A stretch of DNA of 64,000 nt. Source: Synechococcus sp. RCC307. GTDB lineage: Bacteria > Cyanobacteriota > Cyanobacteriia > PCC-6307 > Cyanobiaceae. The position numbers were made by a program, and so were the translations under genes. The stretch covers positions 1,421,105 through 1,485,104 of the forward strand of contig CT978603.1 of assembly GCA_000063525.1 (NCBI GenBank). The letters are read 5' to 3'. This document shows positions 1-64,000 of this stretch, piece by piece. Numbering within the stretch: the stretch's first letter is position 1; the number at the start of each line of letters is the position of its first letter. The notes beneath the pieces are model-generated. The model was not told where the DNA came from, made no database searches, and saw nothing but the letters and a program-made list of their open reading frames with translations.

Positions 1-771
1 GAGCCGGTGGTGTTCGCCAGCCTCAGCACCAACAACGCCGGTGATCTGTTGGTGCAGCGTTCCAAGCTGCAACAGAGCTACGCCCAAGTTGAGCTCTGGA
101 ATGCCAAAGGCAAACGCCGCCAACTGCCGATGACGGCAGGCGGCCCCATCCGCCTTGTGCCCCAAGGCGGTCTGGCGGTGGTGCCAGAAGAAGACGGCAT
201 CGCCCTGCAAACCCTGCCGCCGTTGCCGGCCAAGCGCGATTTCCTACCTGGTCTGCGCGATCTCAGCAGCTTCTGTCCGCAAGCCGGACGCGCTGTATTG
301 GTGCGCCACTGGCCCGACTACCGCCGCTCGATCGAACTGCTGGAACCCGGACGGGCACCGCGGCAGCTTTGGATTGGCACCGAAGCCCTATTGAGCAGCG
401 CCTGTGCTGGAGCAGCCGATCGCATCTGGATCCTGCTGCTCAGCGGCCTGGCCGACCCGCTACTGGAGCTCGTTGAGCTCAACCGCGACGGTGAGGTGCT
501 CAAGCGCATGGCCCTAGAGGGCTACGAACCAGAACCCGGCAGCCAGATGCACTACGACCCCAGCCGGCGCGCCTTGCTGTTGCTGCTTAAGCAGCGATCA
601 GCGCAAGGGGCAAGCCAAGCCCTGCCTGAGGCTCACCTGTTTTCCGTCGACACCGGCGTGCTGCAAGCGATCCCCGGGCCAATCGGCCATGCCGGCTGGC
701 TGCCATCGCAGCAGATCACTCAGTTGCGCCGGGGTGCACCGCGGCGGGCCGCCAACACCTCGAGCACCTGA
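1..771 (+). CDS. Partial hypothetical protein (C-terminal part)
   Basis: The frame is open from the first base of the window and stops with TGA at 769-771, so the start lies outside. About 256 residues are visible. They contain repeated strand-turn patterns ([40 protein letters not shown]) that look like blades of a beta-propeller. That is an inference from pattern only, and I do not recognise the family. The last 52 bases overlap the 3' end of convergent hisIE. Confidence 0.6.
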
Positions 772-1388
772 CGCCACTCCACGCCGTGGTGGGCCAAGGC
801 CACCTGCATGTGGAAGATCAAATCAGCGGCTTCACCAGCGATCTCGTCTTTGGCGTCGTCTTTGCAGGCCATCACAAATTCAGCACTCTCCTCACCAATT
901 TTTTTGAGGATGCGGTTGTCACCACCGGCCAAGAGCTTGTTGGTGTAGCTGCCTTCTTCAGGGTGATCGCGGCGGCCTGCGATCACCCGGGCCAATTCGG
1001 TACAGGCATCAGCCGGAGGAGGAAGAGCTTGGGGCCCGCCAGCCGTCGGGGCAGGTCCGTCTTCGTAAAAGCAGCTGCGGGCGCCGGTATGACAGGCCAC
1101 ATCACCGCGCTGCTCAATGGTGAGCAGCAAGACATCGGCATCGCAGTCGTAGCGGATGGCCTTCAAATCCTGGAAATGGCCACTGGTGGCGCCTTTGTGC
1201 CAAAGCTCCTGGCGTGAGCGGCTCCAGTAGTGCACCTCGCGCGTGGAGAGAGTGAGCTCCAGGGCCTGGCGATTCATCCACGCCACCATCAGCACGGCGC
1301 CATCCAGCCAGTCCTGAGCAATCGCTGGAATCAAGCCATCGGCGTTGAAACGCAGCTGCTCAATCGGCAGCTGCAACGGCTCGGCCAT
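720..1388 (-). CDS. hisIE: Bifunctional phosphoribosyl-AMP cyclohydrolase / phosphoribosyl-ATP pyrophosphohydrolase
   Basis: Catalyses steps 2 and 3 of histidine biosynthesis in the cytosol. The N-terminal HisI half (about residues 1-115) shows the metal-binding DCDAD and the cysteine motif [13 protein letters not shown]. The HisE half (about 130-215) shows the MazG-like acidic helices EESAEF and EAADLIFH. At 222 residues it has the usual length of a fused HisIE. I chose ATG at 1388 because the upstream extension of the frame is low-complexity and runs into the divergent QueD-like gene. The 3' end overlaps the convergent partial gene by 52 bases. Confidence 0.95.
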
Positions 1389-1435
1389 GGGGCAAGGGAG
1401 ACTTATACCTAGCTTTGCAGCGCAGCGGCAGCGCG

Positions 1436-1897
1436 ATGTACACCTGCTCAAAAAGCTTCGAAGGCTTCCCGTGCTGCCACCGCCAGCCGAACCACGAGGG
1501 CCATTGCCGGTTTGTGCATGGCTACAGCCGCAGCTTCACCTGCTGGTTTGGCGCCACTGAGCTCGATGAAAACGGGTTTGTGGTGGATTTCTCCAGCCTC
1601 AAAGAACTGAGAAAACAGCTCAACGATCAGTTCGATCACACCTTTCTGGCCAACAGCGATGACCCCCTGCTGAGCGAGTGGGAGCGGCTGCATGAGCTCG
1701 GCGCCTTGGATTTGAGGGTGATGGCCAATGTGGGCATGGAAGGCAGTGCCCACTGGGTATGGGAGCAGGTCAATGCCCTGTTGCAGGGGCGCGATGGCGG
1801 GCGCAGCTGGTGCTGGAAGGTGGAAGCAAGGGAGAATTCGAGCAACGCCGCCTATTGGGAGGCCAAGCCCAGCTGGGCTGTTGATCACTCCTCTTAA
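1436..1897 (+). CDS. 6-carboxytetrahydropterin synthase (QueD)-like protein
   Basis: A 153-residue member of the PTPS/QueD fold, which converts dihydroneopterin triphosphate in the queuosine or pterin pathways. Aligned by eye with QueD, it keeps the first zinc histidine (CCHRQ), the catalytic cysteine (GHCRFVHG), the Asp-His pair (QFDHTFL) and the Glu near the end (VEARE). The usual HGH zinc pair reads HGY, so one expected ligand is replaced by Tyr. ATG at 1436 gives the family's usual N terminus; the upstream in-frame start adds only seven residues. It is divergent from hisIE with a 47-base gap. The exact product is uncertain because of the altered zinc site. Confidence 0.75.
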
Positions 1898-1921
1898 GGT
1901 TGGCGCGTTCTAAGCCGTGTC

Positions 1922-2305
1922 ATGGCGAAGGGGCTCAGCGACCGCCAGAGACAAATCCTCAGGATCCTTGAGGCGAGCAGCAAGGAGCTGAGCGGCCAAG
2001 AGCTGCACAAATTGGGCAGCGAACTGGGCCAGAGCATGGGCTTGGCCACCGTGTATCGCAACCTGCGGGTGCTGCAACAAGCAGGGCGAGTTCGCTGCCG
2101 TCACCTGCCCAGTGGCGAACTGCTTTACAGCCCACTGGAGCGTGATGTGCACCACCTCACTTGCCTGGAGTGCGGCACCAGCCAGCCACTAACGAGCTGT
2201 CCTGTTGAACAACAAGGGCTCAAGTTGCCCACACCCGAAGGGTTTGAGCCGCTCTTCCACACCCTGGAAGTCTTTGGCTACTGCGCCAAGTGCAAGCCCG
2301 AATGA
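1922..2305 (+). CDS. zur: Fur-family metalloregulator, probably Zur (zinc uptake regulator)
   Basis: A 127-residue DNA-binding repressor. The winged-helix part (about 1-75) carries the Fur-family recognition region GLATVYRNLRVL. The dimerisation part has HHLTCLECG with a first CxxC, and a C-terminal CAKC that completes the structural zinc site. The adjacent palindrome at 2394-2410, placed in front of a His-rich outer-membrane protein, favours zinc sensing. A second Fur-family protein in the window (13763-14224) is coupled to an iron transporter and fits Fur better. Assignment as Zur rather than another Fur paralog is inferred from context. Confidence 0.8.
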   Translation: MAKGLSDRQRQILRILEASSKELSGQELHKLGSELGQSMGLATVYRNLRVLQQAGRVRCRHLPSGELLYSPLERDVHHLTCLECGTSQPLTSCPVEQQGLKLPTPEGFEPLFHTLEVFGYCAKCKPE

Positions 2306-2393
2306 CTAGCAACAGCAGCGCTATTACGTTGGAAGCCAAAGCAGTCAGCCACTAAGGCGAACACGCAGGCAGCCAACGAGCCGACCAATAACG

Positions 2394-2410
2394 AGAATGA
2401 TTATCATTCT
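2394..2410. promoter_or_regulatory. Candidate Zur box: perfect 17-bp palindrome
   Basis: The sequence is AGAATGAT-T-ATCATTCT, with two perfect 8-base arms around one central T. It resembles the TGATAATnATTATCA type of Fur/Zur operator. It ends 12 bases before the GTG start of the His-rich barrel gene and 89 bases after the stop of the Fur-family gene, so repression of the barrel gene is the simplest reading. Confidence 0.7.
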
Positions 2411-2422
2411 TCCAGTGAATCG

Positions 2423-3424
2423 GTGCTTTTCTCCTTTCAGCCTCGCCTGACGAGACACACCGCTCAGGCACTAGGCCTTGCTATGGCCTGCGGATTGGGC
2501 CTTGCAGGGCCAACCACTCTTCAGGCGCATGCCCATGGTGATGGCGAAGGAGAGGAGCTCGAGCCTGGAGAATTCCGCGCCCGGCCGGTCATCACCATCG
2601 AAGGCCATGGCGGCTTTGAGAACAACCTGGAGGGGAGGCCTCAGCACTACGCCATCGATGGCCTGTTCGGCGGTGTCCTGGAATGGGGTCTAGAGAATGG
2701 CGGCAGCTTGGCGATTGAGGCGCAGGTTGGACCGGCTGCCGTCTGGGGAGAAGCCGAGCACTTCTATGGCTTGGTGCACATTGAGGAGCACGAAGACGAT
2801 CATCACGAGGAAGAAGAAGGGCACGATGAACACGCCGAAGAAGAGCACGAAGACCATGGCCACAGCAGTGGCTCCCCCTATCGCCGTACGGACGTGAAGG
2901 GCTACCTGCAAGTGCGCTATGAGCCCAACGAGCAGCTGGCCTTTTCAGCCATGTGGAAGCCTTACTACGTCACGGAAGATCAAGGGGAAGACATCAAAGG
3001 GTTCAAACATGAGATGGAATTTGGGGCCATCTATGCCTTCGGTGATGGTGATGTGAACTTCGCCCTTGGCGATGGACTGGAATCCATCGTTGACGGCATC
3101 TTCATCTCAGCAAAGAACGCCACTGGCTGGGAAAGCGACAACACCTACGTCGGCAACTACACCGACGTGTGGCCTGGCTTTGGCTTCAACTACGACAAGC
3201 TGAATGTCACCCTCTCGGGCGGCCCGCGCTTCTATAGCCCTGGCAGCTACGCCAAATTACCTAGCCGCACCGATTGGGGCGGTGAAATTGCTCTCGAGTA
3301 TCCACTGAGTAAAAACACTGTGTTGTTTGCTCACTGGGAGCCGATGTACAGCACCCAAGGCGGTGAAGGTTGGGGCAAAGGTTTCCAACACCACGTTGGC
3401 AGCGGTGTGACCTTTAGCTTCTGA
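2423..3424 (+). CDS. His-rich outer-membrane beta-barrel protein, candidate zinc-regulated porin
   Basis: A 333-residue exported protein. A signal peptide covers about residues 1-35 (cleavage near LQAHA), and the protein ends in Phe (VTFSF) like outer-membrane barrels. Residues 119-147 are a His/Glu/Asp-rich stretch fit for metal binding. The barrel contains two copies of a module: GPAAV...RTDVKGYLQVRYEP (about 103-168) and GPRF...RTDWGGEIALEYP...HWEP (267-307). The His-rich stretch sits between the GP and RTD elements of copy 1. The GTG start lies 13 bases after the palindrome, which suggests zinc control. A role in zinc capture or passage across the outer membrane is an inference. The next gene encodes a related barrel. 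Confidence 0.75.
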   Translation: MLFSFQPRLTRHTAQALGLAMACGLGLAGPTTLQAHAHGDGEGEELEPGEFRARPVITIEGHGGFENNLEGRPQHYAIDGLFGGVLEWGLENGGSLAIEAQVGPAAVWGEAEHFYGLVHIEEHEDDHHEEEEGHDEHAEEEHEDHGHSSGSPYRRTDVKGYLQVRYEPNEQLAFSAMWKPYYVTEDQGEDIKGFKHEMEFGAIYAFGDGDVNFALGDGLESIVDGIFISAKNATGWESDNTYVGNYTDVWPGFGFNYDKLNVTLSGGPRFYSPGSYAKLPSRTDWGGEIALEYPLSKNTVLFAHWEPMYSTQGGEGWGKGFQHHVGSGVTFSF

Positions 3425-3436
3425 GCCAACCCTCAC

Positions 3437-3463
3437 GGCTAGACGGGGAGACCCCGTCTAGCC
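3437..3463 (+). terminator. Strong hairpin after the His-rich barrel gene
   Basis: A 12-bp perfect stem (GGCTAGACGGGG with CCCCGTCTAGCC) encloses a 3-base loop, starting 12 bases after the TGA stop. No real T-run follows (TCTCGG), so it may act as a transcript-end stabiliser or weak terminator that separates the two barrel genes. Confidence 0.7.
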
Positions 3464-3488
3464 TCTCGGCAACTACCATCCAATTCAG

Positions 3489-4259
3489 GTGCATCGCGCT
3501 CTCGGATTATTTTTGCTCGCGACCACCTCAGTATTCACTGTTCCAGCCAATGCTCAAGAATTAGAAACAACGGGCATTAGTGACGGCTTCTACCTCTATA
3601 CGGAACAAGAAGTTGGATGGTTGAAAGGAGATGCCGAAGCAGCAGTGACATCTGCACGGCTTGGCTATGCAGTGGAAGGCCCTCAACTAACGATTGGATT
3701 CGAACTCGGTCCGCGCTTCATCAGTACGTTTGATTTGCAGAATCGAACTGACTGGAGTGCAAAACTAGAAGGAGCATGGGTTCCGGAAAACACTCCCTTC
3801 GAAATTTACGGTGAATATGAGCCTGCATTAAGCACTGAAACTGACAATAGTGGGCTTTACCAAACAGCCAAATGGGGCCTGGTCATTCCCCTTAGCCCTT
3901 CCAGTCAACCACAATTTGATGTTGGCCAAGGCTTTGCAGATGCTTCGGATGTTTACCTCAAGATTGAGCAAGAAGGTGCCTGGAGTGTTGGTGGACATCA
4001 AGAGTTGATCCTGGCAAGCCCCAGATTGGGATACGGTCTTGAGATTGAACAAGTTGCCTTCGCCCTGGAAGCGGGACCAAGCTTTCGCTGGAGCGATAAC
4101 AGGTCTCCACACACAGACCTGGCGGGCAAAGTCGACTTTCGGATCAGCCCAACAGATCACTATGAGTTATTTGTGGAATACGAACCGACTTACATCTTTC
4201 AAGCTGAACAGCCAGGCCTTGTTCAAATCCTCAAAGGGGGACTGGTCTTCAACTTTTAA
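3489..4259 (+). CDS. Duplicated-module outer-membrane beta-barrel protein
   Basis: A 256-residue exported protein with a signal peptide (about 1-22, cleavage near ANA-QE) and a terminal Phe (LVFNF). The mature part is two tandem copies of roughly 100 residues. Paired landmarks are YLYTEQE/YLKIEQE, ARLGY/PRLGY, ELGPRF/EAGPSF, RTDW/HTDL and GEYEP/VEYEP, offset by about 121 residues. The same module occurs in the upstream His-rich barrel, but here there is no His-rich loop. The gene appears more AT-rich than its neighbours. GTG at 3489 is the only start giving a full signal peptide. The last bases overlap the convergent gene. Function unknown; a porin-like or ligand-binding barrel is inferred. 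Confidence 0.7.
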   Translation: MHRALGLFLLATTSVFTVPANAQELETTGISDGFYLYTEQEVGWLKGDAEAAVTSARLGYAVEGPQLTIGFELGPRFISTFDLQNRTDWSAKLEGAWVPENTPFEIYGEYEPALSTETDNSGLYQTAKWGLVIPLSPSSQPQFDVGQGFADASDVYLKIEQEGAWSVGGHQELILASPRLGYGLEIEQVAFALEAGPSFRWSDNRSPHTDLAGKVDFRISPTDHYELFVEYEPTYIFQAEQPGLVQILKGGLVFNF

Positions 4260-4512
4260 ATGCGCGTCTTGGCTTGACCAAAAGCAACAGGATTCCCGAG
4301 CCAATCGCGAGGAGCGTTAGCACTCCAAGCAGCCAGGAGTAATAGGGCTGGAGATTAATCACTCCAAAACGGCCGGTATGAATTTTGAGCAGCCAAAATG
4401 CATCGATTCCCTGCTCCAATAACAAGCTATAGATTGAACCTGTTGCCGAAGTGATGAGTAGCGGCAATGCCGCTACAACAACCACTGCCCTGTGGACCAC
4501 TCTCGGCTTCAT
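4249..4512 (-). CDS. Mini PepSY-associated-type membrane protein
   Basis: An 87-residue protein with two predicted membrane helices (about 8-30 and 58-80) joined by a segment containing HTGRFG. It shares the pattern R..H......LPLLIT..TG near the N terminus and SG.L.LL near the end with the protein at 34032-34310, so the two are paralogs. They look like the membrane part of PepSY proteins without the PepSY domain. It is the last gene of a minus-strand cassette; its start overlaps the stop of the DUF3721 gene as ATGA, which implies translational coupling. Function unknown. Confidence 0.75.
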   Translation of the reverse strand: MKPRVVHRAVVVVAALPLLITSATGSIYSLLLEQGIDAFWLLKIHTGRFGVINLQPYYSWLLGVLTLLAIGSGILLLLVKPRRAFKS

Positions 4513-4739
4513 TGCTTTCTGAGCATGCGATGCAATTCAGCTTCATCGGAGCAGGGCATCCACCGTCCGTTGTTTTGATGGACAGAAGCACAGCCAAGCT
4601 CAGTGGCACGCTGCTTCGCTTCAGCCTCAGATTTATAAATCCCTGTGCTATGGGCTTGGGCACCCATAGGCAGAACAGCTGGGGCGACAGCAAAGAGGAG
4701 GATGCCGCAACTCAGAGGAGGGGCAAGACGAATCATCAT
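4509..4739 (-). CDS. Small secreted DUF3721-type protein
   Basis: A 76-residue protein with a signal peptide (about 1-28, ending GAQAHS) and a short mature domain with the DUF3721 pattern: AEAKQRATELGC, then H, then GRWMPC. The two cysteines may form a disulfide or bind metal. ATG at 4739 is chosen because it overlaps the TGA of the DUF305 gene as ATGA; the longer open frame upstream lies inside that gene. It is the middle gene of a coupled three-gene operon. The family function is not established; metal handling in the periplasm is inferred from the neighbours. Confidence 0.75.
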   Translation of the reverse strand: MMIRLAPPLSCGILLFAVAPAVLPMGAQAHSTGIYKSEAEAKQRATELGCASVHQNNGRWMPCSDEAELHRMLRKQ

Positions 4740-5488
4740 GAGAGGCGGAACAAGTGGTCGTAGTTGTAATAAGAGGGCTTCGAAAGGCCTCTGGAGGCCA
4801 ACATTCTTCTCAGCAAAATTATCTCCTGACGTTGAGCCAAAATGATGTCCCGAGACAATCGCCTGATCGTTGTATTGCTGGAGCGATCTAACGCCTCGTG
4901 GGCCATCTCTAAGGCACCACCATGGTGATACAACATACCCTCTAAAAACCAATCCACCTGCTCCCCAGAGGCAGGTGGTGTTCCCACCATTTGCATCATC
5001 GCGATCTGCTCATCGCTCATGCGCTGAAGACCTCTCATCGCATCAGGATCACCACCAGGCTTCAGGCTGACCGGATACACAGGAGCCTGGGGATACCAAG
5101 CCTTCCGCCAACGGATCATGGCCTTGATTTCAGTGGCCTGATCGCGCCAGATGCTGTGGGCTAAATGCGCAGGCCCAGGTGCTCCGATTCCAAAAACGTA
5201 TTCGCTCATCCGCAATGCACCGGTGTGGTGCTGATTCATGGCATCAAGCCAACGCAAGTCATAGGTGGCGCCGGCAGGTCCAACGGAATGGTTGTGGCTG
5301 CTGTGATCACCGTGCCCCTCATGGCCTGCGGGCTCGCCTTGGTGATGCTGGTGGTGTTGGTGGTGATCACCATGCCCCTCGTGCATCGGTGCGCTCTCAG
5401 GCATGGCGTGATGCTCATGCCCTTGGTGTTGCGCCGACGCTGGCACCACAGCGGCCAGCACAAGCAATGCCAACAGCAGCTTCGGCAT
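4736..5488 (-). CDS. His-rich secreted DUF305 protein
   Basis: A 250-residue periplasmic protein. A signal peptide (1-20, ASAQ) is followed by a very His-rich segment (about 21-67). The DUF305 core has its two hallmark motifs NQHHTGAL (about 85-92) and YHHGGALEMA (about 204-213), four-helix segments whose Met and His residues can bind metal. Members often occur with copper resistance genes. First gene of a minus-strand operon and divergent from a MerR regulator, whose candidate operator lies in its promoter spacer. A role in copper or other soft-metal binding is inferred. Confidence 0.85.
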   Translation of the reverse strand: MPKLLLALLVLAAVVPASAQHQGHEHHAMPESAPMHEGHGDHHQHHQHHQGEPAGHEGHGDHSSHNHSVGPAGATYDLRWLDAMNQHHTGALRMSEYVFGIGAPGPAHLAHSIWRDQATEIKAMIRWRKAWYPQAPVYPVSLKPGGDPDAMRGLQRMSDEQIAMMQMVGTPPASGEQVDWFLEGMLYHHGGALEMAHEALDRSSNTTIRRLSRDIILAQRQEIILLRRMLASRGLSKPSYYNYDHLFRLS

Positions 5489-5510
5489 CTTTTTTGCTGA
5501 GAATATTTAT

Positions 5511-5541
5511 ATGATCAGGTCTCCAGTAAGTGGAGAGTCAA
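5511..5541 (-). promoter_or_regulatory. MerR-type promoter/operator of the DUF305 operon
   Basis: On the minus strand a -35 TTGACT (5541-5536) and a -10-like GATCAT (5516-5511) are separated by 19 bp. This is the over-long spacer typical of MerR-activated promoters. The spacer region holds the inverted repeat TCTCCA-N5-TGGAGA (5520-5536). The arrangement, next to a divergent merR gene, predicts metal-induced transcription of the DUF305-DUF3721-PepSY cassette and possibly autoregulation of merR. Confidence 0.6.
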
Positions 5542-5544
5542 GCC

Positions 5545-5940
5545 GTGGACGACTCCAGCGAATGCATCCGCATTGGCGCTGTGGCTCAGCAGGCTGGAAT
5601 GAGCATTAAAACGATTCGCTTCTACAGCGACGAGGGCCTTGTTCCCGTAGCTGGCCGAACCCAAGGGGGATACAGGCTTTATCACCAGCACGTGGTTGAG
5701 GAACTCCAGCTCATCCAAAACCTGAAAGGTCTCGGGCTTCCGCTAGGCACCATTCGCAGTTATTTGGCTGCGAAACGCGAGGGGGCTTGCCACTGCGAGC
5801 AGCTGAAGCAATCCATGCGTGAACAGAAACAGGCCATTCATCAAAGAATTGCTGTTCTGCAGAACCTTCAGCAAGAACTCAGCGAAACAATGGAGGGCTG
5901 GGTGAACTGCGGCGGCCGTTTAGACGCCACACTGATGTGA
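5545..5940 (+). CDS. MerR-family metal-responsive regulator
   Basis: A 131-residue activator. The N-terminal winged helix carries IGAVAQQAGMSIKTIRFYSDEGL and GGYRLY. A long coiled coil (about 80-115) follows, with metal-site candidates CHCEQL at its start and NCGG at the end, resembling the HCE cysteine and C-terminal loop of MerR/PbrR/CadR-type sensors. I chose GTG 5545 over GTG 5530 because GGAGAG at 5532-5537 gives a good Shine-Dalgarno site 7 bases upstream, and because the candidate operator covers 5530. It is followed 12 bases later by the COG0523 GTPase gene. The metal sensed is not determined. Confidence 0.85.
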   Translation: MDDSSECIRIGAVAQQAGMSIKTIRFYSDEGLVPVAGRTQGGYRLYHQHVVEELQLIQNLKGLGLPLGTIRSYLAAKREGACHCEQLKQSMREQKQAIHQRIAVLQNLQQELSETMEGWVNCGGRLDATLM

Positions 5941-5952
5941 GAACCGTTCTCG

Positions 5953-7026
5953 GTGACCTTGACTTCGACTCACAGCCATAGCCCTGTTCCTGTCACGATC
6001 CTGACGGGATTTCTAGGGGCAGGTAAAACGACCCTCTTGAACCACATCCTGGCCAATCAGGAGGGACTAAAAACGGCCGTTCTGGTGAACGAGTTCGGCG
6101 AGATCGGTATTGATAACGAGCTGATCATCAGCACCAGTGAAGACATGGTTGAGCTGAGCAATGGCTGCATCTGCTGCACGATCAACGACGAACTGCTCAA
6201 CACCGTTTTTAAGGTGCTGGACCGGCCGGAGCCGCTCGACTACTTGGTGGTGGAAACAACCGGACTTGCTGATCCCCTGCCGGTGGCAATGACGTTTCTA
6301 GGCAGTGATCTGCGCAATGAAACGCGCCTCGATTCGATCATCACCGTGATTGATGCCGAGAATTTTGGCGAGGAGATCCTCGATACCGAGGTGGGCCGGG
6401 CTCAGGTGCTCTACGGCGACATCTTGATGCTGAACAAAACCGATCTGGTCTCCGCTGAGCGCGTCAAGGAACTGGAGGGCCAGCTGAGCGAGATCAAAAC
6501 CGACGCCCGCTTTTTGCATGCCGTAAAAGGGGAGGTAGCCCTGCCCCTGCTTCTGAGCGTGGGGTTATTTGAATCCGACCGCGTGGTGCGTGAACAAGCC
6601 GCAGCCGATGACGGCCACGACCACAGCCATTGCGATCACGACCATGGCCACTGTGAGCACGATCACGACCATGGCCACAGCCATCACCACCATCACCACG
6701 ACCACAGCCACGACGGCTCAATCGAAGGCTTCACCTCACTCTCATTCCGTTCCGACAAACCGATGGGGCTGAGGAAGTTTCAGAACTTCCTCGACAACCA
6801 ACTACCGGCGTCGGTGTTTCGCTCAAAAGGGATCCTCTGGTTCAACGAAAGCGAGCGGCGCCATGTGTTCCACCTGGCGGGCAAACGTTTCTCAATCGAT
6901 GACACCGATTGGGATGGCCCGCGCAGCAACCAACTGGTGCTGATCGGCCGCGATCTCGACCACGACAAGCTCAAGCAGCAACTTCAGGCTTGCTTAGCCC
7001 CTGATGCCGGCCGCGGATTCTCCTAA
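5953..7026 (+). CDS. COG0523/CobW-family GTPase metallochaperone
   Basis: A 357-residue G3E GTPase. Walker A GFLGAGKTT is at 19-27, the metal-binding GCICC motif at 71-75 and the guanine-specificity NKTD at 161-164. A His/Asp-rich linker (221-254) has runs of His that can bind zinc or cobalt, and a CobW C-terminal domain follows (about 258-350). The GCICC motif and His-rich linker match the zinc-chaperone branch (ZNG1/YeiR/YciC-like) better than cobalamin CobW. It follows merR by 12 bases and its TAA overlaps the ATG of the ClC gene. GTG 5953 is used; TTG 5959 is possible. Confidence 0.85.
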   Translation: MTLTSTHSHSPVPVTILTGFLGAGKTTLLNHILANQEGLKTAVLVNEFGEIGIDNELIISTSEDMVELSNGCICCTINDELLNTVFKVLDRPEPLDYLVVETTGLADPLPVAMTFLGSDLRNETRLDSIITVIDAENFGEEILDTEVGRAQVLYGDILMLNKTDLVSAERVKELEGQLSEIKTDARFLHAVKGEVALPLLLSVGLFESDRVVREQAAADDGHDHSHCDHDHGHCEHDHDHGHSHHHHHHDHSHDGSIEGFTSLSFRSDKPMGLRKFQNFLDNQLPASVFRSKGILWFNESERRHVFHLAGKRFSIDDTDWDGPRSNQLVLIGRDLDHDKLKQQLQACLAPDAGRGFS

Positions 7027-8246
7027 TGCTGGCTGAGGCGTTCAGCACCAGCCTCACCAGTGCCCTGATCGGAGCGGTCGCTGGCGCCATGGGCGCCCTG
7101 CTGATGGCTTTGATCAGCTGGCTGATCGCCATGGGATGGGGTGATGCCGTGCTGCTGGGGCAGCCAGCCAATGGTCCTCAGCTGCTGCAGCTGCTGCTGC
7201 CACTGGGAGCTGGGCTTGCCATTGGCCTATTGCGCCAACGCGGCGCTGACCCCCTACCCGAGCTGCACAGCACCATCGAAGAGCTGCATGAACACGGCGA
7301 ACACAAGCTGCAACCCCGCAGCAGCCATTGGCTCCTCGGACTTCTGGCCCTGGTGGGTGGCGGCAGCTTGGGGCCAGAAGCCCTGCTCAGCCGCTGTCTG
7401 GCTGAATGGAGCATTGGGCTGTCGCGCTGGGGCTGGTTCAAAGCGATTCCCTGGCGTGGCGCTTCAGCCATCAGTGGCTCTTTGGGGCTCTTTGGCTTGC
7501 CCTTGGTGGGTGGTGTTGCCCTAGCCGAGCGTCCTGATCGCCCCTTACCCGCTGGCCTCTGGCGCTGGCTGCCCGGTGTGGTGAGCGGCATCGCAGGCTT
7601 TGCGGTGTTTCAAGGCTTCAGCCGCTTTGGCGATGGCGAGCAAACCGTTCGCTACGTCTGGCCCCACAGCCTTGCGGAAATCAGCCAAAACCTTGTCTGG
7701 GCACTCCTCCTGGGCCTGATCGGAGGCGTGCTTGGGCTGCTGTTTCTGGGACTACGACGCCACTTGAGCCGAACTCTCAAGCGCTGGAATCCGTTGAGCC
7801 AAGCCTTGCTCACAGGAGGAGTACTCGCAGCGATGAGCCAACTCCAGCCCCTGGCTCTGATGTCAGGTGAACTCCAAATCACCCCAATGCTGCAAGGGGC
7901 TCTGGTCACGAATGGACACACCCTGATGCTGCTGGGACTCCTAAAGCTGGGGCTCTGCGCCCTTTGCCTCAGCAGCGGCTGGATTGGCGGTCAATTTTTT
8001 CCACTGATTTTTGGCGCCAGCGCGATCGGCATGGGGCTGGGTGAGCTCTGGCCGCAAGTGGTGCCAGGGCAAGTCGCTGTCAGCAGCCTCACCGCCGCCA
8101 TTCAAAGCGCCGTGCTGGGCCAAGCCCTCCTGCCGCTCCTGATCACGGCTGCTGTGCTGAAGGGCCATGCCCTTGCGGGGGCCCTGATCGGCAGCGTGAT
8201 GGGGCTCGGGGTGCGCCAGATCACAAATGCCAAAAAACGCGACTAG
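7026..8246 (+). CDS. ClC-family chloride channel/antiporter-like membrane protein
   Basis: A 406-residue integral membrane protein with about ten hydrophobic helices. It has ClC-like motifs: GGGSLGPEALL (about 111-121) at the place of the G(K/R)EGP filter sequence, and GWIGGQFFPLIFG near 318-330 for the GxFxP segment. The glutamate follows GP rather than preceding it, as in the YfeO-like bacterial branch, so gating may differ from classic ClC proteins. The ATG shares one base with the TAA of the COG0523 gene, so the two are co-translated. The transported ion is not shown by the sequence. Confidence 0.8.
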   Translation: MLAEAFSTSLTSALIGAVAGAMGALLMALISWLIAMGWGDAVLLGQPANGPQLLQLLLPLGAGLAIGLLRQRGADPLPELHSTIEELHEHGEHKLQPRSSHWLLGLLALVGGGSLGPEALLSRCLAEWSIGLSRWGWFKAIPWRGASAISGSLGLFGLPLVGGVALAERPDRPLPAGLWRWLPGVVSGIAGFAVFQGFSRFGDGEQTVRYVWPHSLAEISQNLVWALLLGLIGGVLGLLFLGLRRHLSRTLKRWNPLSQALLTGGVLAAMSQLQPLALMSGELQITPMLQGALVTNGHTLMLLGLLKLGLCALCLSSGWIGGQFFPLIFGASAIGMGLGELWPQVVPGQVAVSSLTAAIQSAVLGQALLPLLITAAVLKGHALAGALIGSVMGLGVRQITNAKKRD

Positions 8247-8272
8247 AGTTGGGGGCAATTCCGCAGCTGGCC

Positions 8273-8422
8273 ATGCTGGAGCTTTCTCTCCTCGGCTCTG
8301 TCTTTTTACTCATTGGCCTTGCCCTGTGGATGTTCGCTGACTCCGATGACGACGACCGCAGCGGCGGACTAAGGCAGCCCGTGTTGGTGCCAGTCCCCGT
8401 GCGCAGTCAGTACCGCCGCTAA
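8273..8422 (+). CDS. 49-residue single-helix membrane protein
   Basis: ATG at 8273 opens a frame ending with TAA at 8420-8422. Residues 3-22 are a hydrophobic helix, followed by an acidic patch (ADSDDDD) and a basic tail ending QYRR. It lies 26 bases after the ClC gene on the same strand and may be co-transcribed. The clean helix-charge layout and codon use support a real gene. Function unknown. Confidence 0.55.
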   Translation: MLELSLLGSVFLLIGLALWMFADSDDDDRSGGLRQPVLVPVPVRSQYRR

Positions 8423-9018
8423 GCCATTTCGTTGCTTCAGTTGGAGACTGAAGTTGGCATGAACCAACTTCAGGTCTTCTCTGCGTGGGAGAAAGGATGC
8501 CCCAGCAGTTCGCCCAGGGGAACCACTCCCGGACTTCCCAGCACCAAACGCATTTCAGTGCTGGGCACAGCCAGCCTGAAGCAGCTGGATTCTGAGTGGA
8601 TGCTCAATGCCTCTTTTGAAGAAGCCGTTTGATACAGATTGATCGTTCATTCAAGGCAGACCATTAAGCGACAGCTTGAAGCACCCCATAAAAACCGCCC
8701 GGAGTCGAGGAGCCCCGGGACTTAAGCCACAGCCGACCCAAGGCGAATGGCATCGCTTGAGGTGAACGACTCCTCAAACTTCCCAAAGCAAGCGTCCCCT
8801 GCCCTGGGCGAATCAAGGTTGAAACACGCACCGTCTTCAGCCAAGGAAGAAGCAACAAACGCAGGTAATTTTTGCAACACCCACGCACATCACAGAATCG
8901 AACTCAGCCGCCAGTGAAAGGCAAATCCGCCAACGGCTCATCTGATGCCCCAGGAAGTATCAAATGATCCAAAGGCGAAATTCATTTCATTCTTATCAGA
9001 AAACTGGCAGAAATTACG
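8423..9018. other. Intergenic stretch of about 600 bases with strong inverted repeats
   Basis: No convincing gene. It holds a 10-bp perfect inverted repeat CTGAAGTTGG/CCAACTTCAG (8448-8473) whose left arm can also pair with CTTCAG at 8435-8440. A separate 8-bp repeat CCCAGCAC/GTGCTGGG lies at 8537-8565. Near the futA start lie ATCAAATGAT (8959-8968) and an AT-rich stretch (8977-8997) that faintly resembles a Fur box. The hairpins may be the 3' end of the upstream transcript or part of a small RNA. Confidence 0.5.
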
Positions 9019-10086
9019 TTGCCAATAGTTCTCAAGATCGACTTGAAGCGCGTTCTGCCCATTTCAGTCCTGGCTCTCAGCGGACTGGCATCCTCAGGCT
9101 TGGTTCTGAGCCCCCCTCATCAGACCGCACACGCCCAAGAGAAGATCACCCTTGGTGTGTATTCGGCTCGCCACTACAACACGGACAAAGAGCTCTATCG
9201 CGAGTTCGAAAGACAAAATCCCGGCATCACCATCAAGGTATTGGAAGCAAAAGACAAAGTGCTTCTCAAGCGCCTCGAGAGTGAAGGAGACAACAGCCCA
9301 GCCGATGTGTTGGTCTTGGTCGACGCCGCACGGCTGGTCAAAGCCTCGAAGCTGGGTCTGTTCCGCCCGAGCGTTTCACCAACGCTGCAACGATTGGTGC
9401 CTGCCAACCTGCGGGATCCTCAAGGCAAGTGGTACGCCCTCACGCGCCGTGCTCGCGTCCCCATCGTCAACCCTGACATCGTCGATCCGGCCAGCATCAA
9501 GAGCTATGCCGATTTGGCCAACCCTGCACTGAAGGGCAAGCTCTGCCTGCGCAACCGCAAGAGCCCCTACAACCAATCATTGGTTGCTGACCAAATCATC
9601 CTGCGTGGTGAAGCGGCAACGGCGAAATGGATTCGCGGCATGGCCAACAACGTCAGCCAGGAATTCTTCCCAAAAGACACGCCTCAAGTGCAAGCCGTCG
9701 GCAAAGGCAAGTGCGGCGTCGCGGTCGTTAACACCTACTACGTCGGCAGGATGCTGGCCGGCCGTAAAGGTGCGGACAACAAAGCCCTAGCCGAGAAGGT
9801 CAAAGTGGTGTTCCCCAAGCCCACCCACGTCAACGTGAGTGGCGCAGGCGTCACAGCATCCTCTGACAATCCACAGGCAGCCTTGAAACTCATTGAGTTT
9901 CTGGCGTCTCCCAATGCCGGCAAGAGCTATGCCGCAGCCAACCTGGAATACCCCGTCAAAGGCTTTGGCAACAATCCCATCTTGCGGAGCTGGGGCACCT
10001 TCAAAGCTTATGGCGTCTCGGTTGAGCAACTTGGAGCCAAGAACAAGCAGGCCCAACAACTGATGAAAGACAACGGCTGGAAGTAA
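9019..10086 (+). CDS. futA: Iron(III) ABC transporter substrate-binding protein, FutA/IdiA type
   Basis: A 355-residue periplasmic ferric-iron binder. It has an export signal (about 1-40, ending AHAQ) and then the FutA fold with GVYSARHYNTDKELY at the mature N terminus and the tyrosine pair NTYYVGRM, both known iron-ligand regions in FutA/IdiA. The start is uncertain: TTG 9019 or TTG 9043, the latter giving MKRVLPISV, a normal signal sequence. The protein closely matches the next gene. An 8-bp hairpin separates the two. It probably delivers iron to the FutB/FutC system downstream. Confidence 0.9.
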   Translation: MPIVLKIDLKRVLPISVLALSGLASSGLVLSPPHQTAHAQEKITLGVYSARHYNTDKELYREFERQNPGITIKVLEAKDKVLLKRLESEGDNSPADVLVLVDAARLVKASKLGLFRPSVSPTLQRLVPANLRDPQGKWYALTRRARVPIVNPDIVDPASIKSYADLANPALKGKLCLRNRKSPYNQSLVADQIILRGEAATAKWIRGMANNVSQEFFPKDTPQVQAVGKGKCGVAVVNTYYVGRMLAGRKGADNKALAEKVKVVFPKPTHVNVSGAGVTASSDNPQAALKLIEFLASPNAGKSYAAANLEYPVKGFGNNPILRSWGTFKAYGVSVEQLGAKNKQAQQLMKDNGWK

Positions 10087-10094
10087 GCCCGCAA

Positions 10095-10123
10095 GGCCCC
10101 GCAGTGACATCCCTCGCGGGGCC
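10095..10123 (+). terminator. Hairpin between the two futA paralogs
   Basis: GGCCCCGC and GCGGGGCC form an 8-bp GC-only stem around a 13-base loop, starting 8 bases after the futA stop. No T-run follows. It could partly end the first transcript or stabilise it, allowing unequal expression of the two binding proteins. Confidence 0.6.
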
Positions 10124-10178
10124 CGACCGATCACTTATTGCGACACTATTGAGAACCCCTTGCAAAAAGGCGCCGCCA

Positions 10179-11237
10179 GTGTGTACGTTGCAACAGATTC
10201 GCAATAGCAGTTTGTTCCGGCTATCCGCCATCGGCCGAATCAGCCTTTTGGCGCCGCTGCTGGTGATGACAGCAGCCTGCCGCCCGCAAGAACCAACCGT
10301 CACCCTGGGGGTCTATTCGGGGCGTCACTACAACACCGATAAGCAGCTCTACAAGCAGTTCACTGACCAAACGGGCATTGGCATCAACCTGCTGGAAGCC
10401 AAGGACAAGGTGCTGCTGCAGCGCCTTGAAGCTGAAGGCAGCAACAGTCCCGCTGACGTCCTGGTGCTCGCCGATGCGGCTCGCCTGGTCAAAGCATCGG
10501 AGATGGGGCTCTACCAACCCAGCAGCTCAAGCCAGTTGAATGCCGAAGTACCGGCCAATCTCCGGGCTCCTGATGGTCAGTGGTACGCGCTCACGCGCCG
10601 AGCTCGCGTGCCGATCGTCAACCCAGAGGTCGTCGACCCGGCAACCATCACGAGCTACGACGACCTCGCCAATCCAGCCCTCAAAGGCAAGCTCTGCCTG
10701 CGCAACCGCAAGAGCCCCTACAACCAATCATTGGTGGCTGATCAAATCATCCAGCGCGGTGAAGAGGCGACGGCAAAGTGGATCCGGGGGATGACCAGCA
10801 ACGTCAGCCAGGAATTCTTCTCCAGTGATACGCCGCAAATTCAAGCGGTCGGCACAGGAGTCTGTGGTGTTGCCTTGGTCAACACCTATTACGTCGGGCG
10901 CATGCTGGGCGGTCAGAAGGGCGAAGCCAACAAAGCCTTAGCTGAAAAAGTCAAAGTGATCTTCCCAGACCCCACTCACATCAACATCAGTGGGGCCGGA
11001 GTCACAGCAGCCTCCAAGCACCCCAAAGAGGCGCTGAAACTGATTGAATTCCTTGCCTCTCCAGCAGCAGGCAAGGGGTATGCCGGAGCGAACTACGAAT
11101 ACCCCGTCAAAGGGTTGGGGGATAACGCCGTTCTCGAGACGTTCGGTCCGTTCACTCCTGATGGTGTCTCAGTTGAGCAACTCGGAGCCAAGAACAAACA
11201 AGCCCAAAAATTGATGGAGGCAAACGGCTGGAAATAA
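10179..11237 (+). CDS. Iron(III) substrate-binding lipoprotein, second FutA/IdiA paralog
   Basis: A 352-residue ferric-iron binding protein. A lipoprotein signal with lipobox TAAC is followed by GVYSGRHYNTDKQLY and NTYYVGRM. Unlike its upstream paralog it should be lipid-anchored. GTG 10179 is chosen because AAAAAGG at 10164-10170 makes a good ribosome site 8 bases upstream, and because the longer frame begins inside the 10095-10123 hairpin; TTG 10212 is also possible. The permease gene starts 2 bases after its stop. TATTGAGA at 10147-10154 may be part of an iron-responsive operator. Confidence 0.88.
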   Translation: MCTLQQIRNSSLFRLSAIGRISLLAPLLVMTAACRPQEPTVTLGVYSGRHYNTDKQLYKQFTDQTGIGINLLEAKDKVLLQRLEAEGSNSPADVLVLADAARLVKASEMGLYQPSSSSQLNAEVPANLRAPDGQWYALTRRARVPIVNPEVVDPATITSYDDLANPALKGKLCLRNRKSPYNQSLVADQIIQRGEEATAKWIRGMTSNVSQEFFSSDTPQIQAVGTGVCGVALVNTYYVGRMLGGQKGEANKALAEKVKVIFPDPTHINISGAGVTAASKHPKEALKLIEFLASPAAGKGYAGANYEYPVKGLGDNAVLETFGPFTPDGVSVEQLGAKNKQAQKLMEANGWK

Positions 11238-11239
11238 CG

Positions 11240-12781
11240 ATGGAGCGGTCCTGGGCTCCAGTGCGGCCTGGGCTCAGCTTGCTGCTGACGATGACCGCTG
11301 GGGTGAATTTGCTTCCGTTTGCGGCTCTATTGGCCTTCAGCCTGGAAGGTGGGGGAGGCTTTTTCAACATTGGCAGCGATGGGCTCACGCAATTCAGCAA
11401 CACCGTGCTGCTGGTGCTGTTTGTGGGCCTTGGCGTCGGCATCTGGGGCACCGCCATTGGCTGGCTCACAGCCTGTTGCCAGTTTCCAGGCAAGCGTTGG
11501 CTGACCCTCGCGCAGCTACTGCCCTTAGCGACTCCTGCTTACCTCCAGGCTGCCGTCATCACCGATTTGGGGGCACGCGAAGGCATTCAGATTTACGGCC
11601 TGAGCTGGTGCATTGCGGTGCTGATCCTGGCGAACCTCCCTTATGTGGTTCTTCTGGCAAGGGATAACTTCCGACTCAGCGGCCGGCGTCAATTGGAGGC
11701 CTCCCGCAGCCTGGGCCTAGGGGCCTGGAGGAGCTTTTTCCGGGTCAGCCTGCCGCTTGCCATCCCCGCTGTAACTGCTGGCATTGCCCTGGCAGGGATG
11801 GAGGTGGTCAACGAATACGGAGCTGTTGAACTCCTGGCAGTACCGACACTTTCGACAGGCTTACTGGAGCGCTGGCAAGGACAAGATGATCCACCTGGCG
11901 CTGTTGCCCTAGCCCTGACTGCCCTGGCCGTTGTGGCTGTCCTGGTGGCTGCTGAGCAATGGCAACGACGCAAAAGCCGCCGTTGGGATATGGGAGGTCC
12001 CACGGACCCCAGTGACCGCTGGCGGCTTAAAGGCTGGCGGGCATTACTTGCCCAAGGCATCTGCACCTTTCCGCCGTTAATCAGTGTGGGGTTACCACTG
12101 TTTTGGCTGGTGAACAGCCTGGACCAGCTGCGCAATGAATCCTTTGGCGAGCTGTTGGAGCTCAGCAGCCACAGTTTGATGCTGGCCGTGATTGGCGCTG
12201 GATTAGCCAGCGCGATGGCCCTGATTCTTGCCATCGGGAAACGCTGGATCAATCCAGGGCCCCTGCGCCAGGCCATGTTCACAGCCAGCCTTGGCTATGC
12301 CGTGCCTGGCACCGTCTTGGCTGTGGCATTGCTCTTACTGCTATCCCCCCTAGGGATCCCTCCACTCATTTTGCTGGTCTTTGGTTACGGCAACCGCTTC
12401 ATCGCCGTTGCCAAAGGAGGCTTGGATGCTGGGCTCGAGCGACTGGCCCCAAGCGTGGATGAAGCGGCTATCAGCTTGGGGGAACGCTGGCCTGGGGTGC
12501 TCAAGCGCATTCACTTGCCGCTGTTGCGCAGCCCTCTCATCCTTGGCGCACTGCTGGTCTTTGTTGACACGGTCAAAGAACTCCCGTTGACCTTCGCCCT
12601 CAGGCCATTTGATTTCGACACCCTCGCCGTGCGGGTTTTTCAGTACGCAGGCGATGAACGTCTTGGAGCAGCCATTGCTCCAGCTCTGTTGATCATGCTG
12701 CTGGGATTGGGGGCGACGCTGCTGCTGATTCCCAAGCTGAGTCATCGATCAGCTGAGGGTGCCAATCAGCCCGCAAACTGA
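11240..12781 (+). CDS. futB: Iron(III) ABC transporter permease, FutB type
   Basis: A 513-residue double-length permease with about twelve membrane helices in two homologous halves. Each half carries an EAA-like coupling loop: the first reads EASRSLGLGAWRSFFRVSLPLA (about 151-172), the second DEAAISLGERWPGVLKRIHLP (about 404-424). The single-chain, two-domain layout is typical of FutB/FbpB/SfuB iron transporters. It begins 2 bases after the second FutA gene. The 3' end overlaps the convergent FutC gene by 89 bases, so both components face each other on opposite strands. Confidence 0.92.
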   Translation: MERSWAPVRPGLSLLLTMTAGVNLLPFAALLAFSLEGGGGFFNIGSDGLTQFSNTVLLVLFVGLGVGIWGTAIGWLTACCQFPGKRWLTLAQLLPLATPAYLQAAVITDLGAREGIQIYGLSWCIAVLILANLPYVVLLARDNFRLSGRRQLEASRSLGLGAWRSFFRVSLPLAIPAVTAGIALAGMEVVNEYGAVELLAVPTLSTGLLERWQGQDDPPGAVALALTALAVVAVLVAAEQWQRRKSRRWDMGGPTDPSDRWRLKGWRALLAQGICTFPPLISVGLPLFWLVNSLDQLRNESFGELLELSSHSLMLAVIGAGLASAMALILAIGKRWINPGPLRQAMFTASLGYAVPGTVLAVALLLLLSPLGIPPLILLVFGYGNRFIAVAKGGLDAGLERLAPSVDEAAISLGERWPGVLKRIHLPLLRSPLILGALLVFVDTVKELPLTFALRPFDFDTLAVRVFQYAGDERLGAAIAPALLIMLLGLGATLLLIPKLSHRSAEGANQPAN

Positions 12782-13760
12782 GGGCGCACCGAGAACCAGG
12801 AGGAATATCGTTAGCGAGGCCAACGCGGAGACGAAGGCGCAAACCATCTAACTCGATCAGATAAAGCCACTCGTAGCCAAGAAATTCTCTGGATAGAACA
12901 TGCGCTTGTCCATCCCGGTCAGATCGCAGGCACAGATCGTCCTGACGAATCAACCAGGAAGCTTGTTGAGCGTCATCACTGCCCTCAAGAAGGTGGTGTT
13001 GCTGCGCTGAGAGCAGACGGCACAAGTCATGGCGCTGCAGAACATTGGCTTGCAAAACAAATCGAGCCACAAACGATGTAGCTGGTTCAGCGACCAATTG
13101 CTGAGGCGGTGCGCACTGGTGCCAAAGGCCATCGCAAAGCACAGCCACTTGATCACAAATCGCCATGGCCTCCTCTGGGTCGTGAGTGACCATCAAAGCC
13201 GTGACACCGCACTCTTTCAGGACCCGAGGAAGTTCAGCGCGAAGACGTAAGCGAACATCAACATCCAGGTTGGAAAACGGCTCATCCAATAACAGCAACT
13301 GCGGCTGAGGCACCAAAGCCCGCACCAAGGCCAGACGTTGGCGTTGCCCACCGGACAGCTCATGGGGGTAGCGCTGCTCGAGGCCTTTCAAACCCAAAAG
13401 CTCCAAAAGCCACTGGGCTCTACCGCGATCAGCGTTGGGCTTGAGGCCAAAGCAGGCGTTTTGCCAAGCCGTCAAGTGCGGGAACAGCGCATAGTCCTGA
13501 AACAACATCCCAACCTGACGTCGCTCGGGCGCCAACCAACGCCGCGGCGATGCGACCTCACGACCAGCAATTGCAATCAAACCCTGGCTTGGCCTTTCAA
13601 AACCAGCAATCAATCGCAGCAGCGTTGTTTTGCCACAACCCGATGGGCCAAGGAGGCCAAGAAGCTGACCTGTCTCGAGGGAGAAATCAATGTTTTGCAG
13701 GGTCCAATCGGAACTGGCGTAGCGATGCCAAAGCTCCTTGACCTCAAGGAATGGTGCCAA
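12693..13760 (-). CDS. futC: Iron(III) ABC transporter ATP-binding protein, FutC type
   Basis: A 355-residue ABC ATPase with Walker A GPSGCGKTT, Q-loop FQDYALFPHLT, signature LSGGQRQRLAL, Walker B LLLLDEPFSNLD and switch His MVTHDPEEA. A C-terminal regulatory domain follows (about 240-350), as in FbpC-like proteins. TTG 13760 is chosen because it lies 2 bases after the fur stop and has AGGG at 13770-13767 as a ribosome site. Co-transcribed with fur and convergent with futB. It should power uptake of iron bound by the FutA proteins; the family assignment rests on the linked genes. Confidence 0.88.
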   Translation of the reverse strand: MAPFLEVKELWHRYASSDWTLQNIDFSLETGQLLGLLGPSGCGKTTLLRLIAGFERPSQGLIAIAGREVASPRRWLAPERRQVGMLFQDYALFPHLTAWQNACFGLKPNADRGRAQWLLELLGLKGLEQRYPHELSGGQRQRLALVRALVPQPQLLLLDEPFSNLDVDVRLRLRAELPRVLKECGVTALMVTHDPEEAMAICDQVAVLCDGLWHQCAPPQQLVAEPATSFVARFVLQANVLQRHDLCRLLSAQQHHLLEGSDDAQQASWLIRQDDLCLRSDRDGQAHVLSREFLGYEWLYLIELDGLRLRLRVGLANDIPPGSRCALSLRADWHPQLIDDSAWESAAASPPIPAA

Positions 13761-13762
13761 TG

Positions 13763-14224
13763 TCAGCCCTGATCGCCTCCCTGAATTGCCGCGCAAGAAG
13801 GGCATAGCCCTCTCACCGTAAGCCTGGAGCTGAGCAGCTTGAAACCAAAGCGATCAGCGGCATCGGCCCCAGCTTCCAGCACCGCTTCGCTTTCAAATTC
13901 TTCCGTACGGCCGCAAGCCACACAAATCAAGTGGTGATGATCGTGATCGTCATCGGTGGCCAACTCAAAACGCTTACCTCCTTCGGGCAACTCCAGCTGG
14001 CGCAGGAGGTCCATGGTTGTCAGGAGCCTGAGCGTCCGATACACGGTGGCCAAAGAAACCCGTGAATCACCCCTTAAAAGCTGCTGATGCACGTCCTCAG
14101 CACTGAGGTGGTGACCAGCGCCGGTGCGCTCAAACAGGTCCAACACCCGTTGGCGCTGAGGCGTCAGGCGCTGACCTCGGCCATGGAGGTCTTGGCGGAG
14201 ATTGCCGGAGACAGCCAAGGCCAA
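13763..14224 (-). CDS. fur: Ferric uptake regulator Fur
   Basis: A 153-residue iron-sensing repressor. The DNA-binding region carries LTPQRQRVLDLF and RVSLATVYRTLRLL. The sensing and dimer region has DHDHHHLIC with CVAC, and a C-terminal CPSC completes the zinc site. The HDHHH run is typical of Fur. TTG at 14224 gives the family's normal N terminus. The futC ATPase follows with a 2-base gap, so iron sensing and uptake share an operon. A promoter-like pair lies just upstream, with TATTGAGA between its elements on the plus strand. Confidence 0.9.
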   Translation of the reverse strand: MALAVSGNLRQDLHGRGQRLTPQRQRVLDLFERTGAGHHLSAEDVHQQLLRGDSRVSLATVYRTLRLLTTMDLLRQLELPEGGKRFELATDDDHDHHHLICVACGRTEEFESEAVLEAGADAADRFGFKLLSSRLTVRGLCPSCAAIQGGDQG

Positions 14225-14241
14225 GAGGAGGGCACCTGTTC

Positions 14242-14271
14242 TTAATAGTAGGCCTTATTGAGATTTAGCAA
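14242..14271 (-). promoter_or_regulatory. Candidate fur promoter
   Basis: On the minus strand, TTGCTA (14271-14266) and TATTAA (14247-14242) are 18 bp apart, a sigma-70-like pair placed about 18 bases before the fur start. The spacer contains TCTCAATA (plus-strand TATTGAGA, 14256-14263), also present upstream of the second futA. Autoregulation by Fur is a possibility, not shown. Confidence 0.35.
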
Positions 14272-14378
14272 GGGGTGGCTGCCGAGGAGCTCAACCACCG
14301 CCTAGCGCGACTGAGGCCAGCCGCCAGGCCACCGATGGGCGGAACCTGAGCCAACAGAGTTCAAGTAAAAAATGAAAC

Positions 14379-14699
14379 ATGACATCAAGAAAATTTGTCA
14401 CTTCCAAAGCCAATCTGGAAGCGCTAGGGAAGAACAAGCTCCATACAATTGATCCAATCCTGAGAGCCACGATGGGGCAAAGCTTCCAACAAACCAGCAA
14501 GCAGCGACATCAGCAACTCCAACGGCTTCAAAACTGGTGCATGGATCGAGTATCACAACTGTCCTTGCACTACTCCATCGATGATGCGACAGCATTAACG
14601 GCCGAACATCTGGAACTACTGAAATCAGTTGATCAAACTCAAGCCCTTTGGATCCAGAGCAACAAGCCAAAAGGTCCAGCATTTGATGCGCTCAATTAA
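14379..14699 (+). CDS. Hypothetical protein
   Basis: A possible protein of up to 106 residues in an AT-richer stretch. The C-terminal 75 residues (from ATG 14472) are hydrophilic and helix-prone, with [20 protein letters not shown] followed by a second helix. No family is recognised and no clear ribosome site is seen at either ATG. It could be a chance frame; composition unlike the neighbours weakens the codon-use argument. Confidence 0.35.
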   Translation: MTSRKFVTSKANLEALGKNKLHTIDPILRATMGQSFQQTSKQRHQQLQRLQNWCMDRVSQLSLHYSIDDATALTAEHLELLKSVDQTQALWIQSNKPKGPAFDALN

Positions 14700-15374
14700 T
14701 ACCTGAGGCCAGATCATTTGATACATAACCAACAATCAAAAGCGTCGCCCCAATGGCTGGACGAGCCAATCCACACATCAACAAAGGAGCTGAAAACCCA
14801 TCAACCATATTTGATCTGAAGATCACTGCCGTCTCGACAGGCCTGAAGTATCCGCCTGATGGGACTGCCTTTGGCACAAAAAAAGGATGGTGAGCCCAAG
14901 CCTTCCATCCCCTTATTTGGTGTGTACCAACTTTCGCTGGCCCGAATGTTTTAACAGCAGCTGGGCCATCTGGCTCAGCTCCATGCGATTAATCCTTCAT
15001 TTGTCTTGCATAACTGGATCATTTGAATAAAAGAGCAGAATCATTTGATGCAATCAGCCCAAGGAGATGGTCAAAAAACTCAAGGAGCAAGATGCTCTGA
15101 GCGTCATCAATTTCGCTGTTTCCAATCAACCGAAAGTTTGGAAAGAGGTCGGCCTTCGAAAAAATCAACTTCGCCCACGGGCAGAAGCAGAACTGCCCTT
15201 GCAAAGCAACGCAACGAATGGGAGAACCGCGGACGAACGAATGCACGCATGCTGGCTACCTACAAACAACACCTGAACAAACAGGTGTGATGTATTGAAT
15301 CCGCCCGGGAGTTCATTCCTGAACCCAATGCAACACCCGCAGGTTTCCGCCTTCACGGGCTGATGTGGCTCAGA
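14700..15374. other. Gene-poor, AT-richer intergenic stretch of about 675 bases
   Basis: I see no convincing gene. The stretch has two copies of ATCATTTGAT (14713-14722 and 15040-15049) and a one-mismatch copy at 15019. It also holds inverted repeats GGATGG/CCATCC (14885-14910) and ACACCTG/CAGGTGT with a 6-base loop (15269-15288). Short open frames on both strands near 15020-15290 lack ribosome sites and family-like sequence. Confidence 0.5.
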
Positions 15375-16298
15375 TCACCCTGCTTGCCTCAATTCACTGC
15401 GGCGATCGAGCTCAACCCCTCCGGCAGCGAGCAGTTCAGCGGCCACGCTGATCAGCCGGTAGCTGACCAACACCGCCAGCACCTCAGCTTCTGGAACGGC
15501 CCCGGCCAGGCGCGCCAGCAGCACCAGCTCAAACACGCCCAAACCGCCAGGAGCCCCAGGCACCACCAGCCCCACGCTCCAGGCCATCGCAAACCCCGCC
15601 AGCCAGCTGCCCCAGCCCACCGGATGACCAGCGCTGAAGCAGATCACGCAGCAGGCAAAGCCCGAGAACCGCAGCAGCAGGAAGGGGAACTCCAAAAGCA
15701 GGGGTTGCCATGGCGCCCCTTGCAACGGTTCAAAATCCAGGGGTTCATCGCTGTTCTGCAGCAGCTTGCGCTTGCTGCGCAGCAGGCGCTCCAAGAGCGG
15801 ATTGAGCCAGCGCGGGCGCAGCAGCAACAAAGCAAAAGGAGCCACCACACCCAACCCCCCTTGCACGCCGCCGAAGGGGATCAGGCAGAAGGCTGCGATC
15901 ACCATCAGCAGCGCCTCGAGCAACACCGACAGCAGCGCGCGGCGCCCCGAAGCGCCCCGCTGGCGCAACAACCGCACCCGGTCCACCTGGTGCCAAATGC
16001 CACCGGGCAAGTACTTGAGCAGGTTGGTGCGCACAAACAGCTGAACCATTTCCAGCAGCGGCAACGCCAGCTGCAGCCAGCGCAACAGAGCCCACCAAGC
16101 CAGGCCATTAGCCCATTGGGCCACCACCGTGAGCGCCAACCCCAGGATCAGCAGCGCCCAGCCCCGTTGATCGGGAGCCAACGCCAACACCTCCTGGCCA
16201 TGGCTCCACAAGGCCAGCAGCACCAGCAGCAGTGAGATGCCCGCCACCCAAGGCCGCAGCCCTCCAGGCGGCCGCCAGCTCGGCAGCTTCAGCCCCAT
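15375..16298 (-). CDS. UPF0104-type membrane protein (MprF/AglD flippase-like)
   Basis: A 307-residue integral membrane protein with about eight helices. It shows the UPF0104/lysylphosphatidylglycerol-synthase-TM pattern: RTNLLKYLPGGIWHQVDRV (about 91-109) and the glycine-rich GAPGGLGVFE (about 256-265). Members transport or modify lipid-linked substrates in the inner membrane. The start overlaps the larC stop by 10 bases, making it downstream in the same operon. Substrate unknown; a soluble synthetase domain is absent. Confidence 0.8.
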   Translation of the reverse strand: MGLKLPSWRPPGGLRPWVAGISLLLVLLALWSHGQEVLALAPDQRGWALLILGLALTVVAQWANGLAWWALLRWLQLALPLLEMVQLFVRTNLLKYLPGGIWHQVDRVRLLRQRGASGRRALLSVLLEALLMVIAAFCLIPFGGVQGGLGVVAPFALLLLRPRWLNPLLERLLRSKRKLLQNSDEPLDFEPLQGAPWQPLLLEFPFLLLRFSGFACCVICFSAGHPVGWGSWLAGFAMAWSVGLVVPGAPGGLGVFELVLLARLAGAVPEAEVLAVLVSYRLISVAAELLAAGGVELDRRSELRQAG

Positions 16299-17488
16299 GG
16301 CTTCAGCTCCGGTGGCTGCAAAGCAGCCCGCAATTCCGCCCAGCTCAAGCCCTGCTCAGCGGCCAACTGGGCCAGGGCATCGGCTTCTGGCTTGCAGCGC
16401 CAACGGCTGCCCGTCCAGGCCGCTTTGGCCGCCACCGCACCCCAAGGGCTTTCCATCACAACGGCGCGCCGCGGCAACACCCAGCGCTGCTCCAGGTTTT
16501 CGCGCAAGCCGAGGCTGCTGGAATGCTCCCACCAAATGGCCCGCAAGGCTGCGGCCTGCTCAGGCAATGCCAGGGCGGTGAGCAGCAAACCGCTGCGGCC
16601 TTTTTTCATACCCGCAGGCTGCGCGAACACGTCCAAGGCACCAGCGGCTCGCAGTTGCTCTTGCAAAAACGCCAGGCCTTCAGCATCCATGTCGTCGATC
16701 TGGCATTGCTGCACCAGCACCGTTTGACGTTGCGCTGGCTCGTCCACTGCAGCCACTGCGGGCAGAGCCAGCCGCAGAAGGTTGGGGCGATCCAGCTGAC
16801 GCTGGCCCAAACCCACACCAATTCGATCAGGGGTGTGGGCCGGTGGTGACTCCCAGTGATCCACCCACACCGCCAACAAGGCCAAACCGGTTGGCGTTGT
16901 TAATTCACCGGGGAGAAAGCCAGTGCTGCTGGCCAAAGGCAACTGGCAGCGCCGGGCGATCTCCAGCACCGCAGGCGCCGGCACTGGCAACACGCCATGG
17001 GCCGTGCGCACCTGACCATGACCCGCCGGCGGCGGCGTGGCCCAAAGGCTCTGCACGCCGAGATGCAATAAGCCCGCGCAGACACCGATCACATCAACGA
17101 GCGAATCGATCGCGCCCACCTCATGGAAATGCACCTGCTCAGCCGCCACCCCATGCACATGGGCTTCGGCTTCAGCCAACAGCTGGAACACCTCCAGCAC
17201 CTTGGTTTTCAACGGTTGCGGCCAGGCGGCCCCTTGCAACTGGGGCTTCAGGTCCGCCCAGTGGCGATGCGGCGGCGACGCCTCAAGTAGCTCAACAACA
17301 AGCTGCTGGCCGTGCAAACCAGCTGAGCTGCCGCTGCTGCAGTTGAGGCGGTAGCTGCTCTGCAAGCCAAGTGCTGCGAGCGGCTCATCAATCACCCGCT
17401 CGGGAACGCCCAGATCCAGGAGTGCGGCGAGCAACATGTCGCCGGCGACCCCCGTTGGCAGATCCAGATAGGCCCAGTTAGCGGCCAT
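16289..17488 (-). CDS. larC: Nickel-pincer cofactor biosynthesis protein LarC
   Basis: A 399-residue protein of the DUF111/LarC family, which inserts nickel into the pyridinium-dithiocarboxylate cofactor of lactate-racemase-like enzymes. The N-terminal motif TGVAGDMLLAALLDLG and the later VHFHEVGAIDSLVDV are diagnostic. It is one intact frame, whereas some bacteria need a frameshift to join LarC1 and LarC2. It overlaps the upstream M41-like gene and the downstream UPF0104 gene by about 10 bases each, so all three are coupled. No larA, larB or larE is in this window. Confidence 0.9.
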   Translation of the reverse strand: MAANWAYLDLPTGVAGDMLLAALLDLGVPERVIDEPLAALGLQSSYRLNCSSGSSAGLHGQQLVVELLEASPPHRHWADLKPQLQGAAWPQPLKTKVLEVFQLLAEAEAHVHGVAAEQVHFHEVGAIDSLVDVIGVCAGLLHLGVQSLWATPPPAGHGQVRTAHGVLPVPAPAVLEIARRCQLPLASSTGFLPGELTTPTGLALLAVWVDHWESPPAHTPDRIGVGLGQRQLDRPNLLRLALPAVAAVDEPAQRQTVLVQQCQIDDMDAEGLAFLQEQLRAAGALDVFAQPAGMKKGRSGLLLTALALPEQAAALRAIWWEHSSSLGLRENLEQRWVLPRRAVVMESPWGAVAAKAAWTGSRWRCKPEADALAQLAAEQGLSWAELRAALQPPELKPWG

Positions 17489-18116
17489 GGCCAGGGCGCA
17501 GCAGCGAAGGGGCTTGGCTCAACAGGCTTTCACACTCCTGATCCAAGGCCGAACGGTTCTGCTCGAGCCACTGCTCCACTTCACGCCGGGCGCGCCGTTG
17601 CTCCAGCTGGGCGATCTGAGCGCTTTGACCCGAGAGCCCCCAGATGCGGCCCAGAAGCTGGCGATCATCCATGCCGCCATCGCTGCCGCCATGCACCACC
17701 TGCTCAGCGGCCATACCGGCCAGCAGCACCCGGCTCCAGCGGCGCAACTCCTCGAGCGGCAATTTGGAGGAGGCGGGCAAGGGCAGGGTGGTGCGCCCGC
17801 AGGCGTCATGGCCTGCGCGCAAACACGCCAGGCTGCCCACCAGGGTGTCGCCCAATTCCATGCCTTCATGGCTGGCCAAAAGGCGATGGCCGGCTTCGTG
17901 CAAAGCAATTCGGCGCAAGCGTTCTTGTCCGCCCGGCAGGGCCTCAGCCAAGAGATGGCCGCCGCGGCCATTCCATGCCGCCGCATCCACCGACACCATC
18001 ACCAGGGCGCTGATCACAGCAACGGTGATCCAGGCCGGAGAGACCCCCACCATCGGGCCAAGAACGGCCGTGCCGCTGAACACGGCAACCACCAGGGCAA
18101 TGCGATTGGGGTTCAT
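17478..18116 (-). CDS. Membrane-bound M41 (FtsH-like) peptidase without ATPase domain
   Basis: A 212-residue protein. Two membrane helices (about 5-40) precede a peptidase-like region with the zinc motif HEAGH and a later LLAGMAAEQVVHGG...MDDRQLL that matches the third-ligand region of FtsH. The AAA+ ATPase half is missing. Known relatives are the ATPase-less M41 homologs of cyanobacteria and plastids. ATG 18116 starts just before the first helix. It is coupled to larC by an 11-base overlap. Substrate unknown; proteolytic activity is inferred from intact ligands. Confidence 0.75.
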   Translation of the reverse strand: MNPNRIALVVAVFSGTAVLGPMVGVSPAWITVAVISALVMVSVDAAAWNGRGGHLLAEALPGGQERLRRIALHEAGHRLLASHEGMELGDTLVGSLACLRAGHDACGRTTLPLPASSKLPLEELRRWSRVLLAGMAAEQVVHGGSDGGMDDRQLLGRIWGLSGQSAQIAQLEQRRARREVEQWLEQNRSALDQECESLLSQAPSLLRPGHGR

Positions 18117-18120
18117 CGCC

Positions 18121-18747
18121 TCAGCGGCGCGCAACTGGCCGGCGGGAGGAGCGCTTATTGCCACCGCCGCGGCGATCGCTGCGCTGCGGCACCGGGCCGA
18201 TCACCTCACTGGACTCAACGCTCAGGCTTTGGCCGCTGCGGCGCAAATCAAGCGAGACGAAATGGCGCAGGTGCTCCAAGGGGATTTGCCCTTGCAATTG
18301 CAATTTGAAGGGCTGCGGCCGGGTGCCATCACTGCGGGGCTGCTGGCGAATCTTGACCACCAGCTGGTCTTCTTCCGGCTTGGTGAAAATCAACTCCCCA
18401 CGCACGGAGAAGTAGCCGTCTCCCTCAGGAAGGGTTTCCGGCAGATCAGGCTCCTCGGTGGCCAGGGTGGCGGGTTCCCAAACTCCCACCACTTGCAGGT
18501 GCAGATCCTCACCTTCCCGATTGCGGGGATACACAATCCACTGGTGGGAGGCGGCCAAATCCAGATGGCGCTTCACCACGCTGAGCACGCGGCCCAGCAA
18601 CACAGCTTCGATTTCGGTGCCGTCTTCGCAGCGCAACACGCCGCGGGTCAGGGTTTTTTCGTCCTGGGGAACGTAAACAGCATTCACAAGACCGATCGCC
18701 CGGTATTGCATCGGTTCAGTGACCGGGGGGATCGGGTGCTGACGCAT
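18121..18747 (-). CDS. Conserved hypothetical protein
   Basis: A 208-residue soluble protein of no recognised family. The middle part is beta-rich (GLVNAVYVPQ, GVLRCEDGTEIEAVLLGR, HQWIVYPR, LQVVGVWEP), suggesting an OB-like fold, and the C terminus is a basic Arg/Gly/Ser tail (RRGGGNKRSSRRP) that could contact nucleic acid. Both ideas are inference. ATG 18747 is chosen because the open frame upstream lies antisense to the divergent TPR gene. It lies 4 bases upstream of the M41-like gene, probably in one operon. Confidence 0.7.
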   Translation of the reverse strand: MRQHPIPPVTEPMQYRAIGLVNAVYVPQDEKTLTRGVLRCEDGTEIEAVLLGRVLSVVKRHLDLAASHQWIVYPRNREGEDLHLQVVGVWEPATLATEEPDLPETLPEGDGYFSVRGELIFTKPEEDQLVVKIRQQPRSDGTRPQPFKLQLQGQIPLEHLRHFVSLDLRRSGQSLSVESSEVIGPVPQRSDRRGGGNKRSSRRPVARR

Positions 18748-18835
18748 CTCCTCAGGCTGGGGTGATGCTGAATTTAGCGATCTTGCTGACAGGCACAAAC
18801 CCAGGCGTTTTACTAAGGCAACCGGCAGCAGTCTT

Positions 18836-19738
18836 GTGCCCCTGGGTTCGCTCAACCCAACCCCTGATCCGCGCCCCAAACGGCTACGCCAATTGGGCCT
18901 ATTTGGCTTGGCCATCGCTGCAGCGCTTGGCGCCGGCTGGTGGTGGGGCCAAAGGCAGCCCAGCACTGCAGCGGCCAACGCCCAGCAGAAAACCCTGGAA
19001 CGCAGCAGCGAAAAGCTGGAAACCAAGCTGGCGGCGGGCACGGCCAGTGATGAGGAACAGCGCCAACTACTGAGATTGCGCCTGGCCATGGGCGATCAGC
19101 CGGGCGCTATCAAGCTGCTCGAGCCCCTCAGCGATCAAAACCCTGATCAGCCGTCATTGCGGCTGCTGTTGGCTGATCTCAAGAGTCAAAACGACGACGA
19201 CGCTGGAGCGGAACGGGACATCCGTCAGGTGCTGAATGTGCAGCCCCTGCATCCCCAGGCGTTGCAGGACTACGCCCGCTTGCAAATCAAGCTCGGCCGT
19301 CAGCAAGAGGTGATGCAGCAGCTGCAAGCATCTGCCGAAGCCGCCAAGGGCACACCCGAAGCGCTGCCCATTGGCCTGCTACTCGGCGACGTGCAGCAAA
19401 GCAATGGCCTGAGCGCTGAAGCCATCGCCACCTACAAGGGCTTAGCGGCGAGCCACCCCACCGATCCCAGGCCACTGCTGGCTCTGGCGTTGTTGCAACA
19501 TTCACAAGGCCAACTGGAAGCTGCGCGGGTCTCGCTGCAGCAAGCCAAGTTGAACTCAACTCCTGTCGCTTCAGGTGTGCTCGATCAGGTGGCTGCTGGT
19601 TGGGCCGTTGGCCGTATTCGTCAGCAAGCTCCTTCAGCCAATGCAGCCGATCTCAAGGCACCTGTGGCTCCTGCCCCAGATCCAAGCGGTGAACTAGAGG
19701 CCGGAGGGGACGGTCTTGCTGGGGGTAGCGGAGCCTGA
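18836..19738 (+). CDS. Membrane-anchored TPR protein
   Basis: A 300-residue protein with one N-terminal membrane helix (about 20-40, ending WWWGQRQ) and about five helical TPR-like repeats (about 70-260; for example ALQDYARLQIKLGRQ and LLALALLQHSQGQLEAA). The tail is Pro/Ala/Gly-rich. TPR arrays scaffold protein complexes; the partner is not known. GTG 18836 gives a short cytosolic leader before the helix. The last 45 bases overlap a convergent small gene. Confidence 0.75.
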   Translation: MPLGSLNPTPDPRPKRLRQLGLFGLAIAAALGAGWWWGQRQPSTAAANAQQKTLERSSEKLETKLAAGTASDEEQRQLLRLRLAMGDQPGAIKLLEPLSDQNPDQPSLRLLLADLKSQNDDDAGAERDIRQVLNVQPLHPQALQDYARLQIKLGRQQEVMQQLQASAEAAKGTPEALPIGLLLGDVQQSNGLSAEAIATYKGLAASHPTDPRPLLALALLQHSQGQLEAARVSLQQAKLNSTPVASGVLDQVAAGWAVGRIRQQAPSANAADLKAPVAPAPDPSGELEAGGDGLAGGSGA

Positions 19739-19978
19739 ATCCCAGTCGAAATCGCTCAGGGCTGCATCGATCGCATCGCCAGGAGGGGTTGCGTCTCCTG
19801 CATTGTTCATGTTCTGCAGCATTTTCATGACCCCCATCGGGTTGGTCACATCAATCCCTGATGGACTGGAAGGTCCGTAGTTGTAAAGGTCTTTGTCCCG
19901 GTTGGTTTCCTGGGGACCAGCGATCGCCGCTGGTGCCAGCAGCAGGGCCATGGCGCAGGCCAACAAAGTGCGTGTCAT
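19694..19978 (-). CDS. Small secreted hypothetical protein
   Basis: A 94-residue protein with a clear signal peptide (1-20, AAIAG) and a short acidic mature part rich in Asp, Asn and Pro, including NPMGVMKMLQNMNNAGD. No family is recognised. It is transcribed divergently from xthA and overlaps the TPR gene by 45 bases. Confidence 0.65.
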   Translation of the reverse strand: MTRTLLACAMALLLAPAAIAGPQETNRDKDLYNYGPSSPSGIDVTNPMGVMKMLQNMNNAGDATPPGDAIDAALSDFDWDSGSATPSKTVPSGL

Positions 19979-20020
19979 GGCTTCAATCGTTTAATGGGCA
20001 GATTTTAAGAGGGGATCAGC

Positions 20021-20848
20021 GTGCGGATCGCCACCTGGAATGTCAATTCGATCCGCAGCCGGCAAAGCCATCTGCTGCGCTGGCTGGAGCAGGCCAAGCC
20101 CGATGTGCTGGGGCTGCAGGAAACCAAGGTGGAAGACGCGCAATTTCCTGCGGCAGCCATGGAAGAAGCCGGCTACCGCACCGTGATCAGCGGCCAGAAG
20201 AGTTACAACGGCGTGGCACTCCTCAGCCGCGAACCGCTCGAAGAGGTGCGGATCGGTTTTGACGCCCTGCTGCCAGGCGATGAGGCCGCCATCGAGCTGA
20301 GCCAGCAGAAGCGGGTGATCAGCGCCTGGGTGGATGGCGTGCGGGTGCTCAATCTCTATGTGCCCAACGGATCGGAGGTGGGCTCAGAGAAATACGCCTA
20401 CAAACTGGCCTGGCTCGATTGCCTGCGCCGTTACCTCGACGTGCAACGCGAGCAAGGGGAACCCTTTTGCATGCTGGGCGATTTCAACATCGGCCCGGAA
20501 GCCCGCGACTTGCACAACCCGGAGCGCTCCACAGGCGGAATCATGGCCAGTGATGCCGAGCGGGAGGCGCTCAAGGCCTGCCTCGGGGATGACCTGCGCG
20601 ATGCCTTCCGCATGTTTGAGCAAGGCAGCGGCCACTGGAGCTGGTGGGACTACCGCTCAGGCGCTTGGAACGGCGATCGCGGCTGGCGCATCGATCACCT
20701 TTATCTCGATGAGGAGCTGCAGCAGCGGGCCTTGGCCTGTGAGATCCACAAAAGCGAACGGGGCCTCGAAAAGCCCAGCGATCACGCCCCGGTGAGTGTG
20801 GATCTCGCTGATGAAGCTGCGGAAGAAGAAGACGAAGACCTCTGGTGA
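20021..20848 (+). CDS. xthA: Exodeoxyribonuclease III / AP endonuclease
   Basis: A 275-residue base-excision-repair enzyme that cuts at abasic sites and trims 3' blocks. It shows the exonuclease-endonuclease-phosphatase motifs in order: ATWNVNSIRSR, LGLQETKV with the metal Glu, LGDFNI, WSWWDYRSG and the terminal SDHAPV. GTG at 20021 begins the protein directly with MRIATWNVN. The end is Glu/Asp-rich (AEEEDEDLW). It ends 1 base before the convergent glcD. Confidence 0.95.
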   Translation: MRIATWNVNSIRSRQSHLLRWLEQAKPDVLGLQETKVEDAQFPAAAMEEAGYRTVISGQKSYNGVALLSREPLEEVRIGFDALLPGDEAAIELSQQKRVISAWVDGVRVLNLYVPNGSEVGSEKYAYKLAWLDCLRRYLDVQREQGEPFCMLGDFNIGPEARDLHNPERSTGGIMASDAEREALKACLGDDLRDAFRMFEQGSGHWSWWDYRSGAWNGDRGWRIDHLYLDEELQQRALACEIHKSERGLEKPSDHAPVSVDLADEAAEEEDEDLW

Positions 20849-20849
20849 G

Positions 20850-22340
20850 TCACACCACCTCAACACCCTTGGGCAGCGGAATCTGCTGAGCGCGGCGGCT
20901 GGATTCACCGCAGCTCACCGGGGTGGGGAAGAGCTTGCCGGGATTGGCGCGCTGCAAGGGATCAAAGGCCTTGCGCACCAGCTGCATGGTTTCCAAATCA
21001 GCTGGGCTGAACATCCAATCGAGGAAACAGCGCTTGTCAGCCCCCACCCCGTGCTCACCGCTGATGCTGCCGCCGGAATCCACGCAAAGCCGCAAGATCG
21101 CGGCACCGAGATCTTTCACCCGCTGATGCACGCCCTCTTCGCGGCCGTCGTAAAGGATCAGCGGATGCAGGTTGCCGTCTCCGGCGTGGAACACGTTGGC
21201 CACCGGAAGCTCATGCTCTCGGCTGAGTTCATCGATCCGGGCCAGCACCTTGGGCAGGGCGCTTCGAGGCACCACACCGTCTTGCAGGTAGTAGCTGGGA
21301 TAGAGCCGGCCCAGGGCTGAAATCGCGCTTTTGCGCCCCTGCCAAAGGCGGGCGCGGTCATCGCTGGTGGTGGCCACCTGCACATCACGGGCACCGGCCT
21401 GGCGGCAGAGCTCAGCGGTTGTGGCTGCCGCCAACTCCACTTCAGCGCTGCTGCCATCGAGCTCGATCAGCAACGCCGCGGCCGCATCAGCCGGATAGAG
21501 CTCCTGCTCGAGCATCTGATCCACAGCGCGGATCGTGAAGTTGTCCATGATTTCCATCCCCGCCGGCAAGATCCCAGAAGCCGTCACCAGCCGCACGGCT
21601 TCACCGGCAGCTTCCATGCTGGTGAAATCAGCCAGCAGCACAGCCACCGCTTCGGGCTGCCTGAGCAACCGCAAGGTGATCGCCGTGGCGATGCCCAGGG
21701 TGCCCTCACTGCCAATGAACACCCCGCGCAGGTCCAAAGCAGGCATCTCGGCCAGCGGCCCGCCGAGGGTGGTCACCGTTCCATCGGGCAGCACCACCTC
21801 CAACTCCAAGACGTGGTTGCTGGTGACGCCGTATTTGAGGCAGTGCACGCCGCCTGAGTTTTCCGCCACGTTGCCGCCCACACTGCAGGCGATCTGGCTG
21901 GAGGGATCGGGCGCGTAATAGAAGCCATCGCCGCTCACAGCCCGGGTCACCCAGCTGTTGATCACCCCCGGTTGTACCCGGATCGTTTGGTTGTTCAGAT
22001 CAATCGAAAGCACCTGCCGCATCCGGCTGGTGATCACCAGCAGCGCCTCCTGCTCCACCAAGGCACCACCCGAGAGCCCGGTGCCACTGCCGCGGGCCAC
22101 AAAGGGCACGCCCTGCTCATGGCAGAGCTTCAACACAGCCGCCACCTGCTCAGTGGAATCCGGCAGCACCGCCAGGGGCGGCTGATGGCGGTCCATGGTG
22201 AGGCCATCGCAGTCGTAACTGAGCAGCTCTTGGGCCTTGCTCACCACAGCCCGCGGCGGCAGCACCTGCCGCAGGGCCTTCTCCAGGGCCGGCCAGTCGA
22301 TGGCGGAAGCGGTGGCCACGGAGATGAACAACTCGTTCAA
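20850..22340 (-). CDS. glcD: FAD-linked oxidase, glycolate oxidase subunit GlcD type
   Basis: A 496-residue flavoenzyme of the GlcD/D-lactate dehydrogenase family, which oxidises glycolate in photorespiration. The FAD site includes [11 protein letters not shown] and [10 protein letters not shown]. The C-terminal oxidase domain carries [11 protein letters not shown] and SISGEHGVG. Length is normal. No glcE or glcF is adjacent, as is usual in picocyanobacteria where they lie elsewhere. It is divergent from hemL. D-lactate rather than glycolate cannot be excluded from sequence. Confidence 0.9.
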
Positions 22341-22414
22341 TTGAGCCTATCGATCGCAGAACAAAGCGGCGCCAGGGCAGAGTGGGAGGCTCTGTCTCTG
22401 TTCATAACGCTTTG

Positions 22415-23716
22415 GTGACTGCTGCAGCCCTGAACACCAGCCGTTCCGACGCCCTCTTTACGGCAGCGCAACAACTGATGCCCGGCGGTGTGAATTCCCC
22501 GGTACGGGCCTTCCGCTCCGTGGGCGGCCAGCCGATCGTGTTCGATCGCGTCGAAGGCGCCTACGCCTGGGATGTGGATGGCAACCGCTACATCGATTAC
22601 ATCGGCAGCTGGGGACCTGCCATCTGCGGACACGCCAATCCCGAGGTGATCGAGGCCCTGCAGCAGGCCCTCACCAAGGGCACCAGCTTTGGCGCCCCCT
22701 GCGCCCTGGAAAACACCCTCGCCGAGATGGTGATCAACGCCGTCCCCAGCGTGGAGATGGTTCGCTTCGTCAACAGCGGCACCGAGGCCTGCATGGCCGT
22801 GCTGCGCCTGATGCGCGCCTACACCGGCCGCGAAAAGGTGATCAAGTTCGAGGGCTGCTACCACGGTCACGCCGACATGTTCCTGGTGAAGGCCGGCTCT
22901 GGTGTCGCCACCTTGGGCCTGCCGGACTCCCCCGGCGTGCCGAGCAGCACCACCGCCAACACCCTTACCGCCCCCTACAACGACCTTGAGGCGGTCAAGG
23001 CCCTGTTTGCCGAAAATCCCGACTCGATCTCCGGTGTGATCCTTGAGCCGGTGGTGGGCAATGCCGGCTTTATCCCCCCCGATTTCGGCTTCCTCGAAGG
23101 TCTGCGGGAAATCACCCGTGAATACGGCGCCCTGCTGGTGTTCGACGAAGTGATGACCGGCTTCCGCATCTCCTATGGCGGGGCCCAAGCCCGCTTTGGC
23201 ATCACCCCCGACCTCACCACCATGGGCAAGGTGATTGGCGGCGGTCTGCCTGTGGGCGCCTACGGCGGCCGCAAGGACATCATGGAAATGGTTGCCCCCG
23301 CTGGCCCGATGTATCAAGCGGGCACCCTCAGCGGAAACCCCTTGGCCATGACGGCGGGCATCAAGACCCTCGAGCTGCTCAAGCGCCCTGGCACTTACGA
23401 AAAGCTCGAAGCCACCACCAAGCGTTTGGCTGAAGGCATCCAGGAAGCGGCTAAAGCCGCTGGCCTGCCGGTGTGCGGCAACAGCATCAGTGCCATGTTC
23501 GGCTTCTTCCTCTGCGATGGCCCCGTGCGCAACTTCGAGGAGGCCAAAGCCAACGACAGCGAGCGCTTCGCCAAGCTGCACCGGGCCATGCTCGAGCGCG
23601 GGGTATACCTCGCCCCCAGCTCCTTTGAAGCTGGCTTCACCTCGCTGGCCCACAGCGATGCCGACATTGATGCCACCCTCGAGGCCTTCCGCGAAAGCTT
23701 CCAGCTGATCGCTTGA
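22415..23716 (+). CDS. hemL: Glutamate-1-semialdehyde 2,1-aminomutase
   Basis: A 433-residue PLP enzyme making 5-aminolevulinate for chlorophyll, haem and bilins. Motifs are [11 protein letters not shown] near the N terminus, the substrate-binding [25 protein letters not shown], and [18 protein letters not shown] with the PLP lysine. GTG 22415 is used because it starts [15 protein letters not shown], the usual N terminus; the upstream extension is untypical. The stop is followed closely by the TRAP transporter genes, which may be co-transcribed. Confidence 0.97.
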
Positions 23717-23724
23717 GGCGCCGG

Positions 23725-24822
23725 ATGCAGAGGCGCCAACTGATCCAAGCCGCCAGCCTCGCTGGCGGGGCAGGCCTGCTGAGTGCCTGCCGCATTCGCC
23801 GCATCGATGGGGCCAGCAGCGCTGAGCTGCCATCGGTGCGCTGGCGCATGGCCACCAGTTGGCCCCACGCCCTCGACACGCTCTATGGCGGCGCCCAAAC
23901 CATCGCCGAACAGGTGGGGGTGATGAGCGGCGGGCGCTTCACGATTGAGCCCTATGCCGCCGGTGAAATCGTGCCTGGGCTGCAGGTGCTCGATGCCGTT
24001 CAAAACGGCGCTGTCGAGTGCGGCCACACGGCCAGCTACTACTACGTGGGCAAAAACCCGGCCCTGGCCTTCGGCACCGCCGTGCCCTTCGGGCTAACGC
24101 CTCAGCAGCAGAACACCTGGCTCTATGAGGGGGGCGGCAACGAAGCCCTCGATCGCATCTACAGCGATTTCGGTGTGCGCAGCTTCCCTGCTGGCAACAC
24201 CGGTCCCCAGATGGGGGGCTGGTTCAAGCGCGAGCTCGATGGCCCCGCCTCCCTCAAGGGTCTGAAGATGCGGATCCCTGGCCTGGGGGGCAAGGTGATG
24301 GCCGCCATGGGCGTGAATGTGCAGGTGCTGCCCGGCGGTGAGATCTATCTGGCCCTGGAGCGCGGCGCCATCGATGCGGCCGAGTTCACCGGCCCCTACG
24401 ACGATGAAAAGCTCGGCCTACCAAAGGCAGCGCGCTTTTATTACTACCCGGGTTGGTGGGAGCCAGGCCCCACGCTCACCGCGCTGGTGAATCAGCAGGC
24501 TTGGGCCAAGTTGCCCAAGGCCTACCAAGAGATGTTCCGCTCGGCCTGCCAAAGCGCCAACTTGCTGATGTTGAGCCGCTACGACCGGCTCAATGCCGTT
24601 GCGCTCGAACGGCTCAGGCAGGGCAAGACCCAGGTGGAGTTCTACGGCGACGCCATTCTCAAAGAGGCCCAAAGCGCCACAGCTGATCTGTTAGCCGATA
24701 GCGCCCGCGGCGATGTGGGCTTCAACAGCCTCTACAGCGCTTGGAAAGATTTCCGCCAGGTGGCCCGCGGCTGGAACCAGGTCACCGAGCTGTCCTTCGC
24801 CCGCTTTAGCGATGGTGCTTGA
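23725..24822 (+). CDS. dctP: TRAP transporter solute-binding protein, DctP/TakP group
   Basis: A 365-residue extracytoplasmic receptor. An Arg-rich start and hydrophobic stretch end in a lipobox-like LSAC, suggesting a lipoprotein with possible Tat features. The mature protein has the DctP-family patterns ATSWPHALDTLYGGA, GNTGPQMGGWF and LKMRIPGLGG, resembling the 2-oxoacid (TakP-like) branch. ATG 23725 is preferred over TTG 23713, which overlaps the hemL stop. It overlaps dctQ by 11 bases. The substrate is not fixed by sequence; an organic acid is likely. Confidence 0.88.
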   Translation: MQRRQLIQAASLAGGAGLLSACRIRRIDGASSAELPSVRWRMATSWPHALDTLYGGAQTIAEQVGVMSGGRFTIEPYAAGEIVPGLQVLDAVQNGAVECGHTASYYYVGKNPALAFGTAVPFGLTPQQQNTWLYEGGGNEALDRIYSDFGVRSFPAGNTGPQMGGWFKRELDGPASLKGLKMRIPGLGGKVMAAMGVNVQVLPGGEIYLALERGAIDAAEFTGPYDDEKLGLPKAARFYYYPGWWEPGPTLTALVNQQAWAKLPKAYQEMFRSACQSANLLMLSRYDRLNAVALERLRQGKTQVEFYGDAILKEAQSATADLLADSARGDVGFNSLYSAWKDFRQVARGWNQVTELSFARFSDGA

Positions 24823-25318
24823 TCGCCTGATCCGCGCAGCGGGCTGGCTCGGACGCTGGGCCCTGCTGCTGATGATCGCCATTGGCGCCTGGAACGTGGT
24901 GGGCCGCTACCTCGGCCTGGCCCTGGGGCTGAGCTTGAGCTCCAACGCCCTGATTGAGGCGCAATGGTTTCTCTTTGATGTGGCCTTTCTGCTGGGGCTG
25001 GCCTACACGCTCAAGCAGCGCGGCCACGTGCGCATCGACATCCTGTTGAACCGCCAGAGCACGCGTCGCCAACTGCAACTCGAACTGCTCGGCACCTTGG
25101 TGCTGCTGCTCCCCTTTGCGCTCACGGTGCTGGTGGTGTCGCTGGAACCCACGCTGCAGTCGTGGCTGTTGCTCGAAGCCTCACCCGATCCCGGCGGCTT
25201 GCCGCGCTATCTGGCCAAAACCCTGGTGCCCCTTGGCTTTTTGCTATTGGCCCTGCAAGGCATCCGTGAGGCCGTGGCCCTCAGGCAGCAGCTACGCCGC
25301 GGCGGAGGTCAGAGCTGA
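24812..25318 (+). CDS. dctQ: TRAP transporter small membrane subunit
   Basis: A 168-residue protein with four membrane helices and the DctQ pattern (NVVGRYL, EAQWFLFDVAFLLGLAYTLKQRGHVRIDIL). ATG 24812 lies inside the end of dctP, and the stop shares a base with the dctM start (TGATG), so the three are translationally coupled. It supports the large permease in sodium-driven uptake of organic acids. Confidence 0.92.
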   Translation: MVLDRLIRAAGWLGRWALLLMIAIGAWNVVGRYLGLALGLSLSSNALIEAQWFLFDVAFLLGLAYTLKQRGHVRIDILLNRQSTRRQLQLELLGTLVLLLPFALTVLVVSLEPTLQSWLLLEASPDPGGLPRYLAKTLVPLGFLLLALQGIREAVALRQQLRRGGGQS

Positions 25319-26694
25319 TGGGATTTGAGCTGGAAGTTGCGGGCTGGGGCATTGCCTTTTTCCCCGGCGAGGTGCTCGCGCCATTGATGTTTTTGGCGCT
25401 GATTGCGGCGCTGCTCAGCGGCTATCCCGTCGCCTTTGGCCTGGGCGGTGTGGCCGTGATTTTTGGCCTGTTGGGCATCGTCAGCGGCGTGATCGATCCG
25501 CGCTTTTTCAGCGCGCTGCAGCCGCGGATCTTCGGAATCATGAGCAACTTCACGTTGCTGGCGATTCCCACCTTCGTGTTCATGGGCGCGATGCTGCAGA
25601 TCTCTGGCATCGCTGAACGGCTGCTGGAGGCCATGGGCCAACTGCTGGGCCAGCTGCGCGGCGGATTGGCGCTGGCGGTGGTGTTGGTGGGCAGCTTGAT
25701 GGCAGCCACCACCGGCGTCACCGCCGCCACGGTCACGACGATGGGGCTGATCTCCCTGCCCGCGATGCTGCGCTCGGGCTACGACAAATCCTTTGCCTCA
25801 GGGGTGATCGTGGCCTCCGGCACGCTCGGCCAGCTCATTCCTCCCTCGATCGTGCTGGTGGTGCTCGGCGATCAGCTGGGCGTTTCGGTGGGTGATCTGT
25901 TTTTGGGTTCGCTGATCCCGGGGCTGTTGATGGCAGGGGCCTTTGCGCTCTATGTGCTGGTGGCCAGCCAGCTCAATCCACAACTGGCCCCAGAGCGCCT
26001 TGCGCGAACGGCAGCCCACGTGGCACCGGCTCAGCTGCTGCGTGTGCTGATTCCGCCTTTGGTACTGATCTTCTTGGTATTGGGCAGCATCTTTTTTGGC
26101 GTTGCCACCCCAACAGAAGCCGGCGCGCTCGGTGCTGTGGGCGCCATGGTGCTCGCGGCCATCGAAGGCGGCTTCAGCCGCAGCAACCTGGCCAAGGTGT
26201 GTGATGAAACCCTGCGGGTCACCGCCATGGTGATGGCGATCCTGCTGGGCTCCACCGCCTTTGCCCTGGTGTTCCGCAGCCTCGGCGGTGACGCCATGAT
26301 CCGCGAGGTGCTGGTGAATCTGCCGGGGGGTCAGCTGGGCTTCCTGGTGGTGAGCATGGCTGTGATTTTTGCCCTGGGCTTCTTCATCGATTTCTTTGAA
26401 ATCGCCTTCATCGTGGTGCCGCTGCTGCTGCCCAGCGCCCGTGAATTGCTGGGGCCCGAAAGCCTGCTTTGGTTTGGAGTGTTGATCGGCGCCAACCTGC
26501 AAACCTCCTTCCTCACCCCACCGTTTGGCTTTGCCCTGTTTTATCTGCGCGGCGTGGCCCCCAAAGAGGTGAGCACCGCCGCGATCTACCGCGGCGTGTG
26601 GCCGTTCATCGCCGTGCAGGTGGCTGTGCTGGTGCTAATCATCCTGTTCCCAGCTCTGGTGAACACCCTGCCGGCCCTCTCCCAGGCCAGCTAA
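25318..26694 (+). CDS. dctM: TRAP transporter large permease
   Basis: A 458-residue inner-membrane permease with about twelve helices. Typical DctM motifs are LLAIPTFVFMGAML, the Ser/Thr-rich MAATTGVTAATVTTMGLI, GTLGQLIPPSIVLV, and GFFIDFFEIAFIVVP near the second substrate region. It completes a P-Q-M operon downstream of hemL. The last 4 bases overlap the convergent ggt gene. Confidence 0.95.
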   Translation: MGFELEVAGWGIAFFPGEVLAPLMFLALIAALLSGYPVAFGLGGVAVIFGLLGIVSGVIDPRFFSALQPRIFGIMSNFTLLAIPTFVFMGAMLQISGIAERLLEAMGQLLGQLRGGLALAVVLVGSLMAATTGVTAATVTTMGLISLPAMLRSGYDKSFASGVIVASGTLGQLIPPSIVLVVLGDQLGVSVGDLFLGSLIPGLLMAGAFALYVLVASQLNPQLAPERLARTAAHVAPAQLLRVLIPPLVLIFLVLGSIFFGVATPTEAGALGAVGAMVLAAIEGGFSRSNLAKVCDETLRVTAMVMAILLGSTAFALVFRSLGGDAMIREVLVNLPGGQLGFLVVSMAVIFALGFFIDFFEIAFIVVPLLLPSARELLGPESLLWFGVLIGANLQTSFLTPPFGFALFYLRGVAPKEVSTAAIYRGVWPFIAVQVAVLVLIILFPALVNTLPALSQAS

Positions 26695-28391
26695 GGCTGC
26701 TGGGGAATCGCTGCCCCCTCAGGCCTGCGCGGATCAGCCACCCCCAAGCTGCCGCCTTCAGGCAGCACTTCCACGCTGTTGGCCGAACCCATCGCCCGGC
26801 TGCGCTGGATCGCGTGCCCCCACTGCTCCAGCAGATCGATGGTGTCGGGGCTGATGCCCTGCTCGATCTGCACCCGATCAGGCCAGAGCTGGCTATGGAT
26901 GCGCGGACTCAACACCGAGGTGGCCAAATTGAGGCCGTGCACCATGCGGTTGAGCAGCACCTGCAACACCGTGGTGATGATGCGGCTGCCCCCCGGCGTG
27001 CCAGTCGCGAGCCAGGGGCTGCCATCACGTTTGAGCACCACCGTTGGCGTCATCGAACTCAGTGGCCGGCGGCCTGGGGCGATGGCGTTCTTTTCGCCTT
27101 GCACCAGGCCATAGGCATTGGGCACCCCTGGCTTGGCGGTGAAGTCATCCATCTCGTTGTTGAGCAACACACCGGTGCCTGGAATCGCCACGCCATTGCC
27201 ATAGGCGAAGTTCAAGGTGGTGGTGAGGGCCACCAGCGAACCCTGCTGATCCGCCACCGAGAGATGGGTGGTGTTGGTGCTGTTGGCCGGTAGTGGAGCC
27301 GTGCCGCCCAACGCAGCGCTTGGGGTGTGCTGTTTGGGGCGAATGAGCGGGCGCAGCGCGTTGGCATAGCCCTTGTTGGTGAGCCGCTGCACTGGCACTG
27401 CCACCTGATCAGGGTCGCCCAGCTCACTGTTGCGGTCGCGGTAAGCCAGGTTCATGGCCTCCACCAACGTGTGGATCGACTCGGCGCTATTGAGGCCCAT
27501 GGACTCCAAATCCATCGGCTCCAGCAGATTGAGCATCTGAATCAAGGTGACGCCGCCGCTACTGGGGGGCGGCATCGACAGCACCGTCAGGCCGCGGAAG
27601 CGTCCCTGCACCGGCTCAACCCAAGGAGCGCGGTAGGCCGCCAGGTCCTGGCGATCGATCAAGCCGCCGCGCTGCTGCATCAGCGCTTCCAACTTCTCAG
27701 CCACAGGCCCTTGGTAAAAGCCAGAGCGACCCTGCTCAGCGATGCGCCGCAAGGTGGCCGCCAGCAGCGGCTGCCGCAGGATCTCTCCGGCCAGATAGGG
27801 CTCCCCATTCGCCTTGTAATAGATCGCTTTGGCGCTGGGATCGGCCTGCAGCAGGGGAGCCGCCCGTTTGAGCGAATCCGCCAACACCGGATACACCGCA
27901 AAGCCTTGCTCAGCCAAACGGATCGCCGGGGCCATCACCTCAGAGCGGCTGAGGGCGCCAAAACGCTCCTGGGCTTTCAGCAGACCCGCCACCGTGCCGG
28001 GCACACCGGTGCTCAGCAGGCTGCGGGTGGCCAGCTGCCGATCGACGCGGCCATCAGCACCAAGAAAGAGATCTTTGTGAGCGCGGCGCGGCGCCATCTC
28101 ACGGAAATTGAGCGCATAGCCGCGGCGCTCCGGCTGATTCCAAAACACCAGAAAACCGCCGCCGCCCAAGTTGCCGGCTTGCGGCAGCGTCACCGCCAAG
28201 GCATAGGCCGTGGCCACAGCAGCATCGATGGCATTGCCGCCCTTGGCGAGGATCGAGGCACCAGCGGAGCTGGCCAACGACTCCTGACTGGAGACGATTC
28301 CAGCCTCTGACGGCACCGGCCGCACCCGCTGGCCTGGCTCCTGCAGCGGATTGGCGCCGATCAGAGCCAGGCAAAGTAGGAGTCCGCTCAC
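26691..28391 (-). CDS. ggt: Gamma-glutamyltransferase
   Basis: A 566-residue exported enzyme that transfers or hydrolyses the gamma-glutamyl group of glutathione. An N-terminal hydrophobic signal (about 1-15) is followed by GGNAIDAAVATAYALAV, the autoprocessing site with the nucleophile Thr in NTTHLSVAD, then PLSSMTPTVV and GTPGGSRIITTVLQ. The Thr divides large and small subunits. Convergent with dctM; 8 bases separate its ATG from the divergent small gene. Periplasmic location is inferred. Confidence 0.93.
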   Translation of the reverse strand: MSGLLLCLALIGANPLQEPGQRVRPVPSEAGIVSSQESLASSAGASILAKGGNAIDAAVATAYALAVTLPQAGNLGGGGFLVFWNQPERRGYALNFREMAPRRAHKDLFLGADGRVDRQLATRSLLSTGVPGTVAGLLKAQERFGALSRSEVMAPAIRLAEQGFAVYPVLADSLKRAAPLLQADPSAKAIYYKANGEPYLAGEILRQPLLAATLRRIAEQGRSGFYQGPVAEKLEALMQQRGGLIDRQDLAAYRAPWVEPVQGRFRGLTVLSMPPPSSGGVTLIQMLNLLEPMDLESMGLNSAESIHTLVEAMNLAYRDRNSELGDPDQVAVPVQRLTNKGYANALRPLIRPKQHTPSAALGGTAPLPANSTNTTHLSVADQQGSLVALTTTLNFAYGNGVAIPGTGVLLNNEMDDFTAKPGVPNAYGLVQGEKNAIAPGRRPLSSMTPTVVLKRDGSPWLATGTPGGSRIITTVLQVLLNRMVHGLNLATSVLSPRIHSQLWPDRVQIEQGISPDTIDLLEQWGHAIQRSRAMGSANSVEVLPEGGSLGVADPRRPEGAAIPQQP

Positions 28392-28399
28392 GCCATTCC

Positions 28400-28699
28400 A
28401 TGGGCCACCACCGCTTCAGGCTGCCATTGCTGCTGGCCCTGCCGCTGCTCGCACCCGCGGCGCTGGCTGAGAAAGGGCCGCAGCGCTGCAACGATGAAAT
28501 CACCCGGCTGATGCAAATCCGCTTGGAGCGGGCTCAAGCGAGCTGGGAAGAAGAGAACCCCACCCCTTCGGATTTCCAGCTGGAGGCGCAGCACCTCAAC
28601 CAAGTGGTGAAGGCGGAATCGATCAAGGCCCACGCGCTCAAGAAATACGAATGCCGCTTGAAGCTGAGCCTTCCCGATGAGGAGGCTGCCGCAGACTGA
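28400..28699 (+). CDS. Small secreted hypothetical protein
   Basis: A 99-residue protein with a signal peptide (1-23, AALAE) and a charged, helical mature part containing two cysteines (QRCNDE and KYECRL) that could form a disulfide. No family recognised. It is divergent from ggt and followed 4 bases later by another small gene. Confidence 0.6.
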   Translation: MGHHRFRLPLLLALPLLAPAALAEKGPQRCNDEITRLMQIRLERAQASWEEENPTPSDFQLEAQHLNQVVKAESIKAHALKKYECRLKLSLPDEEAAAD

Positions 28700-28703
28700 G
28701 GCT

Positions 28704-28949
28704 ATGGAGATTCCCGCCCAGGAGCAAAAAACCAAGAAGTGGCTCAAAAGCCATCTGCTCAATGACGAGATTGAGCTGCAGGATCTCTACGAGCTGGAAC
28801 AACTCGACCTCGATTTGTTGATGGCCGAAACAGCAGAGATTCGCTCGGATGTTGAAAACCGTTCCCGCAGCTATGGCCGCTGGTGCACGGCCGGTTATTT
28901 CCTGGAACTGGCGCGAATTATTGATCGCCGCCGCCAGGAAAGTTCATGA
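28704..28949 (+). CDS. Conserved small hypothetical protein
   Basis: An 81-residue hydrophilic protein beginning at ATG 28704. It has an acidic middle (NDEIELQDLYELEQLDLDLL) and a helix with GRWCTAGYFLELARIIDRRR. No family recognised. It is probably co-transcribed with the secreted protein just upstream. Confidence 0.6.
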   Translation: MEIPAQEQKTKKWLKSHLLNDEIELQDLYELEQLDLDLLMAETAEIRSDVENRSRSYGRWCTAGYFLELARIIDRRRQESS

Positions 28950-29075
28950 ATTTTTGATTGAGCTTGCAACGCCCTGTGTCGTTGGGTCTTGCAGCCAGCA
29001 ACTTGGTTTACGGTCGATCTGGAAGGCATGAATCCATAAGGAATTACCCGGTATCCATCAGCCCCAGCCAGGACC

Positions 29076-29240
29076 ATGGACCGCACTGCAACGATCAACG
29101 TCATCGTTGAGCACTACGACATCGACTCCAAAGGCCGCATCGATTACGACCCCCGCTTTGGCGTCTACCTCGAAACCTTGACCGACACCGCACTAACGCA
29201 AGTGTTGGCTTGGTATGAGCGGGAAGATCACGCCGCGTGA
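29076..29240 (+). CDS. 54-residue hypothetical protein
   Basis: ATG 29076 to TGA 29238-29240. The sequence is soluble and patterned like a small alpha-beta protein (TATINVIVEHYDIDSKGRI, FGVYLETLTD, VLAWYERED). Codon use fits the neighbours, and AGGA sits 5 bases before the ATG. It overlaps the convergent 33-residue gene by 13 bases. Function unknown. Confidence 0.55.
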   Translation: MDRTATINVIVEHYDIDSKGRIDYDPRFGVYLETLTDTALTQVLAWYEREDHAA

Positions 29241-29329
29241 GGAACCAGCTGCCTTAACACCCAAAATTCAACGACCATGTAGGCGGCCAAAAACACCACC
29301 AAGGCGATCACAAAGGTTTTGCCGTTCAT
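29228..29329 (-). CDS. 33-residue single-helix membrane peptide
   Basis: The start ATG overlaps the TGA of the TM2-domain gene (ATGA), indicating translational coupling. Residues 5-27 form one membrane helix, with a MNGK start and a short tail LVPHAA. Too short for family assignment; it may be a partner of the TM2 protein. Confidence 0.5.
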   Translation of the reverse strand: MNGKTFVIALVVFLAAYMVVEFWVLRQLVPHAA

Positions 29330-29706
29330 GGGGCTTGCCCCGGCAACTGACCACCGCGCAGGCCAACAATCGCTTCGAAGATCCGTTGGCCGATGCGGCG
29401 ATTGATGGCGCTGATGGTGCCCCCCATGAACACCGCATCGATCAAGCAGGCGATCCAAACCGCCGCCAGCACCACATAGCCAATCAGCAGCACCGTGAGC
29501 ACCCCGCCGAGGATGTTGAGCAGCAGATAGGTGAGCGCGCGGCCGGTTCGTCCCAAATAAAACCAATGGGCACCAAAGCCACCCACGAGCAGCGCCAGCA
29601 CCACAGCCAGAACGGTGCTTTTCTTCTGATCTTCGTAATCGCTTTGGAACATCAGCTTCTCCTCGGCGGAGAGCTGTTTCATCAGCGCCAGCAGAGCCTG
29701 GTCCAT
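29326..29706 (-). CDS. TM2-domain membrane protein
   Basis: A 126-residue protein. A soluble N terminus (about 1-28) precedes two helices with the TM2 pattern GGFGAHWFYLGRTGRALTYLLLNILGG, then a third hydrophobic stretch and a basic tail. TM2 proteins are small inner-membrane proteins without a defined bacterial role. It is coupled to the 33-residue peptide downstream. Confidence 0.8.
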   Translation of the reverse strand: MDQALLALMKQLSAEEKLMFQSDYEDQKKSTVLAVVLALLVGGFGAHWFYLGRTGRALTYLLLNILGGVLTVLLIGYVVLAAVWIACLIDAVFMGGTISAINRRIGQRIFEAIVGLRGGQLPGQAP

Positions 29707-29748
29707 GCCTGATCCCGACAGCCCAAGCTAGGCACGGAATCGATTGGC

Positions 29749-30240
29749 TCAGCGGTAATTCTGAAATTGCAGCGGCACTTCGATGTCCTGCTCTTTCAGC
29801 AATTGGATCGCGCTCTGCAGGTCGTCTTTGTTCTTGCCGGTGACGCGCAGGCTTTCTCCTTGGATCGAGACGGTCACCTTCTTGAGCTCATCGCGCACCG
29901 TCTTGCTGAGCTTTTTGGCAATCTCCTGGCTCAAGCCTTTGCGCAGCTTGATCTCCTGCTTGATGCGATTGCCCCCAACGGTTTCAGGGGTCTGCTCATC
30001 AAAGATTTTCAGCGAGAGATTGCGCTTGGTGGCCTTCTGCCGCAACACGTCCACCACAGCCGTCAAAGTCATGTCACTGGCGGTGGTGATCACGATGGCG
30101 GTTTCCTCCAGCTCGATCTCGGTGTTGGAGTCCTTGAGGTCGTAGCGCTGAGACACATCACGGCGCAGCTGGTCGATGGTGTTCACCAGCTCTTGGCGGT
30201 CGAAATCGCTGACAACATCAAAGCTGTAGGTGTCGGCCAT
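29749..30240 (-). CDS. yajQ: YajQ-family nucleotide-binding protein
   Basis: A 163-residue protein of the YajQ/DUF520 family, with SFDVVSDFDRQELVNTIDQ at the N terminus, RYDLKDSNTEIEL, and IKQEIKLRKGLSQEIAKKL. Members bind nucleotides or RNA and in some bacteria cyclic di-GMP. ATG 30240 gives MADTYSFDVVS, the standard start; the frame continues four codons upstream. It is divergent from the MAPEG gene. Confidence 0.92.
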   Translation of the reverse strand: MADTYSFDVVSDFDRQELVNTIDQLRRDVSQRYDLKDSNTEIELEETAIVITTASDMTLTAVVDVLRQKATKRNLSLKIFDEQTPETVGGNRIKQEIKLRKGLSQEIAKKLSKTVRDELKKVTVSIQGESLRVTGKNKDDLQSAIQLLKEQDIEVPLQFQNYR

Positions 30241-30299
30241 GAAGGGCGGCAACGGCAGGGAATCCCATCAGCCTAGAAAGGGGCCCCTTGTGAGGACCC

Positions 30300-30740
30300 A
30301 TGGCGGAGCTTTTCAACGCCCTCCAACACGGCAGCGCGCCACTGGCTGCATCCCTGCTGCTCTCCGGTTTGGTGGTGATGCTGAGCCTGGTGCCGCTGGG
30401 GGCTGCCCGTTCGCAGGCGGATTTCAGCATGGCTGATCTGGCCGCCCCTAGGGCCATGTTCGAGCGCCTGCCGGCCTGGGGACGCCGGGCCAGCTGGGCC
30501 CATCAAAACTGTTTTGAAGCCTTCACCCTGCATGCCCCCGCTTGCCTGCTGGCCCTAGTGGCTGGGGTGTCAGCACCGATTGCCATGGCGGCTGCCTGGC
30601 TACACCCACTGCTGCGGCTGCTCTACATCGGGGCCTATGTGGGCAATGTGCCGCCCCTGCGAGGACTCTGCTGGGCCTCGGCCCTGCTCTGCAGCGGCAT
30701 CCTCTATCTCGAGGGCCTCAAAGCCGTGCTTCAGCAATGA
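30300..30740 (+). CDS. MAPEG-family membrane protein
   Basis: A 146-residue protein with four membrane helices. The diagnostic AHQNCFEAFTLHAPACLLA (NxxExxxxxxP pattern) lies at about 67-85, after a basic loop (RAMFERLPAWGRRASW). MAPEG members include glutathione transferases and peroxidases; bacterial members are often uncharacterised. The stop is 9 bases from the convergent SLOG gene. Confidence 0.85.
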   Translation: MAELFNALQHGSAPLAASLLLSGLVVMLSLVPLGAARSQADFSMADLAAPRAMFERLPAWGRRASWAHQNCFEAFTLHAPACLLALVAGVSAPIAMAAAWLHPLLRLLYIGAYVGNVPPLRGLCWASALLCSGILYLEGLKAVLQQ

Positions 30741-30749
30741 GGCGGAGCC

Positions 30750-31262
30750 TCAATCAAAAAACAACAGCGTGACGACCTTGCCGAGATCTTCCGCGTCTTG
30801 GCAGGCCTGGATCAACGTTTCGCTGTCGTGGAAGGCGAAACAAATCAATTGGTCGCAGCGGCTCACAATCTCTTGATTGCAAAGGGTGCTGGCCTCGGTG
30901 AGCGGAAGATCATCGTTTTCCGGCTTGCTGACCAGGTGCAGCACCTGCTCCAGCAACTCCTGGGATTCCGGGGCCTGCTGCTCCAAGCTTTGCGGAAGGA
31001 TCACGGTGAGCTTGGCGGGATCCACCGCCAGGGCACCACGAATCGCTGCGGCATTGATCCCTTGCGCGCCTGAGGTGAGCATGGAGTGGCCCTCCTGCAC
31101 CAGGGAGCGAGCCAACAGTTCCACCAAATGGATGGACACCACGGGCACATGGCGCGTGCCAAGGATGGCGATCCGTCGCTGGCCGGTGTTCTGCAGGAGG
31201 GCGAGCTCTTGAGCCAACGTGTCGACCCGATCGAGAGCCGGCAGATCAAGGGACCGGGTCAC
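30750..31262 (-). CDS. SLOG/DprA-like Rossmann protein
   Basis: A 170-residue protein with a DprA/LOG-like nucleotide-binding fold: RRIAILGTRHVPVVSIHLVELLARSLV, then the glycine turn LTSGAQGINAAAIRGAL (GxxxGIN-type, as in DprA). It lacks the flanking SAM and winged-helix parts of full DprA. It sits 48 bases downstream of the DRTGG/BioD-like gene on the same strand. A role in DNA uptake or as a nucleotide sensor is inferred only from the fold. Confidence 0.7.
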   Translation of the reverse strand: MTRSLDLPALDRVDTLAQELALLQNTGQRRIAILGTRHVPVVSIHLVELLARSLVQEGHSMLTSGAQGINAAAIRGALAVDPAKLTVILPQSLEQQAPESQELLEQVLHLVSKPENDDLPLTEASTLCNQEIVSRCDQLICFAFHDSETLIQACQDAEDLGKVVTLLFFD

Positions 31263-31310
31263 AGGGGACGCCAGGACAGAAGGCCTGTCGACCGTAGCAA
31301 CGCTGGCGCT

Positions 31311-32396
31311 TTAGGCCAGACCTAGACGGGAAAACAGCTCAGCGAAGTCGCAGTGCTCCGCCACCATCCGGGCCGCATAGGTGGCCTTCACCGCTTCATG
31401 CAGGCGGACATGGCCAAAGGCCTTCTCAATCACCGCCACCGTGGCCAGGGTGTCGTGCTCCACCTTGAGCAGGGGAACATCGAGTTCTTGGGCGCGACTC
31501 ACCAGCTGCGGCAGGGGATCACCGGCTCCAGTGAGGATCAGGCACTGGGTGGATGCCTCCAGGGCAGCCAACTGGATATCGGTGCGATCCGCGCCAGTGA
31601 CCACGGCCATATTGCGCTGCTGACGGAACACCTCCATGGCGGAGTTCACGTTCATGGCGCCGATGCTGAGGGTTTCCACCAGCAGGTCTTTGCGCTCGCG
31701 GCAGCACAACATCTCAGCGCGCAAGCGCTGCACCAGCTCGCCAACGGTGACACTGCGCAGCAGCGGGCTGCGGGGCAACAGCCCATACAGGGGCAAACCC
31801 AAGGCCTGCAAGGCGGGGCTGAGCTCGGCGCGCAAGGCCGTGATCTGATCGGGCTCAACGTTGTTCAGCACCACCCCGAGCAGTTGATCGCCGAGCAGTG
31901 CTTTGGCCTGCAGCAAGGGCTCAACGCTGCCAGCGTCCTCCCAGGCATGGGCCAACAACACCGGCGCCTGCAGGCCGTGGGCCAACTGGGGCAGGCTGAG
32001 GCCAAACAGCAGACCCTCGTTCAGGGAGCCAGCCGCTTCCAGCAGGGTGATTCCCTCGCCAACCCCCAGCACTCCGCGCAGTTGCTCGAGTGCTTGTTCA
32101 GGTGCCACCAAGCTGCCTGTGGCCAACTGCTTTTTGGTGGGCTCTGGCGTGCTCGAGGTGAGCGAGGGCAGCAGGGCGCTGGGCGGTAGATCAAAGATTT
32201 CCCCAACGAAGCGCACGTCGTCGTCGATCAGGGTGTCGCCACTGGTTTGCTGCTCAATGCTGGTGGCCAGCGGCTTGCCATAGCGAAGGCTCTGACCCTT
32301 ATCGCGCAGCTGCTGCACCAAGCCCATCACCAGGGCCGATTTGCCACTGAATGGTTCGCAGGAACCCACCAAAAGAGTGGCACCGGAGTGGCGCAT
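31311..32396 (-). CDS. BioD-like P-loop ATPase with DRTGG domain
   Basis: A 361-residue protein. The N-terminal P-loop domain starts LLVGSCEPFSGKSALVMGL and has the dethiobiotin-synthetase-like layout (about 1-200). The C-terminal DRTGG domain (about 215-330) includes AMNVNSAMEVFR and MAVVTGADRTDIQLAA. This pairing matches the N-terminal portion of long phosphotransacetylases, without the catalytic acyltransferase domain. Function is not established; the DRTGG part may bind nucleotide as a sensor. Confidence 0.75.
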   Translation of the reverse strand: MRHSGATLLVGSCEPFSGKSALVMGLVQQLRDKGQSLRYGKPLATSIEQQTSGDTLIDDDVRFVGEIFDLPPSALLPSLTSSTPEPTKKQLATGSLVAPEQALEQLRGVLGVGEGITLLEAAGSLNEGLLFGLSLPQLAHGLQAPVLLAHAWEDAGSVEPLLQAKALLGDQLLGVVLNNVEPDQITALRAELSPALQALGLPLYGLLPRSPLLRSVTVGELVQRLRAEMLCCRERKDLLVETLSIGAMNVNSAMEVFRQQRNMAVVTGADRTDIQLAALEASTQCLILTGAGDPLPQLVSRAQELDVPLLKVEHDTLATVAVIEKAFGHVRLHEAVKATYAARMVAEHCDFAELFSRLGLA

Positions 32397-32450
32397 GGCA
32401 GTGGCTGGAGTGATGGGAAAATCTAACGAGTAGGCAACAGATCAGCCTTG

Positions 32451-33152
32451 ATGCCGTTGTTTCAAGGCCAACGCTGCGCCGTGACTGGAGCCAGCGGCAG
32501 CTTGGGGCGGGCCCTGCTGCTCGCCCTGCATCGCCAAGGCGCCATCCCCGTGGCCTTGAGCTCCAGCCCTGGGCCCATTCGACTGCAGGACGGTGATCAG
32601 GAGCTGGAGATCGAAACCATCGCCTGGAAGGTGGGCGAGGAAGAGGCGCTGCGTCCGCAGCTGGAGTCGCTGCAACTGCTGGTGATCAACCACGGCATCA
32701 ACCGCATGGGCGCCCGTGATGCTCAATCCACCGCCGACAGCCTCGAGGTGAACCTCAGCAGCGCGCTGCGGCTGATGGAGCTGTTTTTGCAGACAGCCCA
32801 GCAAGCCGATGGCCGCGAACTGTGGGTGAACACCTCTGAAGCCGAGGTCAACCCGGCGTTCAGTCCGCTGTATGAGATCAGCAAACGGGCCCTGGGCCAG
32901 CTGGTCAGCCTCAGGCGTATTGATGCGGTGTGCACAGTGCGCCGGCTGGTGTTGGGACCCTTCCGTTCAGCGCTGAACCCCTATGGATTCATGCGGGCCA
33001 GCGGGGTGGCGGCTGCTGTGCTGCGCCAAGCCGCTGCTGGACGTGAATTGATCATCGTCAGCCCCAATCCGCTCACCTGGCTCCTGATGCCGCTGACCTG
33101 CTGGGGGCGCGAGCGCTACTACCGCTGGTTCACACAGCGTCCCGATCCGTGA
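32451..33152 (+). CDS. Short-chain dehydrogenase/reductase-like protein
   Basis: A 233-residue Rossmann protein with the cofactor motif [11 protein letters not shown], the NHGIN equivalent of NNAG, and the catalytic pair in YEISKRA. The last 40 residues ([20 protein letters not shown]) resemble the reductase part of cyanobacterial desaturase-SDR fusion proteins. Substrate unknown. ATG 32451 is chosen over the in-frame TTG one codon upstream. It overlaps convergent map by 23 bases. Confidence 0.75.
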
Positions 33153-33963
33153 GGATTTCGTAGCCGCTATCGGTCACCAACACGGTGTGCTCCCACTGGG
33201 CCGAGAGGCTGCCGTCCTGGGTCACCACGGTCCAATGGTCTTTGAGGGTGCGGCAGTTTTTGGCGCCAGCATTGAGAATCGGCTCCACAGCCAAAGTCAT
33301 GCCTGAGCGCAGCTGCACATTGGGCAGATCGCGGGTGCGGTAGTTGAAGACCGAGGGCTCCTCGTGCAGATTGCGGCCAACGCCGTGGCCGGTGTAGTCC
33401 TCCACAACGGCATAGCCATTGGCCTCAACGTGATCCTGCACAGCGCCAGCGATGTCCAGCAGGGTGCGGCCGGCTTTGATCTGGGACAGGCCCTGCATCA
33501 ATGATTCCTGGGCCACGCGGGAGAGACGCTCAGCCTCTTCTGAGATGGAGCCGACGCCGATCGTGACGCAGCTATCGCCGTGATAACCCTCATAGAAAGC
33601 GCCGGTGTCGACCTTGAGCAGGTCGCCATCACGGATCACCCGCTTTTTGCTGGGGATGCCATGCACCACTTCGTTATTGATGCTGGCGCAAATCGTTCCA
33701 GTGAAGCCGTGATAGCCCTTGAAGCTGGGCACAGCCCCCATGGAGCGGATGCGCTCTTCGGCATAGGCATCGAGCTCACCGGTGGTCATGCCGGGCTTCA
33801 CCAGCCCCATGATTTCCTTGAGCACCGTGGCCACAATGCGGCCCGATTGGCGCATGATGCCGATCTCGCGCTCGGACTTGATCTCGATGCCGCGGCGGTT
33901 GTTGCTGATGCGCGGACCGGTCTGAGGCTTCGAGGACGCCAGCAGCTCTGCGAACAAGTTCAT
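33130..33963 (-). CDS. map: Methionine aminopeptidase, type I
   Basis: A 277-residue enzyme removing the initiator Met. It shows the pita-bread motifs [32 protein letters not shown] with the metal Asp residues, [22 protein letters not shown] and [12 protein letters not shown] 33963 begins [11 protein letters not shown]; about 45 residues precede the catalytic core, as in longer cyanobacterial forms. Divergent from the mini membrane protein gene. Confidence 0.95.
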
Positions 33964-34031
33964 CTCAGCAAAAGCAGGCGTCGGTACTTTCAAGCTATCA
34001 ATGCTGTCCGTCTTGTCGCGGAGCTGCACCC

Positions 34032-34310
34032 ATGAGCACCTGGTTGCTGCGGATCCGCCGCTGGCATGGACGGCTGGCTCCAGTCGTCCTGCTGCCGCTG
34101 CTGATCACGGTCAGCACAGGGCTGGGCTACCGCCTGATGCGCGATTGGGGTGGCTGGGGCCGAGACCAAGCCCACTGGTTGATGCAACTGCATGAGGGGG
34201 AATGGCTGGGCGCCCATGGCGAAACGATTTACGTCTTGCTCAATGGACTGGGATTGATCTGGATGCTCAGCACCGGACTGCTGATGCTTCTGGGGAAATG
34301 GTTGAGGTGA
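34032..34310 (+). CDS. Mini PepSY-associated-type membrane protein, second copy
   Basis: A 92-residue protein with two membrane helices (about 15-33 and 66-88) around a segment with [14 protein letters not shown]. The N-terminal [24 protein letters not shown] matches the paralog at 4249-4512, which lies in the DUF305 cassette. Here it is alone, between map and rplS. Function unknown. Confidence 0.7.
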
Positions 34311-34340
34311 AGGGGTAAGCTGGACCCTTGGCCCGCTACG

Positions 34341-34361
34341 GCAACTCACCAGTTGAGTTGC
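34341..34361 (+). promoter_or_regulatory. Hairpin in the rplS leader
   Basis: GCAACTC and GAGTTGC form a perfect 7-bp stem with a 7-base loop, ending 11 bases before the rplS ATG. The position, covering the ribosome-binding region, would allow translational control, but no known L19 leader motif is recognised. Confidence 0.45.
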
Positions 34362-34372
34362 ATCGATTCGCA

Positions 34373-34837
34373 ATGACCGCAGAGGAAACAGCAACCAAGA
34401 CCGAGGAGACCGCTGTAGCCAGCGCCACCGAGGAAGCCCCTGCCAAGAAGGCAGCCGCGGCCAAGGTCAGCACGCGCAAGCTGAGCGCCGAAGAGCTGAT
34501 GCGCTCCTTTGAAGAAGGTCAGATCAAGTCCGATCTTCCTGACGTTTATGTGGGCGACACCGTCAAGGTGGGCGTCCGCATCCGTGAGGGCAACAAAGAG
34601 CGCGTTCAGCCCTATGAGGGTGTGGTGATCGCCAAGCGCCACGGCGGCATGCACGAAACCATCACCGTGCGCCGCATCTTCCAGGGCATTGGCGTGGAGC
34701 GAGTGTTCATGATCCACAGCCCCCAGGTGGCCTCCATCAAGGTGGAGCGCCGCGGCAAGGTGCGTCGCGCCAAACTTTTCTATCTGCGCGAGCGGATGGG
34801 CAAAGCCACCCGGGTCAAGCAGCGCTTCGATCGCTGA
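34373..34837 (+). CDS. rplS: 50S ribosomal protein L19
   Basis: A 154-residue ribosomal protein at the 30S-50S interface. The core from about residue 40 carries [34 protein letters not shown] and [24 protein letters not shown]. It is longer than usual because of an Ala/Glu/Lys/Thr-rich N-terminal extension of about 40 residues. ATG 34373 starts that extension. tRNA-Trp and PSHCP follow on the same strand. Confidence 0.96.
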
Positions 34838-34862
34838 CACAGCAGCCCGCCCAGGGCCGCTT

Positions 34863-34885
34863 CCGGTGCCTAGAGTCAGCACCGG
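34863..34885 (+). terminator. Hairpin between rplS and tRNA-Trp
   Basis: CCGGTGC and GCACCGG form a 7-bp stem around a 9-base loop, 25 bases after the rplS stop and 20 before the tRNA. No T-run follows. It may be a weak terminator or an RNA-processing signal. A second GGTGC at 34890 could compete for GCACC. Confidence 0.4.
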
Positions 34886-34904
34886 CATTGGTGCATCGCC
34901 TCCT

Positions 34905-34977
34905 GCGCCGTTAGTTCAGTTGGTAGAACGCAGGTCTCCAAAACCTGATGTCGGGGGTTCGAGTCCTCCACGGCGCG
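34905..34977 (+). tRNA. trnW: tRNA-Trp (CCA)
   Basis: A full 73-base cloverleaf. Acceptor stem GCGCCGT pairs with ACGGCGC, anticodon stem CAGGT/ACCTG holds the loop CTCCAAA with anticodon CCA, and the T arm contains TTCGAGT. Discriminator base G; the 3' CCA is not encoded. Confidence 0.97.
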
Positions 34978-35027
34978 TGCGATGCACCTTTTGTCCACTT
35001 TTTGAGGTTTGAATCGAGGCCTAAAGC

Positions 35028-35216
35028 ATGGAATTGGATCTTCAACCTGGTGATGTTGTGAAGGTGCTCGAATCCGCAGCCCTCGGTTGGGTGCGGGCCA
35101 GGGTGATCCGCGTCAAATCCGGAGGTCGCGTTGTGGTTCAAAGCGATCAGGGTCGTGAATTCACAGCCCGGGGCAACCAGGTGCGCCTGATCGAACCCGC
35201 TGGTTTTCACAACTAG
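35028..35216 (+). CDS. PSHCP, hyper-conserved picocyanobacterial protein (Tudor/SH3-like)
   Basis: A 62-residue basic protein starting MELDLQPGDVVKVLES and ending EPAGFHN. I recognise it as the Prochlorococcus/Synechococcus hyper-conserved protein from its length, sequence and position between tRNA-Trp and tRNA-Asp/gltX. From memory, it folds as a five-stranded Tudor-like barrel and has been linked to RNA or ribosome binding. The strand pattern here (DVVKVLES, VRARVIRVKSGGRVVVQSD, NQVRLIEPAG) agrees. The neighbouring translation genes support such a role. Its stop codon is 7 bases before a switch-like terminator. Confidence 0.88.
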   Translation: MELDLQPGDVVKVLESAALGWVRARVIRVKSGGRVVVQSDQGREFTARGNQVRLIEPAGFHN

Positions 35217-35222
35217 ATCAAA

Positions 35223-35301
35223 GCAACTGCCTCACAAGCGCTCTGGGCGCTTCATCACCTCATTCAACCGGCCCTGTCACTTGGCAGTTGCCGGTTTTTT
35301 T
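35223..35301 (+). terminator. Rho-independent terminator with a competing upstream stem
   Basis: The terminator stem is AACCGGC (35266-35272) with GCCGGTT (35290-35296), followed by seven T. A 9-bp alternative stem pairs GCAACTGCC (35223-35231) with GGCAGTTGC (35283-35291) and shares bases 35290-35291 with the terminator, so the two cannot form together. A small hairpin AAGCGC/GCGCTT (35236-35252) lies inside. This is the layout of an attenuator. Confidence 0.7.
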
Positions 35302-35337
35302 ATGCCCAAAAAATCACACGCTCCCCGGCAACAATTG

Positions 35338-35448
35338 GTTGACGGAGGGACCCTCCAGACCCAATACTGGTCTTTCCTCCAAGCGAGGACATGGGCGTGT
35401 TTCGAGCGCTGTAAACCCATCACTTTCACCGTGATTGGTTACTAACCA
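35338..35448 (+). ncRNA. Candidate structured RNA or leader upstream of tRNA-Asp
   Basis: Five inverted repeats lie nearly end to end: GGAGGG/CCCTCC (35344-35356), AGACC/GGTCT (35357-35373), TCCTC/GAGGA (35375-35389), ATCAC/GTGAT (35419-35435) and TGGTTA/TAACCA (35436-35448). TTGACG at 35338-35343 and AATACT 18 bases later could be a promoter, in which case the first repeat is in its spacer. No known RNA family is recognised. It may be an independent small RNA or the 5' leader of tRNA-Asp-gltX. Confidence 0.3.
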
Positions 35449-35468
35449 GCAGCCCGAAGTTCGGTCAT

Positions 35469-35542
35469 GGGACCGTAGTTCAACCGGTTAGAGCACCGCC
35501 CTGTCACGGCGGAAGTTGCGGGTTCGAATCCCGTCGGTCCCG
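35469..35542 (+). tRNA. trnD: tRNA-Asp (GTC)
   Basis: A full 74-base cloverleaf. GGGACCG pairs with CGGTCCC, anticodon stem CCGCC/GGCGG holds CTGTCAC with anticodon GTC, and the T arm contains TTCGAAT. Discriminator G; the 3' CCA is not encoded. gltX starts 20 bases downstream. Confidence 0.97.
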
Positions 35543-35562
35543 TTTTCACCTCAACAGCCTCA

Positions 35563-36990
35563 ATGGTGCGTGTTCGTCTGGCCCCCAGCCCAACGGGAAC
35601 GCTTCATATCGGCACCGCACGCACGGCGGTGTTCAACTGGCTGTACGCGCGGCGCCATGGCGGCGAGTTTGTGCTGCGCATTGAAGACACCGACAAAGAG
35701 CGCAGCAAAAGCGAATACACCAGCAACATCCTCGATGGCCTGAAGTGGCTGGGTATCGACTGGGATGCCGAGCCCGTCATCCAGAGCGAGCGGGTGGAGC
35801 AGCACCGCCAAGCAATCCAACAACTGCTGGATGCCGGGCTGGCCTACCGCTGTTACGCCTCGGAAGAGGAGCTCAACGCCATGCGCGAGGCCCAAATGGC
35901 CAACAAGAAAGCGCCGCGTTACGACAACCGCCACCGCAACCTCAGCCACGAGCAGGAAGCCGACTATCAAGCCGAGGGACGCCAAGCCACGGTGCGCTTC
36001 CGCATCGATGACAGCCGCAACATCCAATGGAACGACCTGGTGCGCGGCGCGATGAGCTGGAGCGGAGCCGACCTGGGCGGCGACATGGTGATCGCCCGGC
36101 GCGCTCCAGCCGATCAAATCGGCGATCCGCTTTACAACCTCGTGGTGGTGGTCGATGACGCCGCCATGGCCATCACCCATGTGATCCGCGGTGAAGACCA
36201 CATCGCCAACACGGCCAAGCAACTGCTGCTCTACGAAGCCCTGGGGCTGCCGCTGCCTGAGTTCGCCCACACCCCGCTGATCCTCAACCAAGAGGGCCGC
36301 AAGCTCTCCAAGCGCGATGGCGTCACCTCGGTGAGCGACTTCCGCGGCATGGGCTACACCGCCAGCGCCCTGGCCAACTACATGACCCTGCTGGGCTGGT
36401 CGCCGCCGGAGGGCATGGGCGAGCGCTTCTCCTTGGCGGAGGCCGCCAAGGTGTTCGACTTCCAGCGCGTCAACAAAGCTGGTGCCCGCTTCGATTGGGA
36501 CAAGCTCAACTGGCTCAATGGCCAGGTGCTGCATGAGCTTGGTGCCGCAGAACTCAACCGCAAGCTCACCCCGCTTTGGCAGGAGGCAGGCTTTGAGACC
36601 AGCGGCCGCAGCCAAGCTTGGCTGGAGCAACTCTGCGAGCTGCTGGGCCCCTCCCTGACGCTGCTGGCCGATGGCGTCGAGCAAGCCCGACCGTTTTTTG
36701 AAACGCCCTCCCTCAAAGAGGACGCTCAGCAGCAACTGCAACAACCCGGAGCCAAAGAGGCCCTCAAGGCCCTGCTCAGCTCACTGAGCGACGAGCCGCT
36801 GCAGGCCGAACAGGCCAAAGCCCTAATCAGCGATGCCTGCAAGGCCGCCGATGTGAAAAAAGGCGTGCTGATGAAATCGCTCCGCGGTGCCTTGATGGGG
36901 CAACTGCAGGGGCCTGATCTGATGGAGAGCTGGCTGCTACTGAACGCGGCCGGGCAAGACCGCGGGCGCATCAGCAGCGCCCTCGGCTGA
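35563..36990 (+). CDS. gltX: Glutamyl-tRNA synthetase
   Basis: A 475-residue class I synthetase charging tRNA-Glu, which also feeds tetrapyrrole synthesis through glutamyl-tRNA. The HIGH motif is [17 protein letters not shown] and the KMSKS-type motif is KLSKRDG. Length is standard. It follows tRNA-Asp by 20 bases. The last 54 bases overlap the convergent antiporter gene. Confidence 0.97.
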
Positions 36991-38205
36991 GCCGGCCTCG
37001 GCCTCCAGATCAGGCTGCACCAAGCCCAAGCGGCGCGCCAACCAAGGCGCCGTGAGGCCTTGGAGGCCCACGGTCATCAGGATCGTGAGGAACACCAAAC
37101 CCTGCAGGCGTCCAGCGCCTGAAAAGCCAGCGGCTTCCAAGCGAATCGCAAACAAACTGGCCACCGCGGCCGTGACGATGCCGCGGGGGGCCATCCAACT
37201 GAGCATCAACTTCTGCTTCCACTGCAGGGGCAAGCCTGTGCTGGCCAATGAGATCGCCAGCGGGCGCACCACCACCATCAGCACCAACACACAACCAACC
37301 CCGCCCAGCCCCAAGGGGCTGAGTTCCCGCCACGAAACATCAGCAGCCAGCAGCGGAAACAGCACCGTGATCGCCAATTGGGCCAGCTGGCGAATGAAGT
37401 CATCAAGCTGCTGCGGCTCCGAGGACGGCCGGCGCCCCACCACCACCCCAGCGGCGACCGCCGCTGGAAATCCCGATTCCGACAGCTGGGCGTCGCAGCC
37501 GCCATACATCAAAAACAAAATGCCCAGCGTGAGCTGAACCCTCAGACCCAAAACCCCGGAATCGGCAGGCAAACGCCTCAGCAGTTCAGAGAGCAACAGG
37601 CCGCTGAGCAAGCCCATGGCCACGCCAAATCCCAAGCGCAGCAATAGTCCAGCGGCCACGCCCTGCCAGCCGGTGCGATCTCCCAGCACCAGCTCCAGCA
37701 GCATCACCGCCAGCACAGCGCCAATCGGTTCAAGCACCAGGCCCTCTCCCTCCAGCACCTCACCTAGGGGCTCTTGCAGGCGCATCTGCTGCACCAGGGG
37801 ATTCACCACCGTGGGGCCGGTGGCCAAGACGATGGCGCTGAACACCGCGGCCAACGACCAGTTCAAACCAGCCAGCCAGTGGGCCGCCAGAAAGGCTCCG
37901 CCAAAGGCCACCAACAGGCGCACCGCCACGATGCGCAGCACAGCCGTGCGCAGCTCACCGCCGGGGAGCCGCAGCTTGAGGCCGCCTTCAAACAGCACCA
38001 GGCTCACCAGCAGGCCGACCACGGTGCCGAGGCTGGAGCCCAAATCCAGCGGTTCAACCCAATGGAAACCGGCGCGGCCCACCACCAGACCACTGACGAG
38101 CAACAGCACCACTGCCTGCAGGCTCGTGAGCTTGGCCACCAGCTGGGCCGTGGCCCCGGAGGCCATGGTGATGCCCCAGAGCAGATTGAGCCGCTCAGCG
38201 CTCAT
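36937..38205 (-). CDS. CPA1-family Na+/H+ antiporter
   Basis: A 422-residue inner-membrane antiporter with about twelve helices. Typical motifs are [10 protein letters not shown] (about 70-79), [16 protein letters not shown] with the transport-region ATGPT in place of the more common ATDP, and [17 protein letters not shown] (about 350). These match NhaP-type proteins. The start overlaps the stop of the small upstream gene as ATGA. The 3' end overlaps gltX by 54 bases. The ion exchanged cannot be read from sequence. Confidence 0.88.
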
Positions 38206-38441
38206 TCAAGACCCGTGAACTGGGGTTCGACATGCACAGCCAGCACAGCCCGCGGACGAACCACAAAGTATTCACCCTCCAGCTCGGTGATGGGCACATT
38301 CACAAAAGCCTGGGCATCGGGCTTGTTGAGGCTCTCGGCATACCAGGTCTGAAAGCTCTCGAGATCAGGAAACTGAATCTGGTGTCGATGGCCGCCTTCG
38401 AGCAAGAGATGCACGGCATAGCGGCTCGGGCGACGGCTCAT
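38202..38441 (-). CDS. Conserved small hypothetical protein
   Basis: A 79-residue protein with alternating strand and helix patterns (YAVHLLLEGGHRHQIQFPDLESFQTWY, FVNVPITELEGEYFVVRP). No named family recognised. ATG 38441 is chosen because the upstream frame runs into the divergent polA leader. It is coupled to the antiporter gene by an ATGA overlap. Confidence 0.7.
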   Translation of the reverse strand: MSRRPSRYAVHLLLEGGHRHQIQFPDLESFQTWYAESLNKPDAQAFVNVPITELEGEYFVVRPRAVLAVHVEPQFTGLE

Positions 38442-38503
38442 GAGCTGTGCAGGTCTCACCCAAGGATGCCGGATGGCAGGCTGTGGGCCAATTCCAGCGT
38501 CTG

Positions 38504-41407
38504 ATGGGCAGCACAACCAAGCCTCTGTTGCTGCTGGTGGATGGGCATTCCCTGGCCTTCCGCAGCTTCTACGCCTTCTCCAAGGGGGGCGAAGGGGGCT
38601 TAAGCACCCAAGACGGCATCCCCACCAGCGTGACCTATGGCTTCCTCAAAGCGCTGCTGGACAACTGCAAAAGCCTCAAACCCCAAGGGGTGGTGATCGC
38701 CTTTGACACCGCTGAGCCCACCTTCCGGCACAAAGCCGATGAGACCTACAAAGCCAACCGCGATGTAGCCCCTGATCACTTCTTCCAGGACGTCGACAAC
38801 CTGCAAGAGATCCTCAAGGGCTGCCTTGATATCCCCCTCTGCCTAGCCCCGGGCTTCGAAGCCGACGACGTGCTCGGCACCCTGGCCAACCGCGGCGCCA
38901 ACGAGGGATGGCGGGTGCGAATCCTCTCGGGCGACCGCGACCTGTTCCAGCTGGTGGATGACCAGCGCGACATCGCTGTCCTTTATATGGGCGGCGGCCC
39001 CTACGCCAAAAGCAGCGGCCCCACGGAGATCCGTGAAGAGGGCGTTGTCAGCAAACTCGGCGTGATGCCCAACAAGGTGGTGGACCTCAAGGCCCTCACC
39101 GGTGACAGCAGCGACAACATCCCGGGGGTGCGCGGTGTTGGCCCCAAAACAGCCATCAACCTGCTGAGCGAAAACGGTGATCTCGATGGGGTCTACAAGG
39201 CGCTTGAAGCCCTGAGCGACCCCAAAGCCAACAGCGGAGCTCTCAAAGGGGCGCTCAAGGGCAAGCTCAGCAACGACAAGGAGAACGCCTACCGCTCGCG
39301 GATGCTGGCGGAAATCCTGATCGACATTCCCCTGCCCGAAGATCCGCGGTTGGGTCTGGGCCTGGTGGAGCTGGGGGCCCTGCGTCAGCGGTTGGAGGAG
39401 CTGGAGCTCAACAGCCTGCAGCGGCAGAGCGAAAAATTTGCCGAGCTCTTTTCAGCCGCTGGCCAACTCAGCTTGGACACCGGTAGCTCTGCCGATCTCA
39501 GCGAAGCGCTGAGCGAACCGGAGAGCGAAACGCCCACAACTCCTCCGCTCAAACCGCAGCTGATCACCAGCTCCGCTCAACTCCAAGCCCTGGTGAGCCA
39601 GCTGCAGCAACGCAGCGCCGATGCCCCAGCCGTGGCCATCGACACCGAGACCACCGACCTCAACCCCTTCCGCGCGCAGCTGGTGGGCTTGGGTTTCTGC
39701 TGGGGTGAAGCCGACAACGATCTGGCCTACATCCCGATCGGCCACAGCGGCGCCGAAGGGCAATTACCCCTTGCCGAGGTGCTCGAGGCCCTGGCCCCTT
39801 GGCTGGCCAGTCCAACGCAGCGGAAATGCCTGCAGAACGCCAAATACGACCGGCTGGTGCTGCTGCGCCATGGGCTGGAGCTCAATGGCGTGGCCGTCGA
39901 CACCCTGCTGGCCGACTATCTGCGCGACGCCTCAGCTCGCCACAACCTCGAGGAATTGGCGCAGCGCCATTACGGCTTCCGCCCCACCAGCTTCAGCGAT
40001 CTCGTGGGCAAAGGGCAGACCTTTGCCGATGTGCCCATCGAAGCCGCAGCCCAGTACTGCGGCATGGACGTGCACCTCACCTACCGCTTAGCCATTGATC
40101 TGGTGCAACAACTCGAGCAACTCGGAGAAGCCTTGCCGCAGTTGCTCTCGGAACTGGAACTGCCGCTGGAGCCGGTGCTGGCACAAATGGAAGCCACCGG
40201 CATCCGCATCGATGTGCCCTACCTACAGGAGCTGGGCCAATCGATGGGCGACAAGCTGCAGCAACTCGAGCAGCAAGCCATCGCTGCGGCTGGCGAGGAG
40301 TTCAACCTGGCCTCCCCCAAACAGCTGGGCGAGCTGCTGTTCAACACCCTGGGGCTGGACCGCAAGAAATCAAGAAAGACCAAAACCGGCTGGAGCACCG
40401 ATGCCGCGGTGCTGGAAAAACTCGAAGACGCCCATCCGGTGGTGCCCCTGGTGCTGGAGCACCGCACCTTGAGCAAGCTCAAGAGCACCTATGTCGATGC
40501 CCTGCCCCAGCTGGTGGAAAGCGAGACCGGGCGGGTGCACACCGATTTCAACCAGGCGGTGACGGCCACCGGACGGCTCTCCAGCAGCAACCCCAACCTG
40601 CAGAACATTCCGGTGCGCACGGCCTACAGCCGCCAGATCCGCAAAGCCTTCCTGCCCCAGAAGGACTGGACCCTGCTCAGCGCCGACTACAGCCAGATCG
40701 AGCTGCGCATCCTCACCCACCTCTGCGGCGAAGAGGCCTTGGTGGAGGCCTACAACAGCGGCGATGACGTGCATGCGCTCACAGCCCGCCTGCTACTGGA
40801 TAAGAGCGAGGTGAGCGATGAGGAGCGGCGCCTGGGCAAAACCATCAACTTCGGGGTGATCTACGGCATGGGCGCCCAACGCTTTGCCCGCGCCACTGGG
40901 GTCAGCCAAGCCGAAGCCAAGGAGTTCCTCAGCCGCTACAAGCAGCGCTACCCCAAGGTGTTTGCGTTCCTGGAATGGCAGGAGCGCCTGGCCCTCAGCC
41001 GCGGCTACGTGGAAACGCTGATGGGGCGCCGGCGGCCCTTCCATTTCGATCCCCAAGGCCTTGGGCGGCTCAAGGGCACCGATCCCGCTGAAATCGATCT
41101 CGATGTGGCCAGGCGCGGCGGCATGGAAGCCCAGCAACTGCGGGCCGCCGCCAATGCCCCGATCCAGGGCTCCAGCGCCGACATCATCAAAAAAGCGATG
41201 GTGGATCTGCAGCAGCTGCTGCTCGACCAGCAACTGCCGGCCCGGCTGCTGCTGCAGGTGCACGACGAACTGGTGCTCGAGTGCGCTCCCAATGCGCTCG
41301 CCACGGTGCAGAGCAGCGTGCAACGCACGATGGAGCAGGCCGTGAGTCTGAGCGTGCCGTTGGTGGTTGAGATCGGTAGTGGCCCCAACTGGATGGAGGC
41401 GAAATAA
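38504..41407 (+). CDS. polA: DNA polymerase I
   Basis: A 967-residue repair and replication polymerase. The 5'-nuclease domain (about 1-300) starts [17 protein letters not shown]. The 3'-5' exonuclease domain (about 355-545) keeps the catalytic Asp and Glu in [12 protein letters not shown], so proofreading is likely active. The polymerase domain has [25 protein letters not shown] and [14 protein letters not shown] 38504 is preferred to the upstream GTG because it begins [19 protein letters not shown]. Confidence 0.97.
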
Positions 41408-41456
41408 CAGAGATCCCGGCTGGAACGTAACCTCCGGTTCTGCGCCTGTTCTTGCC

Positions 41457-42902
41457 GTGTCCCTGCGCTTCACCAACAGCCTCACCAGCCGCACTGAAGC
41501 GTTCGAGCCTCTTGAGGCCGGCAAAGCCACGATCTACTGCTGCGGCGTCACGGTCTATGACCTCTGCCACTTGGGCCATGCCCGCAGCTACATCAACTGG
41601 GATGTGCTGCGCCGCTACCTGATCTGGCGCGGCTACGACGTCACCTACGTCCAGAACTACACCGACATCGACGACAAGATCCTCAAACGGGCTGCCGAAG
41701 AAGGAAGCTCGATGCAGGCGGTGAGTGAACGCAATATCGAGGCCTTTGAAATCGACATGGGGCGGCTCAACATCTTGCCGGCCGATCGCATGCCCAGGGC
41801 CACCCGCTGCATTGATGGCATCCAGCAGCTCATTCGTGAATTGGAAGCCAAAGGTGCTGCCTATAGCGCTGATGGCGATGTCTACTTCGCCGTTGCCAAG
41901 GCAAACGACTACGGCAAGCTCAGCGGCCGCGATCCCAACGAACAGCAGCAAGGCGCCAGTGGCCGCACCGCAGAAGGCGAAGAGAGCCGCAAGCGCCACC
42001 CCTTTGATTTCGCCCTCTGGAAAGGAGCCAAGGAAGGCGAACCCAGCTGGGATTCACCCTGGGGACCAGGGCGGCCGGGATGGCACATCGAATGCTCAGC
42101 GATGGTGCGCCAGGAGCTGGGCCTGACGATCGACATCCATCTGGGCGGCGGCGATTTGGTGTTCCCGCACCACGAAAACGAAATCGCCCAATCAGAAACC
42201 GCTAACGGCACGACCCTGGCGAAGTTGTGGATGCACAACGGCATGGTCAATGTCGGCGGCACCAAGATGTCGAAATCGCTCGGCAACTTCACCACGATCC
42301 GGGCGCTGCTCGACAGCGGCGTCTCGCCGATGACCCTGCGTCTGTTTGTGCTGCAGGCCCATTACCGCAAGCCTCTCGACTTCACAGCAGAAGCCCTCGA
42401 TGCGGCAGCCAACGGCTGGAAGGGTCTCAACAGCGCGCTGCTACTGGGCGAGCGCCATGGCGAGGCCTTGGGCTGGAGCAGCGGCGCAGGCGAACTGAGC
42501 AGCGAGCTGGAGGAGCAGCGGCAGCGCTTCATCGAGGCCATGGATGACGACCTCAACAGCTCCGGCGGCCTGGCGGTGCTGTTTGAACTGGCCCGGCCCT
42601 TGCGGGCCCTGGCCAACCGCCTGGAGCGCGGTGATGCGATCACCGCCGATGACCAGGGACTCGCGGGCCAGTGGCAACTGCTGCAAGATCTGGCCGGCGC
42701 GCTTGGGCTAGCCACTGAAATCACAGCACCGAGCAGCGATGGTGATGACGGCGCACGGATCAGCGACTTGATCGAGGCCCGCAAGAGCGCCAAAGCCAAC
42801 AAGGACTACGGCGAAGCTGACCGCATCCGCGCCGAACTCAAAGCCGAAGGCATCGAGCTGATCGACAAACCCGGCGGCATCACCGACTGGATTCGGGCCT
42901 AG
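41457..42902 (+). CDS. cysS: Cysteinyl-tRNA synthetase
   Basis: A 481-residue class I synthetase. Zinc-binding and HIGH-type motifs lie together in [29 protein letters not shown] and [10 protein letters not shown] follow, and KMSKSLGNF is intact. GTG 41457 gives [19 protein letters not shown], the family's usual start; the frame upstream is untypical. It overlaps a convergent 58-residue gene by 4 bases. Confidence 0.96.
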
Positions 42903-43075
42903 GCCTGATGGGCAGCCTCAATGGTGTCGAGCGAAATTTCAATCACCCGTGAGCCATGGCGGGTGAGGGGCAGCTGGCGCACAAAACAGCGGCCGCGCGG
43001 AGCATCCACGCTGAGCACCTGAAAACAACGGCTGTCACCTGGCAACTGCAGGCGAACTCCCTGATGAAGGTTCAT
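42899..43075 (-). CDS. 58-residue hypothetical protein
   Basis: ATG 43075 to TAG at 42901-42899, with GGGGAA as a ribosome site 7 bases upstream. The sequence is beta-rich ([42 protein letters not shown]). No family recognised. Overlaps the 3' end of cysS by 4 bases. Confidence 0.6.
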
Positions 43076-43172
43076 GACATTCCCCGTTCAGAGAACAGAA
43101 AGGCGCTAACGCCTCTGAACTATTGAACAGCTCCAAGGACTCGCCGTAAGCAGTTGTACTCATTCCCTGACC

Positions 43173-43190
43173 CGCGTCGCGCAAGACGCG
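43173..43190 (-). terminator. Short hairpin after the symporter operon
   Basis: CGCGTC and GACGCG form a 6-bp stem with a 6-base loop, 13 bases downstream of the minus-strand stop at 43203. No T-run follows, so termination is only possible. Confidence 0.35.
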
Positions 43191-43202
43191 CAACGAGCGG
43201 CG

Positions 43203-43415
43203 TCAGCTTTGCGGTGGCTGCTGATCGCGCATCATCCGCTCCATCTTGCGAATGCGCGGCACCATCGCCTCCCACACCTCCTTTTGAAAGCCCGGCTCGC
43301 AATTAGCTGCCAAGGCATCGATGTCTTCGCCGCGGCCAAAGGCATCAATCAGCTGTCGCTCGTAGCGAGCGCGCTCAATGAAATTCCAACGCTTGATCCA
43401 GTCCATCAATGGCAT
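43203..43415 (-). CDS. Conserved small hypothetical protein
   Basis: A 70-residue hydrophilic, helical protein (MDWIKRWNFIERARYERQLI, FQKEVWEAMVPRIRKMERMM). ATG 43415 lies 4 bases after the symporter stop, so the two are probably co-transcribed. No family recognised. Confidence 0.65.
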   Translation of the reverse strand: MPLMDWIKRWNFIERARYERQLIDAFGRGEDIDALAANCEPGFQKEVWEAMVPRIRKMERMMRDQQPPQS

Positions 43416-43419
43416 CGAT

Positions 43420-44751
43420 TTAACCGAACCAACTGCGCAGAAGATCCCACACCGAGACCAACAATCCAAAGGCAATCACCGGTGGCGCCACCCAGCGCAA
43501 CAGCAGCATCAGCCCCTGGCGCACGACCTTGGGGGCCCCGCTGCTGCTGAGGTCGTCTTCGAAGCGACTGGGCAGCACCCAACCCAGCAGCACGGCCAGC
43601 AGCAACCCGCCCAGGATCAACAGCACCCCGCCAAAGACCGAATCCATCCAGCCGAGCACTCCAAGCGAGGTGGCTGCCGGCAAGCCCAGCACAAAGATCA
43701 CCGCCGCACTCACCCACACCGCCTTGGACCGGCTCCAACCGAGACGATCGATCAAACAGGCCACGGGCACCTCTAGCAGCGAAACCGCTGAGGTGATCGC
43801 CGCCAAATAGGCCAGAGCAAAAAACACCACGGCCACCACCTGGCCGCTCACACCCAACGACGACAAGCCCGTGGGCAGAGCAATGAAGATCGTGCCCAAG
43901 GTGGAGCTGCTGATCACCTCGCTCAGACCAAAGCTCATCACCACCGGGAAGGTGACCATGCCCGCCAACAAGCCAACGGCGGTGTCCATGCCCACAACCG
44001 CCAGGGCTTCGCGGGGCAGATGGGCACGGCGATCGAGATAGGCCGCGTAGGCAAGGATGCAGCCGATGCCCGTGCCGATCGAGAAGAAGGCCTGGGTGAA
44101 GGCATTGCGAATGGTGGTGGGATCCAGCAGCTGAGCGCCGTCCCAACGCAGCAAAAAGGTGCGATAGCCGCTGGCGGCACCCTCCAGACCCGAGGCCCAA
44201 ATCGCCAGGGCGATCAACACCACAAACAGCAGCGGCAACCCCCAGCGCGACAGACGTTCAATGCCTTTTTGCACCCCGCCAGCCACCACCAGGGCGGTCA
44301 GCAGAAGGCTGATCAGCTGACCCAACAGCGCCGTGCGGCCGCCACTGAGGCCAGCGAAGAACTCCTCGGCGGCCCCCATGTCTTGGGGCAAGCCAGCCAA
44401 GGCGGACTGCAGCAGGGTGACGCCGGTCCAGCCCATCAACACGGCGTAAAACGCCAAGATTCCGCAAGCCGCCAGAACAAACAGCCAGCCCATCGGTTGC
44501 CAGCGACGGCCAGCGGCCGCCACCGGCGCCAGCAGGGGGCTTTGGCCGGTGCTGCGGCCCAAGACCATTTCCGCCACCAAGACCGGCAGACACACCACCA
44601 GCACGATCAGCACATACAGGAACAAAAACGCCCCACCGCCCCCTTGGGAGGCGCGATAGGCAAAGCCCCAAAGGTTCCCCAGACCAACGGCACTGCCAGC
44701 CGCGGCCAGCACAAACCCAAGGCCTGAGCGCCACTTCTCCCGCGCTGCCAT
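43420..44751 (-). CDS. Sodium-dependent neurotransmitter:sodium symporter-family transporter
   Basis: A 443-residue LeuT-fold transporter with about eleven to twelve helices. The first helix carries the diagnostic SGLGFVLAAAGSAVGLGNLWGFAYRA. Members take up amino acids or related amines with sodium. ATG 44751 with GGAG upstream is chosen; the open frame continues far upstream but lies antisense to dxr. Divergent from dxr. Substrate unknown. Confidence 0.9.
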   Translation of the reverse strand: MAAREKWRSGLGFVLAAAGSAVGLGNLWGFAYRASQGGGGAFLFLYVLIVLVVCLPVLVAEMVLGRSTGQSPLLAPVAAAGRRWQPMGWLFVLAACGILAFYAVLMGWTGVTLLQSALAGLPQDMGAAEEFFAGLSGGRTALLGQLISLLLTALVVAGGVQKGIERLSRWGLPLLFVVLIALAIWASGLEGAASGYRTFLLRWDGAQLLDPTTIRNAFTQAFFSIGTGIGCILAYAAYLDRRAHLPREALAVVGMDTAVGLLAGMVTFPVVMSFGLSEVISSSTLGTIFIALPTGLSSLGVSGQVVAVVFFALAYLAAITSAVSLLEVPVACLIDRLGWSRSKAVWVSAAVIFVLGLPAATSLGVLGWMDSVFGGVLLILGGLLLAVLLGWVLPSRFEDDLSSSGAPKVVRQGLMLLLRWVAPPVIAFGLLVSVWDLLRSWFG

Positions 44752-44838
44752 CCCTTCTCCCACCAGCCCAATGCCGCGCCAGCCTGCCAGTGATTGGCCA
44801 ATTCGATGGGAGACTGGGTGCCCTCTAAGGCAGTGGCC

Positions 44839-46056
44839 GTGAAAGCTCTCAGCGTGCTGGGCTCCACCGGCTCCATCGGAACGCAAACCCTCGAAATCGT
44901 TGAGGAGTTTCCCGAGCGCTTCCGCGTGGTGGCCCTCACCGCCGGCCGCAACTTGGCGTTGCTGTGCAAGCAGGTGCAGCGCCATCAGCCCGAAGTGGTG
45001 GCCCTGGCCGATCCCGCCCTGCTGAGTGAGCTGCGCGAGCGACTCCAGGCTCTGAACCTGCCGCGCTGTCCTGAACTGGTGGCCGGCAACGAGGGGCTCT
45101 GCCAGGCCGCCGCCTGGAGCAGCGCCGATCTGGTGGTCACTGGAATCGTGGGCTGCGCGGGCCTCCTGCCCACCCTGGCGGCGATTGAAGCCGGCAAAGA
45201 TCTGGCCCTGGCCAACAAAGAAACCCTGATTGCCGCTGGGCCGGTGGTGCTGCCGGCACTGGAGCGCAGCGGCAGTCGCCTGCTGCCGGCTGATTCCGAG
45301 CACTCGGCGATCTTCCAGTGCCTTCAGGGCACCCCCTGGGCTGATACCGCCCGGCTCTCCACGGGTGTGCCCACACCCGGGCTGCGCCGCATCCAACTCA
45401 CCGCCTCTGGCGGTGCCTTCCGCGACTGGGCTGCCGCCGATCTAGCCAAGGCCACGGTGGCCGATGCCACCAGCCACCCCAACTGGAGCATGGGGCGCAA
45501 GATCACGGTGGATTCCGCCTCATTGATGAACAAGGGGCTGGAAGTGATCGAAGCCCACTACCTCTATGGCGTGGATTACGACCACATCGAAATCGTGATC
45601 CACCCGCAATCGATCATCCATTCGATGGTGGAGCTGGCCGATTCCTCGGTGCTGGCGCAGCTGGGCTGGCCCGACATGAAGCTGCCGATCCTCTATTGCC
45701 TCAGCTGGCCGGAGCGACTGGAAACCCCTTGGCGCAGGCTCGATCTCACGGAACTGGGGCAGCTCACCTTCCGAGCCCCGGATCCAGCCAAATACCCCTG
45801 CATGGATCTGGCCTATTCCGCCGGACGCGCCGGCGGCACGATGCCGGCTGTGCTCAATGCCGCCAACGAGCAGGCGGTGGCCCTCTTCCTCGAGGAGCGC
45901 ATCCATTTCCTCGATATCCCCAAGCTGATTGAGGCCGCCTGCGATCGCCACCGCAACGATCTCAAAGCCCAGCCCAGCCTCGATGATGTGCTTGCTGTGG
46001 ATCAATGGGCACGCCGCTTCGTACGAGACACCAGCAGCGTGCCGCTGGCGGCGTAA
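44839..46056 (+). CDS. dxr: 1-deoxy-D-xylulose 5-phosphate reductoisomerase
   Basis: A 405-residue NADPH enzyme of the MEP isoprenoid pathway. Cofactor motif [15 protein letters not shown] is at the N terminus, followed by [23 protein letters not shown] and [24 protein letters not shown] 44839 (or 44833) is the likely start; the upstream extension reaches into the divergent symporter's leader. Length is normal. Confidence 0.95.
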
Positions 46057-46139
46057 CAACCAGCCGAAGAGATTCTGCAACCGTCAGGACTGGCCAGGCA
46101 GCGTCATTAGCAAGGCAATGAGAGAGTCTGAGCTAGGCC

Positions 46140-46721
46140 ATGTCCCTAAAAGCAGTTGAGTGCCCCGGTGATGTGTGCCACAGCCATCACGGCGGCCACG
46201 AAGTGGAGCGCACTGAACTCCAGCAGAACCTGGAAGGCCATGGCCACGACTGGTGCGAGCGCCTAGCTGAGCGTATCTACGAGATGTCTGTCGACACCTT
46301 CTCCCAGATGGTGCTGCCGATGCTGCAGCAACAGGGCTGGCAGCGGCGACACCTGGACTGGGAGTTCAAGCTCTCGGAAGAACCAATGGAGGTGGAGCGC
46401 ACCCTGGCTGACGGCACCATCAATGCCGTGGAAAGCTTCTTCCGCAGCAGCGAGGTGCAGCGCCTGTTTGTGCAAGAACTGGTGGGCGGCACCTACGCCG
46501 AAGCCGACCACAACAACCTGCGCTCCAAAGCCGTGCGCCAGGTGATCGAGACGGAACTGTTGGCCTTCTTGAGCGAGCACAACGAGGAGTTGCTCGACCG
46601 GGTTGGCGAGGCCCTGATGGGCGAAGCCCATGGCGACTTTGACCTGGCTCGCCAGCAGGCCAAAGATGGCCTCGACGATGTGCATCACCTGCTCGTCAAC
46701 CACAGCGAGGCGATTCGCTAA
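46140..46721 (+). CDS. Conserved hypothetical protein
   Basis: A 193-residue acidic, mostly helical protein. The N terminus has clustered Cys and His (VECPGDVCHSHHGGHE and EGHGHDWCE) that could bind metal. Later segments are long amphipathic helices (IYEMSVDTFSQMVLPML, RLFVQELVGGTYAEADHNN). No family recognised. Confidence 0.7.
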   Translation: MSLKAVECPGDVCHSHHGGHEVERTELQQNLEGHGHDWCERLAERIYEMSVDTFSQMVLPMLQQQGWQRRHLDWEFKLSEEPMEVERTLADGTINAVESFFRSSEVQRLFVQELVGGTYAEADHNNLRSKAVRQVIETELLAFLSEHNEELLDRVGEALMGEAHGDFDLARQQAKDGLDDVHHLLVNHSEAIR

Positions 46722-46741
46722 GCCAGCCCGATCAAAACGCC

Positions 46742-46852
46742 CTATTGATGCATCTGGTTGAACCAGTAGCCGGCCAAGATCCATGAGGACCACAGGAACA
46801 TGGCGAGGAACAACCAGTTCAACCAAGGGGGGCGCCGGTCGTTCTCAAACAT
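46742..46852 (-). CDS. 36-residue single-helix membrane peptide
   Basis: ATG 46852 to TAG at 46744-46742. A polar start (MFENDRRPP) is followed by an aromatic-rich membrane helix (WLNWLFLAMFLWSSWILAGYWF). Size and Trp content resemble small subunits of photosynthetic or respiratory complexes, but no match is recognised. Divergent from the gene at 46924. Confidence 0.5.
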   Translation of the reverse strand: MFENDRRPPWLNWLFLAMFLWSSWILAGYWFNQMHQ

Positions 46853-46923
46853 TGCTGCGCAGCCACCAGAAGGCACATCTGCAGCCTAAATCGGCCCTTT
46901 GGCATCGCAGCGATTGGGAAATC

Positions 46924-47169
46924 TTGCTGAACCCCATCACCCTCGAGCCAGGGAATTTCCACACTGAAGGCGACGTCTTTTTGTGGCCCATGACGGACCC
47001 CAACAAGGAGATCCAACTTCTGGAGAGTCCTGACGTTGAGCACTACAGCGCTGAACAGATCCAAGCGGTGATGGTCGACTCCTGGTACCGCGGTGGTGAG
47101 CGGTATTGGCGCATCGATCAACAGCCCAGCAGCGACGGCTGGGTGGGCACACGCCACTACGACGACTGA
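46924..47169 (+). CDS. Conserved small hypothetical protein
   Basis: About 81 residues from a TTG at 46924 (MLNPITLEPGNFHTEGDVF), though a start further upstream is possible since the frame is open from 46783. The protein is soluble and Trp/Tyr-rich (FLWPMTDP, VDSWYRGGERYWRID). The stop overlaps the next ATG (TGATG). Function unknown. Confidence 0.6.
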   Translation: MLNPITLEPGNFHTEGDVFLWPMTDPNKEIQLLESPDVEHYSAEQIQAVMVDSWYRGGERYWRIDQQPSSDGWVGTRHYDD

Positions 47170-47444
47170 TGCAAGACATCGTTCAAGAGCTGCGCTCAAT
47201 CCAGACCCTGCTGGATTGCTTAATGGAGAAGCGCTTGCAGCTGCCCAGCGGCCGTCGCGCCCAGCTGGAGCGCACCTGCGATCAGTTTCAGCAGGTCATG
47301 AGCAGCCTGGCCAAGGTGCCAGGGGCGGGTGAGGAGCAACAAACCCAGCAACTCAGGGAGCTGCTCAGCGCAATTGAGGAGCTGCATCTCTGCCTGGAGC
47401 CCCTGGAAGCGCCCTGCAGCGATCTTGTAGCCAGGCTGCCGTAA
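47169..47444 (+). CDS. Small helical hypothetical protein
   Basis: A 91-residue protein predicted fully helical (QDIVQELRSIQTLLDCLMEKRL, QLRELLSAIEELHLCLEPL), perhaps coiled-coil. It is coupled to the gene upstream by a TGATG junction. Its last 80 bases overlap a convergent hydrolase gene. No family recognised. Confidence 0.6.
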   Translation: MQDIVQELRSIQTLLDCLMEKRLQLPSGRRAQLERTCDQFQQVMSSLAKVPGAGEEQQTQQLRELLSAIEELHLCLEPLEAPCSDLVARLP

Positions 47445-48387
47445 GCCGGTCGCCCCAACAGGCGAAGGGGGCATCGCCCCAGCCGTGGAAGCCGTTGTGG
47501 CCGCCGCCCCGGCTGATCACCACCTCAAAGGCGCGGTGGCGGCCCTGCTGCCCCTGGGCTTCAGCGACGGGCACCCATGGGTCATCGTCGGCCTGCAGCA
47601 GGAGCGTTGGGGTGCGCAGTTGGCCCAAGCGAGGCGCTGGGCTGGCCTGCTGGTAGTAGCGCTCCACATCGCCATAGCCCCAGCGCGGCGCGGTGATCAG
47701 ATCATCAAAGTCACGGATGCTGTGCACCTGCTGCAGGCCCTCGCGTTCAGCGGGCGTCACTGAGCTGTCGTCCTCCAGGGTTTGCGCCACCAAACGGCGC
47801 ATCAACCAGCGCTGATAAATGCGATTGCGGGGCCGCTCAATCGAGGCCGAACACGCCGCCAAATCCAAGGGGCTGCTGGTGCAGACCAAGCCATCGAGGG
47901 CATCGGCCTGCTCCAGGCAGGCGTTGAGCAGGATCGTGCCCCCCAGGGAAATGCCTGCCCCCAGCAGCGGCTTGCCGCCGGCCAGCTGCCGGGCGCGCTC
48001 GAGCACAGGCCAGAGATCACGGTTGCAGTGGGCCGCGTAGGTGCCTGAGGCCAAAGCCCGCCCCTTCCCGGCCCCACGCAGGTTGAGGCGCAGCACAGAA
48101 AAGCCAGCGGCCTGCAGCGCCAAGCCCATGCGCCTGAGGCCTTCGCGATCGCTGTGGCCGCCGAGGCCATGCAGCAACAACACCAGGGCCTGGGCATCGG
48201 GGCAATGGTCGAGAACCGCCAGCAACTGGCCGCCGCAAGCCATGGGTACCCGCACGTGCTCACCGAGGTCAACGGGCAGCCGCGGTGGCTTCAAGGTGTC
48301 GCGCAGGGTTTGCAGGTCCCCGCCCAGCCAGGGCAAGCGAGCCCGGAAGCCGGCTGCTGCGATCTCACTCCACCCGGACTGGCTCAA
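47365..48387 (-). CDS. Alpha/beta hydrolase, YheT-like
   Basis: A 340-residue hydrolase of the YheT/ABHD1-3 group. LLLHGLGGHSDREGLRRMGLAL is the oxyanion region, GISLGGTILLN holds the nucleophile Ser, DDPWVP the acid region and GGGHNGFHGW the catalytic His. Substrate unknown; esters or lipids are usual for the group. The 3' end overlaps the convergent small gene by 80 bases. Confidence 0.85.
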   Translation of the reverse strand: MSQSGWSEIAAAGFRARLPWLGGDLQTLRDTLKPPRLPVDLGEHVRVPMACGGQLLAVLDHCPDAQALVLLLHGLGGHSDREGLRRMGLALQAAGFSVLRLNLRGAGKGRALASGTYAAHCNRDLWPVLERARQLAGGKPLLGAGISLGGTILLNACLEQADALDGLVCTSSPLDLAACSASIERPRNRIYQRWLMRRLVAQTLEDDSSVTPAEREGLQQVHSIRDFDDLITAPRWGYGDVERYYQQASPAPRLGQLRTPTLLLQADDDPWVPVAEAQGQQGRHRAFEVVISRGGGHNGFHGWGDAPFACWGDRLTAAWLQDRCRALPGAPGRDAAPQLR

Positions 48388-48391
48388 CGCT

Positions 48392-48589
48392 TCAAAGGAT
48401 CGGCAACATCTCCTGCTCGACGCTGCGGGCTACCGCTTGGGCCCGTGCACCTCGGCGCCGGCGTAAACGCCGAAGCCGCAGGATTAAAGGATCAATGTCG
48501 CATTCCTTGTGCCAGCAGCGCTCGAAGCGCCGCCGCAACCCCGGTGGAACCGAGGAAGAGGAAGGGTTGGGTGTTGGGAACTGGGGCAT
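48392..48589 (-). CDS. Small basic hypothetical protein
   Basis: A 65-residue Arg-rich protein (LRRRFERCWHKECDIDPLIL, then RLRRLRRRRGARA). Its stop is 4 bases before the YheT-like gene, so it may be the first gene of that operon. The basic character would suit nucleic-acid contact. No family recognised. Confidence 0.45.
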   Translation of the reverse strand: MPQFPTPNPSSSSVPPGLRRRFERCWHKECDIDPLILRLRRLRRRRGARAQAVARSVEQEMLPIL

Positions 48590-48853
48590 CTCATCTCACG
48601 CGCCTCGATGGCCGGAAACTAGTGACGCCAGAAGCGTTCAGCCTGCGCAGAAGTACTCAAAAGGGCTCAGTCACATTTGGTCAGGCCAGGGGCTGGACCA
48701 GTCACAGTTCTGTGATTCGCATGGGTCTTAATGAAAGTGCGGAACGAAACAGGCCCCCGGAGCCAGCCGCGAACACGTCACTTCGAACTCCGCTGCCGGG
48801 CAGTGGAGTTTTTTTTTGGCCAAGCCCAGGAAAGACCCAGTACGCTCCCGTCC

Positions 48854-49177
48854 ATGGCGTTCACCCTTCCACTGATCGCAGCCCTACTGGGCGGAAGCCT
48901 GGTCAGCCAGGTGCCCTTGCAGGTGCAGCCTTACCGCGGCGGCAGCGAGGAGGAGAGCAGCGCGGAAGAGCCGCGCCCTGAAGCCGAGAACGACAGCGTC
49001 GACAACGACTGGCTGCGCGTACCGAGTGACGAGCCCGAGGAGAGGGCCTCGGAGCTCCAAGCCCCGCCGCTAACCCCGCCACCGGCCTTCAACAAACGCC
49101 GGTTCAAGAAACCCACGGTGCGCCCAGGCCTGCCCCGGTCCCTGCACATCGACAGCATTGAGCCCATTGATCGGTGA
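48854..49177 (+). CDS. Small secreted hypothetical protein
   Basis: A 107-residue protein. A hydrophobic signal (about 1-20, MAFTLPLIAALLGG) is followed by an acidic, Ser/Glu-rich segment and a proline-rich basic tail (LTPPPAFNKRRFKKPTVRPG). Low-complexity composition; no family recognised. The 264 bases upstream (48590-48853) hold no convincing gene. Confidence 0.5.
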   Translation: MAFTLPLIAALLGGSLVSQVPLQVQPYRGGSEEESSAEEPRPEAENDSVDNDWLRVPSDEPEERASELQAPPLTPPPAFNKRRFKKPTVRPGLPRSLHIDSIEPIDR

Positions 49178-49297
49178 GCAGTCGCTGATCCGGTGATGCT
49201 CGTAACACTCCGGTCGTCAGAAAAGTGCGACGTTTCGCGAACTCACAGCTGATTCGGGGCTTTTCCCGAGCAGCGTGGTCCGCAATCGGAGGTTGCC

Positions 49298-49501
49298 ATG
49301 ACCATTGGATCGTCTCCGCACCGCAGCCTGGGTCCAACCCTGGTGTGGCTCGAAGCCCGTCTGGCCGAACTCGAGGCGAAGGGTGACTACGAAGCCAGCT
49401 TTGCCCTGACCAGCGAAATGGCTGACTGGTTAATGCGCTCGCCCGAAGCCATGCATGAGCCCCTGCTGGTGCCGCCCACCATCGCCAGCCTTAATCCGTA
49501 G
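49298..49501 (+). CDS. Small hypothetical protein
   Basis: A 67-residue protein with one clear amphipathic helix (LGPTLVWLEARLAELEAKGDY) and GGAGG as a ribosome site about 6 bases before the ATG. Conserved-looking but no family recognised. Lies just upstream of the thioredoxin reductase fusion gene. Confidence 0.6.
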   Translation: MTIGSSPHRSLGPTLVWLEARLAELEAKGDYEASFALTSEMADWLMRSPEAMHEPLLVPPTIASLNP

Positions 49502-49555
49502 CGATTCCGCATAAAGGCCGTTAGCCTTTTGCCCATCGAGTTCGGTCAAGCGTCG

Positions 49556-50923
49556 ATGGGCAGCGCTGCTGCAGCGGTGGAAAACCTGGTGGTGATTGGT
49601 TCCGGCCCTGCCGGCTACACCGCAGCTCTTTACGCCGCACGGGCCAACCTGAGCCCCTTGCTCATCACCGGTTACCAAGACGGTGGCATCCCTGGTGGTC
49701 AGCTGATGACCACCACCCACGTTGAAAATTTCCCCGGCTTCCCCGACGGGATCCTTGGTCCTGAGTTGATGGACCGGATGAAGTCCCAAGCCGTGCGCTG
49801 GGGAACCCGGCTGATCGAGGCCGATGCCGAAGCCCTCGATCTCTCCCAGCGGCCCTACAAAATCCAAGTGGACGGCCAAACCGTTGTGGCCCACAGCGTG
49901 ATCCTGGCCACTGGAGCCAGTGCCAATCGGCTGCACATCGACGGGGAAGACACCTACTGGAGCCGCGGCATCAGCGCCTGCGCCATCTGTGATGGCGCTA
50001 CACCGCAATTCCGCAAAGCCGAATTGGCCGTTGTTGGCGGCGGCGATTCCGCTTGCGAAGAAGCGGTCTACCTCACCAAGTACGGCTCCCATGTGCACCT
50101 AATCGTGCGCAAAGACAGCCTGCGGGCCAGCCGGGCCATGGCCGATCGCGTCTTGGCCAATCCCCAGATCACCGTGCATTGGAACCGCCAGGTGGGCGGC
50201 TTTGGTGGTGATCAATGGCTCGAGCAACTGCAGCTGCAAGACAGCGAAGGCAGCGCCTGCGAAACCCTGGCGGTGAAGGGCCTCTTTTATGCCATTGGCC
50301 ACACCCCCAACACCCGCCTGGTGAAAGGGCAACTCGAGCTCGATGCCAAGGGTTATTTGGTGATCGAAGGCGGCTCCCCCAATACCAGCAAAGAGGGCGT
50401 GTTTGCCGCTGGTGATGTAGCCGATGCCCAGTGGCGCCAAGCGATCACCGCCGCCGCCAGTGGCTGCCAAGCGGCCCTGGCTGCCGAGCGCTGGCTCAGC
50501 CACCACGATCTGGCGGTCACAGTCAGCCGCGAGGAGGTGGAGCCCAAAGCCGCGGAACTGCCTCAGCCCACCACCACGGCCACCGAAGCCGATTTCAGCG
50601 CAGACGCTCTCTGGCAAGGCGGCAGCTATGCCCTGAGGCGGCTGTATCACGAGAGCCCCAAACCGCTTCTGGTGACCTACACCTCACCGAGTTGCGGGCC
50701 ATGCCATGTGTTCAAGCCGCAGCTGAAGCGGGTGCTCAATGAACTCGAGGGCGCCGCCCAGGGGGTGGAAATCAACCTGGAAGACGAACCCGAGATCGCC
50801 GCGCAGGCCGGAGTGACCGGCACGCCGACGGTGCAACTCTTCTACGGGAAAGAGCTCAAAAAGCAATGGCGCGGGGTTCAGCAGCGCAGCGAGGTCAAGC
50901 AGGCGATTGAAGCGCTGCTTTAA
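49556..50923 (+). CDS. trxB: Thioredoxin reductase-thioredoxin fusion protein
   Basis: A 455-residue fusion. The reductase part (about 10-320) has the FAD motif GSGPAGYTAALYAA, the redox-active CAICDG, the nucleotide motif GGGDSACEEAVYL and AAGDVADAQWRQ. A linker of about 40 residues leads to a thioredoxin domain with the active site SCGPC and the cis-Pro TGTPTVQLF. ATG 49556 starts MGSAAAAVENLVVIGSGPAG; the track upstream is short. The pairing lets one chain pass electrons from NADPH to thioredoxin targets. Overlaps infA by 4 bases. Confidence 0.93.
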   Translation: MGSAAAAVENLVVIGSGPAGYTAALYAARANLSPLLITGYQDGGIPGGQLMTTTHVENFPGFPDGILGPELMDRMKSQAVRWGTRLIEADAEALDLSQRPYKIQVDGQTVVAHSVILATGASANRLHIDGEDTYWSRGISACAICDGATPQFRKAELAVVGGGDSACEEAVYLTKYGSHVHLIVRKDSLRASRAMADRVLANPQITVHWNRQVGGFGGDQWLEQLQLQDSEGSACETLAVKGLFYAIGHTPNTRLVKGQLELDAKGYLVIEGGSPNTSKEGVFAAGDVADAQWRQAITAAASGCQAALAAERWLSHHDLAVTVSREEVEPKAAELPQPTTTATEADFSADALWQGGSYALRRLYHESPKPLLVTYTSPSCGPCHVFKPQLKRVLNELEGAAQGVEINLEDEPEIAAQAGVTGTPTVQLFYGKELKKQWRGVQQRSEVKQAIEALL

Positions 50924-51156
50924 CGGCGGCGCGGCGGGCCACCGGCGTTGCGTTCGCGGTAGGTGATGCGGCCACGGCTGAGGTCATAGGGGCTGATCTC
51001 CACCAGCACCTTGTCGCCAGCCAACAATTTGATGCGGAACTTGGTGAGCTTGCCTGCGGCTCGGCAGAGGCACTGGTGACCAGCCGGCTGCTCGAGAGTG
51101 ACCAGGTAAAAACCGTTCCCCTGTTCCTTCTCAATAACTCCGGAGGTTTCAATCAT
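50920..51156 (-). CDS. infA: Translation initiation factor IF-1
   Basis: A 78-residue OB-fold protein (MIETSGVIEKEQGNGFYLVTL, LVEISPYDLSRGRITYR). The core is standard but the N terminus shows MIETSGVI in place of the usual MSKED-type start, and the loop QPAGHQCLCRAAGKLTKFRIKLLAGDKV is divergent. It may be a second IF-1-like paralog rather than the main one. Confidence 0.85.
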   Translation of the reverse strand: MIETSGVIEKEQGNGFYLVTLEQPAGHQCLCRAAGKLTKFRIKLLAGDKVLVEISPYDLSRGRITYRERNAGGPPRRR

Positions 51157-51237
51157 GTAACTCGCCTAGGCCGTGAATTTCCAGAAATCCCACTTTAATG
51201 CCCAGCTTGGAGAAGCAGGCATCAGCCATTAAGGGGC

Positions 51238-52263
51238 TTAAGGAACGACCCCAGGAGCGGGAATGATCTGTACAACTCCCCCCTCTCCAGGGGCCATGAC
51301 CTTCGGCATGCCAAGCACTTGAGGCTGATCAAGCATGGGGACACCAAGCAACATTTGCTCCTGCCCCTGCGCCCTGAGGTCATAAGCCAATTCATTTAGC
51401 TGAAGAAAGGCTTTGAGATCAACACGATGAACGACATTGAAGCGGCGCTGATCTGGAGGAAGGTTGATGAACATAAGCATTACCACATTCCACCCAGCAG
51501 CCAAGGCAACCAGTGTGGAAATAATGCCAGCGCGGCGGCCATGTCCTGGCCAATAACGCTCAAGAACCAAATAAAGTCCAGCGCCAACTAAGAAGACAAA
51601 TAAACCCGACAAGAGAGCAACTCGCATATAAAAATTTTGCGAGTAAACACTGCGGTCTTCAGTGTCAACACCTGCCTCCCTCACTTGCAAAAGCAACGTT
51701 GGAGATTGCTCAGCAATGCCAGCTTGAGCCAGCTCCGCATCGCGAATTGGCATCAAGACATTATCAAGCTCAGCCTGATAACCATCAGCGACTGTTTGAG
51801 AGCCCAGCTTGTATGTGGTTGTTGGATAATGGATGCGAACACTTTGAGCCCCAGCCCTTTGGAGCTCTTGCTTGACATGCAACAGCATGTAATTAGACAG
51901 CTCACTATTGCTAGGCAACCCCACCCCAGCAAACTGCACACTAATCGGGAGTCCAGCCAAAGGGAGTGCCGCGAGCTCGAGGCCTTGAACAGCTTGGTCA
52001 ATCGCAGCAGCCATACTGCGCTGCTGCACAGCAATCCTTGGGAAGCTCGCTTCCCTCAAAATTGGGCTCTGCAGCTTTGAGGCACCAAGGTCATGGGAGC
52101 CGCGCACCCACTGCGAAGCCCGTTGGAAGTCACCGGAATAACTCAACCAAAGTTGAAAGGTTGAATGACCAGCACAGAACAAAAGGATTGCCGAGCCCAA
52201 TCCAAAGATGTAGGTCCGCTCATTTCGATTTAAACGAAGACGAGCCCCTCGAAACAAGCGCAT
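51238..52263 (-). CDS. Membrane protein of unknown function
   Basis: About 341 residues from ATG 52263 (MRLFRGARLRLNRNERTYIF). One helix (about 16-40) precedes a large soluble domain (about 45-210) with no recognised motif; two further helices (about 213-236 and 250-275) and a cytosolic or periplasmic tail rich in Pro and Gly follow. An upstream ATG would add 56 residues but overlaps the divergent rluE start. Base composition is more AT-rich than the neighbours, which suggests transfer or relaxed selection. Confidence 0.6.
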   Translation of the reverse strand: MRLFRGARLRLNRNERTYIFGLGSAILLFCAGHSTFQLWLSYSGDFQRASQWVRGSHDLGASKLQSPILREASFPRIAVQQRSMAAAIDQAVQGLELAALPLAGLPISVQFAGVGLPSNSELSNYMLLHVKQELQRAGAQSVRIHYPTTTYKLGSQTVADGYQAELDNVLMPIRDAELAQAGIAEQSPTLLLQVREAGVDTEDRSVYSQNFYMRVALLSGLFVFLVGAGLYLVLERYWPGHGRRAGIISTLVALAAGWNVVMLMFINLPPDQRRFNVVHRVDLKAFLQLNELAYDLRAQGQEQMLLGVPMLDQPQVLGMPKVMAPGEGGVVQIIPAPGVVP

Positions 52264-52406
52264 CAAGCTACTAATTGCTTCGTTAATCCTGATCAGTTCT
52301 GAGAGGACTGCAACAAACCGTCTATCAATAACAGCGACGGATCGAAAACAAGCTGAAAAGATGGAAGCAGAGCTGACACCCCCCCTCAGCACGCCATGCA
52401 TTGGCA

Positions 52407-53024
52407 ATGAAATCCAAAGCTCAGCCTTCACTGCTGCTTCACAAGCCCTACGGGGTGTTGAGCCAATTCACGCCTGAAGTAGGCAGCCGTTGGGACTGCC
52501 TGGCCTCCTTGGTGCCGATCAAAGGCGTCTATGCCGCTGGGCGTTTGGATGCCGATAGCGAGGGGCTGCTGCTGCTCACCAGCGACGGAGCGTTGCAGCA
52601 TCAACTCACCAATCCACGCTTTGGCCACTGGCGCCAATACCGGGCCCAAGTGGAAGGGGCGCCCACAGAAGCTGATCTCGAACCGCTCAGACGGGGCATC
52701 CAGCTCAAAGACGGTCCCAGCCGCCCGGCACGGGCCCAATTGCTGGATCCATCAGTCGCTGCGGGCATCGCTGAGCGCAATCCCCCCATCCGCCACCGGC
52801 TCAGCGTGCCCACCCGTTGGTTGGAACTGGAGCTCACCGAGGGCCGCAACCGTCAGGTACGGCGGATGACCGCAGCCATTGGCTTTCCCACGCTGCGGCT
52901 GATCCGCTGGAGCCTGGATCTGATGGACGGCCAGCCGCCGCTGAACCTTGATGGCATGGAGCCAGGCCAGTGGCGCTGGGTATCAGCCGCCGAGGAGAAA
53001 CGGCTCAAGCAACTGGGCCGTTAG
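52407..53024 (+). CDS. rluE: 23S rRNA pseudouridine synthase, RluE-like
   Basis: A 205-residue RsuA-family enzyme. It starts near LLHKPYGVLSQFT, has the catalytic Asp in GRLDADSEGLLLLT, then TEGRNRQVRRM and LRLIRWSL. The N-terminal S4 domain of RsuA is absent, as in RluE. ATG 52407 is preferred to the TTG two codons upstream. Overlaps the convergent small gene by 4 bases. Confidence 0.9.
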   Translation: MKSKAQPSLLLHKPYGVLSQFTPEVGSRWDCLASLVPIKGVYAAGRLDADSEGLLLLTSDGALQHQLTNPRFGHWRQYRAQVEGAPTEADLEPLRRGIQLKDGPSRPARAQLLDPSVAAGIAERNPPIRHRLSVPTRWLELELTEGRNRQVRRMTAAIGFPTLRLIRWSLDLMDGQPPLNLDGMEPGQWRWVSAAEEKRLKQLGR

Positions 53025-53236
53025 CCCAGCACGTCTTGCAGCTCACGCACGGTCATCAATTGGCCGTAGTAGTAGTTCGCCTGGGCGCGGGCAGCTGGAT
53101 CCTCCAAGCCATCGATGGCGTCAGGGCCGATCGAAGCCCACAGGCTGTTGCCGCAAGCGCGATCCAAGGCAGCCGTGGCTTCGGACTCCATGTTGGCCAA
53201 GCGCCGTTGCAAGTTTTTGATCTGGGCAATGGCCAT
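53021..53236 (-). CDS. Conserved small hypothetical protein
   Basis: A 71-residue helical protein (MAIAQIKNLQRRLANMESEATAALDRAC, then YYYGQLMTVRELQDVLG). ATG 53236 lies 4 bases after the ycf39 stop, so both belong to one transcript. A role linked to photosystem assembly is only a guess from position. Confidence 0.65.
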   Translation of the reverse strand: MAIAQIKNLQRRLANMESEATAALDRACGNSLWASIGPDAIDGLEDPAARAQANYYYGQLMTVRELQDVLG

Positions 53237-53240
53237 GGGC

Positions 53241-54203
53241 TCAGAAAGGCAGTTTCTTCTTGGCGTCCTTATCGAGATCGGCTTCCATCTCGCGCAAGCG
53301 CTTGAGGATGCTGCTGAAGTATTCCTCCAGATATCCCTCAAGGGAAGTGGTCTCCGCTGGATCCAGGCCAAAGGCTTCGTAGCTCTCCTCCATCGGCGCT
53401 TTGAGGCTGACGCCACCACCGGTGACCTCGGCAAAGGCCAAACGCTCGGCAATGTTGACGCCGGGCTCAAAGAACGACACCAGACCCTGCATCGATTGCA
53501 TCAAGGCGGGTGGGACGCGGATCACGCGGGCCTCCTTGCGGGCCAGGCGCTCACACAGCTGCACCACTTCGCCGGTGTTCCAGGCCTTGGGGCCCACCAC
53601 CGGATAGCTGCCACCAATGGTTTGCTCACGGCCTAAGGCAGCCACAGCAAAGCGGGCCACGTCTTGGGTGTTCATGTAGGCGATCGGCGTGCTGCTGCCG
53701 CTCACCCAAACGGTTTGTGACTCCAGAACGGGAATGGCAAATTGCCCGATGACGCCCTGCATGAAGGCGCAGGTGCGCAGGATCGTGACGTCGAAATCAC
53801 CCTCCAACAGCATCTGCTCGGTGCAGTGCTTGATGTCCATCAGAGGCACCGAGCGAAAGCGCTCGGCCTCCAGCAGCGAGGTGAACACAATCCGGCGCAC
53901 ACCTTTGGCGCGGCACTGGTTGTAGAGATTCAGCTTGCCGTCCCAGTCGATGCGGTAGACGCTCTCGCTATCGGTGGCGCGGGCGGTTGCCGCATCGATG
54001 ACGGCCTCTTGATCCTCAAGGGCGTAGGCCAGCGAGTCGGGGTCGAGCAGGTTACCGCGGGTGAGCTCACAGCCCCATTCCTGCAGGAAAGAGGCTTTAC
54101 GCGGAGCGCGCACCATGCAGCGCACCGTGTGACCGGCATCCAGTGCCTGCTTGGCAATTTGGCGGCCCAGGGTCCCCGTTCCACCAAGTACCAGAACCCG
54201 CAT
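53241..54203 (-). CDS. ycf39: Photosystem II assembly factor Ycf39 (HCF244)-like
   Basis: A 320-residue atypical short-chain dehydrogenase. The N-terminal NAD(P) motif GGTGTLGRQIAKQAL is followed by TRGNLLDPDSL, RRIVFTSLLEAER and IKHCTEQMLL. Ycf39 binds chlorophyll-delivery partners (Hlips) and aids D1 insertion into PSII. The tail (LDKDAKKKLPF) is typical. It lies downstream of petM on the same strand. Confidence 0.92.
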   Translation of the reverse strand: MRVLVLGGTGTLGRQIAKQALDAGHTVRCMVRAPRKASFLQEWGCELTRGNLLDPDSLAYALEDQEAVIDAATARATDSESVYRIDWDGKLNLYNQCRAKGVRRIVFTSLLEAERFRSVPLMDIKHCTEQMLLEGDFDVTILRTCAFMQGVIGQFAIPVLESQTVWVSGSSTPIAYMNTQDVARFAVAALGREQTIGGSYPVVGPKAWNTGEVVQLCERLARKEARVIRVPPALMQSMQGLVSFFEPGVNIAERLAFAEVTGGGVSLKAPMEESYEAFGLDPAETTSLEGYLEEYFSSILKRLREMEADLDKDAKKKLPF

Positions 54204-54253
54204 CAGCGCACTACAGCGACGGCGAGCTTAGGGACAGAACTGCGCGAGTGGGT

Positions 54254-54352
54254 TCAGTCGCCCTGGAGCTTGAGCAGCAGGGCGCCACCAGCCAGGCCCA
54301 GAGGAATCAGCACCCAAAACAGGGCAGCAGTGCCAAAGATCTCTGAGGCCAT
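54254..54352 (-). CDS. petM: Cytochrome b6f complex subunit PetM
   Basis: A 32-residue single-helix thylakoid protein reading [20 protein letters not shown] and then [12 protein letters not shown], which matches the cyanobacterial PetM family. Located between trm1 and ycf39 on the minus strand, easily missed because it is so short. Confidence 0.93.
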
Positions 54353-54377
54353 GGACGAGCAACAAGTGTGCGCCAGC

Positions 54378-55499
54378 TTATCCAGCCTTCGCAGCGGCGA
54401 GCACCTCAGCCCATGGCGCGTCGGTGCGGAATTGCTCAGGAGCGATGCCACTGGCCTGGGCGCACCAGCCGCCCTGCTGCAAACGGCACAGCAAATCCTT
54501 GAGCTTTGGCGGCCCGCCTTGCAGCTGGCGCGCCAGATCGGCCAAGTCGCTGGCTTCCGCTGGCAGCCCGTTATCGGCCTGCAACCGCTGCAGCAGGCGC
54601 CTGGAGGCTGGAGCCAGCAGCGGCGAGCCCGGCTCCTCCATCTCCAAAAGCCCCTGCAGAACATCAACGTCTTGCAGCGGCCCGCGCCACAGGGGGCCAC
54701 TCATCACTGGCTCAGCGCCGCAGGAGCAAGCCCCCAACTCGCGCCAGCGCAGCAATGACACGCCGCGGTGGGAGCCGCAGCTGTGGCAATAGCCCTGCAG
54801 CCCCAACAGCTGCTCTTCTGCTGGGGCAGGCGAGCGCAACACCTGCACCGCTGTGCGGAAGGTGCGCCCATCGCTGAAGCTCAGCAGCGGCCGAATACCG
54901 CGCCCCAAACTCCAAGCGCTGCGGGCGATCGCGCCCAACTGCAAACGCAGAGCCAGCTCCCAGCTGCAGGGCTGCGCCCGCGCGGCAGCCCCCAAGCGCC
55001 GCAGCGCCGCCGTGCGGTCGTGGCCCGTGAAGGAGCGGCCATCGGTGCTCGCTAAATAAAAGACGCCGCCAAAGCGCACCGCCTCAAGGGCCCAAGGCAC
55101 CACGGCCATCGGCGCGCCGAAGGCATCGAGATCCACAAAATCAAACCGCTGCTCAATCGCTGCGCATTGGGCCAGCAGTTTTTGGATCGTGATGGCGCTG
55201 CAATGCGCCCCGCCTATGGCGCTGAGATTGCCTTGCAGCAACGGCAAGCGATCGGGATCAGCGTCATTGGCCCAGATCTCGGTGGCATGGGCTTCAAGCC
55301 CGTAGCGCAGGGCGCGAATGCCACAGCCAGCCAAACCATCCAGCACCACTAGGGGCTCAGCGGCTCCTTTTTGCTGCGCCAGCCAGCGCAGCAGCAGCAC
55401 GCCGCAATCGCGTGCTGGCCTGGAATCAGGCCGAAAGAAGCCAGGCCCGGGATCCAGCCGCGCCTGACCTTCGCAATAGTGAGTGGGTTTCGCCTGCAT
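54378..55499 (-). CDS. tRNA (guanine-N2)-dimethyltransferase Trm1-like
   Basis: A 373-residue SAM-dependent enzyme expected to methylate G26 in tRNA. The SAM motif is [18 protein letters not shown], the catalytic region DLDAFGAP, and a zinc-like cysteine set is formed by YCHSCG and CSCG. The family is mainly archaeal and eukaryotic; in bacteria it is known from few groups, including cyanobacteria and Aquificae. It lies upstream of petM and is divergent from an alpha/beta hydrolase with a 5-base gap. Confidence 0.88.
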
Positions 55500-55504
55500 C
55501 CGCC

Positions 55505-56410
55505 ATGGCCGGCAGCAACTGGGGCCACCAGAGCTGGTTTCAGTTTGAGTCTTGGCGCTGCCACTGGCGCTGCACCGGCGCCAGTGACCGGCCTGCCCTG
55601 GTGCTGCTGCATGGCTTTGGCGCCAGCAGCGGCCATTGGCGCGATAACGCCGAGGCCCTAGCGGCGGCGGGCTACCGCGTCTACGCCATGGATCTGCTTG
55701 GCTTTGGCCAGAGCGATCAACCCGGCGGCAGGCTCGACAACCGCCTCTGGAGCCGGCAACTGCAGTGCTTCCTCGAGCAGATCGTGGGGCAGCCAGCGGT
55801 GGTGGTGGGCAACTCCCTGGGCTCGCTGGTGGGTCTTACAACAGCTGTGTTTCGCCCTGAGCTGGTGGTTGCTGTAGCGGCAGCTCCGCTGCCTGATCCC
55901 ACCTTGCTCACGCCGGTGCCGCTGCGGCGCAGCCCCTGGAGCCGCCGCTGGCAGCGCTGGTTGGTGCTGCTGGTGAGCCGCTGCCTGCCGCTGGGGCTCC
56001 TGATCGCTGTGCTGCGCCAGAAGCCCTTGCTGCGCATGGGCCTAGCCAGCGCTTACGCCAACGGCGAGCGGATCGATGGCGAACTGGTGCAACTGATTCG
56101 TTGGCCCGCTAGCCGCAGCAGCGCTGGCCGTGCCCTCGGGGCGATGGTGCGCGGCATGGCGCTGCGGCCCGCACGGGCCACGGCCCCGCAGCTGCTGACG
56201 CGCTTGCAGCAGCCGATGCTGTTGCTCTGGGGCCGCCGCGACCGTCTGGTGCCCCCCGTAATTGCCCAGCGAGTAGTTCAGCAGGCGCCAGCAGGGCTCG
56301 TGCACCTGCACTGGTTTGAGGAGCTTGGCCACTGCCCCCATGACGAGGCACCGGAGATCTTCAACACCGCTCTGATCGCTTGGCTGAAACAGCAGTCGCC
56401 AACGAGATAG
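55505..56410 (+). CDS. Alpha/beta hydrolase
   Basis: A 301-residue hydrolase. Oxyanion motif [15 protein letters not shown], nucleophile [10 protein letters not shown], acid region [12 protein letters not shown] and catalytic His [10 protein letters not shown] are all present, so it should be active. Similar proteins occur widely in cyanobacteria and chloroplasts (some act on chlorophyll breakdown intermediates); the substrate here is unknown. Followed by ilvH. Confidence 0.85.
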
Positions 56411-56435
56411 GTTTGGGCGAAGCCCTCAGGCGGTG

Positions 56436-56966
56436 ATGAAGCACACCCTTTCGGTGTTAGTTGAAGACGAATCCGGCGCCCTTAGCCGGATCTCCGGCCT
56501 GTTTGCGCGGCGCGGATTCAATATTGAAAGCCTGGCGGTGGGCCCCACCGAACAAGACGGCGTCTCCCGACTCACCATGGTGGTGGCGGGCGATGACAAC
56601 GCCCTTGAGCAGATGACAAAGCAGCTGCTCAAGCTGGTGAACGTGCTGCAGGTGATCGATCTCTCCGGCATCGCCGCCGTTGAGCGTGAGCTGATGCTGG
56701 TGAAGGTCAAAGCCGACAGCAACAGCCGCGGCTCGGTGTTTGACCTGGTTCAGGTATTCCGCGCCAAGGTGGTGGATGTGGCCGATGAAGCCCTCACCCT
56801 GGAAGTGGTGGGTGATCCCGGCAAGTTGGTGGCCCTCGAGCAGCTGCTGCGGCCCTTTGGGATTTTGGAAATTGCGCGCACCGGAAAAGTGGCGCTGCAG
56901 CGGGCTTCAGGGGTGAACACTGAAACCCTCAAGCTGCAGCAAGCGCAGACCTACGTGCCGGCCTAG
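56436..56966 (+). CDS. ilvH: Acetolactate synthase small (regulatory) subunit
   Basis: A 176-residue regulator of branched-chain amino acid synthesis that confers valine feedback. The ACT domain begins [34 protein letters not shown]. The C-terminal part (about 80-165) includes [28 protein letters not shown] and [17 protein letters not shown] 56436 follows a GTG codon. Overlaps the convergent cyclophilin gene by 4 bases. Confidence 0.95.
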
Positions 56967-57649
56967 GGCTGGATGATCTCGGCCTTGATCAGCTTGTCGC
57001 CCTGGCGGATCTGATCCACCACCTCCATCCCTTCAATCACCCGGCCGAAGACGGCATAGCGGCCATCGAGTTCAGGAAGATCATTGAGGGCGATATAGAA
57101 CTGCGCGCTGGCTGAATTGGGATCTTGCGAACGAGCCATGGCCAGGGCTCCGCGCTGGTGAGGCAGGGCCAAGCGATCGCTGATGCCCGCACCCAGCACA
57201 GGGTTGCCATAGCGGGGCTCGGATTCACCCTGCAGCTTCACCTCCAAGGGAATGAAGCGTGGAGAGCCCGTGGCGGGATCGGTGAAATTGCCGGTTCCGT
57301 ATTGGCCGGGCGGCACTTTGGGATCGCTGCTGCGGGGATCACCGCCCTGCACCACAAAGGGGCTGGGTTCACGCACCACCCGGTGAAACACCGTGTTGGC
57401 GTAGGCGCCGCGCTGCACCAAATCCAAGAAGTTGCCAGCGGTGAGCGGCGCTTGTTGGCCTTGCAGTTCCAGCAGCACCCGACCTTTCTCGGTGGTGAGC
57501 GCCACCTGGGCACTGCCCTGCAGGCAGCTCACCGGGCTTTGCTCACAGCCATAGCCAGAGGCCACTGGGGTGCTGGCACAAGCCGGCAACACCAGCAGCA
57601 AGGCCAGCAGCAGGGCGAGTCCGCCTCGGCGCGTCCAAGTCATCAACAT
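56963..57649 (-). CDS. Cyclophilin-type peptidyl-prolyl isomerase, lipoprotein
   Basis: A 228-residue protein with a lipoprotein signal ending LPAC, then a cyclophilin domain with [27 protein letters not shown] and [23 protein letters not shown]. It probably assists folding on the outer side of a membrane. Two adjacent ATG codons (57649, 57643) are possible. It is followed at a short distance upstream by ycf4 on the same strand. Confidence 0.88.
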
Positions 57650-57653
57650 CGGC

Positions 57654-58187
57654 CTACACGCCCTCCAGGGGAACATTGAGATAACGGGCGAGTTCAGCGC
57701 CACTGCGCTCGAGCTCCGCCAAGGCGATCGGTTCGCCAACCCTGGTGAGCGGCACATCGCGGCGGCCGCGCAAGCGCAGCGCCAAACGGCGGCGGGGATT
57801 GAGACCATCGCGCACCTCAACCTTGACCGCCTGCACATCACCGCAGGGCAGCGTGAAGCTGATCAGGCGGCGAAAGCCCCGGCGCTCAATCGTGATCGTG
57901 TCGGCTCCGCGATCAAACAGGTTGCGGCCGCCTCCCACATCGATGGCAATCACGGCCCAGAGGTAGCTGCTCAGCAGCACCGCTCCTACCCCATAGGCCC
58001 CCATCACCAACCCTTGGGGAACCCAGATCAATTCCGCTGGGTGACCAATGGGCAGGAAATCACGGCCGAAATAGCTCGACGCACTGGTGAGCAGAAAACC
58101 GACACCACCGATGGAGACCAACAGCGCTACTAAATAGTTGGAAAGACGACGCGAACCGAGCACCGGCTGATCAATCGGGGCGTCCAT
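57654..58187 (-). CDS. ycf4: Photosystem I assembly protein Ycf4
   Basis: A 177-residue thylakoid protein with two membrane helices (about 20-42 and 65-85) and a soluble C-terminal part including [18 protein letters not shown] and [32 protein letters not shown], matching Ycf4. ATG 58187 starts [20 protein letters not shown]. Only 4 bases separate its stop from the cyclophilin gene. Divergent from psbD. Confidence 0.92.
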
Positions 58188-58393
58188 GGGGGAGCGCAAA
58201 GAAGTGGAGGCATCCTGACCGATGAGCCCAACCCTTCGACTGAATAAATACCTACGGCGGCTGTGAAAATCAGCAAAACCCCTGTGCCACAAAGCATGTC
58301 AGAGGAATGACAAATCCCGCAGCGGCTTGGGTTTCATTGTTACGATCGCCGGGTATCCGACCTCATCGCGGGGAATTCTCCGCAACAACATCG

Positions 58394-59452
58394 ATGACGA
58401 TTGCTGTAGGGCGGGCGCCAGCTGGGAGGGGATGGTTCGACGTCCTCGATGACTGGCTGAAGCGCGACCGTTTCGTTTTTGTGGGCTGGTCCGGCCTGCT
58501 GCTGTTCCCTTGTGCCTACATGGCGCTTGGCGGCTGGCTCACCGGCACCACCTTTGTCACTTCCTGGTACACCCACGGAATTGCCAGCAGCTACCTCGAG
58601 GGCTGCAACTTCCTCACCGCTGCGGTTTCCACCCCAGCGGACTCCATGGGCCACAGCCTCTTGCTGCTGTGGGGCCCTGAAGCCCAAGGCGACTTCGTGC
58701 GTTGGTGCCAACTCGGCGGCCTCTGGGCCTTCGTTGCACTGCACGGTGCATTCGGCCTGATCGGTTTCATGCTGCGTCAGTTCGAAATTGCTCGCCTGGT
58801 GGGCATTCGTCCTTACAACGCCATCGCCTTCTCCGGCCCGATTGCGGTGTTCGTCAGCGTTTTCCTGATGTACCCCCTCGGCCAGAGCAGCTGGTTCTTT
58901 GCTCCGTCTTTTGGAGTGGCAGCGATCTTCCGCTTCCTGCTGTTCCTGCAGGGTTTCCACAACTGGACCCTGAACCCCTTCCACATGATGGGCGTGGCCG
59001 GCATCCTCGGCGGCGCACTGCTGTGCGCCATCCACGGCGCCACGGTGGAAAACACCCTGTTTGAAGACGGTGACGGCGCCAACACCTTCAAGGCGTTTGA
59101 GCCCACCCAAGAAGAGGAGACCTATTCGATGGTCACCGCCAACCGCTTCTGGAGTCAGATCTTTGGTATCGCCTTCTCCAACAAGCGCTGGCTGCACTTC
59201 TTCATGCTGTTCGTGCCTGTGATGGGCCTGTGGACCAGCTCCATTGGCATCATCGGCTTGGCACTGAACCTGCGCGCCTATGACTTCGTCAGCCAGGAAC
59301 TCCGGGCTGCTGAAGACCCTGAGTTCGAGACCTTCTACACGAAGAACATTCTTCTGAACGAAGGCCTGCGCGCCTGGATGGCTCCGGCCGACCAACCCCA
59401 CGAAAACTTCATCTTCCCCGAAGAGGTCCTGCCCCGTGGAAACGCCCTTTAA
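58394..59452 (+). CDS. psbD: Photosystem II D2 protein
   Basis: The 352-residue reaction-centre protein with five membrane helices. It starts [20 protein letters not shown] and includes the quinone and chlorophyll-ligand regions ([40 protein letters not shown]). ATG 58394 matches the conserved D2 start; the open frame upstream is not coding. The 206-base gap to ycf4 holds the promoter and leader. The last 17 bases overlap psbC. Confidence 0.98.
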
Positions 59453-60821
59453 TTCCTCCCTCGTTATCGGCGGTAAGGATCAGCCCTCCACTGGCTATGC
59501 CTGGTGGTCTGGTAACGCCCGTCTGATCAACCTCTCAGGGCGCCTCCTTGGCGCCCACGTTGCCCACGCCGGACTGATGGTCTTCTGGGCCGGCGCCATG
59601 ATGCTGTTCGAGGTGAGTCACTTCACCTTCGACAAGCCCATGTACGAACAGGGCTTCATCTGCATGCCTCACGTGGCCACCCTTGGCTACGGCGTTGGCC
59701 CTGGCGGTGAAGTCACCAGCCTCTACCCCTTCTTTGTGGTGGGTGTGCTGCACCTGATTAGTTCTGCCGTGCTCGGCCTTGGCGGCCTGTACCACGCCCT
59801 GCGTGGTCCTGAAATCCTGGAGAACTACTCCGCGTTCTTCTCCCAGGACTGGCGCGATAAGAATCAGATGACCAACATCATTGGTTATCACCTGATTCTT
59901 CTTGGCGTCGGCGCCCTGCTGCTGGTCTTCAAGGCCATGTTCTTCGGCGGTGTGTACGACACCTGGGCACCCGGTGGTGGGGACGTTCGTCTGATCACGA
60001 ACCCCACCCTCAGCCCTGGTGTGATCTTCGGTTATCTGACCCGCGCCCCCTTTGGCGGCGAAGGCTGGATCATCGGCGTGAACTCCATGGAAGACATCAT
60101 TGGCGGCCACATCTGGCTCGGCCTGATCTGCATCTTCGGTGGCATCTGGCACACCATCACCAAGCCCTTCGGCTGGGTGCGTCGCGCCTTCATCTGGAAC
60201 GGTGAGGCCTACCTGAGCTACAGCCTTGGAGCCCTGAGCTTCATGAGCTTCATCTGCTCGGCCTTCATCTGGTTCAACAACACCGCTTACCCCTCTGAGT
60301 TCTGGGGCCCCACCAACGCTGAGGCGTCCCAAGCACAGAGCTTCACCTTCCTGGTCCGTGACCAGCGCATGGGTGCCAACATCGGTTCGGCCATGGGCCC
60401 CACCGGTCTGGGTAAGTACCTGATGCGCTCCCCCACCGGCGAGATCATCTTTGGTGGTGAAACCATGCGTTTCTGGGACTTCCGTGGTCCTTGGCTGGAG
60501 CCCCTGCGTGGCCCCAACGGCCTGAGCCTCGACAAGCTCCAGAACGACATTCAGCCCTGGCAAGTTCGCCGCGCTGCTGAGTACATGACCCACGCTCCTA
60601 ACGCGTCGATCAACTCTGTGGGCGGCATCATCACCGAGCCCAACTCGGTGAACTACGTGAACCTGCGTCAGTGGCTGGGTGCAGCCCAGTTCTTCCTGGC
60701 CTTCTTCTTCCTCGTTGGTCACCTCTGGCATGCGGGCCGCGCCCGTGCTGCTGCTGCTGGCTTCGAGAAAGGCATCGACCGCAAGGCCGAGCCTGTGCTG
60801 GCCATGCCCGACCTGGACTGA
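59436..60821 (+). CDS. psbC: Photosystem II CP43 antenna protein
   Basis: A 461-residue chlorophyll-binding inner antenna with six helices. It begins at the GTG inside psbD ([20 protein letters not shown]), the conserved arrangement. The large lumenal loop contains [24 protein letters not shown], which includes the Glu and Arg residues near the manganese cluster. It ends before a strong terminator. Confidence 0.98.
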
Positions 60822-60848
60822 TTTCAATCAGCTTCAAGCAATCGCATC

Positions 60849-60876
60849 AGCCTCCGCTTTGGCGGGGGCTTTTTTT
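60849..60876 (+). terminator. Rho-independent terminator of psbDC
   Basis: AGCCTCCGC and GCGGGGGCT form a 9-bp stem (one G-T pair) with a 4-base loop, followed by a run of T ending at 60876. It starts 27 bases after the psbC stop. Confidence 0.9.
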
Positions 60877-60973
60877 ATGGCTTCGGACGCAGCACCAACA
60901 CGATGATCAACAGCATCGCCGTGGAACTCACCACCACATAGATCCAATCGGCATAGGGGGTCCAAAAGGCCAT
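60875..60973 (-). CDS. 32-residue membrane peptide
   Basis: ATG 60973 shares a base with the TGA of maf, suggesting coupling. The sequence ([20 protein letters not shown], then a hydrophobic stretch and LRPKP) is one membrane helix with a basic end. A longer in-frame start is possible, since the frame is open upstream. Function unknown. Confidence 0.45.
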   Translation of the reverse strand: MAFWTPYADWIYVVVSSTAMLLIIVLVLRPKP

Positions 60974-61539
60974 CACCGCACTCCCGAAAGCCAACAACGC
61001 AAGAGCGGCAAGCTCAAACCAATCACGTTGCTGTAGCAGCCCTCCAGCTTCTCCACCACCAAGCCCCCACGGCCTTCCAAGGCAAACCCCCCAGCGCATT
61101 GGAGCGGCTCACCGCTGGCCACGTAGTCCTCAATCTCTGCCTGCGTGAGCCCAGCGAAGTGCACCGTTGTGGTGACCGTGGCCAGCTGCTGCTGGCTCCC
61201 AAGCAGGCAGTGACCGGTGTGCAAGAGCCCACTGCGGCCCGCCATTTGCTGCCAGCGGGCGATGGCTTCAGCCGGATCCGCAGGCTTGCCAAAGATTTCG
61301 CCATCAAACTCCAGCACCGAATCACAGCCCAATACGCCCCAAGCCGGCCTCTCATCAGCGGCCAACCGCCCAGCCACAGCAGCGGCTTTGGCCTGCGCCA
61401 GCTTTTGCACCAAACGAGCTGGACTGGGATCAGTGATGGCCTCTTCATCCACACCGCTCACCTGCACGCGGTGGGGAATGGCCGCTAACTCGAGCAGGCG
61501 CCGGCGCGCCGGTGACGCCGAAGCCAACAGCAACGTCAT
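60973..61539 (-). CDS. maf: Maf-like nucleotide pyrophosphatase
   Basis: A 188-residue house-cleaning enzyme that hydrolyses non-canonical nucleoside triphosphates. It opens [19 protein letters not shown], then [19 protein letters not shown] with catalytic Asp, and [10 protein letters not shown] near the end. Divergent from the next small gene with a 25-base gap. Confidence 0.92.
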
Positions 61540-61564
61540 GGCCTCTGGTTCCTAGGGTTCCCCC

Positions 61565-61921
61565 ATGCTGACTTGCGATCCCCATTCCTTGGCACGCGCA
61601 GCTGAGGCCCTGCCCTGCTTGCCGCTACAGCCGAGTTTCTACGCCGCGGTGTTGCAGCAACCCCTCAGCAGCGAGGAGGTGAGCCGCAATGAGGCTTGGT
61701 GCTGCCGGCCGCTCAGTGCCAATGCCACCGAAAACTGCTTCATCTGGCTGATTCGCTTGGGGGTGCTGCGGCGTGAAGTGGATGGCCAAGGGCTGACTTC
61801 GCGGGTGAGGCTCACCCCCATGGGCAACCAACTGCTCAAGCGCTGGCCGCAAGGCTGGCCGCCCGCAAGCCCCTGGCAGCGGCTGCGCCATGGCATCCGC
61901 CGGCGCTGGCCACGGCTGTGA
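61565..61921 (+). CDS. Conserved hypothetical protein, Npun_F0494-like
   Basis: A 118-residue cytosolic protein with a winged-helix-like pattern ([32 protein letters not shown]). This segment resembles a conserved cyanobacterial family I recall as Npun_F0494. The end is basic ([13 protein letters not shown]). Its TGA overlaps the GTG start of cobQ (GTGA). A regulatory role is only inferred. Confidence 0.65.
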
Positions 61922-63399
61922 CGCCGCCCACCCCCTTGATGGTGCTGGGCACGAGCAGTGGTGCCGGCAAATCCCTGATGACAGCGGCGCTCTGCCGAGT
62001 GCTCAAACGCCGCGGCGAGCAGCCCCTGCCCTTTAAGGGGCAGAACATGAGCAACAACGCCTGGGTGGATCAAAGCGGCGGCGAGATGGCCTATTCCCAA
62101 GCGCTGCAGTCTTGGGCCGCTGGGCTTGAGCCGAACTGCGCCATGAACCCGGTGTTGCTCAAACCCCAGGGCAACAGCACCAGTGAAGTGATCCATGGCG
62201 GTGAATCAGTTGGCATGGCGCGGGCCGAGACCTACTACCAGGAGTGGTTCAAACCAGGATGGCTCGCGATTCGCCAAGGACTGGAGCAATTGCGACAGCA
62301 ACACCCCCACGGCCGGCTGGTGCTGGAAGGAGCCGGCAGCCCAGTGGAGGTGAACCTGCAGCACCGCGACCTCACCAATCTGCGCTTGGCCCAATACCTG
62401 CGGGCCCGCTGCTTGCTGGTGGCTGATATCGAGCGGGGCGGCGTCTTTGCCCAACTGGTGGGCACCTTGCAATTGCTGCGGCCGGTGGAGCGGCCCCTGG
62501 TGAAGGGCCTGTTGATCAATCGCTTCCGCGGCCGCCAGGAACTGTTTGACCCAGGCGTCAGCTGGCTTTCAGACAACACCGGCGTGCCGGTGCTTGGCGT
62601 GATGCCCTGGCTTGATGAACTCTTTCCGCCAGAAGACTCCCTGGATCTGTTGGAGCGCCGCGGCCGCAAAGCCAATGCTGAGCTGGAGATCGCCGTGTTG
62701 CGGCTGCCCTCCCTCAGCAACTTCTCGGATCTCGATCCACTAGAGGCCGAACCCAGCGTGCAACTGCGCTGGGTGCAGCCCGGCGAAGCCCTCGGCCAGC
62801 CCGATGCGGTGGTGCTGCCAGGCAGCAAACAAACCCTGCGGGATCTCAAGGCGCTGCAGGCCAGCGGCCTGGCTCGTGAACTGCAGCGCTTCAGCGCTGG
62901 TGGCGGCGCTGTGCTCGGCATTTGCGGCGGCCTGCAGATGCTCGGCCGTGAACTGCTGGATCCTGATGGGCTGGAGGGAGCGGCAGGCGCTAGTGCAGCG
63001 GGGCTGAATCTGCTGCCGCTGCAAACCCGCTTTGGCGGCAGCAAAGCCCTACGCCAGCGGCAGGCTGTCGCGCACTGGCCAACCGCTGAGTCCTGCCCAA
63101 TCGAAGGTTTCGAGCTGCATCGCGGCAGCACCATCGCCCTTGAGCCCCTGCAAGCGCTGTGCCAAGAAGAGGGGCTGGGCTGGGTGCAAGGCCAAGTGGC
63201 CGGCAGCTACCTGCATGGCCTATTGGAGAACGGCCGCTGGCGCCGCCAGTGGCTCAACCAGCTCAGGCGCCGCAAACAGCTCCCCGAACTCGCCGAAGAC
63301 CAAGGGCATCACTCCCTGCAGCGCGAAGAACTGCTCGATCGGCTCGCTGATGCCTTTGAAGCCAATGTTGATCTAACGCCGCTGATTAGTGATCCGTGA
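61918..63399 (+). CDS. cobQ: Cobyric acid synthase
   Basis: A 493-residue amidotransferase of the cobalamin pathway. The N-terminal P-loop domain shows [23 protein letters not shown] and [17 protein letters not shown]. The glutaminase domain has the nucleophile Cys in [19 protein letters not shown] and the His in [13 protein letters not shown] 61918 overlaps the upstream stop. Full length, so de novo (pseudo)cobalamin synthesis is indicated. Confidence 0.95.
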
Positions 63400-63682
63400 G
63401 CTCTTCGGTGATGGTGACGCTCAGATCGGAGTGGGGGGTGCGCAGTTCAATCAACTTCTGGTAGTCCGCTGATTCGTAGGCCGCCACCGCCGCCTCGCGG
63501 GATTCAAATTCCACGATCACATTGACCGTGCCCGGTTCACCCTCACGCACATCACTGAACAAATCGCGCACCAGCAGCCGCGCGCCAACGGCATCCAGCC
63601 AACTGTTGAAGACACTGATGTACGAAACCATGCCCAAGGGGGTATGGATGGTGCCGGTGCAGACCCAATAGCCCTTGGCCAT
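63386..63682 (-). CDS. DUF1330-family protein
   Basis: A 98-residue protein of dimeric alpha-beta-barrel type. It starts [23 protein letters not shown] and has [23 protein letters not shown], the DUF1330 pattern. Function not established. The end overlaps cobQ by 14 bases, and it is divergent from the ferredoxin gene. Confidence 0.8.
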
Positions 63683-63718
63683 GATTTTGCAAATGCGCCC
63701 GCTGATTCAACTGCATTC

Positions 63719-63955
63719 ATGAGCACGGTTCGCTTGCGCTGGCCCGATGGCCGCAGCAGCAGCGCTGCTGCTGGTTGCAGCTGGCTGGAGGCGGCTCAAG
63801 CAGCGGGGGTGAGCATCCCCACCGGCTGCCTGGGCGGCAGTTGCGGCGCCTGTGAAATCGAAGTCAATGGCGAGCTGGTGCGCGCCTGCATCAGCAGCGT
63901 GCCCAAGAGCACCGAGCTGCTGCAGGTGGAACTGGCCAGCGACCCTTACTGGTGA
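63719..63955 (+). CDS. Small [2Fe-2S] ferredoxin-like protein
   Basis: A 78-residue protein with a beta-grasp pattern and the cluster motif GCLGGSCGACEIEVNGELVRAC. The cysteine spacing is C-x4-C-x2-C-x11-C, as in SdhB/FrdB-type clusters, rather than the about 29-residue last gap of plant-type ferredoxins. ATG 63719 begins MSTVRLRWPDGRSS. It is likely an electron carrier; the partner is unknown. Confidence 0.8.
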   Translation: MSTVRLRWPDGRSSSAAAGCSWLEAAQAAGVSIPTGCLGGSCGACEIEVNGELVRACISSVPKSTELLQVELASDPYW

Positions 63956-63956
63956 C

Positions 63957-64000
63957 TCAGGCCTGAATCAAGCCGCCACCGAGGCACACCTCACCGTCAT
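63957..64000 (-). CDS. Possible 3' end of a gene leaving the window
   Basis: On the minus strand an open frame enters from the window edge and reads DGEVCLGGGLIQA before a TGA at 63959-63957. Only 13 residues are visible, so neither family nor reality can be judged. It lies 1 base from the convergent ferredoxin gene. Confidence 0.35.
   Translation of the reverse strand, partial: DGEVCLGGGLIQA

Follow-up and report, generated by a model that had tools for sequence, protein, structure and literature searches.

A candidate Zur-controlled zinc channel in picocyanobacteria: a predicted duplicated-module outer-membrane barrel with a histidine-rich external loop

Entry of zinc through the outer membrane under the control of Zur has been described for ZnuD-type TonB receptors, such as Alr3242 and Alr4028-4029 of Anabaena (PMC10957091). 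These receptors combine a 22-strand barrel with a plug domain. For manganese, a different solution is found in MnoP of Bradyrhizobium japonicum, which functions independently of TonB and is regulated by a Fur-family protein. MnoP (Hohle et al. 2011) is an outer-membrane porin devoted to one divalent metal and is called distant from other porins (PMC6011978). A third point of comparison is SYNW0972 of Synechococcus sp. WH8102, an "uncharacterized" protein published as Zur-repressed and encoded directly 3' of znuA (synw0971), under a single Zur box; synw0968-0973 are raised in a zur mutant, and synw0971 and synw0972 are raised when no zinc is added (PMC9337993). In the text searched, SYNW0972 is given no barrel, loop or outer-membrane role.

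Here we analyze a 64-kb stretch of DNA (the window; G000, C1:1421105-1485104) from a complete 2.22-Mb Cyanobiaceae genome, in which two adjacent genes downstream of zur encode OMP1 (GTG start, 333 aa) and OMP2 (GTG start, 256 aa; Table 1). The two reading frames are those delimited in a first-pass annotation made from the sequence alone. Both proteins start with a signal peptide, recognized by inspection, and end in Phe. Comparisons were made with a family sample of 121 Cyanobiaceae genomes and a wider sample of 292 cyanobacterial genomes; G and L numbers below denote genomes and loci. The reading that we favor, with moderate confidence, is that OMP1 is a Zur-controlled, TonB-independent outer-membrane channel with an external metal-gathering loop, through which zinc would pass.

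Table 1. Features of the zur-OMP1-OMP2 region in window coordinates.
Feature	Position	Strand	Basis
zur, Fur-family regulator	1922..2305	+	PF01475 4.2e-16; phmmer 1.3e-41 to PDB 7ne9
znuC remnant, 17 codons then stop (deletion scar)	2302..2355	+	2291-2352 92% identical to L023 1262-1323
Zur box CGAGAATGATTATCATTCTTC, once upstream of znuA	2392..2412	+	25.6 bits; flanking 27 bp match znuA box region of L023
OMP1, signal peptide and predicted 12-strand barrel (two six-strand modules), putatively Zur-box controlled	2423..3424	+	sequence, AlphaFold2, half comparison
OMP1 module copy 1: predicted strands 1-6, residues ~50-206, His loop included	2570..3040	+	AlphaFold2 strand list; half-to-half comparison
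OMP1 His/Asp/Glu-rich loop, residues ~116-154, strands 3-4, predicted extracellular	2768..2884	+	AlphaFold2, composition
OMP1 module copy 2: conserved periplasmic link GDGDVNFALGDGLE and predicted strands 7-12	3041..3421	+	AlphaFold2, half comparison; PF24653 0.0017
Hairpin after OMP1, 12-bp stem, probable transcript end	3436..3463	+	fold -31.5 kcal/mol (intergenic stretch)
OMP2, signal peptide and predicted 12-strand barrel, two modules, without His loop or lumenal His	3489..4259	+	PF24653 2.3e-13; pLDDT mean 83; halves E 6.1e-13
COG0523/CobW-type GTPase, His-rich loop, same zinc island	5953..7026	+	PF02492 2.8e-57; ZigA model 3.2e-61, below cut-off

The regulatory context ties OMP1 to zinc. 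Among solved structures, the one closest to the Zur of the window is 7NE9, which is WH8102 Zur (PMC9337993). A scan with a matrix derived from the boxes that precede znuA at other loci finds a single strong site in the 64 kb, a near-perfect box that ends 10 bp before OMP1; the next independent site scores 7.3 bits. OMP1 thus carries in its promoter the box that marks members of the Zur regulon. The genome G070, whose Zur is 98% identical to that of WH8102, has znuB and znuC on the minus strand and znuA and OMP1 on the plus strand, which is the order described for synw0969-0972, and we therefore assign SYNW0972 as the OMP1 ortholog of WH8102 by synteny.

Of the 121 family genomes, 36 contain OMP1. 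In 33 of them the gene comes immediately after the same znuA, in the same orientation, as judged by comparing adjacency by hand. The three exceptions are the window itself, from which znuCBA has been deleted, the Prochlorococcus-like L054, where OMP1 stands alone behind its own Zur box (18.0 bits), and one weak match that is really OMP2. L020 likewise has a solitary OMP1 preceded by its own box (22.8 bits). No relative of OMP1 outside Cyanobiaceae was found among the 292 cyanobacterial genomes sampled. The first-pass annotation had linked OMP1 to zinc from the composition of a loop; the Zur box, the neighboring zur gene, the strict linkage to znuA in relatives and the published regulation of the syntenic SYNW0972 (PMC9337993) strengthen that link considerably. 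The same evidence bears on the idea that OMP1 exports or sheds zinc as a means of detoxification. Metal-export proteins also carry His-rich loops, but a Zur box together with induction at low zinc, as seen for the WH8102 counterpart (PMC9337993), is the opposite of an export pattern, and we regard this idea as highly improbable.

At 3730-4125 of L063 (G010:C10:30500-38500), a host reading frame contains only the second OMP1 module (profile positions 189-321) and could be a half-barrel gene or a truncated copy. Many small-genome relatives give ZnuA matches confined to the C-terminal part (e.g., G050:C1:1356735-1357316 and G022:C1:847100-847681), and the frames that contain these matches are about 500 aa or longer, which suggests a long ZnuA extension or insert.

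In the window genome, OMP1 has apparently become a direct target of Zur through a deletion. In L005, L006 and L023, zur and OMP1 are separated by znuC-znuB-znuA. The segment 2291-2352 of the window shares 92% identity with the junction of zur and znuC in the close relative L023 (1262-1323) and has a stop after 17 codons; the 27 bp at 2385-2411 share 96% identity with the region of the znuA box in L023. Alignment of 2302-2412 with L023 1262-2833 indicates that the window lost the greater part of znuC together with the whole of znuB, and that znuA went separately, while the znuC stub and the Zur box were kept. A search of the window genome for the deleted type of znuA returned only paralogs of 24-39% identity. 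A second ZnuABC is encoded about 2-4 kb before the window start (L027 6415-9007, minus strand; syntenic in G043 and G012), with a poly-His loop in its ZnuA and an ATPase ending in HSHHH. Divergent from it (L027 9013-11771, plus strand) are genes for an ArsP-type permease, a DUF1980 protein and a 450-aa protein that seem to belong to the same metal island. A dN/dS of about 0.08-0.09 against L004, a comparison that also spans the time before the deletion, indicates that OMP1 has been kept under constraint. The same-genus relative L052 (G012:C6:44000-53000) has at 4938-5698 a truncated znuC fused to the C-terminal portion of OMP2, and lacks znuB, znuA and OMP1; this is a second, different collapse of the zur-znu-OMP locus, unless it is an assembly fault.

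Both OMP1 and OMP2 are built from a duplicated module. In profile-profile comparisons, the two halves match each other with E-values of 4.7e-8 in OMP1 and 6.1e-13 in OMP2, and cross-comparisons between the proteins give 3e-11 (second halves) and 1.5e-8, with the weakest pair being the two first halves (E = 0.01). None of 60 alternation-preserving shuffles reached the observed score in any of the half comparisons. The proposal of four module copies lying side by side, two per protein, is thereby borne out. The sequence motif originally given for the module applies less evenly, because copy 1 of OMP1 has diverged from it (GPAAVW...RRTD...WKPYY), although the module is duplicated in both proteins. 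AlphaFold2 produces the expected barrel for both, each with 12 strands (OMP1, 20 sequences, pTM 0.69; OMP2, 13 sequences, pTM 0.77), of which strands 1-6 belong to module 1 and strands 7-12 to module 2; pLDDT values are mostly 80-93 in the strand blocks. Together with the signal peptides, the even number of amphipathic strands and the C-terminal aromatic residue, a Phe that is invariant in OMP1, these models suggest that OMP1 and OMP2 are paralogous outer-membrane proteins, each a predicted 12-strand barrel of two six-strand modules.

Among the matches listed by VIA-align, the structural neighbors of OMP1 are 12-strand autotransporter domains (Z 17-19.5), the COG4313 channel 4rl8 (Z 17.5), KdgM and NanC; those listed for OMP2 are similar. 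As these are generic 12-strand barrels, the fold gives no substrate. A role as an autotransporter translocator, the top structural match, was discarded, since only about 15 residues separate the signal peptide of OMP1 from strand 1, leaving no room for an N-terminal passenger domain. No solved structure related to OMP1 by sequence was found, and weak Pfam matches to ZIP and ZrgA were set aside because they come from the His-rich stretch. The presence of porin-like channels among the best listed matches (4rl8, KdgM, NanC) would also suit a porin for general or other solutes that merely belongs to the zinc regulon, for example by raising overall permeability or by passing a zinc-ligand complex, and zinc in seawater is indeed largely ligand-bound. 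Such a porin would not be expected to show the obligate pairing with znuA, the His/acid loop present in all orthologs or the invariant lumenal His described below, and we consider it rather improbable.

The candidate channel function is suggested primarily by the predicted lumen. With strand faces assigned by hydrophobicity and strand alternation, lumen-facing positions of OMP1 are more conserved than lipid-facing ones (mean entropy 0.79 versus 1.07 bits). The invariant residues predicted to face the lumen include E60, H62, E66, H75, D79, D157, D248, R269, R282, D284, H304 and H324, among them all four invariant strand His (H62, H75, H304 and H324). These His are located on strands 1, 2, 11 and 12, which become neighbors once the barrel closes. 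A flat-sheet estimate places E60, H62, D79 and H324 each within about 6-7 Å (CA) of a neighbor, with an assumed closure register; the register of strands 12/1 alters these distances. OMP1 may therefore contain a lumenal cluster of His and acidic ligands, and it is this predicted lining that points to metal-selective conduction.

The most variable part of OMP1 is its His-rich loop, which was correctly placed between the GP and RTD elements of module copy 1. It contains 9 His and 16 Asp/Glu in 38 residues (binomial P ~5e-7 at the His frequency of the window) and is disordered in the AlphaFold2 model (pLDDT ~30), whereas the counterpart loop of module 2 (strands 9-10) has no His. Because the strand number is even and the C-terminus periplasmic, barrel topology predicts that the strand 3-4 loop is on the outer face, as had been proposed from counting strands. 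Across orthologs the loop is hypervariable, 20-106 residues long, with abundant His and acids in every case. It is a tandem repeat in WH7803 (L022), and five orthologs have a short loop with only 3 His. This range and the tandem repeat fit the suggested origin by loop expansion.

These features could also be read as those of a surface zinc trap or store, a buffer whose barrel anchors the loop without conducting, and in favor of this the loop is the part that varies and expands, reaching 106 residues and 35 His in WH7803; free Zn2+ could then enter through general porins. Invariance is, however, concentrated in the predicted lumen rather than in the loop, which retains only 3 His in five orthologs, and while excess zinc should induce a store, it is low zinc that raises expression of the WH8102 counterpart (PMC9337993). 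A store that does not conduct is thus unlikely in our view. The term surface zinc trap, with which the loop was first described, is supported as far as zinc is concerned, but trapping is probably only part of the function, given that what is invariant in the protein is the predicted lining of the lumen, and this suggests a channel.

As a candidate channel, OMP1 differs from the systems described above. It was rejected as a TonB-dependent receptor, having 12 strands instead of 22 and no Pfam match to the plug domain PF07715, which is absent from the whole window genome. The plug domain occurs in 12 of the 121 family genomes, none of which holds OMP1 (P 0.011, ignoring phylogeny). Most of the sampled family genomes, including that of the window, thus lack the textbook zinc route. 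MnoP, which is likened to OMP1 by description, differs in its metal, and SYNW0972 differs in context in that znuCBA is still next to it.

OMP2 probably assists in the same zinc response as an accessory barrel, with a role less clear than that of OMP1. It contains neither the invariant His nor the His loop of OMP1, from which it is separated in the window by a hairpin; hairpins likewise follow OMP1 in L004, L005, L006 and L022. Orthologs occupy the corresponding position in L005, L006 and G043, with a 107-residue C-terminal part in G012. In G018, OMP2 is the only gene separating zur from the COG0523 gene and has a weaker Zur box (14.75 bits) in front of it. The COG0523 GTPase gene is syntenic in L005, L006, L051, L052 and L053; its product has 18 His in a 40-residue stretch, and a gene for a ClC-type channel (7026-8246) follows, in the same order in several relatives. 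A His-rich DUF305 protein (CopM-like, below cut-off) adjoining a MerR-family regulator is encoded at 4736-5488 (minus strand) and 5530-5940 (plus strand); these genes, absent at the corresponding place in L005 and L006, are possibly a separate metal-response pair.

The module itself is shared with cyanophages. OMP2 matches the family PF24653 (Phage_OMP; phrog_417) with 50.9 bits in two stretches, above the curated cut-off of 27 bits, and each half matches independently. OMP1 stays below the cut-off (14.9 bits), with a weak match in its second half, but some orthologs exceed it (G110, 33.9; G033, 31.8). When predicted cyanophage modules, about 120 aa long, are superposed on half of OMP2, the rmsd is 2.0-2.2 over 102-104 columns. 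The phage proteins seen are single modules, whereas OMP1 and OMP2 have two fused modules that form a whole predicted barrel, with the His loop added in OMP1. A phage origin of the pair was rejected: tblastn against phages gave nothing for OMP1 and only weak matches for OMP2 (E 0.05-0.08), and no relatives of either protein were found in viral contigs, which makes the link remote. In Synechococcus phage ACG-2014f (L055, KJ019097.1; 3890-4297), OMP2 weakly matches a hypothetical gene flanked by head and tail structural genes. A host genome (L064, G073:C1:129500-136000; ~3010-3370) has a single cyanophage-type module that is interrupted by two in-frame TAG codons and is probably a phage gene in decay. 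The initial view that the pair had not been described is consequently only partly right, since the module is already in Pfam and PHROGs as a cyanophage family, and SYNW0972, the OMP1 counterpart in WH8102, has been published as an uncharacterized Zur-regulated gene.

We propose the following model for zinc entry through OMP1. At low zinc, Zur would leave its box and OMP1 would be transcribed, a step for which the box, the neighboring zur gene and their conservation are seen here and the regulation of the syntenic WH8102 gene has been published (PMC9337993). The predicted 12-strand barrel of two duplicated six-strand modules would insert into the outer membrane, where its flexible His/Asp/Glu loop may raise the local zinc concentration at the pore mouth. 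Zinc would then pass H62, H75, H304, H324, E60, E66 and D79, mostly on strands 11-12-1-2, to the periplasm, to be taken over by ZnuA. In the window genome, where the dedicated znuCBA genes are gone, the second ZnuABC would have to serve.

More tentatively, and with slightly less than even confidence, we suggest that OMP1 represents an undescribed class of TonB-independent, Zur-controlled zinc channels in marine and freshwater picocyanobacteria, in which a His/acid bait loop would lead to an invariant lumenal His/acid ladder within a 12-strand barrel of two fused half-barrel modules shared with cyanophages. The literature searched yielded no description of outer-membrane zinc passage in marine picocyanobacteria, although a genome-mining paper from 2012 may mention the gene. 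The sharing of a half-barrel module between hosts and phages hints at gene exchange. Marine picocyanobacteria grow at picomolar zinc, and OMP1 offers a specific, testable gene for zinc entry, with SYNW0972 as a mutant-ready homolog.
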